Origin: Comamonadaceae bacterium
GTDB lineage: Bacteria; Pseudomonadota; Gammaproteobacteria; Burkholderiales; Burkholderiaceae_C
DNA length: 44,426 bases
Assembly (NCBI GenBank): GCA_947381325.1
Contig: CANCUP010000005.1
Location: 1 to 44,426, forward strand
Direction of reading: 5' to 3'
Below the pieces are notes generated by a model. That model was not told the origin of the DNA, ran no database searches, and worked only from the letters and a program-made list of their open reading frames with translations. The position numbers and the translations under genes were made by a program. Positions 1-44,426 of the stretch are shown here, piece after piece. How positions within the stretch are numbered: the first letter of the stretch is position 1; every line of letters starts with the position of its first letter.

Positions 1-21
1 GGCAAACACGGAGACTGCCCC

Positions 22-1449
22 ATGAACGCCCCCACATCCCACGCCCATCTGGCCCCGACGGTGTCGCAACGCGAGGTGCCGCAAGCCCTGCTGGCCGCCC
101 TGGCCCAACGCTTTGGCGCCAACTGTTCTACCGCGCAGATCGTGCGCGAACAGCATGGCCGTGACGAGTCTGCATTCACGACCGTGCCGCCCCCGGCCGC
201 CGTGGTGTTTGCCGAAAGTACACAAGACGTGGCCGATGCCGTGGCCTTGGCCGCGCAATACAAAGTGCCCATGATTCCGTTTGGCGTGGGCTCGTCGCTC
301 GAAGGCCATTTGCTGGCGGTGCAAGGCGGCATCAGCCTGGACGTGGGCCGCATGAACCGCGTGCTGAGCATCAACGCCGAAGATTTGACGGTGACGGTGC
401 AGCCCGGCGTGACACGCAAGCAACTCAACGAAGAGATCAAAAACACCGGCCTGTTCTTTCCCATCGACCCGGGGGCCGACGCCACCATTGGCGGCATGAG
501 CGCCACCCGCGCGAGCGGAACCAACGCCGTGCGCTACGGCACCATGCGCGAGAACGTGTTGGCCCTGGAAGTGGTGACAGCCAGTGGCGAGGTGATTCGC
601 ACCGGCACCCGCGCCAAGAAGTCGAGCGCGGGCTATGACTTGACCCGCTTGATGGTGGGCAGCGAAGGCACGCTGGGGGTGATGACAGAGATCACGTTGC
701 GGCTGTACCCGCTGCCCGAAGCCGTGTCTGCGGCGGTGTGCTCTTTCCCCAGCATTGAAGCGGCGGTGCAAACCACGATTGCCATCATCCAAATGGGCGT
801 GCCGATTGCGCGGGTGGAGTTGATCGACAGCAACACCGTGCGCATGGTCAACGCCTATGCCAAGCTGGGTCTCAACGAGTCGCCCATGCTGTTGATGGAG
901 TTTCACGGCTCGCCCAACGGCGTGAAAGAACAAGCCGAAACCGTGCAAGAAGTTGCCTCAGAACACGGCGGCCAATCGTTTGAATGGGCCACCACGCCCG
1001 AAGAGCGCACGCGCTTGTGGACAGCACGCCACAACGCGTATTTCGCTGCCATCCAAAGCCGCGCTGGCTGCCGCGCCATCAGCACCGACACCTGTGTGCC
1101 GATCAGCCGACTGGCCGACTGCTTGCTGGATTCGGTGGCCGAAGCCGATGCCTCAGGCATTCCGTATTTCTTGGTCGGCCACGTGGGCGACGGCAACTTC
1201 CACTTCGGCTATTTGATCGACCCCAACATTCCCGCCGAGCGTGAAACCGCTGAAAAGCTGAATCTCCAACTGGTGCAACGCGCCTTGGCCTTGGAAGGCA
1301 CGTGTACCGGGGAGCACGGCATTGGCTTGCACAAAATGGATTTCTTGCTGAGTGAAACCGGCCACGGGGCGGTGGACATGATGCGCACCATCAAGCGCGC
1401 GCTGGACCCACACAACATCATGAACCCAGGCAAGATTTTCAGCCTGTGA
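22..1449 (+). CDS. FAD-binding oxidase, D-lactate dehydrogenase (cytochrome)/GlcD type
   Basis: A 475-residue flavoprotein of the FAD_binding_4 plus FAD-oxidase C family, which oxidises D-2-hydroxy acids such as D-lactate or glycolate and passes electrons to the respiratory chain. The N-terminal half has the FAD-binding pattern, with PFGVGSSLEG near residue 92 and DPGADATIGG near 150. The C-terminal half carries the GHVGDGNFH metal/substrate motif near 388 and ends in the family's TGEHGIG and NPGKIF motifs. A GGAGA ribosome-binding site precedes the ATG. No signal peptide is visible, so it is probably cytoplasmic or peripheral. It converges on the hybrid kinase gene with 15 bp between stops. 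Substrate cannot be fixed from sequence; D-lactate is the best guess because the protein is a single chain without GlcE/GlcF partners nearby. Confidence 0.9.
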   Translation: MNAPTSHAHLAPTVSQREVPQALLAALAQRFGANCSTAQIVREQHGRDESAFTTVPPPAAVVFAESTQDVADAVALAAQYKVPMIPFGVGSSLEGHLLAVQGGISLDVGRMNRVLSINAEDLTVTVQPGVTRKQLNEEIKNTGLFFPIDPGADATIGGMSATRASGTNAVRYGTMRENVLALEVVTASGEVIRTGTRAKKSSAGYDLTRLMVGSEGTLGVMTEITLRLYPLPEAVSAAVCSFPSIEAAVQTTIAIIQMGVPIARVELIDSNTVRMVNAYAKLGLNESPMLLMEFHGSPNGVKEQAETVQEVASEHGGQSFEWATTPEERTRLWTARHNAYFAAIQSRAGCRAISTDTCVPISRLADCLLDSVAEADASGIPYFLVGHVGDGNFHFGYLIDPNIPAERETAEKLNLQLVQRALALEGTCTGEHGIGLHKMDFLLSETGHGAVDMMRTIKRALDPHNIMNPGKIFSL

Positions 1450-1464
1450 TGGCCGGGCTGCGGG

Positions 1465-3225
1465 TCATGGCACAACGGCGGTGACGCTCGCGCCAACCAA
1501 GGTTTCGACGTTTTGACACAGCTGGTCTTGGTCGAAAGGCTTGAGTAAAACAGCGTTGACGCCCGCCGCTTGAAAGCGCTGCAAGTCCTGTGGGTTGACG
1601 TTGGCGGTCAAGCCCAACACAGGGGTACGACACGCCGGTTCGGGCAAGGCCATGCGCAACTGAAGGGTGGCTTCGATGCCATCCATCCCGGGCATCACCA
1701 TGTCCATCAGCACCACGTCAAAGGCTTGGGTTTTAAGCGCTTTCAACGCTTTGAGGCCGTTGTCTGCTTCGACCAAGACCGCGTTCTTCCACGTGTTTCG
1801 CAAAATTTGTCGGATCAACAATCGGTTCATAGGATGGTCGTCCACCACCAAAAAGCGCAATGCGCGATCCGCACTGGCATGCACCACCCCCGCGGCCACC
1901 GGCCCTGCACTGGGCGCGGCAACCTCGCGCAAAGGCAAATCAAACCAAAACACGGCTCCGCCTCCGGGCTCGCTGTCAAAGCCGATTTCACCACCCAGCA
2001 ATTGAACCAAACGCTGTGAGATCGACAAGCCCAAACCATTGCCGCCGTAGCGGTTTTGAATGCTGGCATTGGCTTGCGAAAAGCGCTCAAAGATGTGCGC
2101 GCGCTGCTCACGCGCGATGCCAATACCGGTGTCTTCCACCAAAAACCGAACCCCGTTGTCATGCGCGCGCACACGCAAGTGCACATGGCCTTGGTGGGTG
2201 AATTTGATCGCATTGCCCAGCAAATTGACCAACACCTGCATCAACCGGTGTCGGTCAGTTTTCACCCACACCGGGACATCGGCATCGATGATGCAGTTGT
2301 AGTCGATGCGCATGCTTTGCACGCGCATTTGGAACAAGCCAAAAGCACTCTGGACGGTGTCGCGCAGCGCAAAGGTTTCCTTGTGAACACTGAGTTGACC
2401 GGCCTGCAACTGCGAGTGATCCAAGACGTCGTTGATGACAGTGAGCAAATGGTCCGCCGACTGACGGGTGTGGTTCAAAATGCGCAAGGCTTCGGGGCGG
2501 TCTTGAACCCGGGACAACAACATGGCGTTGAACCCCAAGATGGCATTCATGGGTGTGCGCAATTCGTGACTGACGGTGGCAATGAAGTGTTCGCGAACCT
2601 CGGAAGCGCGCAACAACTCTTGTTTTTTCAGCTCCAGGGCCTGTGTGCGCTCTTTGCTGGTGAGTAGGCTGCGTTTGTAGAGGTTGTCATACAACAAGGG
2701 CGCCAAGATCAGGGTGAGCGGCACCACCAAGTTGGTGACAAACGCGCGGTAGGCAAACGCGACATCCAAACTGAAACGTGGATCCATCCAAGCGTTGGCC
2801 GTGGCATAGGCTGCCGCCGCCACAAAGACACAGACCGCGCCCGCCCACCACAGCCCCTGGCGCCGCCCAACCAAGAAAAAAGCCACCACAGGCACCGCCG
2901 ATAGCCAAGCGAGATACGGCGAAAAAATACCGCCGGTGCCCCACACCGCATAGGCCAAAGTGGCCAGCGTCATGCACAGCACCCAATGAATGCAGGTCTG
3001 CAAACCCACGCCCAGGTAGACCGCCAACACCGCCAGCATCAGGGTCACGGCCATCGCGCTGGTGGCCATGGCCTCTTGGAGCGGCGCAAAGAAGGTACAG
3101 ACCAACAGGGTTGCAGACACCATGACACAGGTGCCCACAAAAGATTGCATTTTGTTTTCGCGCAAGCGTGCAGGGATGCACGCATCAAGCCACGCGAGAC
3201 AACGGTGCAGAAAAGAAACGCTCAT
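1465..3225 (-). CDS. Membrane hybrid sensor histidine kinase/response regulator (second of tandem pair)
   Basis: A 586-residue hybrid kinase. Residues about 28-182 form a hydrophobic region of roughly five to six membrane segments with no recognisable periplasmic domain. A short coiled linker leads to the HisKA domain (phospho-acceptor His220 in SHELRTPMNAILGF). The HATPase domain follows, with the N box NLLGNAIKFT near 334 and G boxes DTGIGI and GGNGLGL. A C-terminal receiver domain (about 457-575) has Asp508 in LMDMVMP and the conserved Lys in LLKPFD. No DNA-binding output domain is present, so signal output must pass to another protein. The gene starts inside the end of the upstream paralogue (ATGA overlap), implying translational coupling. 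The input signal is unknown. Confidence 0.9.
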   Translation of the reverse strand: MSVSFLHRCLAWLDACIPARLRENKMQSFVGTCVMVSATLLVCTFFAPLQEAMATSAMAVTLMLAVLAVYLGVGLQTCIHWVLCMTLATLAYAVWGTGGIFSPYLAWLSAVPVVAFFLVGRRQGLWWAGAVCVFVAAAAYATANAWMDPRFSLDVAFAYRAFVTNLVVPLTLILAPLLYDNLYKRSLLTSKERTQALELKKQELLRASEVREHFIATVSHELRTPMNAILGFNAMLLSRVQDRPEALRILNHTRQSADHLLTVINDVLDHSQLQAGQLSVHKETFALRDTVQSAFGLFQMRVQSMRIDYNCIIDADVPVWVKTDRHRLMQVLVNLLGNAIKFTHQGHVHLRVRAHDNGVRFLVEDTGIGIAREQRAHIFERFSQANASIQNRYGGNGLGLSISQRLVQLLGGEIGFDSEPGGGAVFWFDLPLREVAAPSAGPVAAGVVHASADRALRFLVVDDHPMNRLLIRQILRNTWKNAVLVEADNGLKALKALKTQAFDVVLMDMVMPGMDGIEATLQLRMALPEPACRTPVLGLTANVNPQDLQRFQAAGVNAVLLKPFDQDQLCQNVETLVGASVTAVVP

Positions 3226-4976
3226 CTCGCGCCCTGACGCGTGCTCAACAAGAGACAGCGCGATATCTGCGCCACCGTCTCACTGGGATCGAGCGGTTTG
3301 TGCAACACATCGTCCATGCCGCTGGCCAAGCAACGCTCTCGGTCCACCGGGTTCACGCTGGCGGTCAAAGCCAGTACGGGCACATCTCGGCCAGGTGCTG
3401 GCAGCGTGTTGCGCAAGGTGCGGGTCGCTTGCAAGCCGTCCATGTCGGGCATCATCATGTCCATCAAAACCAGGTCAAAGCTGTGCGCACGCAGCAGTTC
3501 TAGGGCTTGTGCACCGCTGTCGGCTTGCGTCACCGTGGCCTGGGGGAAATATTTTTTCAGCATCAAGCCGGCCACCATCAAATTGACGGCGTTGTCGTCC
3601 ACCAATAAAAATCGCAAGGGTTCTTGCGTCACATCCAGCGCACCCGCATAGGCCGGGCTGGGCGCATCCACCACAGCCAGCGGCAGCTTGAACCAAAAGC
3701 GTGAGCCCTCGCCCACATGGCTGCTCAAGCCCAGTGCGCCACCTTGCAGCTTCACCAAACGCTCACAAATGGCCATGCCCAAGCCGGTCCCGCCGAACTG
3801 GCGATTGGTTTGAATGTTGGCGTGTTCAAAGCGGTCAAAAATCACACGTTGTCGATCTGACGCAATGCCAATGCCCGTGTCTTGCACCACCACGTCCAGT
3901 TGTCGATCGACCAGCACCACCCGCACATCGACCTGGCCGTGTTGGGTGAATTTGATGGCGTTGTCGACCAGGTTGTGCAAGATTTGCAACATGCGGCCTT
4001 TGTCTGCATGGACCCACACGTTCACGCTGTCGCCGAGTTCGACCGTCATCTGCAACCCCTTGGCATGGGCCCTGGCTTGATAGGGCTGCAGCATTTCGGT
4101 GAGGGTGCGCGACAGCTCGAAGGTTTGGGCATGCAAGACCAAGCGCCCCGCTTGGAGCTGAGAAAAATCCAAAATGTCGTTGACCACTTGCAGCAGTTGC
4201 TCGGTCGCGCGGCGGATGTAATCCACCACGGCGACATCTTCTGCCCGGTCTTGCAATTGGCTGCGCAAAAGGCCATTGAAGCCCAAAATGGCATTCATGG
4301 GGGTGCGCAGTTCATGGCCCACAGATGCTATGAATTCGTCTTTGTGGGACTGGGCACGCTGCAACTCTTGATGCGTCGCTTCTAAGTCTTGGTTATGCAG
4401 CTCATTGGCCTGCACTTGTTGACGGTACATGCGTTCGTAGAGATGCATGCCCAACACCCAAGCGCCCACCACGCAGGCTTGGTTGAAAACCGCCCACACA
4501 ATGGCTTGTTGCAGGTTGACAAGGGTGTCCACCCAACCCAACAGACCCGCCCACAGGAGCCCCACCTGCGCCAGCGAAATCAGCACCAACCACCACAAGC
4601 TGGCTTTGCGCCCGATCGTGAGCAAGGCCACCATCGGCAACAGACTGGCCCATAAATTTTTGGACGAGTTGACCCCTCCGGTGTGCGCCGCCACCCAAAC
4701 CCATGTGGCCAAGCCCATCAGCAGCGCCAAATTGGCACCCAGCAGGGTAGAAAAACCGCGGCGCAGCAAGACCATCAACACCAAACACGTGGCCGCACTG
4801 AGGAGATAAATGCGGTGGTCATAGCCCGGGTGATCTAGGCCATAAAACAACAGCGAGACAGCCAACGTCAGCTGCAAGCAATAGGTGGAAAACACGCGCC
4901 GCCGCACGTCCAACAAGTCTTGTTGAACGCGATCGGCGTCATCCAACTGTCGGTCAGCGCGGGTGGCAAGTGCCAT
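3222..4976 (-). CDS. Membrane hybrid sensor histidine kinase/response regulator (first of tandem pair)
   Basis: A 584-residue hybrid kinase, paralogous to the following gene. Layout: a cytoplasmic N-terminus, hydrophobic membrane segments from about 30 to 180, a coiled linker (185-215), and HisKA with His221 in GHELRTPMNAILGF. HATPase follows with HNLVDNAIKFT near 334, DTGIGI and GGTGLGM. The receiver has Asp506 in LMDMMMP and Lys in LHKPLD. The two kinases share the same spacing and near-identical H-box and receiver phrases (for example LTASVNP versus LTANVNP), which points to a tandem duplication followed by divergence. It begins 24 bp after the parB stop on the same strand, with no terminator between, so it may be co-transcribed with the par genes. 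The stimulus and partner are not deducible. Confidence 0.9.
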   Translation of the reverse strand: MALATRADRQLDDADRVQQDLLDVRRRVFSTYCLQLTLAVSLLFYGLDHPGYDHRIYLLSAATCLVLMVLLRRGFSTLLGANLALLMGLATWVWVAAHTGGVNSSKNLWASLLPMVALLTIGRKASLWWLVLISLAQVGLLWAGLLGWVDTLVNLQQAIVWAVFNQACVVGAWVLGMHLYERMYRQQVQANELHNQDLEATHQELQRAQSHKDEFIASVGHELRTPMNAILGFNGLLRSQLQDRAEDVAVVDYIRRATEQLLQVVNDILDFSQLQAGRLVLHAQTFELSRTLTEMLQPYQARAHAKGLQMTVELGDSVNVWVHADKGRMLQILHNLVDNAIKFTQHGQVDVRVVLVDRQLDVVVQDTGIGIASDRQRVIFDRFEHANIQTNRQFGGTGLGMAICERLVKLQGGALGLSSHVGEGSRFWFKLPLAVVDAPSPAYAGALDVTQEPLRFLLVDDNAVNLMVAGLMLKKYFPQATVTQADSGAQALELLRAHSFDLVLMDMMMPDMDGLQATRTLRNTLPAPGRDVPVLALTASVNPVDRERCLASGMDDVLHKPLDPSETVAQISRCLLLSTRQGAR

Positions 4977-5000
4977 GGTGCGTCTCTGCGGTTACTGGCT

Positions 5001-5918
5001 TTAGCCCCTGAGCTTGTCGATCAAGCCATTGAGTTCGTCCAGCGAGCCAAACTGGATGGCCAACTCGCCCATTTCTTCGATGCGCCCTTGGCGTTTGACA
5101 CGCTTTTTGATGCGCACATCCACCTGTGCTGTGAGCAAGTCAGACAACTCTTCTTCCACGCGCTTTAAGTCGCGTGACTTTTCTTTTTTGGGCTTTTGCG
5201 GCACCAGGTTGAATTCGGCGCTGAGCTTTTTCACCAAGCTCTCCGCTTCGCGCACCGACATGTGCTTGGCACTGATTTGGTTGGCCGCGGTGATTTGGGC
5301 AGCGCGGTCCAAGGCCAGCAAGGCACGGGCATGGCCCATGTCCAAATCACCCGCCATCAGCATGGTTTGCACAGGCTCGGCGAGGTTCAGCAAGCGCAGC
5401 AGGTTGCTGGCTGCGCTGCGAGAACGCCCCACCGCTTGGGCGGCGGTTTCATGGGTCAGGCCAAACTCTTTGATCAAGCGTTGCAGGCCTTGGGCTTCTT
5501 CGAGCGGGTTGAGGTCTTCGCGCTGGATGTTTTCAATCAAGGCCATGGCCGCTGCGGCCTCGTTGGGCACGTCGCGCACCAGCACAGGCACGGTGTCGAG
5601 CCCAGCCAGTTTGGCGGCGCGGCTGCGGCGCTCACCGGCAATGATTTCGTATTTGCCCGCGTTGGGGCCATCGACCAAGCGGCGCACCAGAATCGGCTGC
5701 ATGATGCCCTGGGCTTTGATGCTCTCGGCCAACTCGTACAAGGCGCCCTCGTCCATTCGGGTACGGGGTTGGTACATGCCAGGCACCATCTCGCTCAGAG
5801 GCAAGCTGTTGGGCAAGCCGTCACTGGCGGCGGCTTTGGCCGCTGCGTTGTCGTCAACTTTGGGGCCGAGCAAGGCTTCGAGTCCGCGGCCTAAGCCTTT
5901 GGGTTTTTTAGTGACCAT
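5001..5918 (-). CDS. parB: Chromosome partitioning protein ParB
   Basis: A 305-residue ParB/Spo0J. The N-terminus KGLGRGLEALLG is the ParA-stimulating peptide typical of chromosomal ParB. The CTP-binding/clamp region contains AGERRSRAA near residue 96, preceded by GIMQPILVRR. The ALIENIQREDLNPLEEA segment and the helix-turn-helix with GRSRSAASNLLRLLNL recognise parS. A lysine-rich linker leads to the C-terminal dimerisation domain. ParB loads at parS (three candidate sites in mnmG and rsmG) and spreads to organise origin segregation with ParA and SMC. The start overlaps the upstream hydrolase gene by 11 bp and lacks a clear Shine-Dalgarno, so translation is probably coupled to that gene. Confidence 0.96.
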   Translation of the reverse strand: MVTKKPKGLGRGLEALLGPKVDDNAAAKAAASDGLPNSLPLSEMVPGMYQPRTRMDEGALYELAESIKAQGIMQPILVRRLVDGPNAGKYEIIAGERRSRAAKLAGLDTVPVLVRDVPNEAAAAMALIENIQREDLNPLEEAQGLQRLIKEFGLTHETAAQAVGRSRSAASNLLRLLNLAEPVQTMLMAGDLDMGHARALLALDRAAQITAANQISAKHMSVREAESLVKKLSAEFNLVPQKPKKEKSRDLKRVEEELSDLLTAQVDVRIKKRVKRQGRIEEMGELAIQFGSLDELNGLIDKLRG

Positions 5919-6477
5919 GGTGTGTTTTCTCTTTGGTTTTCAATTCATCCAACAAGGCCAAGCCTTGTGGCCAGTCGCCTAGGTTTGCGTCGCTGTTGAT
6001 GTGCCCCCGGTTGCCCACATCGACCAAGCGCGAGCCCCAGTCCATGGCCAGTCGACTGGCACGTATGAAGCTGCAATAGGGGTCGTTGCGGCTGGTGACC
6101 AGCGTGCTGGGAAAGGGCAATCGCGTTCGCGTGATGGGGCGCCAACTGAACAAAGCGTGCTGCATGTCTGGGCGCTCTACGTCGCCTGGCGCCACCAGCA
6201 AAGCACCGACCACACGCTCGGTGTGCTGCGAATGCGCGGCCCACGCGGCCACCAAGATACAGCCCAGGCTGTGGGCCACCAGCAGCACCTCGTCGTGGGC
6301 CAACACAGCCTCTTCCAGCTGCGTCATCCAGTCGCCACGCAAGGGATGCGACCAGTCGTGCTGGGCCACGCGGGTGTGGCCATGCTGCGCCTCCCACAGG
6401 CTTTGCCAATGGTCTGGCCCGCTGTTGTGCCAGCCGGGCAATAAAAGGACGGTGGACATGGTGGCTGGGTGGGTCAC
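5908..6477 (-). CDS. RBBP9/YdeN-family alpha/beta hydrolase
   Basis: A small serine hydrolase of about 189 residues from the RBBP9/YdeN family. Visible features are the oxyanion-region motif LLPGWHNSGPDHWQ at the N-terminus, the nucleophile elbow AHSLGC, the acidic residue in TSRNDPYC and the catalytic His in RGHINSD. The substrate is unknown for most bacterial members. It sits between parA and parB, overlapping parA by 4 bp (GTGA) and parB by 11 bp. The GTG at 6477 gives the overlap arrangement; an ATG at 6459 would give a protein six residues shorter and also fits the domain start. No link to chromosome segregation is known to me, so its place may reflect co-expression only. Confidence 0.85.
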   Translation of the reverse strand: MTHPATMSTVLLLPGWHNSGPDHWQSLWEAQHGHTRVAQHDWSHPLRGDWMTQLEEAVLAHDEVLLVAHSLGCILVAAWAAHSQHTERVVGALLVAPGDVERPDMQHALFSWRPITRTRLPFPSTLVTSRNDPYCSFIRASRLAMDWGSRLVDVGNRGHINSDANLGDWPQGLALLDELKTKEKTHHGH

Positions 6478-7271
6478 AGCGTTTGAACGCGCTGGACCAT
6501 CTCTTGTGCAAAGTCCACAAAGGCCTGGCTGCCCTTGGCCGACGGGTCAAACACCACCCCCGGCAAACCATAGCTGGGCGCTTCGGCCAAACGCACATTG
6601 CGTGGAATGACGGCGTTGAACACTTTGTCGCCGAAGTGGTCTTTGAGCTGGTCGCTCACCTGTTGCTGCAAGGTGATGCGCGGGTCAAACATGACGCGCA
6701 ACAAGCCAATGATTTTGAGCTCTCGGTTCAGGTTGGCATGCACCTGCTTGATGGTGTTAACCAAGTCGGTCAGGCCTTCGAGCGCAAAGTATTCGCACTG
6801 CATGGGCACGATCACACCGTGGGCTGAGCACAGGCCGTTGAGCGTGAGCATGGACAATGAAGGCGGGCAATCGACTAACACAAAGTCATAGTCATGGGCT
6901 ACTGCTGCCAAGGCTTGCTTGAGCCGGTTTTCGCGGTTGTCCAAGCCGACCAATTCGACCTCGGCGCCGGCCAAGTCGCGGTTGGCGCCCAACACGTCGT
7001 AGGTGGGCGCTTTGGCGCGCGCACCCTCGTCGCCCCAGTTGCTGCGCACCCGCGCTTCGGCAATGCTGGCCGAGTCCAACAGCACGTCATACACCGACAG
7101 CGTGAGTTGGCGCTTGTCGATGCCTGAGCCCATGGTGGCGTTGCCTTGTGGGTCGAGGTCGACCATCAACACGCGCTGCCCCACCGAGGCCAGACCCGCC
7201 GCCAAGTTCACCGTGGTGGTGGTTTTGCCCACCCCCCCTTTTTGGTTGGCAACACAGAAGATTTTGGCCAT
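6474..7271 (-). CDS. parA: Chromosome partitioning ATPase ParA (Soj)
   Basis: A 265-residue deviant-Walker ATPase. The P-loop KGGVGKTTTT lies at residues 11-20, and the second lysine needed for dimer formation is present. Walker B-like DLDPQGNATMG and LVDCPPS follow, and the IPRNVRLAEAPSYGLP segment is characteristic of the chromosomal ParA/Soj/MinD group. ParA dimers bind the nucleoid and move ParB-parS complexes by a diffusion-ratchet mechanism. It lies downstream of rsmG and a LysE-type gene, 23 bp after the latter, and overlaps the hydrolase gene that separates it from parB. Confidence 0.96.
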   Translation of the reverse strand: MAKIFCVANQKGGVGKTTTTVNLAAGLASVGQRVLMVDLDPQGNATMGSGIDKRQLTLSVYDVLLDSASIAEARVRSNWGDEGARAKAPTYDVLGANRDLAGAEVELVGLDNRENRLKQALAAVAHDYDFVLVDCPPSLSMLTLNGLCSAHGVIVPMQCEYFALEGLTDLVNTIKQVHANLNRELKIIGLLRVMFDPRITLQQQVSDQLKDHFGDKVFNAVIPRNVRLAEAPSYGLPGVVFDPSAKGSQAFVDFAQEMVQRVQTL

Positions 7272-7294
7272 GGGAACTTTCAGAAAGAAAACAT

Positions 7295-7909
7295 TTATTT
7301 AGACAAGGCCAGCTTCAGGCCAAAACCAACCAACAACAGACCGGCGGCTTTGTTGAGCAAGGCCGAGACCACCGCACTGGCGCGCACACGCGCTGCCAAA
7401 AAATGCGCCAACACCACCACCACCAAACCATAGACAAAGGTCAGCGCGGCAATGGTGGCGGCCATGACCGCAAACGTGATCCACCCTTGATGCACGGTTG
7501 GATCGACAAAGAGCGGAAAAAACGCCATGTAAAACACAATCGCTTTGGGGTTGAACAGGGTGATCACAAAGGCTTGTCGCAGATAGTGGTGCGGTTGGAG
7601 TTCGAGCACGGGCGCATCCCCCGGTTTGGCGCTGAGCAACCTGGCGCCCAGCCAAATCAAATAAATCGAGCCGGCCCATTGCACCGCGTAAAACACAGCC
7701 GGGTTGGTCAACAACAACGCCGCGACACCGGCCACCGCCAGCCACAACAGCGCTTGATCGCCCACGATCACCCCCAGGGTGGCCGCCAAGCCCGCACGGA
7801 TGCCGCCCTTGGCCGTTGCGGTCAACAAGGCCAAGTTGCCGGGGCCGGGAATGGCTAAAAACACAATGATGGCCACGACGAAAGCGCCGTAGTCCGACAC
7901 ACCGAACAT
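7295..7909 (-). CDS. LysE/RhtB-family amino acid exporter
   Basis: A 204-residue inner-membrane protein with about six hydrophobic segments. The family signature GPGNLALL lies in the first helix, and NPKAIVFYMAFFPLFVDP is in the central region. RhtB/LysE proteins export amino acids such as threonine, homoserine or lysine; the substrate of this one is not predictable. It begins 33 bp after rsmG and ends 23 bp before parA on the same strand, so it interrupts the common mnmG-rsmG-parA-parB order. A TGAGG sequence lies close upstream of the ATG. Family is certain, role in this operon unclear. Confidence 0.9.
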   Translation of the reverse strand: MFGVSDYGAFVVAIIVFLAIPGPGNLALLTATAKGGIRAGLAATLGVIVGDQALLWLAVAGVAALLLTNPAVFYAVQWAGSIYLIWLGARLLSAKPGDAPVLELQPHHYLRQAFVITLFNPKAIVFYMAFFPLFVDPTVHQGWITFAVMAATIAALTFVYGLVVVVLAHFLAARVRASAVVSALLNKAAGLLLVGFGLKLALSK

Positions 7910-7942
7910 GCAAGCCTCAAAACAGGGGATGGGGGTGGGAGT

Positions 7943-8656
7943 TTAACCGCGCATCCAAACGATGCAGCGCTCGGCATTCAGGCCGGGCACAGTCAGTGGT
8001 TCCACGTGAAACACTTTCACACTTGGCGGCAGGGCCTGGATTTCAGCCTCGGGATGCTTGCCCTTCATGGCCAGCCATACGCCGTGTGGCGCCAGCGCGC
8101 CCACCGACCAGGCGATGAAGTCTGGCAATGAGGCGAAGGCGCGCGAACACACCACATCAAACGGACCGCCCAAGGTTTCAACCCGGGCGTGCAGGCCGCG
8201 CAAATTGGGCAGGCGCAAGCTCGCCGCCACCTGCTGCACAAAGGCGGCCTTTTTGGCCACGGTGTCGACACAGGTCACCGACACCTCGGGGCAGGTGATG
8301 GCCACCACCACGCCCGGCAGGCCGGCACCGGCGCCAACGTCCAACAAACGGTATCGCGGCGAACTTGCCTCAGCAGGCACAGGCGTGATGTGGGGCCCAG
8401 CCGGATCGGCCGACACGCCTTGAGGCGGCGCCAACTTGACCAACTCGCGGCGCAAGGGCGCCACCACGGCCAAGCTGTCGAGCAAATGGTGGGTCAGCAT
8501 TTCTTGTGCATCCCGCACTGCGGTGAGGTTGTAGACCTTGTTCCATTTGGCGATCAAATCCATGTAGGCCAGGAGTTGCGCTTGCGCCACCTCATCCAGC
8601 GTCAAACCCAGGCCAAGTAAGCCTTGGCGCAAGGCGCCCGACAAGGGGTGTGCCAT
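7943..8656 (-). CDS. rsmG: 16S rRNA (guanine527-N7)-methyltransferase RsmG
   Basis: A 237-residue SAM-dependent methyltransferase (GidB) that methylates G527 of 16S rRNA. The N-terminal helical part ends in WNKVYNLTAVRD and HHLLDSLA. The SAM-binding loop is LLDVGAGAGLPG, and CSRAFASLPDF is the RsmG signature. Between the two lies a proline-rich insertion of about 30 residues (LAPPQG to EASSPR) that is absent from short family members such as that of E. coli. A parS-like site sits in the 3' part of the gene. It begins 2 bp after mnmG, so the pair is almost certainly co-transcribed. Confidence 0.95.
   Translation of the reverse strand: MAHPLSGALRQGLLGLGLTLDEVAQAQLLAYMDLIAKWNKVYNLTAVRDAQEMLTHHLLDSLAVVAPLRRELVKLAPPQGVSADPAGPHITPVPAEASSPRYRLLDVGAGAGLPGVVVAITCPEVSVTCVDTVAKKAAFVQQVAASLRLPNLRGLHARVETLGGPFDVVCSRAFASLPDFIAWSVGALAPHGVWLAMKGKHPEAEIQALPPSVKVFHVEPLTVPGLNAERCIVWMRG
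7998..8013. promoter_or_regulatory. parS-like ParB-binding site in rsmG
   Basis: GGTTCCACGTGAAACA matches the universal parS palindrome TGTTTCACGTGAAACA at 14 of 16 positions, with a perfect right half. It lies inside the rsmG coding region, about 2 kb from parB. Confidence 0.65.
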
Positions 8657-8658
8657 GG

Positions 8659-10677
8659 TCAGGCCGCCGCCTCATCCGTTGGCACAGCCACCGGCGCCTC
8701 GGGCACAAAGCCTTTGACACGGGCACGCTTGAGGTGGATCAACAGCAAGGAAATCGCGGCCGGGGTGATGCCCGACAAGCGCGAGGCCTGCCCCAAGGTT
8801 TCGGGACGATGGCGGCTGAGCTTTTGCCGCACCTCGATGGACAGCGCGGTCACCTGGTTGTAGTCCAGGTCTTCGGGGAGCTTGAGGTTTTCGTAATGGG
8901 CGGCGCGCTGTACCTCGTCACGCTGACGGTCAATGTAGCCCGCGTACTTGGCAGCAATCTCCACCTGCTCCACCACGGCCCGGGCGGTTTCACGTGACAC
9001 ATCGTCACCCGCCAGACCCGCCACCAACTCGGGGCTTTGGTAGCGCCCGCCATCCAGCGACACCAGCGCGTCGTAGCTCACATCCGGGCGGCGCAACAAG
9101 TCGGCCAGGTTGTGCTCGTGCTCGATGGCCTTGCCCAACACCCGCTCAGACTCGGCGGGCGGCAGGTTGCGTGGATTGACCCAGACCGACTTGAGGCGTT
9201 CTGTTTCACGTGAAACAGCGTCGCGCTTGCGGCTGAAAGCCTCCCAGCGCGCATCGTCCACCAGACCCATCTGGCGGCCCACCTCGGTCAGGCGCATGTC
9301 GGCGTTGTCTTCGCGCAGTTGCAAGCGGAACTCGGCACGGCTGGTGAACATGCGGTAGGGCTCGGTCACGCCTTTGGTGGTCAAGTCGTCGACCAACACC
9401 CCCAAATAGGCCTGGTCACGCCCGGGCGTCCAGGCGCCGCCAAAGTCGCTGGCAAGTCCCGACATGGCGCGGCATTGCAGGGCGGCATTGATGCCAGCAA
9501 ACAGGCCTTGGGCGGCGGCCTCTTCATAACCGGTGGTGCCGTTGATCTGGCCCGCAAAGAACAGGCCGCCAATGGCCCGGGTTTCAAAACTGCGCTTGAG
9601 CTCGCGCGGGTCAAAGTAGTCGTACTCGATGGCATAACCCGGGCGAATGATGTGGGCGTTTTCCAGCCCTTTCATCGAGCGCACCAACTCGTACTGGATG
9701 TCAAACGGCAAGCTGGTCGAGATGCCGTTGGGGTAGTACTCGTGGGTGGTCAGGCCTTCAGGTTCCAGAAAAATCTGGTGGCTGTCTTTGTCGGCAAAGC
9801 GGTTGATTTTGTCTTCCACGCTGGGGCAATAGCGTGGCCCCACGCCTTCGATCTTGCCGGTGAACATGGGGCTGCGGTCAAAGCCCGAGCGGATGATGTC
9901 ATGGGTGCGCGCGTTGGTGTGGGTGATCCAGCACGGCATGTGTTGCGGGTGCATCACCGCCCGGCCCATGAAGCTGAACACCGGCACCTCGCCGGGCAAA
10001 CCGCCGGGCATGCCGTCGCCCGGTTGTTCGGTGCATTGGCTGAAGTCAATCGTGCGGCCATCAAGCCTTGGGGGCGTGCCGGTTTTCAAGCGGCCTTGCG
10101 GCAGCTTGAGCTCTTTCAGACGGGAGGACAGACTCACCGCCGGTGGGTCGCCCGCGCGCCCTCCCGAATAGTTGTTCAGGCCCACATGGATCTTGCCGTC
10201 TAGGAAAGTGCCAGCGGTCAGCACCACGGTGCGGCCCTTGAAGCGGATGCCGGCTTGGGTCACCGCGCCGGCCACACGGTCGCCCGCCATCATCAAGTCG
10301 TCCACGGCTTGCTGGAACAACCACAGGTTGGGCTGGTTCTCCAAGCGACGGCGGATCGCGGCCTTGTACAAAATGCGGTCAGCCTGGGCCCGGGTGGCGC
10401 GCACCGCCGGGCCTTTGGAGCTGTTCAAAATACGAAACTGGATGCCGCCCTCGTCGGTCGCCAAGGCCATGGCGCCGCCCAAGGCATCGACCTCTTTGAC
10501 CAGGTGTCCCTTGCCAATGCCGCCGATGGACGGGTTGCAACTCATCTGACCCAAGGTTTCGATGTTGTGCGACAACAGCAGGGTTTTGGCGCCCATGCGC
10601 GCAGCGGCCAAGGCGGCCTCGGTGCCGGCATGGCCACCGCCGACCACGATGACGTCAAACTCTTGGGGATACAACAT
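8659..10677 (-). CDS. mnmG: tRNA uridine 5-carboxymethylaminomethyl modification enzyme MnmG
   Basis: A 672-residue FAD protein (GidA) that works with MnmE to modify the wobble uridine of several tRNAs. The N-terminus has the dinucleotide fold [32 protein letters not shown] and the signature [16 protein letters not shown]-type segment ([11 protein letters not shown]) are present. [15 protein letters not shown] follows, and the C-terminal helical domain for MnmE binding ends with [23 protein letters not shown]. It heads the minus-strand run that continues into rsmG 2 bp later. Two parS-like sequences are embedded in it, one perfect. The partner gene mnmE lies 20 kb away on the other side of dnaA. 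Confidence 0.97.
8986..9001. promoter_or_regulatory. parS-like ParB-binding site in mnmG (degenerate)
   Basis: GGTTTCACGTGACACA differs from the parS palindrome at one base in each half. It lies in the mnmG coding region between the other two candidates. Confidence 0.5.
9202..9217. promoter_or_regulatory. parS: Perfect parS site in mnmG
   Basis: TGTTTCACGTGAAACA is an exact 16 bp match to the consensus ParB-binding palindrome. It is inside mnmG, 3.3 kb from the parB start and about 17 kb from dnaA, the origin-proximal position expected for chromosomal parS. Confidence 0.92.
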
Positions 10678-10715
10678 ACAACAGCCAACCTTTGGGGAAT
10701 ACAGGGGCTGTGTGC

Positions 10716-10734
10716 CGCCCTGTCAAGCAGGGCG
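10716..10734. repeat. Inverted repeat upstream of mnmG
   Basis: CGCCCTG, a 5-base loop TCAAG and CAGGGCG form a perfect 7 bp stem in the 159 bp gap between mnmG and the kinase gene. It has no T-tract in either direction close by, so it may be a weak terminator or a 5' leader structure of mnmG. Confidence 0.4.
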
Positions 10735-10778
10735 CGATTTTACAAGGGCCTCGCCGTCGACGCAGCGACACAGGCTTG

Positions 10779-10803
10779 GAAAAAGCCCACGCCCAACAGG
10801 GCG
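10779..10803 (-). terminator. Possible terminator after the two-component operon
   Basis: On the minus strand, downstream of the kinase stop, CGCCC-TGTT-GGGCG forms a 5 bp hairpin, followed after five bases by five T residues. The stem is short and the T-run is displaced, so this is a weak call. Confidence 0.35.
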
Positions 10804-10836
10804 GATGAGCGCGCAGACGCTTGAGCGGGCGAGGCG

Positions 10837-12243
10837 TCAGGCCGCTGGGGTTTTAGCGAAGGTCAAACTCACGCGCAAACCGGTGGGTGTTTCGCCCTGC
10901 ATCGACACCTGCACGCCCAGCAAACGGGCGTACTCGCTGACGATGGCCAGCCCCAAGCCCGAGCCTTCTTTGAGCGCTTCACCCGCCGAGCCCTGCACCC
11001 AACGCTGGGTGAGTTGCTGCATCTGCACAGCCGACACGCCGGGGCCGTTGTCGCTCACCGACAAGACCACCGCCTGGGGTGCGTCCGCCACCGCCACCGT
11101 GATGTGGCTGTCGCCTTCAGGGGCACGGCCATAGCGCAAGGCGTTGTCCAGCAAGTTGTTGAGCACGCCCTCGATCAAGGCCGCGCTGCCCATGACTTGC
11201 ACGGGCTGCTCCACGCCACGCGCACCCAAATCCACCCCAACGGCATCGGCGCGCGGCAAAAAGCGCAACACCGCCTCGCCCACCAAGACATCCAGCGCCA
11301 CCGGCTCATGCACCCAGCTGTGCTGCACCTCGTCGGCCAGGGCCAGGGCCAAGAGCTGGTCGACCAAATGGCTGGCGCGCTCTTGGCTCTGGGCAATGAT
11401 CTGCAATTGCTCGCGCCACACCTGGGGGTCGGCATGTCGCAAGCCGTAGTCTGCCAAGGCACGAATGCCAGCCAAGGGCGTGCGCAACTCATGGGCCACA
11501 TTGCCCGAAAACTCGCGCTGCGCCTGGACGCTTTGGGCCATGCGCCCCAGCAAGGCGTTGACCGCTTGGCCCAGTCGCTGCACATCGCGGGTGCTGCCCG
11601 AGACGGGCACCGGCGTGAGGTCGCGCGCATCGCGCTTGCCCACCACACGGGTCAGCTCGGCCAAGGGTTTCAGGTCGGTTTCGATGGCGCGTTGCAACCA
11701 CAAGGCCAAGCCCATCAACAACACCAGCTGGGGCGCCATCGAAAACGCCAGCAGCCGCTGCAACAAGCGGTCCCGGCTGGTGGTGGTTTGCGCCATCACC
11801 ACGTAAAAGCTCGCCGGGTTCTCGCGGTGGATGGTGACGCTGCGCAAGCTGCGGTTTTGATAGTCCAGGGTGTCAAACACCGGTTGCCCCGCCGTGCCAA
11901 GCCGCCCCGACAAACCGGCATGGCCGGCCACCAAGCTGCCATCGGGACGCAACACGGCGAAAAACAAGGCCTCGCTTTGGTCAAACAACACCGTGCTCAT
12001 TTCTTGGGCCGACAGGCTCAGCGCCAAATCCTCGACGCCCACATCGGCATTTCGACGCACATGGCTGGCGACCAAGTAGGCGTCGTCCAGCAAGGCGCGG
12101 TCATAGGCTTGTTGGGTGAAGTAGGTGGCAATGCCCACCACCAAGGCCGAGCCCACCAGCCACGTCAGCGCCAAGGGCAGCAACACATGGCGCAACAAAC
12201 GGTTGCGCAAAGACGGCTTGGCGGCAAGTTTCTGGGTGGTCAT
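10837..12243 (-). CDS. Two-component sensor histidine kinase (TctE/QseC type)
   Basis: A 468-residue kinase. A first membrane helix lies at about 20-42, then a periplasmic sensor of about 120 residues of the 2CSK_N/TctE kind, then a second helix at about 166-184 and a HAMP-like linker. HisKA has His251 in AHELRTPLAG; HATPase has NNLLDNALRYG, DNGPGV and GSGLGLAI. It phosphorylates the response regulator whose gene overlaps it by 4 bp upstream. The pair is transcribed divergently from the CzcCBA-type operon, which makes control of metal efflux a reasonable inference, but TctE-type sensors elsewhere detect organic acids, so the stimulus is open. Confidence 0.9.
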   Translation of the reverse strand: MTTQKLAAKPSLRNRLLRHVLLPLALTWLVGSALVVGIATYFTQQAYDRALLDDAYLVASHVRRNADVGVEDLALSLSAQEMSTVLFDQSEALFFAVLRPDGSLVAGHAGLSGRLGTAGQPVFDTLDYQNRSLRSVTIHRENPASFYVVMAQTTTSRDRLLQRLLAFSMAPQLVLLMGLALWLQRAIETDLKPLAELTRVVGKRDARDLTPVPVSGSTRDVQRLGQAVNALLGRMAQSVQAQREFSGNVAHELRTPLAGIRALADYGLRHADPQVWREQLQIIAQSQERASHLVDQLLALALADEVQHSWVHEPVALDVLVGEAVLRFLPRADAVGVDLGARGVEQPVQVMGSAALIEGVLNNLLDNALRYGRAPEGDSHITVAVADAPQAVVLSVSDNGPGVSAVQMQQLTQRWVQGSAGEALKEGSGLGLAIVSEYARLLGVQVSMQGETPTGLRVSLTFAKTPAA

Positions 12244-12929
12244 GTCTGCTCCTCCAGCAAATAGCCCATGCCGCGCAGGGTGCGAATGGTGGCGCCGGTG
12301 TGGGCCAGTTTTTTGCGCAAACGCGAAATGAATGCCTCCAGCGCGTTGTCGCCCAAGGCCTCGTCAAAGCCCGACAACTTGTCTGACAACAAGCGCTTGC
12401 TGACGGTGCGCCCCGGAGGTGTCATCAACTCCCACAGCACTTCAAACTCGCGCGCAGGCAAAGCCAAATCCACCTCGTCGACCAAGATGCGGCGGTTCTT
12501 GCGGTGCAAGGCCAAGCGCCCCACCTGCACCACATCGTCGGCGCCCAAGCTGCGCCGAGCCAAGGCCCGCAAGCGCGCCTCGACCTCTTCGAGGTCAAAC
12601 GGTTTGCCCAAGTAATCGTCTGCACCAGCGTCCAATCCGGCAATGCGCTCGTCGGTTCTGTTGCGCGCCGTCAACACCAACACCGGCGTGCGGTCGCCAC
12701 GGCGACGGGCCTCACGCAACAGCTGCAAACCACTGCCAGGGGCGGCATGCAGCTGTCCATTCAAGGGCAAGTTCAGGTCCAGCAACACCGCGTCGTAGGC
12801 CTGCACCTGCCAAAAGTGAGCCGCCTCCTCCAAGTGGCTGGCGGCATCCACGCGGTGGCCCGCATCGCTCAGGCTGCGCTGCATCACCGCTTGAAGCACG
12901 GCGTCGTCTTCGATCAGCAAAATTCGCAC
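12240..12929 (-). CDS. OmpR/PhoB-family response regulator
   Basis: A 229-residue regulator. The receiver domain has the acidic pair in LLIEDD, the phospho-acceptor Asp51 in LLDLNLP, Thr in LVLTARN and Lys in LGKPFDLEE. The C-terminal winged helix contains LPAREFEVLWEL and ends with RTLRGMGYLLEE, typical of the QseB/TctD group. An unusual insertion of about eight residues (GQLHAAPGSG) follows the phosphorylation loop, where most relatives have a short DMDG turn. It overlaps its kinase by 4 bp (ATGA). Only 59 bp separate its start from the czcC start used here, and a direct repeat in that gap is a candidate binding site. Confidence 0.93.
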   Translation of the reverse strand: MRILLIEDDAVLQAVMQRSLSDAGHRVDAASHLEEAAHFWQVQAYDAVLLDLNLPLNGQLHAAPGSGLQLLREARRRGDRTPVLVLTARNRTDERIAGLDAGADDYLGKPFDLEEVEARLRALARRSLGADDVVQVGRLALHRKNRRILVDEVDLALPAREFEVLWELMTPPGRTVSKRLLSDKLSGFDEALGDNALEAFISRLRKKLAHTGATIRTLRGMGYLLEEQT

Positions 12930-12948
12930 AGGGGTAGAAACAAGGGAT

Positions 12949-12966
12949 GGTCAGGCATTGGTCAGG
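12949..12966. promoter_or_regulatory. Direct repeat GGTCAGG, 11 bp period, candidate response-regulator site
   Basis: GGTCAGG occurs at 12949-12955 and 12960-12966, one helical turn apart, between the divergent response regulator and czcC-like genes. OmpR-family regulators bind direct repeats with this spacing. The position supports an operator role but nothing confirms it. Confidence 0.4.
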
Positions 12967-12988
12967 GTGGATGCGCGATAAACGCCGC

Positions 12989-14266
12989 ATGAGCATACGA
13001 CAGAACCTGCATCCGCGCCTTGGCTGGACCTGGGCCTTGGTCTTCCCCCTGTGGAGTGGCCTGGCCTGCGCTGACACCTTGGGCTTACCCCAGGTGCTCG
13101 AAGCAGCACGCAACAACCTCGATGTGTCCATGGCGCAACAAGCCGCCGAAGCGGCACGCGCCGACGTGTTGGCGGCCGACCGCTCGCCCTTCCCGGTTTT
13201 CACCGCCAAAACCAGCCAAATGGACTTGGAACATGGCGTGGGCGCGGGTCCCTTCGGACAAAAGAAGATCGACAAGTCGGGCGGTATCGACTGGACGTGG
13301 GAGCGCGGCAACAAACGCGGCTTGCGCACCCAAAGTGCAGAGCGCCAAGCCAACGCCGCCGTGGCAGACCTGCAAGACATGCGGGTGATGCAGCAACTCG
13401 GGGCCGCCTCGGCCTATTTCGATTTGCTGGCCGCCTTGGAGCGCAACCGCGAAATGCAAGCCCTGACCCTCAGCGCCAAGCAACTCGCGCAAAGCGCCTC
13501 GCTGCGACTGAAAGCCGGTGATCTGTCGGCCCAAGAGTCGGCGCGGCTGGAGATCGAAGCCCAACGCGCCCAAGCCGATGCGCACAGCGCACAGCTCGAC
13601 CAAGAACGTGCCGTGTTGCAGCTGGGTCAGTTCACCAACCTGCGCATTCATCTGAAAGATTGGCAGATCAAGGCCGATTGGCCCGCGCTTGAAGCCCTGC
13701 TCGACATCGGCGTGGTGCAAGACGCTTGGATCGACCAACGCCCCGACGTGGTGGCGGCGGTGGAACGCGTGTCGGCCGCACGTGCAGCGCTTGAGCTGGC
13801 ACAGGCCCAAAAGAAATCTGACCTGACCTTGGGCAGCAGCTTGGACCACTACCCCTCGCAATCGCGTCGCCTGCTCGAATTGCGCGTCTCAGTGCCGCTG
13901 CAATGGGGCTATGGCTATGAGGGTGAAATTGGCCGTGCGCAAGCCCAGCTGACCTTGGCCCAAGACCTGCTGGACAAAACCCGCCGTGAGGCCTTGGCCG
14001 ATGTCCACCGCCTGCTGCAAGAGCGCAACGCCGCCCAACAACGTGAAGCCCTCTACCAGCAAGACATCTTGCCGCGCGCGCGCCGCGTGGCGGAGCAAGC
14101 CGAGTTGGCCTACACCCACGGCGCCTCGTCGTTGACCGATTTGTTGGACGCGCGCCGCACCTTGCGCGGCACCCTGATCGAAGCCGCCGTCACACGCGCC
14201 GACTACGCCAAAGCGCACACCGCTTGGCAGCTGCGCACCCCTCCTCAGAACCCCAGCACACGCTGA
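12989..14266 (+). CDS. TolC-family outer membrane efflux protein (CzcC-like)
   Basis: An outer-membrane factor of about 425 residues, first gene of a CzcCBA-type operon. From the ATG at 12989 there is a basic n-region, a hydrophobic stretch and an ACA cleavage site (residues 1-28). In-frame ATGs at 12947 and 12971 would lengthen the n-region, and none has a strong Shine-Dalgarno. The mature part shows the long alternating helices of the OEP fold, including the two repeat segments with ASAYFDLLAALE and VHRLLQERNAAQQ, and ends with SLTDLLDARRTL. It would form the exit duct for ions delivered by the RND pump. The membrane-fusion gene follows with an 11 bp gap. Confidence 0.88.
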   Translation: MSIRQNLHPRLGWTWALVFPLWSGLACADTLGLPQVLEAARNNLDVSMAQQAAEAARADVLAADRSPFPVFTAKTSQMDLEHGVGAGPFGQKKIDKSGGIDWTWERGNKRGLRTQSAERQANAAVADLQDMRVMQQLGAASAYFDLLAALERNREMQALTLSAKQLAQSASLRLKAGDLSAQESARLEIEAQRAQADAHSAQLDQERAVLQLGQFTNLRIHLKDWQIKADWPALEALLDIGVVQDAWIDQRPDVVAAVERVSAARAALELAQAQKKSDLTLGSSLDHYPSQSRRLLELRVSVPLQWGYGYEGEIGRAQAQLTLAQDLLDKTRREALADVHRLLQERNAAQQREALYQQDILPRARRVAEQAELAYTHGASSLTDLLDARRTLRGTLIEAAVTRADYAKAHTAWQLRTPPQNPSTR

Positions 14267-14277
14267 AGCCACACGCC

Positions 14278-15519
14278 ATGAACCACGACAACGCGAACGA
14301 GCCCAACAAGCTCCAAACCCTCTTGAACACGCCGCCCAAGCGCTGGAGCGCCGCTGCGAGCTTGGTGGCTGTGCTGGGCTTGAGCTACTGGCTGAGCAAA
14401 CCCGAACTCGCGCCGCACCCCGTGATCGCGCAGCCCATCGTGCAAGGCCAACAACTGCGCTTTCCCGCCGGCCACCCGCAACTGGCCTTGCTGGGCACCA
14501 CGCCTGCGGTGGCCGCCCAAAGCGTGACGATCGATTTGCCTGCGCGCTTGGTCTGGAACGAAGAGCGCACCCAACGCATCTACCCCGCGTTTGCCGGGCG
14601 CGTGGTGCAACTCAACGCCGATGTGGGACAAAGCGTCAAAGCCGGTCAAGTGCTGGCCACGTTTGCCTCGCCCGACTTCGGCGCAGCCCAGGCCGACACG
14701 GCCAAAGCGCAGGCCGATGCCCGTTTGACCGAACGCGCCCTGGCACGCCAACAAACCCTCTTCAATGCCGGCATCGTGTCACGCAAAGACTTGGAACAAG
14801 CCGAGGCCGATGCGGCACGCGCACAAGCCGAAGTCGCGCGTGCGCAAGCGCGCACCAGCCTGTATGGCAGCGGCAACTTGGTGAACCAACAACTGGGCCT
14901 GTCGGCCACCGTCTCTGGCGTGGTGGTGGAGCGCAACCTGAGTGCGGGACTGGAAGTGCGGCCCGACCAAGGCGGCCCCGGCAACCCCGCCTTGCTGGTG
15001 GTGAGCGACCCACGTTCGCTGTGGGTGCACATTGATGCGCGTGAGTCTGACGTGGCCTCGCTCAAACCGGGCACCCAGATTGCGCTGGTCTTCCCGAACT
15101 TTGTGGGGGAGAGCTTCAATGCCACGGTTGCCGCAACAGGCGACTTCATCGACCCCAACAGTCGAACCATCAAAGTTCGCGCCGTGGTGGAAAACCCCCA
15201 ACGCCTGCTCAAGGCAGAGATGCTGGGCACGGCTCGGATCGTGCGTCAATTGGCAGCCGGGGTATTGGTTCCAGCCAGCGCGGTTCAACTGCGCGGCACC
15301 GAGCACTGGTGCTATGTGCAAACAGAACCCGGCGTGTTTGAGCCGCGGCGCGTGCGCCTGGGTTATGAAGGCTTGCAAGAGGTGCTGGTGGTCGAAGGCC
15401 TCAAGGCCAACGAGCACATCGTCAAAGACAACAGCTTGCTGCTGGCGCGCGAATTCCGCAACGCCGAAGAACAAGCCAAAACACACGCGCCCGCCAACAG
15501 CAGCACGGATCACAAATGA
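14278..15519 (+). CDS. RND efflux periplasmic adaptor (CzcB/CusB-like)
   Basis: A membrane-fusion protein of about 413 residues. The ATG at 14278 is chosen because an upstream in-frame ATG lies within the end of the previous gene. A single N-terminal membrane anchor lies at about 22-40. Then comes a lipoyl/barrel-sandwich part (FAGRVVQLNADVGQSVKAGQVLATF), a helical hairpin of about 70 residues rich in Ala and Gln (the site of contact with the outer-membrane factor), and a beta-barrel region ending with GLKANEHIVKDNSLLLA. It links the inner-membrane pump to the TolC-like duct. Its stop overlaps the pump start (ATGA). No histidine-rich metal-binding N-terminus is present. Confidence 0.9.
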   Translation: MNHDNANEPNKLQTLLNTPPKRWSAAASLVAVLGLSYWLSKPELAPHPVIAQPIVQGQQLRFPAGHPQLALLGTTPAVAAQSVTIDLPARLVWNEERTQRIYPAFAGRVVQLNADVGQSVKAGQVLATFASPDFGAAQADTAKAQADARLTERALARQQTLFNAGIVSRKDLEQAEADAARAQAEVARAQARTSLYGSGNLVNQQLGLSATVSGVVVERNLSAGLEVRPDQGGPGNPALLVVSDPRSLWVHIDARESDVASLKPGTQIALVFPNFVGESFNATVAATGDFIDPNSRTIKVRAVVENPQRLLKAEMLGTARIVRQLAAGVLVPASAVQLRGTEHWCYVQTEPGVFEPRRVRLGYEGLQEVLVVEGLKANEHIVKDNSLLLAREFRNAEEQAKTHAPANSSTDHK

Positions 15520-18500
15520 AACGCCTGATCCACTATGCGCTGAACCAGCCCCTGTTCATCCTGCTGGGCACACTGCTGTTCATCATGTCTGGGGTGGTGG
15601 CCTTCAACAACCTGTCGGTCGAAGCGTTCCCGGATGTGACCGACACCCAAGTCACGGTGATCGCGCTCTACCCCGGGCGCGCGGCCGAAGAAGTCGAGAA
15701 AGAAGTGTCGCTGCCGATCGAGGTGGCGCTGTCGGGCTTGCCCAACTCGATCCGGGTGTTCTCGCACACCCAGTTTGGTCTGTCGTTCACGGTGGTCACC
15801 TATGACGACAAGGCCGAAGTCAATTTGGCGCGCCAACAGGTCAACGAGCGTTTGCGTGGCGTTGATTTGCCGCCAGGCGTTGAAGCCGAGGTCATGCCCA
15901 ATGCCACACCCGTGGGCGAGATCATGCGCTACCGCCTCAAGGGCGATGGCAAAACCTCCACCGAGTTGCGCACCATCGAAGACTGGACGGTCGAGCGCAG
16001 CTTGCGCCAGATTCCGGGCGTGGCCGACGTGGTGGGCATGGGCGGCTACATCAAACAGTACGAGGTGCAACCTGACTTGCAAAAGCTGCGTGCCTACAAG
16101 CTCACCTTGCAAGACTTGCAAGATGCGCTGGGCCGAGGCAACGCCAATGCTGGCGGCAGCTATGTGGCGCAAGGCGCCCAACAGTTCGCCATCCGTGGCT
16201 TGGGTTTGTTGCGCTCGGCCGACGACATTGGGCAAATCGTGGTCACCGCCCGCAGCAACACGCCGGTCCTGGTGCGCGATGTGGCCAAGGTCAGCATCGG
16301 CGCGGTGCCGCGTTTGGGCACCGTGGGCCAGGACATGGACGACGATGTGGTGACTGGCATCGTGATCATGCGCAAAGGCGAAAACCCCAGCGTGGTGCTC
16401 AAGGGCGTGAAAGAAAAAATCGCCGACCTGAACAAGCGTGTGCTGCCACACGGGGTGCAAATCGAGCCCTTCTACGACCGCTCATGGCTGATGGGCAAAA
16501 CCTTGACGACGGTGTTCAAAAACCTGGTCGAGGGTGCGCTGCTGGTGTCGTTGGTGCTTTACCTGTTCCTGTCCAACATGCGCGCCTCATTGGCGGTGGT
16601 GGTGGTGATTCCACTGGCCCTGTTGGCCACGTTCTTAGGCCTCAAGATCATGGGCGTGCCGGCCAACTTGCTGAGCTTGGGCGCGATGGACTTTGGCATC
16701 ATCGTGGATGGCGCCGTGATCGTGATCGAAAACATCATGCACCGCTTGGCCGAGCGTGGCGAAGGCATGAACGAGAAAGAGCGCCGCACACTCATCACCA
16801 ACGCGGCCAACGAAGTGGGGCGCCCCACCCTGTTCTCGATGTTGATCATCATTGCCGCGCACATCCCGATTTTTGCGCTGCAACGCCACGAGGGCCGCAT
16901 CTTCCAACCGATGGCCTTGTCGGTCACCACGGCGCTGATTGGGGCTTTGATTTTCTCGCTCACCTTGGTGCCCTTGCTGGCCTACTGGATGCTGCGCAAG
17001 GGCATTCCGCACGGCGACAACCGGCTGGTGGCCTGGGCCAAACAGGTGTACACCCCGGTGCTGGACTGGGCGATTGACAAACCCCGCAAGGTCGTCACAG
17101 TTGCCCTGAGTTGTTTTGCGCTGTCTGTCGTCGCCGCTGCCCATTTGGGCTCGGAGTTCTTGCCGGAGCTCAACGAGGGCACTTTCTGGGTCAACTGGGA
17201 CATGCCAGCCAGCGTGTCGCAAGAAGAGGCCGCCAAGATTTTGCGCAAAGCGCGCCTGCAACTGCTCACAGTGCCTGAAGTACGCACGGTGGTGTCCAAA
17301 GCCGGCCAGCCCGAAGACGGCACCGACCCGAAAACCCTCAGCATGGCCGAGGTGTTTGTCGACGTGAAACCCGCCGAAGAATGGCGCAAGGGCATGACGC
17401 GCGAACTGCTGATTGAAGAGATGGACGAAAAGCTGGCCGTCATTCCTGGCGTCGACCCCGCGTTCTCGATGCCGATCCGCGACAACGTGCTGGAATCGAT
17501 CTCACAAATCAAAGGTCAGATCGTGGTCAAGGTCTCGGGCGACGACTTGACCGAGTTGCGGCGCACCACGGAAGCCATGCAACGCGAGTTCAAGCAAGTG
17601 GTCGGCGTGCAACGTGCAGAAATTGACCGTTTGGGCGAAGTGCCACAGCTCGTCATCGACATTGACCGCGACCGGGCCTCACGCTTGGGCCTGAATGTGG
17701 GCGATGTGCAAGACGTGATCGAGTCGGCACTGGCTGGGCGCGCCACCACCCAAATTTGGGAGGGCGAGCGCAAGTTCAGCGTGGTGGTGCGTTTGAGCGG
17801 AGACCGACGAACCGCCGCCAACCTGCCCTCGACACCGATTGCCATGCCCGGCGGAGGCTACACCACCCTTGAGAACGTGGCCACCATCCGCCAAGCCAGC
17901 GGGGCCATGAACATTGCCCGCGAAGCGGGGCGCAGGACGATGGCGATTGGTATTTTTGTGAAAGGCCGCGACATGGGCTCGGTGGTGGCCGACATGAAAG
18001 CACGCGTGGCCAAGAATGTGACGATTGCCGACAGCTATGCCGTGACCTGGTCGGGCGAGTTTGAAAACCAAGAACGCGCCATGCAACGTTTGGCCGTGGT
18101 GGTGCCGATTTCGCTGTTGCTGATTTTTGTGCTGCTGTTCGACGCGTTTGCCTCGTTCAAAACCGCTGGGCTGATTTTGCTCAACGTGCCTTTGGCTTTG
18201 ATCGGTGGCTTTGTGGCGCTGTGGATTTTCAGCATCCCGTTGTCGGTATCCGCCGCCATTGGCTTCATTGCGCTGTCCGGCCAGGCGGTGCTCAACGGCG
18301 TGGTGATGTTGTCGGTGTTTCAGCAGTTGCGCAACGCCGGTCTCACCGTGATCGACGCCGTGAAAGAAGGCGCCCTCCAGCGCTTGCGCACGGTGCTCAT
18401 GACGGCCATGCTGGCGGCTTTGGGCCTGTTGCCGATGGCACTGAGCCATGACATTGGCTCAGAGACGCAGCGTCCGTTGGCGATTGTGGTGATTGGGGGC

Positions 18501-18599
18501 TTGTTCACCGCCACACTGCTGACCTTGGTGGTCTTGCCGGCTTTGTATGTGGCGTGGTTCTCCAACACCCCCAGACCGGCTGGCGGCAACGCTCACTGA
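15516..18599 (+). CDS. Heavy-metal RND efflux pump (CzcA-like)
   Basis: A 1027-residue inner-membrane proton-driven pump of the heavy-metal efflux (HME) family. The N-terminus [16 protein letters not shown] is typical. In the fourth membrane helix, [15 protein letters not shown] places Asp392, Asp398 and Glu405 with the same spacing as the proton-relay residues of CzcA. CusA-type copper pumps have a different sequence there, so export of divalent ions such as Zn, Co, Cd or Ni is more likely. Twelve membrane segments and two large periplasmic loops are evident. Its stop overlaps the convergent copA stop by 7 bp with no terminator between. Confidence 0.93.
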
Positions 18600-20857
18600 G
18601 TGTTGGGTGCTGCCTCTGGTGGCGACCAACGCTTGAGCAACAAGGCGTTGGTCATCACACTGACCGAGCTCAAGGCCATGGCCGCACCCGCCATCACCGG
18701 GCTCAAGTAGCCCAAGGCGGCCAACGGTATGCCCGCCGCGTTGTAGGCAAAGGCCCAAAACAAGTTTTGCCGAATCTTGGCCACGGTGCGGCGTGAAATG
18801 TCCAGCGCCGCACCGACCAAAGCCACCTCGCCACGCATGAGCGTGATGCCTGCGGCTTGCATGGCCACGTCGGTGCCGCCCCCGTTGGGGTTGGCCATGG
18901 CCATGCCGACATCTGCGGCCGCCAAGGCGGGCGCATCGTTGATGCCGTCCCCCACAAAAGCCACCACCCGACGGGCCCCGTTGTCGCCCTGCTGCAAGCG
19001 TTGCACCAAGGCAGATTTGTCCCCCGGCAACACCTCGGCATGCACTTCGTCGTCGCGCAGTCCTAAGCGTTGCGCCATGGCACGTGCCGCGCCCCAGTTG
19101 TCGCCCGAGACCATGACCAAGCGCAAACCGCGTGCGCGCAACGCGGCCAAGGCGGCTTGCACACCCGGTTTCGGCGCGTCACCAAAGGCCAACAAGGCGC
19201 GCGGCAACAACTGCGCCGTGTCGCCCGAACCCACGCGCTCCACCAACACCGAGACCGTGGCGCCTTGGGCCTGCAAGGCCTGCGCTTGCACCTCCCAGGG
19301 CGCGGCTTGGCTGGCTGTGTCTGTCACGTTCAACACGGTCATCCAGCGCAAACTGCCCAACAGCAAGGCGCGCCCCTGCACCTGGCCTTCGCTGCCATAA
19401 CCAGGCACAGCACGCACGGTGTCTGGGGCCACCAACACCAGGCTCTGGGCCTTGGCGGCCTGCACCACGGCGCGGGCCAGAGGGTGCTCGCTGCCGCTTT
19501 GCAAGCTGGCGGCCATGCTCAGCCAAGCGTCAGCGCCCTCGGCGGTGCCTGCGACGGGTGTGAGCGAGAGCAGCCGTGGTTGGCCCACCGTTAGCGTGCC
19601 CGTTTTGTCAAAGGCCACCGTGTCCACGCGGTGGGCCAGCTCCAGCGCTTGCACATCTTTGATCAAGATGCCATGCTGGGCCGCCACGCCCGTGCCCGCC
19701 ATGATGGCCGCCGGCGTGGCCAGCCCCAAGGCACACGGACAGGCAATGACCAACACCGCCACCGCATGGATGAGCGACAGCTCGACGCTGTGGCCACTCC
19801 ACCACCAGGCCAGCAAAGTCAGCAAGGCCAACACCAACACCACGGGCACGAACACAGCCGAGACTTGATCGACCAGCCGCTGAATGGGGGCCTTGGCCGA
19901 TTGCGCGTCCTCCACCAATCGGATGATGTGGGCCAACACCGTGGCGGTGCCCGTGGCCGAGACCTGCATGACCAAACGGCCTTCTCCGTTGATGCTGCCA
20001 CCCGTCAAGCGGGCCCCAACACCCTTGGGCACAGGCAGTGGTTCGCCCGTGAGCATGGATTCGTCGAGTTGAGAGTCGCCCACCAAGACCCGGCCATCGG
20101 CGGGGACTCGCTCGCCTGGCAAGACCACCACACGGTCGCCCACCAACAGTTCGTCAATGGGAATGTCTTGTTCGCCATCGGGCCCGATGACGCGCGCGCG
20201 CGCTGGACGCAAGGCATGCAGCGCACGAATGGCGTCGGTGGTTTGGCGCTTGGCGCGGGCTTCCAGCCATTTGCCCAGCAAGACCAGCGTGATGACGACC
20301 GCCGAGCCCTCGAAATACAAGTGCACCATGGCACCCACAGGGGCAGACCACCACAGCCACACCGACAAGGCCCAACCGGCGGTGGTGCCCAGGGCGACCA
20401 ACAAGTCCATGTTGCCAGTGCCCGCCAGCAAGGCGTGCCAACCCGCTTTGTAGAAACGCGCGCCCAACACAAACTGCACGGGGGTGGCCAACAAAAATTG
20501 CCACAGCGCAGGCAACATCCAATGCTGGCCCAACACGTCCCCCAGCATGGGCAACACCAAGGGCAAGCTCAACGCCAAACCAGCCAACACCGGTGAAAAG
20601 CCCACCCACGGACCTGCGGCTTGTTGTTCGAGGTGCTCGGGTGCCAGGGGTTCATACCCCGCTTCCCGCACCGCACGGCGCAAGCGCGCTTCGTGGCTGG
20701 GCTCGGGGTCGTGCCAGACCACACGGGCAGACTCGGTGGCCAAGTTGACGCTGACCTGCGTCACCCCGGGCAACTTGGCGATGGCGCGCTCCACGCGGGC
20801 CACGCACGACGCACAGGTCATGCCGCCTATGCCAATGTCGCAGGTGGTGTCGCTCAT
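18593..20857 (-). CDS. copA: Copper-translocating P1B-type ATPase
   Basis: A P-type ATPase of about 754 residues that pumps Cu(I) or Ag(I) out of the cytoplasm. The start at 20857 is chosen because the single HMA domain begins right after it (GGMTCASC, Cys15 and Cys18); the open frame continues upstream through copZ, where a start is implausible. Other features are the A-domain TGEPLPV, the intramembrane CPC motif in [13 protein letters not shown], the phosphorylation site DKTGTLT, SEHPLA and [17 protein letters not shown] small insertion (NPNGG) lies in the segment that usually reads GMAMGTGTD. It is divergent from copZ with 36 bp between starts. Confidence 0.93.
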
Positions 20858-20871
20858 AAGCGTTAAGCTTA

Positions 20872-20887
20872 CTCCTTTGTTAAGGAG
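20872..20887. repeat. Dyad containing the copA and copZ Shine-Dalgarno sequences
   Basis: CTCCTT-TGTT-AAGGAG is a perfect 6 bp inverted repeat in the 36 bp between the copA and copZ start codons. AAGGAG serves copZ at 6 nt spacing on the plus strand; the mirror copy on the minus strand is 14 nt from the copA ATG, which is long. It may be an operator, an RNA hairpin or a coincidence of two facing ribosome-binding sites. Confidence 0.55.
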
Positions 20888-20893
20888 CCACTG

Positions 20894-21088
20894 ATGAATC
20901 ACACCTTCCAAGTGCAAGGCATGACTTGCGGTCATTGCGAGATGGCCGTCAAAAAAGCGGTATTGCGTCTCGACCCCGAAGCCAAAGTCGTGATTGACCG
21001 CCCACACAACCAAGTCGACATCGAGAGCGCGCACCCACACGAGGCGCTGGCGCGTGCCATGGCGCAGGAAGGGTATCAAGTCGCATGA
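20894..21088 (+). CDS. copZ: Copper chaperone CopZ (HMA domain)
   Basis: A 64-residue single HMA-domain protein with the Cu(I)-binding motif [11 protein letters not shown] near residues 9-19 and the expected ferredoxin-like length. It carries copper to CopA, its divergent neighbour. A strong AAGGAG ribosome-binding site lies 6 nt upstream of the ATG. The downstream pirin gene starts inside its stop codon region (ATGA overlap), so the two are probably translated from one message. Confidence 0.92.
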
Positions 21089-21948
21089 GCCCCGTCACAC
21101 AAGCCCGCGGTGTAGAGCGCTTGGTGCGCGGCCAAGACACGCAAGACGGCGCAGGGGTTCGCCTCACACGCGTGTTGTCACACGATTTGCAACAGCGCTT
21201 GGACCCGTTTTTGATGCTTGACGCCTTTGGCAGCGACAAGCCCGATGACTACATCGCCGGGTTTCCCAACCACCCCCACCGTGGCTTTGAAACCGTGACC
21301 TACATGATTGCAGGGCGCATGCGGCACCGTGACAGCGGTGGCCATGAAGGCTTGCTGCAAAACGGTGGTGTGCAGTGGATGACCGCTGGACGCGGCCTGG
21401 TGCACAGCGAGATGCCCGAGCAAGAAGAAGGCGTGATGGAGGGGTTTCAGCTCTGGCTCAACCTGCCCGCCAAAAACAAGCTGTGTGAGCCCTGGTACCG
21501 TGACATTCAAAGTGCGGACATTCCCGAAGTGACCACGCCAGAGCAGGTGTTGGTGCGGGTGATTGCTGGGGCCGCACAGGGGGTGGCCGGTGCCGTGACG
21601 CGCGAGCACACCGAGCCGCTTTATCTGGATGTGCATTTCCCCGATCGCGATGGCGCGGTTCTGGAACAGGCGATTGCGTCCAGCCACCATGCGTTTGTTT
21701 ACGTGTACCGTGGCCGTGTAGAGGTCGTCCAGGGCGACAGCCAGACCACGGTCCCCGCACAGCGCATGGCGATATTGAGCGATGGCGGCGACGGCGTGGT
21801 GCTGCGCGCCCAAGCCAACACACGCGCCATTTTGATCGCGGGCAAGCCCCTGCGCGAGCCCATTGCCCAATACGGCCCGTTTGTGATGAACACGCGCGAA
21901 GAGTTGGCGCAAGCGGTGGACGATTTCCGCGCCGGTTTGATGGGTTGA
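21085..21948 (+). CDS. Pirin-family cupin protein
   Basis: A 287-residue bicupin. The N-terminal metal-binding cupin shows [19 protein letters not shown] and LVHSEMPE, giving the three His and one Glu ligands of pirins. The C-terminal half carries the pirin_C region with [21 protein letters not shown] near the end. Some bacterial pirins have quercetinase activity; others bind metabolic enzymes, so the function is open. It overlaps copZ by 4 bp, an association that suggests co-expression with copper handling or oxidative stress. Confidence 0.9.
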
Positions 21949-22058
21949 GTCACACAACTTTACGAAACTTGTTGTGTCGCTCAAGGCAGCGATACATGCG
22001 CGGCGCAAAGTCTGAACTTGAGAGAAGCATGTCGCTTCTTGATTCAAAGGACTCTGTC

Positions 22059-25198
<3,140 letters not shown>

Positions 25199-25223
25199 TC
25201 AAAAAATTAGGGTCAAACGCCTG

Positions 25224-26330
25224 TCAGATGCGCATGGGCATCACAACGTATTTGAAGGTGGCGTTTTCAGGGATCGTGATCAAGGCCGAGCTGTTGGAAT
25301 CTGCCAAGTCAATTTGAACCATGTCTTGGTCCATGTTGGTCAATGCGTCAATGAGGTAAGTCACGTTGAAACCGATTTCAATGGCATCACCACCGTAATC
25401 AATTTCCAGTTCGTCCACGGCTTCTTCTTGTTCTGCATTGCTGGATGCAACACGCAGCAAACCAGGCTCAAGGTTCAAACGAACACCTTTGAATTTCTCG
25501 GTGGTCAAGATGGCCGTGCGTTGCAAGGTTGCCAGCAAGGCGGTACGGCCCAAGGTGATGGTGTTTTTGTGATTCTTAGGAATCACACGGTTGTAGTCAG
25601 GGAATTTGCCTTCAACCAATTTGGTCACGAATTCCATGCCTTCGAAACTGAATTTGGCTTGGTTGCTGGCGAATTGCATGTCAATGGCACCCTCTTTGTC
25701 GCTCAAGAGGCGCTGCATTTCCAACACCGTTTTACGAGGCAAGATGACTTCTTGGCGCGGCACTTCAATGTCCAAGGTAGCTGAAGCGAATGCCAAGCGG
25801 TGCCCATCGGTGGCCACCAAGCTCAGTTGCTTGCCCTCAGCAACAAACAAGATGCCGTTGAGGTAGTAACGGATGTCATGGATGGCCATGGCAAACGACA
25901 CCTGGTGCAACAACTCTTTCAAGGTCTTTTGTGGGACGCTGAAAGCAGGGCCAAAGCTGGCGGCCTCTTGAACCAAGGGAAAGTCTTCTGCTGGCAAGGT
26001 TTGTAAAGTAAAACGACTTTTTCCGCCTTTGAGGATGACTTTGTTCTGACTCGATTCCAAGCTGACGGTTTGGTCCGATGGCATGGTGCGAAGAATGTCA
26101 ATCAGCTTTCGGGCGCCAATCGTGGTTGTGAAGTTGCCTGAATCACCGTCGAGTTCGGCCGTTGTGCGTATTTGAATTTCTAAATCGCTGGTGGTCAGTT
26201 GCAACGACGCCCCTGTTTTGCGAATCAACACATTGGCCAAGATGGGCAAGGTATGGCGGCGCTCCACAATGCCTGCAACAGATTGCAGCACCGCAAGTAC
26301 CTTGTCTTGTGTAGCCTTGAGAACGATCAT
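25224..26330 (-). CDS. dnaN: DNA polymerase III beta subunit (sliding clamp)
   Basis: A 368-residue clamp with three repeats of the DnaN fold. Recognisable parts are the N-terminal MIVLKATQDKVLAVLQSVAGIVERRHTLPILANVL and VATDGHRLA in the middle domain, and the C-terminus ends in the conserved YVVMPMRI, which forms part of the peptide-binding cleft. The gene has an AGAGGAAA ribosome-binding site. It is downstream of dnaA, separated by 231 bp that hold the likely origin-unwinding element, so its promoter must lie within or beside that region. Confidence 0.97.
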   Translation of the reverse strand: MIVLKATQDKVLAVLQSVAGIVERRHTLPILANVLIRKTGASLQLTTSDLEIQIRTTAELDGDSGNFTTTIGARKLIDILRTMPSDQTVSLESSQNKVILKGGKSRFTLQTLPAEDFPLVQEAASFGPAFSVPQKTLKELLHQVSFAMAIHDIRYYLNGILFVAEGKQLSLVATDGHRLAFASATLDIEVPRQEVILPRKTVLEMQRLLSDKEGAIDMQFASNQAKFSFEGMEFVTKLVEGKFPDYNRVIPKNHKNTITLGRTALLATLQRTAILTTEKFKGVRLNLEPGLLRVASSNAEQEEAVDELEIDYGGDAIEIGFNVTYLIDALTNMDQDMVQIDLADSNSSALITIPENATFKYVVMPMRI

Positions 26331-26561
26331 GGTTTCCTCTTGATTTCTTAATTTAAATTAGTAGTAGTAGATAAGCACAGCAGGTTACTGTGGAAAACAC
26401 CATTTTCCTCTTTTTTTTCAAGCACTTGAGACCTCTTCAATGGTGTTGGTAAGCCTGTTTTGCGGTGTGTCATCAAACTGGATAACTTGTCAAAGCGCAC
26501 GTCATCTGTGGATAAGTCATGGGTTGTTCTGAATTCATCCACAGCTTTGTACAGACACGTT
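26331..26561. other. oriC: Probable replication origin unwinding region (oriC) between dnaA and dnaN
   Basis: Read on the minus strand, the order is DnaA boxes, a GC-richer spacer, then CTA repeats and an AT-rich tract, matching the basal unwinding system of B. subtilis. Boxes: 26389-26397 (TTTTCCACA, minus, one mismatch), 26507-26515 (perfect TTATCCACA, minus), 26535-26543 (TCATCCACA, plus, one mismatch), and a weak one at 26477-26485. Four tandem TAG triplets (DnaA-trio candidates) lie at 26359-26370, next to an AT-rich tract at 26341-26360. The origin role is inferred from these elements and from the dnaA/dnaN location; no GC-skew test was done. Confidence 0.75.
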
Positions 26562-27977
26562 CTAGCCTTTGAGTGTCTGTTCAAGTACATGGAGTTGTTG
26601 GTTGAGTTCTGTCAACTGCAATCGCTCTGCAGTGATCTTTCGAACCGCATGAAGCACAGTGGTGTGGTCCCTGCCCCCAAAAAGTTCGCCAATTTCAGGC
26701 AAGCTCTTTTGCGTGAGTTCTTTTGCAAGGTACATGGCGATTTGTCTGGGTCTGGCGATCGAGGCAGGCCGCTTTTTCGAATACATATCGGCAACTTTGA
26801 TCTTGTAGTAATCCGCCACCGTTTTCTGAATGTTTTCAACTGAAATTTGTCGATTTTGAATGGACAACAAGTCACGCAATGCATCGCGTGCGAGTTGGAT
26901 CGAAATTTCTTTTTGGTTGAAACGCGAATAGGCCAGAATTTTGCGCAATGCGCCCTCAAGCTCACGCACGTTGGAGCGAACATTCTTTGCCACGAAGAAA
27001 GCAACTTCTTCGGGCATTTCAGTTCCTTCGTTGCGCGCTTTGCTGATCAAAATGGCCACCCGCATTTCAAGTTCTGGGGGCTCGATGGCCACAGTCAGAC
27101 CTGCATCAAAGCGTGACACCAAACGTTCGTGGATGTCGGTCAAACCCTTGGGGTAGGTGTCGCTGGTCATCACAATGTGCGATTTTTTGGCCAGCAAGGC
27201 CTCAAAGGCATTGAAAAACTCTTCTTGGGTTCGCTCTTTGTTGGCAAAAAACTGAACATCATCGATGAGCAGCAAGTCCAAGGAGTGGTAACGCTCTTTG
27301 AATTCGTCAAAGGTTTTGCGCTGATAGGCCTTAACCACATCCGAAACAAATTGCTCAGCATGGATGTAGAGAACTTTGGCGTCAGGTCGCTCAGCCAGCA
27401 GCTTATTGCCCACCGCATGGACCAAATGGGTCTTGCCCAAGCCGACACCACCATAAATAAACAGTGGGTTGTAGAGTTGTCCTGGCATGGTGGCCACGTG
27501 CATGGCCGCCGCCCTGGCCATTCGGTTGGCCGTGCCCTCGACCAAACTGTCAAACGTCAATGCGGTGTTGAGCCGTGTGCGCGGTCCATTGGGGGCAGAC
27601 TCTTCTAAACCGATCAGACTCTCTGGCAAAGCCTCTAATTCCTGAGAAAAAGGCAGAGAACGAGATTTAATCGGCTGTTCTTTGGGAGTGATCGCTAACT
27701 CAAGCTGAACAGGCTGGCCATACATCTGGTGCAGGATGCTGGCGATTCGATGTGCGTATTGAGCCCGAATCCAATCGAGCTTGAAGCGATTCCCGACCAA
27801 AACCACCACCCGGCTCAGGTCGTCAGCCACGGTGGCGGTGAGGGGCTTGATCCATGTGTTGAACTGTTGCTCTGGCAGTTCTTGCGCCAATTGGTCGACA
27901 CAAGCTTGCCACAAACCGTCGCCAGAACCTGCTGGTAAGCCGTCTGAACTGTTGGATGGTGGAGCGCCCTGGATCAT
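26562..27977 (-). CDS. dnaA: Chromosomal replication initiator DnaA
   Basis: A 471-residue initiator. Domain I holds [14 protein letters not shown]; a variable linker of about 40 residues follows; the AAA+ domain has Walker A GGVGLGKT at 176-183, Walker [11 protein letters not shown] and sensor motifs. Domain IV carries the DnaA-box signature [11 protein letters not shown]. The ATG at 27977 has no evident Shine-Dalgarno, and a DnaA box lies 10 nt upstream of it, consistent with autoregulation. No later in-frame Met fits domain I, so this start is retained. It leads the dnaA-dnaN-gyrB cluster. Confidence 0.97.
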
Positions 27978-27986
27978 GAGTTTTTC

Positions 27987-28045
27987 TGTGGATAGGTACG
28001 CTCAAAAGGAACGCGGTGACAGACTTTATCAAAAATTTTTCCACA
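27987..28045. promoter_or_regulatory. Pair of DnaA boxes upstream of dnaA
   Basis: TGTGGATAG at 27987-27995 (minus-strand CTATCCACA) and TTTTCCACA at 28037-28045 (plus) each differ from TTATCCACA by one base. They lie in the 200 bp between dnaA and rpmH, which is AT-rich. They may serve dnaA autoregulation or be the second half of a bipartite origin. Confidence 0.65.
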
Positions 28046-28104
28046 GGATGAATAAAAAACAGAGCGGACCAAAACTTAGCCATTCTTGGCGTGGGCGCAC
28101 GGGC

Positions 28105-28133
28105 TTGCTGAGCCCTGAAAAATTTGCGATAAT
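28105..28133 (+). promoter_or_regulatory. Candidate promoter for rpmH-rnpA
   Basis: TTGCTG (28105-28110), a 17 bp spacer and an extended -10 TGcGATAAT (hexamer 28128-28133) point toward rpmH. The predicted start near 28140 leaves a leader of about 38 nt that includes a small CCCTG/CAGGG hairpin at 28143-28157. Confidence 0.55.
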
Positions 28134-28177
28134 TATCGGTTTCCCTGATCGACAGGGTTCAGATATTTGGAATCAAC

Positions 28178-28312
28178 ATGAAACGCACTTACCAGCCTTC
28201 AAAAACCCGCCGCGCTCGCACCCATGGCTTTTTGGTCCGCATGAAAACCCGTGGCGGCCGTGCCGTGATCAACGCACGACGTGCCAAAGGCCGCAAGCGC
28301 TTGGCCGTCTGA
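28178..28312 (+). CDS. rpmH: 50S ribosomal protein L34
   Basis: A 44-residue, strongly basic protein: [18 protein letters not shown] at the start and AKGRKRLAV at the end are the L34 hallmark. It is a late-assembling protein of the large ribosomal subunit. A GGA site lies 6 nt upstream of the ATG. It is divergent from dnaA and followed by rnpA 41 nt later, the arrangement conserved through most bacteria. Confidence 0.97.
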
Positions 28313-28353
28313 CCGTTTGCGCATTCACAAACAATTGCGGCACGTGCAGCGCT

Positions 28354-28755
28354 GTGGTGCATTTGAAGCAATGGGCTGAATTTCAAGCAGTGATGCGTTC
28401 AGGAGTTGCCGCTAAAACAGCGCATTTCGTTTTGCATCAATGGCCGGTCACTCGACATCACGCGGTGGGGCTTGAGTTTGAAAAAACTCAGGCCCCATTT
28501 GCCGATGGCGTGTTGTGTTTGGGAGCCTTAACGCCCAAGCGCTGGGCTAAGCGAGCGGTCACGCGCAACCTGATCAAGCGACAGATACATCACGTGTCCA
28601 AAGCCTTCGAACCGCGCCTGCCCGCAACGGCGTATGTCGTTCGTTTGCGGGCACGCTTTGACCCTGAAATCTTTCTCAGTGCATCGTCTGCGCCTCTTAA
28701 ACAGTGTGTACGTGACGAATTGACACAATTGTTTGACAAAGTTCTGTTGCCATGA
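28354..28755 (+). CDS. rnpA: Ribonuclease P protein component
   Basis: A protein of about 133 residues that binds the catalytic RNase P RNA for 5' tRNA maturation. The signature region reads KRWAKRAVTRNLIKRQIHH, with AVTRNLIKR matching the RNR motif in diverged form. The open frame continues upstream across the dnaA-rpmH gap, so the start must be judged by family: GTG at 28354 gives MVHLKQWAEFQAVM, which lines up with MQRLKTRAQFQAVM of relatives. GTG 28357 and TTG 28363 are alternatives. No good Shine-Dalgarno is visible. It overlaps yidD by 4 bp. Confidence 0.88.
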   Translation: MVHLKQWAEFQAVMRSGVAAKTAHFVLHQWPVTRHHAVGLEFEKTQAPFADGVLCLGALTPKRWAKRAVTRNLIKRQIHHVSKAFEPRLPATAYVVRLRARFDPEIFLSASSAPLKQCVRDELTQLFDKVLLP

Positions 28756-29027
28756 TGCAAGGCTTTCTAATTCTCTGTGTGCGTGCTTACCGTTTGTTGC
28801 TCAGTCCTTGGCTTGGCTCTGGCTGTAGGTTCGAGCCCACGTGTTCTGCGTATGCGCTTGACGCACTGCAAACACATGGCGCAGCGCATGGCGGTTATCT
28901 GACCGTGTGTCGCTTGTTGCGTTGTCATCCGTGGTGTGCCGGCGGGCAAGACCCCTTGCCTGCAAAGCGGCGCATTTTTTCTCATCTTCTGCCATCCTCC
29001 AACTCTGGAAGAAATCTTCATGAATGA
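28752..29027 (+). CDS. yidD: Membrane protein insertion efficiency factor YidD
   Basis: A 91-residue member of the YidD/HA-lyso family. The conserved block YRLLLSPWLGSGCRFEPTCSAYALDAL is followed by GGYLTVCRLLRCHPWCAGGQDPLP, with the conserved cysteines. YidD is a small peripheral inner-membrane protein that assists insertion of membrane proteins and is nearly always next to rnpA and yidC. The start ATG overlaps the rnpA stop (a second ATG at 28755 is possible), and the stop lies 8 nt inside yidC. Confidence 0.95.
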   Translation: MMQGFLILCVRAYRLLLSPWLGSGCRFEPTCSAYALDALQTHGAAHGGYLTVCRLLRCHPWCAGGQDPLPAKRRIFSHLLPSSNSGRNLHE

Positions 29028-30732
29028 CATTCGTCGCACCATTTTGTGGGTGATTTTTGGGTTTTCCATGGTCCTGCTGTGGGACCAATGGCAAGTGCAC
29101 AACGGCAACAAAGCCACATTTTTCCCGGCGCCAGCAACGGCGGCCAAAGAAGTCCGTAGCCCTGCGGCGTCAAGCGTCACGCAAGCCGCCGATGTTCCTC
29201 CAGCACTCACGGGTGCGGGGCCTGCTGTTTTGCCCATCGCAGAAAAATCGACCAACCAAAACAAAGAGTTCGTGGACGTTCAGAGTGATGTCTTGAAACT
29301 GCGTTTTGACACCGATGGCGCAACGCTTGCAAGGCTTGAGTTTTTGCAGCATGCCGATGTCAACCATGCTGGGAAAAACGTCATCTTGCTCGATGACAGC
29401 GCGGAGCGTATTTATCAGGCGCAAACGGGGTTGATTGGCAGTGCCACAGGGGAGGGCTTGCCGACACACAAAACACGCATGGCTGTGCGACCCGGACCGC
29501 GCGAGTTGGACAAAAACGCCAACGAATTGACGGTGGTTTTCGAGTCGCCTGTTCAAGGCGGGTTGAAGCTGGTGAAAACATTCACCCTCAAGCGTGGCGC
29601 CTATGACGTGGCGGTCAAGCACGACATCGTCAACGTTGGGCAACAAGACATGGCCCCACAGTTGTATTTCCAGTTGGTGCGTGATGGCAACAAACCCGTC
29701 GGCGAATCGTCTTTTTACTCCACGTTCACGGGTCCTGCGGTGTACACAGAGGCCAAGAAGTACCAGAAAGTGGAGTTTGCAGACATCAAAAAGAAAAAAG
29801 TGGATGTTGAAAAAGAGTCTGCGAACGGCTACATCGCCATGGTGCAGCACTACTTTGTCAGCGCCTGGGTGTTGCCTGATGGCCTCAACCGCAGCATATC
29901 GATCGATGCGGTTGACATTGGTTCGAGCTTGCCAGACTGTTGTTACCGTGCGACCTTGATTGCCCCCCTGGAGAGCATCAAGGCGGGAGAAACCAAAAGC
30001 GTGTCTGCCACGTTTTATGCTGGCCCCCAAGAGGAAAAGAAGCTCGAAGCCATCTATCCAGGCCTAGAGCTCGTCAAAGACTATGGCTGGTTGACCATCA
30101 TGGCCAAGCCGCTTTATTGGTTGCTCGACAAGCTCAACCATTACCTTGGAAATTGGGGCTGGTCGATTGTGGCTTTGGTGATCTTGCTCAAGGCGGGCTT
30201 TTATTGGCTCAATGCCCACGCCTACCAGAGCATGGCAAAAATGAAAGCGGTCAACCCACGCATCATGGAGATGCGTGAACGCCTCAAAGACAACCCCCAG
30301 CAAATGCAAATGGAGATGATGAAGATCTACCGAGAGGAAAAGGTCAATCCAATGGGTGGGTGTTTACCGATTGCCATCCAAATACCCGTCTTCATTGCCT
30401 TGTATTGGGTGCTCTTGTCCACGGTAGAAATGCGCAACGCGCCTTGGGTGGGATGGATTCATGACCTTGCGGCCCCAGACCCGTTCTTCATCTTGCCCTT
30501 GGTGATGACTGGCACGACCATGCTGCAAACAGCACTCAACCCTGCCCCGCCAGACCCGATGCAAGCAAAGATGATGTGGATCATGCCCTTAGCTTTCAGC
30601 GTCATGTTCTTTTTCTTTCCGGCAGGCCTCGTGCTCTACTGGATCACCAACAACGTGCTGTCGATTGCTCAGCAGTGGGTCATCAACACACGCATGGGTG
30701 TGCCACCGCAGTTCAATCTTCCCAAGTTTTAA
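29020..30732 (+). CDS. yidC: Membrane protein insertase YidC (Oxa1 family)
   Basis: An insertase of about 570 residues. The N-terminal membrane helix (RTILWVIFGFSMVLLWDQW) is followed by a periplasmic beta-sandwich domain of about 330 residues. The five-helix Oxa1 core starts at LYWLLDKLNHYLGNWGW and includes the cytoplasmic PQQMQMEMMKIYREEKVNP hairpin and the conserved hydrophilic-groove region. The ATG at 29020 is chosen: an upstream in-frame ATG lies deep inside yidD. It inserts inner-membrane proteins alone or with SecYEG. A rho-independent terminator follows 21 bp after the stop. Confidence 0.96.
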   Translation: MNDIRRTILWVIFGFSMVLLWDQWQVHNGNKATFFPAPATAAKEVRSPAASSVTQAADVPPALTGAGPAVLPIAEKSTNQNKEFVDVQSDVLKLRFDTDGATLARLEFLQHADVNHAGKNVILLDDSAERIYQAQTGLIGSATGEGLPTHKTRMAVRPGPRELDKNANELTVVFESPVQGGLKLVKTFTLKRGAYDVAVKHDIVNVGQQDMAPQLYFQLVRDGNKPVGESSFYSTFTGPAVYTEAKKYQKVEFADIKKKKVDVEKESANGYIAMVQHYFVSAWVLPDGLNRSISIDAVDIGSSLPDCCYRATLIAPLESIKAGETKSVSATFYAGPQEEKKLEAIYPGLELVKDYGWLTIMAKPLYWLLDKLNHYLGNWGWSIVALVILLKAGFYWLNAHAYQSMAKMKAVNPRIMEMRERLKDNPQQMQMEMMKIYREEKVNPMGGCLPIAIQIPVFIALYWVLLSTVEMRNAPWVGWIHDLAAPDPFFILPLVMTGTTMLQTALNPAPPDPMQAKMMWIMPLAFSVMFFFFPAGLVLYWITNNVLSIAQQWVINTRMGVPPQFNLPKF

Positions 30733-30753
30733 ATTTGGTCATGGCCAACACCT

Positions 30754-30788
30754 AACCCCGCTGCTCAAAAAGCTTGCGGGGTTTTTTC
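30754..30788 (+). terminator. Rho-independent terminator after yidC
   Basis: AACCCCGC (30754-30761) pairs with GCGGGGTT (30776-30783) across a 14-base loop, and the right arm runs into a six-T tract (30782-30787). It separates the rpmH-rnpA-yidD-yidC transcript from mnmE, which starts 17 nt later. Confidence 0.88.
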
Positions 30789-30804
30789 TAGACAACGACT
30801 GCTT

Positions 30805-32229
30805 ATGCTGGCTCAACACGACGCTCCGATCATTGCGATTGCGACTGCCGCAGGACGCGGCGCGGTCGGTATTGTTCGCCTCAGCGCAAAAGGACTCGTG
30901 CCACTTGTACAAGCCTTGTGTGGACGTGTGTTGAATGCGAGGGAGGCCACCTATCTTCCTATCCGTGACGACCAAGGCCTACCGATAGACCATGTGCTGG
31001 CCGTGTTCTTTCCTGGGCCCCACAGCTACACCGGTGAAGATGTCTTGGAGCTGCAGGCACATGGCGGACCGGTGGTGTTGCAGTTGCTCTTGTCTCGTTG
31101 CATGGCGCTGGCGACAGCACACCATGACGCGCAACCCCCGCTCCTGGCGGGTTTACGGATGGCCCAGCCCGGGGAGTTCACCCAACGCGCCTTTTTGAAC
31201 CACAAACTCGACTTGGCCCAAGCAGAGGCCGTGGCTGATTTGATCGATGCCAGCACCGAGTCTGCTGCGCGGAGTGCCAGCCGATCGTTGACGGGAGAGT
31301 TTTCAGCGGAAATCCATCGTCTGCGTGATGCCTTGATTCATTTGCGCATGCTGGTGGAAGCCACCCTGGACTTTCCCGAAGAAGACATTGACTTTTTGCA
31401 ACAAGCCAACGCACGAGGTCAGTTGGCACAGTTGCAACAGCAGCTCGCGGAGGTCTTTCAGCGCACGCAGCAAGGCGCTTTGCTGCGAGAGGGAATACGC
31501 GTGGTGATCGCTGGCCAACCGAATGCGGGAAAAAGCTCTTTGCTCAATGCGTTGGCGGGGGCCGAATTGGCCATTGTCACGCCGATTGCCGGCACCACCC
31601 GAGACGTGGTTCAGCAAACCATCCAGATCGATGGCGTGCCCCTACACGTCATCGATACGGCAGGATTGCGAGATCACAGTGAAGCGGACGAAGTGGAGCG
31701 CATCGGCATGTCGCGTGCGTGGGATCAAATTGCTTTGGCCGATGCGGTGCTCATGTTGCACGATCTCACCCGCCAGCAAGACCCCGACTACACCCAAGCG
31801 GATGCCCACATCGAGGCGACCCTCAAGGACACCTTGGCGAGACATGTTCCGCTGTTGCATCTGTGGAACAAAGCCGACGCAAGTCATCTCCATGTCGAGA
31901 CACAAAGCGGCGAGCATGACCTTGTGGTGTCCGCGAAGACCGGCCAAGGGCTCGCGCAGCTGCGACAAACCTTGCTGCGTGTGGTGGGCTGGCAGGCCGG
32001 CGCAAATGATGGACTGTTTATGGCGCGTGAAAGACATGTGCAAGCGCTGAGAGAAGTTCAGGCGCATCTGCGCCATGCGCACGACCTACTTCAAGCCCAA
32101 CACCCGGCGTTGGATGTGTTGGCTGAGGAACTTCGCTTGGGGCAGAACGCCCTCAATGCCATCACCGGAGAGTTCACCTCCGACGATCTGCTGGGTGTCA
32201 TTTTCTCGAGCTTTTGCATCGGCAAATGA
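30805..32229 (+). CDS. mnmE: tRNA modification GTPase MnmE
   Basis: A 474-residue GTPase (TrmE) that with MnmG installs the carboxymethylaminomethyl group at wobble U34. The N-terminal folate-binding domain has IVRLSG-like and [28 protein letters not shown] motifs. The inserted G domain has [11 protein letters not shown] (residues 237-247), DTAGLRD and NKAD. The C-terminus ends in the invariant FCIGK. The ATG at 30805 has no clear Shine-Dalgarno and lies just beyond the yidC terminator, so the promoter must overlap that region. kdsD begins 28 bp downstream. Confidence 0.97.
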
Positions 32230-32257
32230 AACAACGGCTGACCGATAAAATCAGCCC

Positions 32258-33262
32258 ATGACCCATCCTGTGAACACTGCGCCAGTTGCGCTCGATGCCC
32301 AACGCATTTTGGCCTTGGCCCACGAGACCCTCGACATCGAGGCCGACGCTGTGCGCCAATTGCGCGATCGCTTGTCTTCGAGTTTTGTCGATGCGGTGCA
32401 TGCAATATTGGCCGTTCGGGGCCGCGTGGTGGTCATGGGCATGGGCAAAAGCGGGCACATTGGCCGCAAGATCACGGCGACCTTGGCCTCCACCGGGACG
32501 CCGGCGATGTTTGTGCATCCTGCCGAAGCCAGCCATGGTGACTTGGGCATGGTGAAAGACATCGATTTGGTGATCGCCATCTCCAACAGCGGCGAAAGCG
32601 ATGAACTGTCGGCGATCTTGCCTGTGCTCAAACGACAGGGCGTGCCCCTGATCGCCATCACGGGCGGCGCGCAATCGACCTTGGCCCGGCATGCAGACAT
32701 CGTGCTTGACAGCGCCGTGAGCAAAGAGGCTTGTCCATTGAACTTGGCACCCACGGCCAGCACCACGGCGCAGATGGCCCTGGGAGATGCCTTAGCGGTT
32801 GCGCTGCTCGATGCGCGTGGCTTCAAAGCCGAAGACTTTGCGCGCTCTCATCCTGGCGGCTCTTTGGGTCGGCGGTTGTTGACCCATGTCAGTGACGTCA
32901 TGCGCAGCGGCGACGCGGTTCCCTGCGTGCTCCCGTCGGCATCATTCAGCGAGTTGATGCGAGAGATGAGCGCCAAAGGCTTGGGTGCCTCCGCCGTGGT
33001 GGATGCGCAGCGCAAAGTGCTTGGCATCTTCACCGACGGAGACCTTCGCCGTTTGATTGAAAAAGGCATCGACATGCGCACGCTCATCGCCGAGCAAGTC
33101 ATGCATCCTCACCCACGAACCGTGCGAGCCCATGCATTGGCCGCCGAGGCTGCCGAGTTGATGGAGTTGCATCGCATCACCAGTGTCTTGGTGGTGGATG
33201 ACGAGGCGTGTTTATGCGGCGCCGTCAACAGCAACGACTTGATGCGTGCCAAGGTGATTTGA
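32258..33262 (+). CDS. kdsD: Arabinose-5-phosphate isomerase KdsD/KpsF
   Basis: A 334-residue isomerase that converts ribulose-5-phosphate into arabinose-5-phosphate, the first step of Kdo synthesis. The SIS domain shows GMGKSGHIGRKI and AISNSGESDEL; two CBS domains follow, with ALGASAVVD-like and LGIFTDGDLRR motifs. A -10-like TAAAAT ends 6 nt before the ATG, so the message could be leaderless. The stop overlaps the kdsC start (TGATG), placing the two in one operon with lptC. Confidence 0.95.
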   Translation: MTHPVNTAPVALDAQRILALAHETLDIEADAVRQLRDRLSSSFVDAVHAILAVRGRVVVMGMGKSGHIGRKITATLASTGTPAMFVHPAEASHGDLGMVKDIDLVIAISNSGESDELSAILPVLKRQGVPLIAITGGAQSTLARHADIVLDSAVSKEACPLNLAPTASTTAQMALGDALAVALLDARGFKAEDFARSHPGGSLGRRLLTHVSDVMRSGDAVPCVLPSASFSELMREMSAKGLGASAVVDAQRKVLGIFTDGDLRRLIEKGIDMRTLIAEQVMHPHPRTVRAHALAAEAAELMELHRITSVLVVDDEACLCGAVNSNDLMRAKVI

Positions 33263-33825
33263 TGACCCCGTCAACCAGCCCGATGCCATCGCTCACGATT
33301 GAGCCGGCTATTTTGTTGCGTGCACAGGGCATACGCGTGGCTTTCTTTGATGTGGATGGTGTTCTGACCGATGGGGGTTTGTACTTCACCGAGACCGGCG
33401 AAACCATCAAGCGCTTTTCCACCTTGGATGGTCATGGTTTGAAGATGTTGCAAAAGGCCGGCATCACCCCCGCCGTCATCACGGGACGTGACAGCGCTCC
33501 TTTGCGCACGCGCTTGAAAGCCTTGGGCATTGAACATGCCATTTACGGAACCGAAGACAAAGCCCCTGCTGCACAGCGTATCTTGGACGCCTTGGGCTTG
33601 CGCTGGACAGAAGCGGCAGCCATGGGGGACGACTGGCCCGATTTGGCGGTGATGCAGCGCGTTGCCTTTGCATGCGCGCCTGCGAACGCGCATCTCGAAG
33701 TCAAAGCGATCGCTGACTACGTCACACAGTCTCACGGTGGGCACGGTGCGGCGCGCGAGTTGTGTGATCTGTTGCTGGTCGCTTCAGGACGTTACGCCGA
33801 CCTGTGGCGCGGTTATTTGGCATGA
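33262..33825 (+). CDS. kdsC: 3-deoxy-D-manno-octulosonate 8-phosphate phosphatase KdsC
   Basis: A HAD-superfamily phosphatase of about 187 residues that releases Kdo from Kdo-8-phosphate. The nucleophile motif FFDVDGVLTDGG has Asp30 and Asp32. The LDGHGLKMLQKAGI segment, the ITGRDSAPL motif and the C-terminal GDDWPDLAVM complete the active site; the C-terminus RELCDLLL is typical of the tetrameric enzyme. The ATG at 33262 overlaps the kdsD stop, and the stop overlaps lptC (ATGA). Kdo is needed for lipid A-core assembly. Confidence 0.96.
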   Translation: MTPSTSPMPSLTIEPAILLRAQGIRVAFFDVDGVLTDGGLYFTETGETIKRFSTLDGHGLKMLQKAGITPAVITGRDSAPLRTRLKALGIEHAIYGTEDKAPAAQRILDALGLRWTEAAAMGDDWPDLAVMQRVAFACAPANAHLEVKAIADYVTQSHGGHGAARELCDLLLVASGRYADLWRGYLA

Positions 33826-34466
33826 GCCCTTCCGCCAAGACCTTGTGGTTGCGCACCCGCCAGCACTGGGACCAGCTGGCGGTGTACGTGCCGCTGTTGT
33901 TGATGGGCGTGTTGGCTCTGGCCACCTATTGGTTGGTCCGTCACACCCCAGTCATCATGGACGTCGAGCTGGAGGCGGCGCCCCAGCATGTGCCTGATTA
34001 CTTCATGCGCGATTTTTCGGTGAGGGTTTTTGACGCACAGGGGCAACTCAAAAATGAGATGTCCGGCGCACAAGGGCGTCACTACCCCGATACCGACACA
34101 CTGGAAATTGACCAGCCACGCATTCGCACTTTTGCCAAAGATGGACGCCTGACCGTGGCGCGCGCAGGCCGTGCGGTGATCAACGCCGATGGTTCGGAAG
34201 TTCAATTGTTTGACAAAGCGGTGCTGATTCGCGAGGCGGTTCCAGCTGGGCCTGATCCAAAACAGATACGCAGTGAGCTAAGGGGTGAGTTTTTTCACCT
34301 GTTTTCGAATGCAGAAAAAATCAAAACGCATCTTCCGGTCGAATTGCTCAGAGGCACCGGTGACCGTTTGGTTGCAGATCGCATGGAATTTGACAATTTA
34401 GACCGTGTCATGCAACTCAGCGGCCGAGTTCGCGTCACGTTGGCGCCACGCGCGGCCAAGCCCTGA
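33822..34466 (+). CDS. lptC: Lipopolysaccharide transport protein LptC
   Basis: A protein of about 214 residues with an N-terminal membrane anchor (YVPLLLMGVLALATYWLV) and a periplasmic beta-jellyroll of the LptC/OstA-like fold. It receives lipopolysaccharide from LptB2FG and passes it to LptA. Motifs include the PDYFMRDFSVRVFDAQG start and the DRLVADRMEFDNLDRVMQLSGRVR end. The ATG at 33822 is used. It is the last gene of the kdsD-kdsC-lptC run; lptA and lptB, often next in line, are absent, and a terminator follows. Confidence 0.9.
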   Translation: MSPSAKTLWLRTRQHWDQLAVYVPLLLMGVLALATYWLVRHTPVIMDVELEAAPQHVPDYFMRDFSVRVFDAQGQLKNEMSGAQGRHYPDTDTLEIDQPRIRTFAKDGRLTVARAGRAVINADGSEVQLFDKAVLIREAVPAGPDPKQIRSELRGEFFHLFSNAEKIKTHLPVELLRGTGDRLVADRMEFDNLDRVMQLSGRVRVTLAPRAAKP

Positions 34467-34482
34467 GCCGCTCGCCATGAAA

Positions 34483-34507
34483 AAAGGCTCCTGATAGGAG
34501 CCTTTTC
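34483..34507. terminator. Bidirectional rho-independent terminator between lptC and the RRM gene
   Basis: AAAAGGCTCCT and AGGAGCCTTTT form a perfect 11 bp stem with a 3-base loop (GAT), flanked by A and T tracts, so it can end transcripts from both convergent genes. Confidence 0.93.
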
Positions 34508-34531
34508 GATGGAAGCGATTGCTGACGCGAA

Positions 34532-34987
34532 TCAGTAGCTGTTGCCACCGCCGCCAAAGCCGCCGCGACCACCGCCGCCGCCGCCACTGCGACCACCGCC
34601 GCCACCTTCACGACCGCCGCCGCCGTAGGGGCTACGGAAACCGCCGCCGCCGCCTTCACGGCCGCCGCCACCACCACCGTAGCCGCCGCCACCACCACCG
34701 CCGCCGTAACCACCACCGCCAGTGCGGGGAGGACGTGCTTCCATGGGGCGGGCTTCGTTGACGACCAAACTGCGACCACCCAAAGGTGCGCCGTTCATGC
34801 CTTCAACAGCAGCCAGTGCCTCGGCATCGCTGCCCATTTCTACGAAACCAAAACCTTTGGAGCGACCGGTGTCGCGTTCCATCATGACTTTGGCGCTGGT
34901 CACAGTACCGAACTGTCCAAAAGACTGCTCAAGATCGCTGTCGCGTACCGAATACGGCAAATTGCCGACGTACAGTTTATTGCCCAT
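34532..34987 (-). CDS. Glycine-rich RRM RNA-binding protein
   Basis: A 151-residue protein with one RNA-recognition motif (residues 1-80: RNP2 LYVGNL, RNP1 KGFGFVEM) and a C-terminal tail of about 65 residues made of GGGG, GGYGG and RGG-like units. Bacterial relatives are cold- or stress-induced RNA chaperones. The glycine tail is coded by a GC-rich low-complexity run (34540-34720), a place where length may vary between strains. An AAGGAG site lies upstream of the ATG but can be sequestered in a hairpin (see 34992-35030). Confidence 0.9.
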   Translation of the reverse strand: MGNKLYVGNLPYSVRDSDLEQSFGQFGTVTSAKVMMERDTGRSKGFGFVEMGSDAEALAAVEGMNGAPLGGRSLVVNEARPMEARPPRTGGGGYGGGGGGGGYGGGGGGREGGGGGFRSPYGGGGREGGGGGRSGGGGGGRGGFGGGGNSY

Positions 34988-34991
34988 GAAA

Positions 34992-35030
34992 GGGACTCCT
35001 TAAAACACAAAAAACAAGCGATGGAGTCCC
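34992..35030 (-). promoter_or_regulatory. 5' UTR hairpin that can hide the RRM gene ribosome-binding site
   Basis: On the transcribed strand GGGACTCC (35030-35023) and GGAGTCCC (34999-34992) form a perfect 8 bp stem with a U-rich 23-base loop. The GGAG core of the Shine-Dalgarno AAGGAG is in the 3' arm, a few nucleotides before the ATG. An RNA-thermometer or protein-controlled switch is an inference. Confidence 0.6.
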
Positions 35031-35084
35031 GAATGCACAACGCAACCTAAGCGGTGGCGCGAAACTGACCGATCACCAAACACA

Positions 35085-35111
35085 CTGTGTTGACACGGAG
35101 TGACAACACAG
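35085..35111. repeat. 27 bp imperfect palindrome between amt and the RRM gene
   Basis: CTGTGTTGACA and TGACAACACAG flank CGGAG; ten of eleven arm positions pair. It lies upstream of the RRM gene in the 217 bp between that gene and the amt stop. It contains TTGACA on the plus strand, but no matching -10 was found. A transcription factor site is possible. Confidence 0.5.
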
Positions 35112-35204
35112 CAAAGACCATTATGGAGCACAAGTGATCGCTAAAACCAAGCGTTTACCTGTATTTCGACGATTTCATCCCCGAAAAACCACAGTTCACG
35201 TGGC

Positions 35205-36407
35205 TTACCAGCTGACTTCGCGCTCTGGGGTGCCTGTGATCTTGTGAATGCTGAGGTCAGCGCCTTCAAATTCTTCCTCTTGGCTGAGACGCAATCCGAC
35301 GCTGATTTTCAGCACACCGTAGACCACAAAGCCACCGACCAAGGCCCAACAAACGCCCAGCGCAGTGCCTGCCAGCTGAGCCCAAATGTTGACGCCGCCT
35401 AAGCCGCCCAGTGCAGAGGTGCCAAACACGCCAGCCGCCATGCCGCCCCAGGTGCCGCACAAACCATGCAAAGGCCACACCCCCAGCACATCGTCGATGC
35501 GCCATTTGTTTTGGGTCAGCGTGAACATCGCCACAAAAATCGCGCCGGCCACAGCGCCCACCACCAGCGCGCCCATGGGGTGCATCACGTCAGAGCCGGC
35601 ACACACAGCGACCAAACCCGCAAGTGGACCATTGTGGACAAACCCAGGGTCATTTTTTCCCATCAGCAAGGCCACCAAGGTGCCGCCGACCATGGCCATC
35701 AACGAGTTCACCGCAACCAAGCCTGAGATTTTGTCGAGTGTTTGCGCGCTCATCACGTTAAAGCCAAACCACCCAACGATCAAAATCCACGCGCCCAAGG
35801 CAAGAAACGGAATGCTCGAAGGCGGATGTGCAGAGACGGCGCCATCTTTGCGGTAGCGGTTGCTGCGCGCGCCTAGCAAAAGCACAGCGGGGAGCGCCAT
35901 CCAGCCCCCCAACGCGTGAACCACCACGGAGCCAGCAAAGTCATGAAATTCGTCTCCTGTCACGTCCTTTAGCCAAGCTTGTACGCCAAATTTTTGGTTC
36001 CACGCGACGCCTTCATACAGGGGATAGACCAAGCCCACAATCACCGCCGTGGCAATCAGTTGAGGCCAAAACTTGGCGCGTTCGGCAATGCCTCCAGAGA
36101 TGATGGCTGGAATGGCCGCCGCAAAAGTCAGCAAGAAAAAGAACTTGACCAACTCATAGCCATTTTTGGCGGCCAGTGTTTCGGCGCCCACCATGAAACT
36201 TGCGCCATAGGCAACACCATAGCCCACCACAAAGTAAGCCAAGGCAGATACGCAGAAGTCAACCAGAATTTTGACCAAAGCATTGACTTGGTTTTTTTTG
36301 CGAACCGTGCCGAGTTCGAGAAACGCGAAACCCGCATGCATGGCCAAAACCATGATGGCCCCGAGAAGAATGAACAGTGCATCAGCGCCCTGTTTGAGTG
36401 CGTCCAT
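35205..36407 (-). CDS. amtB: Ammonium transporter (Amt family)
   Basis: A 400-residue channel protein with about eleven membrane helices and no cleavable signal peptide. It has the family features AFAFLELGTVRKKNQVNAL-like start, DFAGSVVVHALGGWMAL and WPLHGLCGTWGGMAAG, with the two pore histidines. The C-terminus EFEGADLSIHKITGTPEREVSW is the conserved tail that couples to GlnK. It conducts ammonium (as ammonia) into the cell. An AAGGAA site precedes the ATG. No glnK is adjacent. A sigma-54-like promoter upstream suggests nitrogen control. Confidence 0.95.
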   Translation of the reverse strand: MDALKQGADALFILLGAIMVLAMHAGFAFLELGTVRKKNQVNALVKILVDFCVSALAYFVVGYGVAYGASFMVGAETLAAKNGYELVKFFFLLTFAAAIPAIISGGIAERAKFWPQLIATAVIVGLVYPLYEGVAWNQKFGVQAWLKDVTGDEFHDFAGSVVVHALGGWMALPAVLLLGARSNRYRKDGAVSAHPPSSIPFLALGAWILIVGWFGFNVMSAQTLDKISGLVAVNSLMAMVGGTLVALLMGKNDPGFVHNGPLAGLVAVCAGSDVMHPMGALVVGAVAGAIFVAMFTLTQNKWRIDDVLGVWPLHGLCGTWGGMAAGVFGTSALGGLGGVNIWAQLAGTALGVCWALVGGFVVYGVLKISVGLRLSQEEEFEGADLSIHKITGTPEREVSW

Positions 36408-36477
36408 GAGTAATTCCTTGGTGTTTTGATCTTTTTTGGTGCGAATTTAGATCGCTCTGATCCTTCGCACTCAAGTA

Positions 36478-36496
36478 AAGCAAAAAATGCACCAAA
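36478..36496 (-). promoter_or_regulatory. Candidate sigma-54 promoter of amtB
   Basis: On the minus strand TTTGGTGCATTTTTTGCTT has GG and GC separated by 10 bp, with TTGC at the -12 element, matching the TGGCAC-N5-TTGC pattern. The predicted start is near 36467, about 60 nt before the ATG. A perfect GTCAC/GTGAC palindrome at 36501-36514 lies just upstream. Confidence 0.5.
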
Positions 36497-36564
36497 TGAA
36501 GTCACGGCGGTGACGTGAATGTCCAACGCACCGAGGAGGGACACCGGCGACCGACGGGTCTCCA

Positions 36565-36604
36565 TAAAAAAACAAAACGCCCGCAACCATTGGGCGCGGG
36601 CGTT
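36565..36604 (-). terminator. Terminator after gap
   Basis: On the minus strand AACGCCCGC (36604-36596) pairs with GCGGGCGTT (36584-36576) across an 11-base loop and runs into TTTGTTTTTTT. It ends the tkt-gap transcript before amtB. Confidence 0.87.
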
Positions 36605-36643
36605 GGATGCACAGGGCGCACGAGGCGCCGTGTACGCGTTGGA

Positions 36644-37654
<1,011 letters not shown>

Positions 37655-37683
37655 CTAAAGTTAAAAATAAATCTGCGAAACAG

Positions 37684-39750
37684 TTACTTGGCCAGCACGG
37701 CTTGTACCGTTGCGGCCACGTTCTCGGGGGTGAAGCCAAAGTGCTTGAACAGCACAGGCGCAGGCGCCGACTCACCGTACGTGTCGATGCCCACCACCGC
37801 AGACACCCCATATTTCCACCAGCCGTCGGTCGAGCCCATCTCCACGGCAATGCGTGGGATGCCAGCAGGCAAGACCGCTGATTTGTACGCCACACTTTGA
37901 CGGTCAAAGGTGGTGGTGCTGGGCACAGACACCACACGCACAGCGATCTTTTTCGCGGCCAGCAAAGCTTGCGCTTTGAGCGCCAAATGAACTTCAGAGC
38001 CCGTGGCCAAAATCACGGCTTGGGCCTTTTTCTTCAGGCCCACTTCACTGGGCTCTGCCAACACGTAGGCCCCTTTGTTGATCGCGTCCAAGCCGGAAAT
38101 GTCGCCAGCAACTTTGCTGATCAGCGCCTCGCCTTTGGGCAAGTACGGCAAATTTTGGCGGCTCAACAACAAAGCCGTGGGCTTGTGTTGGTTTTGCAGT
38201 GCCACGGCCCAAGCCACGGCGGTTTCTGCCGTATCGGCCGGACGCCACACGTCCAGGTTAGGAATCAAGCGCAGCGAGGCGGCATGTTCGATCGACTGGT
38301 GCGTGGGGCCATCTTCGCCCAAACCAATCGAGTCGTGGGTGAACACATGCACCACGCGTTGCTTCATCAGCGCGGCCATGCGAATGGCGTTGCGTGAATA
38401 GTCGCTGAAGGTCAAGAACGTGCCACCGTAGGGAATGAAGCCCCCATGCAGCGCCACGCCATTCATGATGGCGGCCATGCCGAACTCACGCACGCCATAG
38501 TTGATGTGACGTCCGCCCACACCGGCCTCGTTTTTCACCACATGGCCAGCCAAGTCCACGCGCAGGTTGGGCGTACTCTTGGTGTTGGTCAGGTTCGAGC
38601 CGGTCAGGTCGGCGCTGCCGCCCAGCATTTCGGGCAAAGCGGCGGTGAATGCTTCCAGCGCCAACTGGCTGGCCTTGCGGCTGGCCACGGTTTCAGCTTT
38701 GGTGTGCGCACCAATCACCGTGTCGACCACGGTTTGGGCAAAGTTTTTCGGCAGTTCGCCCGCCATGCGGCGCAACAGTTCTTTGGCCAAGGCGGGGTAA
38801 GCTGCTTTGTAGGCTGCGAAGGTGGCTTTCCATTCGGCTTCCAAGGTTTTGCCTTTGGCGGCGGCATTCCAGTCTGCGTAGACCTCTTTGGGCACTTCAA
38901 ACGGTGCATGGTTCCAGCCAATGGCGGCACGGGTCAAGGCAATTTCTTCGGCGCCCAAGGGTTCGCCGTGTGCCTTGGCGGTGTCGGCGCGGTTCGGGCT
39001 GCCTTTGCCGATGCTGGTTTTGCAGACGATCAAGGTGGGCTTGTCGGCACTCAGTTTGGCGGTGGCAATGGCCCTGCTGACTGCAGCAGCATCGTGCCCG
39101 TTGATGGGCCCAATCACCTGCCAGCCATAGGCCTTGAAGCGCTCAGGGGTGTTGTCGGCAAACCAGGGGGTCACTTGGCCATCGATCGAGATGCCGTTGT
39201 CGTCATAGAGCGCGATCAACTTGTTCAGCTTCCACGCACCTGCCAATGAGCAGGCTTCGTGGCTGATGCCTTCCATCAAACAACCGTCGCCCATGAAGGC
39301 GTAGGTGTGGTGGTCGACCACGTTGTGGCCCTCCCGGTTGAACTCGCTGGCTAGCAGTTTCTCCGCCAAGGCCATGCCCACGGCGTTGGTGATGCCTTGG
39401 CCCAATGGGCCCGTGGTGGTCTCAACGCCGGGCGTCACGCCGACTTCGGGGTGACCTGCGGTTTTGCTGTGCAGCGTGCGGAAGTTTTTGAGCTCGCTCA
39501 TTGGCAAGTCATAACCGGTGAGGTGCAACAAGGCGTAAATCAGCATCGAGCCGTGGCCGTTGGACAGCACAAAGCGGTCGCGGTTCAGCCAGTGTGGGTT
39601 CTTCGGGTTGTGATGGAGGTGGTCGCCCCACAAGGCCACGGCCATATCGGCCATGCCCATGGGCGCGCCGGGGTGTCCTGAGTTGGCTTGCTGGACAGCG
39701 TCCATTGCCAGGGCACGAATTGCACTGGCCATTTGTTGGGTGTTTGCCAT
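37684..39750 (-). CDS. tkt: Transketolase
   Basis: A 688-residue thiamine diphosphate enzyme that moves two-carbon units between sugar phosphates in the pentose phosphate pathway. The N-terminal domain has [16 protein letters not shown] and the TPP-binding stretch [13 protein letters not shown] with its metal ligands. The middle domain has the [17 protein letters not shown] motif, and a C-terminal domain follows. Length matches bacterial transketolase. It has a GGAG site 9 nt upstream, is followed closely by gap, and is divergent from the nucleotidyltransferase gene. Confidence 0.97.
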
Positions 39751-39872
39751 GTCAGGCGACTCCGGGGTGATGAGGGAAAACCCAGATTTTAACGAGCCAC
39801 CCTACACGGGGCTGAACCGGTCTTGTCGCCTGTGTGCGGACCATCCAAGCCGCTGGCTACACTCATCGCGTC

Positions 39873-40673
39873 ATGACCCGCAACGCCCGCCCCTCTCCCC
39901 CTGCGGCCACCGCCTTGCTGTTGGCCGCAGGCCGAGGCGAGCGCATGCGCCCGCTGACCGATGCCACCCCGAAACCCCTGTTGACGGTCCGTGGCAAACC
40001 CCTGATGCAGTGGGCCATGGAGGGCTTGCAGCGCGGGGGGGTGCAACAGCTGATCATCAACACGGCCTGGTTGGGCGAGCAAATCCCCCAGCACTTTGGC
40101 GGCGTGTTTAACTCGGCGGGTCAAGCCGCCTTGCACTTGCACTATTCGCAAGAGGGCGCAGACTTTGGGGAGGCCCTTGAAACCGCTGGGGGCATTGTTC
40201 GCGCACTGCCACACCTCGACGCAGTGTTTTGGGTGGCGGCGGGCGATGTGTTCGCCCCAGAGTTTGAGTTTTCTGCGCAAGCACAGGCGCGCTTCAAAGC
40301 CAGCCCTCACTTGGCACACATTTGGCTCGTGCCCAACCCCGCACACAACCCACAGGGCGACTTTGGTTTGTCTTCTCAAGGCTTGGCCTTGAACTTGCCC
40401 AAGCGCGGGGCAACGCCAGACGCCTTTGTCGAGGGTCAAACAACACCGGAAGACCTGCCCCGCTGGACTTTCAGCACGATCGCCCTTTATAAGCGCGCTT
40501 TTTTCACATCGCCATGGTGCGACATACCCAGCGGCAATCTCTTGGGTGTGAAAGCCCCCTTGGCGCCTATGTTGCGAGCCGCCATGGACAATCATGCCGT
40601 CAGCGCCGAGCTCTACTTGGGGCCCTGGACTGACGTGGGCACGCCACAGCGTTTGACAGAGTTGAACCGATGA
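39873..40673 (+). CDS. Sugar-1-phosphate nucleotidyltransferase (MurU-like)
   Basis: A protein of about 266 residues with the nucleotidyltransferase signature LLLAAGRGERMRPLTDATPKPLL near residue 16 and the catalytic-metal region in the WVAAGDVFAPEF segment. The length and the TWLG and GTPQRLTELN end fit the MurU group, which activates N-acetylmuramic acid-1-phosphate in cell-wall recycling; the usual partner kinase amgK is not in the window. The ATG at 39873 is used. A TACACT -10-like box ends 9 nt before it, so the leader would be very short. Confidence 0.83.
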   Translation: MTRNARPSPPAATALLLAAGRGERMRPLTDATPKPLLTVRGKPLMQWAMEGLQRGGVQQLIINTAWLGEQIPQHFGGVFNSAGQAALHLHYSQEGADFGEALETAGGIVRALPHLDAVFWVAAGDVFAPEFEFSAQAQARFKASPHLAHIWLVPNPAHNPQGDFGLSSQGLALNLPKRGATPDAFVEGQTTPEDLPRWTFSTIALYKRAFFTSPWCDIPSGNLLGVKAPLAPMLRAAMDNHAVSAELYLGPWTDVGTPQRLTELNR

Positions 40674-40756
40674 GCCCGCCAACTTTTGTGTGGATCTGTT
40701 TCTCGTGAGTACGCCCTGTCGGCACTCACCCCCTAATTCCTGACGCGCGATACCTC

Positions 40757-42151
40757 ATGACTTCAAGCACTCTTTCCCTTTACGCAAGTCGACGCGCTCA
40801 GTTGGCTGCCCAACTGGGCCACGCAGGGCTGGCCATCATCCCCACAGCGCCTGAGCGTGCGCGCAACCGTGACAGCGACTTTCCCTATCGCCACGACAGC
40901 TACTTTTATTACCTGACAGGCTTCACCGAACCCAACGCCTGTTTGGTCATCGACGCCCAAGGCCGCAGCACCCTGTTTTGCCAACCCAAAGATTTGGAGC
41001 GTGAAATTTGGGACGGCTACCGCTTGGGCCCCGACGCGGCGGTTGACGCCTTGGGCGTCAACGCTGCTTATGCCGTCACCGAACTTGACCACCAATTGCC
41101 CAAGCTGTTGGAAAACCAAGAGACGGTCTGGTACCCGTTTGCCACCCACAAGGGCCTTGAAACCCGTGTCGACGGGTGGCTCAATGCCGTGCGCGCGCGC
41201 GTGCGCTTTGGCGCGCAGTGCCCGGCGCAACAGCGCGACGTATGTGGGCCCCTGGACGAGATGCGCCTGATCAAAGACGCACATGAGCAAGACATCATGC
41301 GTCGCGCCAGCGCCATCAGCGCAGGCGCACACGTTCGTGCCATGCAAACCTGCGCCCATATGTTGCGTGCAGGCCAAGACGTGCGCGAGTACCACTTGGA
41401 TGCGGCGTTGTTGCACGAATTCCGCCTGCACGGCTCGCAGTTTCCTGCCTACACTTCCATCGTGGCCGCCGGTGCCAATGCCTGTGTGCTGCACTACCGC
41501 GCCGATGTGGCGCCTGTGCGTTCGGGCGAATTGGTGTTGATCGATGCAGGCTGTGAGTTGGATGGTTATGCCAGCGACATCACCCGAACCTTTCCTGCCA
41601 ACGGCCAATTCACAGGTCCGCAGCGCGACCTCTACAACTTGGTGCTGGCCAGTCAAGACGCGGCAGTGGCAGCCACCCGCGCAGGTGCACGCTTTACCGA
41701 TCCCCACGAGGCCACCGTCAAGGTGCTGGCGCAAGGCTTGTTGGACCTGGGTTTGTTGAACCCAAGCCAGCACGGCAATGCGCAAGACGTGGTGGAGAAG
41801 CGGGCGTACTTTCCTTTCTACATGCACCGAACCAGCCACTGGTTGGGGATGGATGTGCATGACTGCGGCAGCTATGTCGAGCCGTCCGAGCTGGGACAAA
41901 CGAGTGAGCGCAAAGACCCCCTCTCTGGCGAAATCATCGTCAACCGCCCCAGTCGTCTCTTGCGTGAGGGCATGGTGCTCACCATCGAGCCCGGCCTGTA
42001 TGTGCGGCCTGCCGATGACGTGCCCGAAGCCTTTTGGAACATTGGCATTCGCATTGAGGACGACGCCATCGTCACCTCTGGTGGGTGCGAGTTGATCACC
42101 CGTGGCGTGCCGGTGATGGCGTCTGAAATTGAAGCCTTGATGCGTGCTTGA
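40757..42151 (+). CDS. pepP: Xaa-Pro aminopeptidase (aminopeptidase P)
   Basis: A 464-residue M24 peptidase that removes N-terminal residues ahead of proline. The N-terminal AMP_N domain (residues 1-170) includes FPYRHDSYFYYLTGF. The pita-bread catalytic domain shows the metal ligands in LIDAGCELDGYASDITRTF (two Asp), HRTSHWLGMDVHD (His), TIEPGLYV (Glu) and GIRIEDD (Glu). It starts 84 bp after the MurU-like gene. No strong Shine-Dalgarno is visible. In many relatives the gene is near ubiquinone genes, which are absent here. Confidence 0.94.
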   Translation: MTSSTLSLYASRRAQLAAQLGHAGLAIIPTAPERARNRDSDFPYRHDSYFYYLTGFTEPNACLVIDAQGRSTLFCQPKDLEREIWDGYRLGPDAAVDALGVNAAYAVTELDHQLPKLLENQETVWYPFATHKGLETRVDGWLNAVRARVRFGAQCPAQQRDVCGPLDEMRLIKDAHEQDIMRRASAISAGAHVRAMQTCAHMLRAGQDVREYHLDAALLHEFRLHGSQFPAYTSIVAAGANACVLHYRADVAPVRSGELVLIDAGCELDGYASDITRTFPANGQFTGPQRDLYNLVLASQDAAVAATRAGARFTDPHEATVKVLAQGLLDLGLLNPSQHGNAQDVVEKRAYFPFYMHRTSHWLGMDVHDCGSYVEPSELGQTSERKDPLSGEIIVNRPSRLLREGMVLTIEPGLYVRPADDVPEAFWNIGIRIEDDAIVTSGGCELITRGVPVMASEIEALMRA

Positions 42152-42269
42152 TTTCTTGGGCGCATCCCGCCCACACCGCGTGTTCGACACGCGCGAACAC
42201 ATCGATGCGTTCAAAGTACAGACCGCAGAGTTCGCTGCCAAGACGGCTGTCGACGGCATCGGGTGTTGA
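42144..42269 (+). CDS. Possible small ORF or gene remnant after pepP
   Basis: A GTG-started frame of about 41 codons overlaps the pepP end by 8 bp. It reads coding-like: many charged residues and about two thirds G or C at third positions, with a core TREHIDAFKVQTAEFAAK. I do not recognise it and there is no start-site support. It could be a short peptide, the truncated tail of a lost gene, or chance. An opposing frame on the minus strand is equally open. Confidence 0.2.
   Translation: MLDFLGASRPHRVFDTREHIDAFKVQTAEFAAKTAVDGIGC
42180..42200. repeat. Inverted repeat downstream of pepP
   Basis: GTGTTCG and CGAACAC form a 7 bp stem with a 7-base loop 29 bp after the pepP stop. There is no T-tract, so it is at best a weak transcript-end structure. 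Confidence 0.35.
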
Positions 42270-42348
42270 ATGGGCTTTGCACAAAAGTAAAAACAGAGCC
42301 ACCCCTGCCGCACACAATTTTTTGTCGTACCTGCGCGCGACCCCGGCC

Positions 42349-42354
42349 TACAAT
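42349..42354 (+). promoter_or_regulatory. maeB: Candidate -10 element of maeB
   Basis: TACAAT is a close match to a sigma-70 -10 box. No convincing -35 is seen at 17 bp. A start near 42361 would put the long hairpin at 42364-42404 at the very 5' end of the message. Confidence 0.45.
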
Positions 42355-42363
42355 GAAACCGCC

Positions 42364-42404
42364 TTGATGGGCTGTTGCTTGGCGTTCCAAGCGACAGCCC
42401 ATTG
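42364..42404 (+). promoter_or_regulatory. Long 5' UTR hairpin ahead of maeB
   Basis: TGGGCTGT-T-GCTTGG, loop CGTT, CCAAGC-G-ACAGCCCA (42368-42401) pairs along 15 positions with one U-G wobble, and the stem extends by one A-T and two wobble pairs. The Shine-Dalgarno AGGAG lies 7 nt after it. It is followed by TTTT only, so it is not a standard terminator. Confidence 0.75.
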
Positions 42405-42423
42405 CATTTTCAGGAGATAAACA

Positions 42424-44426
42424 ATGGCCGTGAATTCCAATCAAGCCCGTGAAGAGTTGCGTCGCGCCGCGCTCGAGTACCACGAGTTCCCCACCCCCGG
42501 AAAAATTGCGATTGCGGCAACCAAGCAACTCGTCAACCAGCACGATTTGGCACTGGCTTATTCGCCCGGTGTAGCCGCACCGTGCGAAGAGATCGTCAAA
42601 GACCCCGATGCCGCCTACAAATACACCAGCCGCGGCAACTTGGTGGCCGTCATCTCCAACGGCACAGCCGTGTTGGGTTTGGGTGACATCGGCCCACTGG
42701 CTTCCAAGCCTGTGATGGAGGGCAAAGGCGTTTTGTTCAAAAAATTCGCCGGCATCGATGTGTTTGATCTGGAAATACAAGAGAAGAACCTCGATAAGTT
42801 GGTGGACATCATTGCGGCGCTCGAGCCCACGTTTGGTGGCATCAACCTGGAAGACATCAAGGCACCCGACTGTTTTTATGTCGAGCGGAAATTGCGCGAA
42901 CGCATGAAGATCCCGGTGTTTCACGATGACCAGCATGGCACCGCCATCGTGGTGGGCGCGGCAATTTTGAATGGCATCAAAGTCGCTCGCAAAGACATCA
43001 AAAACGTCAAGATCGTCACCTCAGGCGCTGGCGCTGCAGCACTGGCTTGTTTGGGCTTGTTGCTCAAATTGGGCGTACCGCGCAGCAATATCTTTGTCAC
43101 CGATTTGGCGGGTGTGGTGTTTGAGGGCCGCACCGAGTTGATGGACGAAGACAAGATCCAATTTGCACAAAAAACATCGGCGCGCACCTTGGGGGATGTG
43201 ATCGAAGGGGCAGACATCTTTTTGGGCTTGTCGGCGGGCGGCGTGCTCAAGCCGGACATGGTCAAGAAAATGGCGGCAACGCCACTGATATTGGCGTTGG
43301 CCAACCCCACGCCTGAAATCTTGCCCGAAGAGGTGCAAGCTGTGCGCAGCGATGCCATCATCGCCACCGGACGCACCGACTATCACAACCAAGTCAACAA
43401 CGTGCTGTGCTTCCCCTACATTTTCCGCGGTGCCTTGGACGCGGGGGCGTCCACCATCAATGACGAGATGGAAATCGCGGCGGTGTATGCCATTGCCGAT
43501 TTGGCACAAGCCGAGCAAAGCGAAGTGGTGGCTGCGGCCTATGCCGGCGAGAGCTTGGCGTTTGGCCCGGAGTACCTGATCCCCAAGCCGTTTGACCCGC
43601 GTTTGATGATCAAAATTGCGCCAGCCGTGGCCAAGGCCGCTGCCGACAGCGGCGTGGCGCGCCGACCGATTCAAGACATGGCGGCTTATGTGGAAAAGCT
43701 CCAGAGCTTTGTCTATGCCTCTGGCTCGGCCATGAAGCCGATTTATGCCGCCGCCAAGCTGGCCAGCAAAAAACGCGTCTGCTACGCCGAAGGCGAAGAA
43801 GAGCGTGTCTTGCGTGCGGTCCAAATCGTGGTCGACGAAAGTTTGGCCCAACCCACGCTGATCGGCCGTCCTGCGGTGATCGCCAAACGCATCGAGACTT
43901 TTGGTTTGCGTCTGAAAGAAGGCGTCGACTATCAGGTGGTCAACGTTGAACAAGACCACCGCTACCGCGACTTTTGGCAGACCTATTACAAAATGACTGC
44001 GCGCAAAGGCGTGACCGAGCAATTGGCCAAGATCGACATGCGTCGCCGCTTGTCGTTGATCGGCACCATGATGTTGCACAAGGGCGAAGTCGATGGCCTG
44101 ATTTGCGGGACGTGGAGCACGCCGCACACCCATCTGAACTACGTTGACCAAGTGATTGGCAATCGCCCCGGTGTGAGCACCTATGCCTGCATGAACGGCT
44201 TGATACTGCCGGATCGCCAAGTCTTTTTGGTGGATACCCACATCAATTACGACCCAACGGCCGAGCAATTGGCGGAAATCACTATCATGGCCGCAGAAGA
44301 AATGCGTCGCTTTGGCATCCATCCCAAGGCAGCGCTGCTGTCGCACTCTAACTTTGGCAGCAGCAACCAACCTACGGCCATCAAAATGCGTGACACCTTG
44401 GCCCTGGTTCAAAAGAAAGCGCCTTG
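42424..44426 (+). CDS. maeB: NADP-dependent malic enzyme MaeB (3' truncated by window)
   Basis: A partial gene with 667 codons in view. The N-terminal malic enzyme domain has [26 protein letters not shown] and the NADP-binding [15 protein letters not shown]; the metal ligands lie in [14 protein letters not shown]. From about residue 430 the sequence enters the phosphotransacetylase-like domain ([13 protein letters not shown] and [10 protein letters not shown]), typical of the large, roughly 760-residue MaeB proteins that convert malate to pyruvate and carbon dioxide. About 90-100 residues lie beyond the window. The AGGAG site is 8 nt upstream of the ATG. Confidence 0.95.

Follow-up and report, generated by a model that had tools for sequence, protein, structure and literature searches.

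A candidate chromosomal origin between dnaA and dnaN of a Limnohabitans-like bacterium apparently combines TAG trios with the left-half geometry of Escherichia coli oriC, in a module that sits elsewhere in relatives

The 231-bp gap between the dnaA and dnaN genes of the bacterium analyzed here is, very probably, its chromosomal origin of replication (oriC) and the site at which the origin opens. Judging from the sequence, this gap combines a left half of the E. coli type (unwinding element, 14 bp, R1, IHF site, R5M) with TAG trios of the Bacillus subtilis/Thermotoga type, and the resulting module appears to be self-contained: in other lineages it sits elsewhere on the chromosome and, in the three moved cases tested, the replication skew has moved with it. 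The module, its spacings, its conservation, its relocation and the agreement of the skew in these moved cases are all computed from the genomes. Two models of origin opening that are usually separated, trio-guided growth (B. subtilis) and IHF-bent capture (E. coli), would be joined here in one conserved element, and a single family that offers naturally relocated and tandemly duplicated origins makes it testable which parts constitute an origin. Among the listed titles and abstract openings of open-licence articles in PMC, we find neither a description of oriC relocation in Comamonadaceae nor the joint geometry of trios and an IHF site arranged as in the E. coli left half.

The stretch of DNA analyzed (hereinafter, the window; 44,426 nucleotides) is contig 5 of a 242-contig, 3.06-Mb genome that is 88.9% complete. 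By its sequence, the source genome is that of a Limnohabitans-like member of the Comamonadaceae; the DnaA of the window shows 91% identity to that of Limnohabitans sp. B9-3. The minus strand carries, in order, dnaA, the gap, dnaN and gyrB, with yidC and mnmE located on the plus strand beyond dnaA. The features of the locus are as follows, with offsets counted from the box nearest the unwinding element.

25224–26330, minus strand: dnaN, DNA polymerase III beta clamp (NCBIfam TIGR00663, 320 bits)
26339–26358, plus strand: AT-rich tract CTTGATTTCTTAATTTAAAT of the predicted unwinding element, read from the sequence and AT-rich also in the alignment of 73 modules (A1)
26359–26370, plus strand: four TAG repeats TAGTAGTAGTAG, putative DnaA-trios (3'-GAT-5'), from the sequence and A1
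26372–26374, plus strand: TAA trio, shifted by one base from the phase of the TAG run, its end exactly 14 bp from the box
26375–26388, plus strand: 14-bp spacer between trios and box, of the same length as that between TTATTA and R1 in E. coli oriC
26389–26397, minus strand: R1-like DnaA box nearest the unwinding element, TTTTCCACA (plus strand TGTGGAAAA), 1 mismatch to TTATCCACA
26416–26428, plus strand: IHF-like core TTTCAAGCACTTG, 1 mismatch to WATCAANNNNTTR, at +18 from the box
26444–26452, minus strand: weak box TGTTGGTAA (plus-strand letters), 2 mismatches, at +46, the R5M position
26507–26515, minus strand: perfect DnaA box TTATCCACA (plus strand TGTGGATAA), at +109
26535–26543, plus strand: inverted DnaA box TCATCCACA, 1 mismatch, at +137
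26562–27977, minus strand: dnaA, initiator (NCBIfam TIGR00362, 555 bits)
27987–27995 and 28037–28045, no strand assigned: two boxes upstream of dnaA, probably serving dnaA autoregulation

The initial annotation of this DNA described a B. subtilis-like unwinding element in which four TAG repeats adjoin an AT-rich tract and face a DnaA box, with a perfect box and then a near-perfect one following toward dnaA. The coordinates of all these elements hold, and so do the strand and order of the DnaA-trio system: the TAG run is a series of at least three NAN trios that read 3'-GAT-5' away from the box. When the 231-bp gap is simulated 20,000 times with a first-order Markov model, no copy contains TAG or CTA four times in tandem and 14 contain three repeats, which argues against a chance origin of the run; three or more boxes with at most one mismatch occur in 1 of the 20,000, and the gap is the only place within the 44-kb window with three such boxes in 600 bp. 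The spacer described as GC-richer deviates in the stated direction by a small margin (44% GC versus 40% for the whole gap).

Trio elements are already known and widely predicted: the part of the work of Pelliciari et al. (2021, PMC8287927) drawn on here describes the DnaA-trios of the B. subtilis basal unwinding system (BUS) and predicts elements of this kind in 1755 of 2070 origins, with a limit of 16 bp between trios and a box that carries no more than two mismatches. The gap resembles the BUS, as outlined there, in its succession of box, spacer, same-strand 3'-GAT-5' repeats and AT tract, but differs from it in three respects: a single clear box stands beside the trios, one base shifts the phase of the TAG run, and E. 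coli offsets are occupied by an IHF-like site and a weak box. With the oriC of Thermotoga maritima, where three tandem TAGs (the eTrio) are reported to be essential both to unwinding and to the binding of a single strand by DnaA on the boxes (PMC10316083), the gap shares the tandem TAG trios; for this member of a distant phylum, however, the IHF/R5M geometry is not described in the portion of PMC10316083 drawn on here.

The surroundings of the box are of a different kind. The R1-like box of the window is accompanied by an IHF core and a same-sense R5M-like box at the same offsets as in the oriC of E. coli MG1655 (locus L192), where GATCAACAACCTG (2 mismatches) lies at +18 from R1, TGTGAATGA lies at +46, and TTATTA ends 14 bp from R1. 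A profile built from the 73 family modules aligns with L192 without gaps over 77 bp (13.2 bits, E = 0.0022, scored on a 701-bp oriC piece with the E value for 45 kb searched). Because this alignment runs at matching offsets, the box, the +18 site and the weak +46 box are the likely counterparts of R1, IBS1 and R5M, respectively, the exact places of IBS1 and R5M in the E. coli sequence being assigned from the profile match itself; the roles of R1, IBS1 and R5M in E. coli oriC are treated in the part of PMC10380432 drawn on here. No 13-mer DUE elements are found in the gap, as read from the sequence and A1; in their stead are the TAG repeats and a short AT tract, so that the repeats would be the counterpart of the DUE by position but trios in kind. 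The gap differs from E. coli oriC also in the places of its further boxes, +109 and +137, and in that the module adjoins dnaN rather than mnmG. The label "B. subtilis-like" accordingly suits the trios and does not capture the box environment, whose geometry (14 bp, +18, +46) is that of the E. coli left half.

These spacings are conserved. Among 104 readable dnaA-dnaN gaps, including that of the window and with some genomes present twice, the module was placed by script in 56, and a 57th was located in the 653-bp gap of L038; for comparison, 35 modules were collected from the 48 remaining genomes (34 moved modules and that of L038). The distance between the end of TAA or TAG and the box is exactly 14 bp in 55 of the 56 gap modules and in 33 of the 35 others, that is, in 88 of 91 modules overall. 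At +18, 48 of the 56 gap modules have an IHF core with no more than one mismatch, the next-best offset accounting for 2; the core at this position is weaker in the remaining 8, one of which is mis-anchored (the box of L065, correctly anchored in the trio-spacing count). The +18 core is unrecognizable (more than two mismatches) in 11 of the 35 other modules, which come from Acidovorax types, Diaphorobacter, Paracidovorax and Pseudorhodoferax. At +46, a box with no more than two mismatches is present in 7 of the 56 gap modules, and TGTG in 29 of the 56 and in 31 of the 35 others. Farther out in the 56 gap modules, same-sense boxes group at +108 to +110 (forward boxes with no more than two mismatches at +109, +110 and +108 in 34, 12 and 8 cases, respectively) and inverted boxes at +136 to +138.

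Given that the gap is the origin, we favor, with some confidence, IHF-assisted capture over growth of DnaA purely in cis. Under this scheme, DnaA would bind the boxes of the gap; a protein of the IHF/HU type would bend the DNA at +18 and so return the DnaA on the far boxes to the vicinity of the unwinding element; the DnaA oligomer would capture the TAG/TAA strand (the plus strand of the window) as a single strand; and this capture would open the AT tract beside dnaN for helicase loading. The principal alternative, which we consider rather improbable, is an origin of the pure BUS type, in which DnaA, starting at the box, extends in cis over the spacer to reach the trios and the IHF-like site is incidental. 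The strand and order of the trios match the BUS, the nearly invariant TAA/TAG at 14 bp lies inside the 16-bp limit of Pelliciari et al., as given in the part of that work used here, a same-sense box-like sequence, AGTAGATAA (26366–26374, 2 mismatches), shares positions with both the TAG run and the TAA trio, and the +18 core is missing from the 11 modules noted above. However, the positional constancy of the core in the gap modules and the E. coli-like TGTG at +46 speak against an incidental site. In the window, moreover, the TAG run (five NAN trios) starts 18 bp from the box, beyond that limit, within which there are only, at 10 bp, the weak run GAT-AAG-CAC and, at 14 bp, the single TAA, and the 14-bp spacer contains no second box (best candidate, 5 mismatches).

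The proteins encoded in the genome are relevant to the preferred scheme of IHF-assisted capture. The DnaA of the window is identical to E. coli DnaA at V211, R245, R285, R399 and T435, positions that have roles in the E. coli protein. H136 of E. coli DnaA, mentioned in the part of PMC10380432 drawn on here, is not conserved in the alignment with the DnaA of the window. An ihfB-type gene following rpsA and an HU gene are present in the genome of the window; no ihfA was found in this genome, 88.9% complete as it is, and ihfA-type matches of 116–147 bits, two of them above the family cut-off, were detected in seven other genomes searched.

Loss of the TAG repeats and boxes in close relatives had been named at the outset as grounds for abandoning the element. 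Within the genus, there is no such loss: of 30 loci including the window, 26 have readable gaps and all 26 contain the module, with degenerate repeats in L027. Two more drafts of the genus (G001 and G032) give no profile match; as the DnaA search yields no match in the first and a weak one in the second, these drafts probably miss the dnaA region. Across the family, the module is gone from 47 of the 104 gaps, in which neither CTACTA nor a box with one mismatch or fewer is seen; 7 of these 47 hold one box with two mismatches. We do not take this absence as a refutation because the module has relocated in these genomes.

The relocated copies were sought in two ways. The exact pattern TAGTAGN{8,30}TGTGGANAA is found in 27 of 48 genomes (the 47 without a gap module and that of L038, where it lies in its own gap, leaving 26 of 47 with the pattern elsewhere) and in 23 of 52 genomes with a gap module, each time beside dnaA; in one genome (G009), the same 33 letters recur on another contig as a second copy. 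A reversed-pattern control matched 17 of the 48 and 20 of the 52, and, the pattern being neither complete nor clean, it was dropped as sole evidence in favor of the profile (111 positions from the 73-module alignment, E ≤ 0.01 plus strict filters). This search is blind to location, and genomes whose modules served in training, many of those searched, match by construction. Of 77 genomes searched, 76 yield modules. Each of 29 gap-type genomes has exactly one, located in the gap, as does the genome of L038; 46 of the 47 genomes without a gap module have one to four elsewhere, including moved ones that the pattern missed, the sole exception being G083, where the profile finds nothing. Two or more modules are present in 25 of these 47 genomes (a few species being counted twice), and in 21 of the 47 the copies share a contig, always on the same strand (21/21). 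Twenty stretches were examined, one of which is the gap of L038; 17 of the remaining 19 moved-module stretches contain a pirin, rdgC, LTXXQ, DUF2189 or minC gene.

Several individual cases can be recorded here. A Variovorax genome (G099:C1:321646-324258) has three full module matches and a partial one, all on one strand and within 2.6 kb; matches are spread over two contigs in G074, G080 and G106; and G165, a one-contig genome of the order, has two matches 136 kb apart (G165:C1:3042140 and 3178125). Contamination may explain the two-contig modules of G091 but is not needed: L148 has a pair of modules separated by 4 kb, and in L151 and L160 the same gene neighborhood lies on one contig.

A tree of DnaA and DnaN (101 rows) implies 9 changes of state, at least 3 of them forced by well-supported branches, in a reconstruction by a quick method with 42 of 98 forks open and long branches. 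The profile matches 41 of 150 genomes drawn from the order at E ≤ 0.001 and 6 of 24 genomes from other families at E ≤ 0.05, leaving 18 without a match, so that the exact sequence form belongs mainly to the Comamonadaceae. The profile can double as an origin finder for draft genomes of this family. In four of the 6 matching genomes of other families (G039, G049, G053 and G057), a match lies just downstream of dnaA, which would fit the dnaA-dnaN gap being the older site of the module. We tentatively suggest, as a possibility that we rate below even, that the movable unit is an origin cassette of ~150 bp that left the gap several times, mostly for the LTXXQ/rdgC/minC site and often as same-strand tandem copies, each possibly loading one of two helicases.

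GC skew was analyzed in G086, G095 and G040, whose modules have moved, and in G033, G011 and G126, which are of the gap type; in all three of the former the skew turns at or near the module. In the complete genome of Comamonas testosteroni NFYY023 (G086), the minimum over the 400 kb examined is at 18,122, flanked by modules at 17,814–17,916 and 18,247–18,346, with a gene-strand-corrected change-point at 18.0 kb and dnaA (25–1404) ~17 kb off. In the Limnohabitans MAG G095, the minimum at 212,034 (5–95% range, 204–223 kb) is 3.5 kb from the module at 208,414, a position that costs 5.5 in 2 × dlogL; dnaA, at 292.4 kb and 84 kb from the module, costs 118. G040 belongs to another family and lies outside the profile training set; sampled in 20 stretches of 20 kb every 40 kb from 1.09 to 1.87 Mb (a resolution of 20–40 kb), it shows negative skew in 14 of 15 stretches before 1.69 Mb (0.0001 in the other) and positive skew in 5 of 5 after, with the sign changing between the stretches at 1.65–1.67 and 1.69–1.71 Mb, the module at 1,695,345 and dnaA at 1,281,498, 413 kb from the module.

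In the gap-type genomes, the minimum falls on the module in none of the three. For the Curvibacter genome (G126), the fit is weak: the raw minimum is at 706.8 kb, the change-point at 647.5 kb (620–686 kb) uncorrected and 678.5 kb corrected, and the module at 684.9 kb (cost 3.4). For the two genomes of the genus of the window, the minima are 10–12 kb off, both on the dnaA side: at 139.4 kb (5–95% range, 134–142.5 kb) versus a module at 129.1 kb in G033 (contig C3), and at 80.8 kb versus 92.9 kb, over 80 kb only, in G011 (contig C21). In G033, the offset persists after gene correction (139.5 kb), the module position costing 10 and the rpmH-dnaA gap 12. The skew minimum of the window itself, 42.7 kb, is near the window end and says little. 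The expectation, set out in the initial annotation, of a minimum close to the gap is therefore borne out only roughly. Taken at face value, the offsets in G033 and G011 would place the true Limnohabitans origin 10–12 kb away on the dnaA side and make the gap module a relic, but both genomes have a single profile module, the window offers no second place with three boxes in 600 bp, and the module is kept in every readable gap of the genus, all of which makes this reading highly unlikely.

Between the box and the IHF-like site, at 26401–26409 (plus strand), is the motif GGRAAAATGG in the sense of dnaN; it occurs also in gaps without the module (L043, L075 and L092) and is perhaps part of the dnaN promoter. 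That the whole element, directly upstream of dnaN as it is, might be a dnaN promoter or leader, or a DnaA-controlled switch, and no origin, is a reading to which we give hardly any credence, for all that this motif stays behind in module-less gaps, as the module occurs also at a distance from dnaN, next to rdgC/LTXXQ genes or minC, and the skew turns at it in the three moved cases tested.

The proposal that the opening site lies between dnaA and dnaN, and not upstream of dnaA, is supported. A pair of boxes 46–52 bp apart is found upstream of dnaA in 49 of 55 readable genomes with a gap module and in 31 of 43 without one, and no TAG or CTA run of three is found there in either group (55 + 43 genomes). 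An origin upstream of dnaA is rejected on these grounds; the pair, common regardless of the gap module, probably is a dnaA promoter element involved in autoregulation.

In the window, an LTXXQ gene (Spy/CpxP-like; 21945–22601) and a pirin-like gene (21085–21948) adjoin gyrB; this stretch, 21085–22601, is part of the neighborhood that, with rdgC, DUF2189 and minCD, houses the moved origins in relatives.
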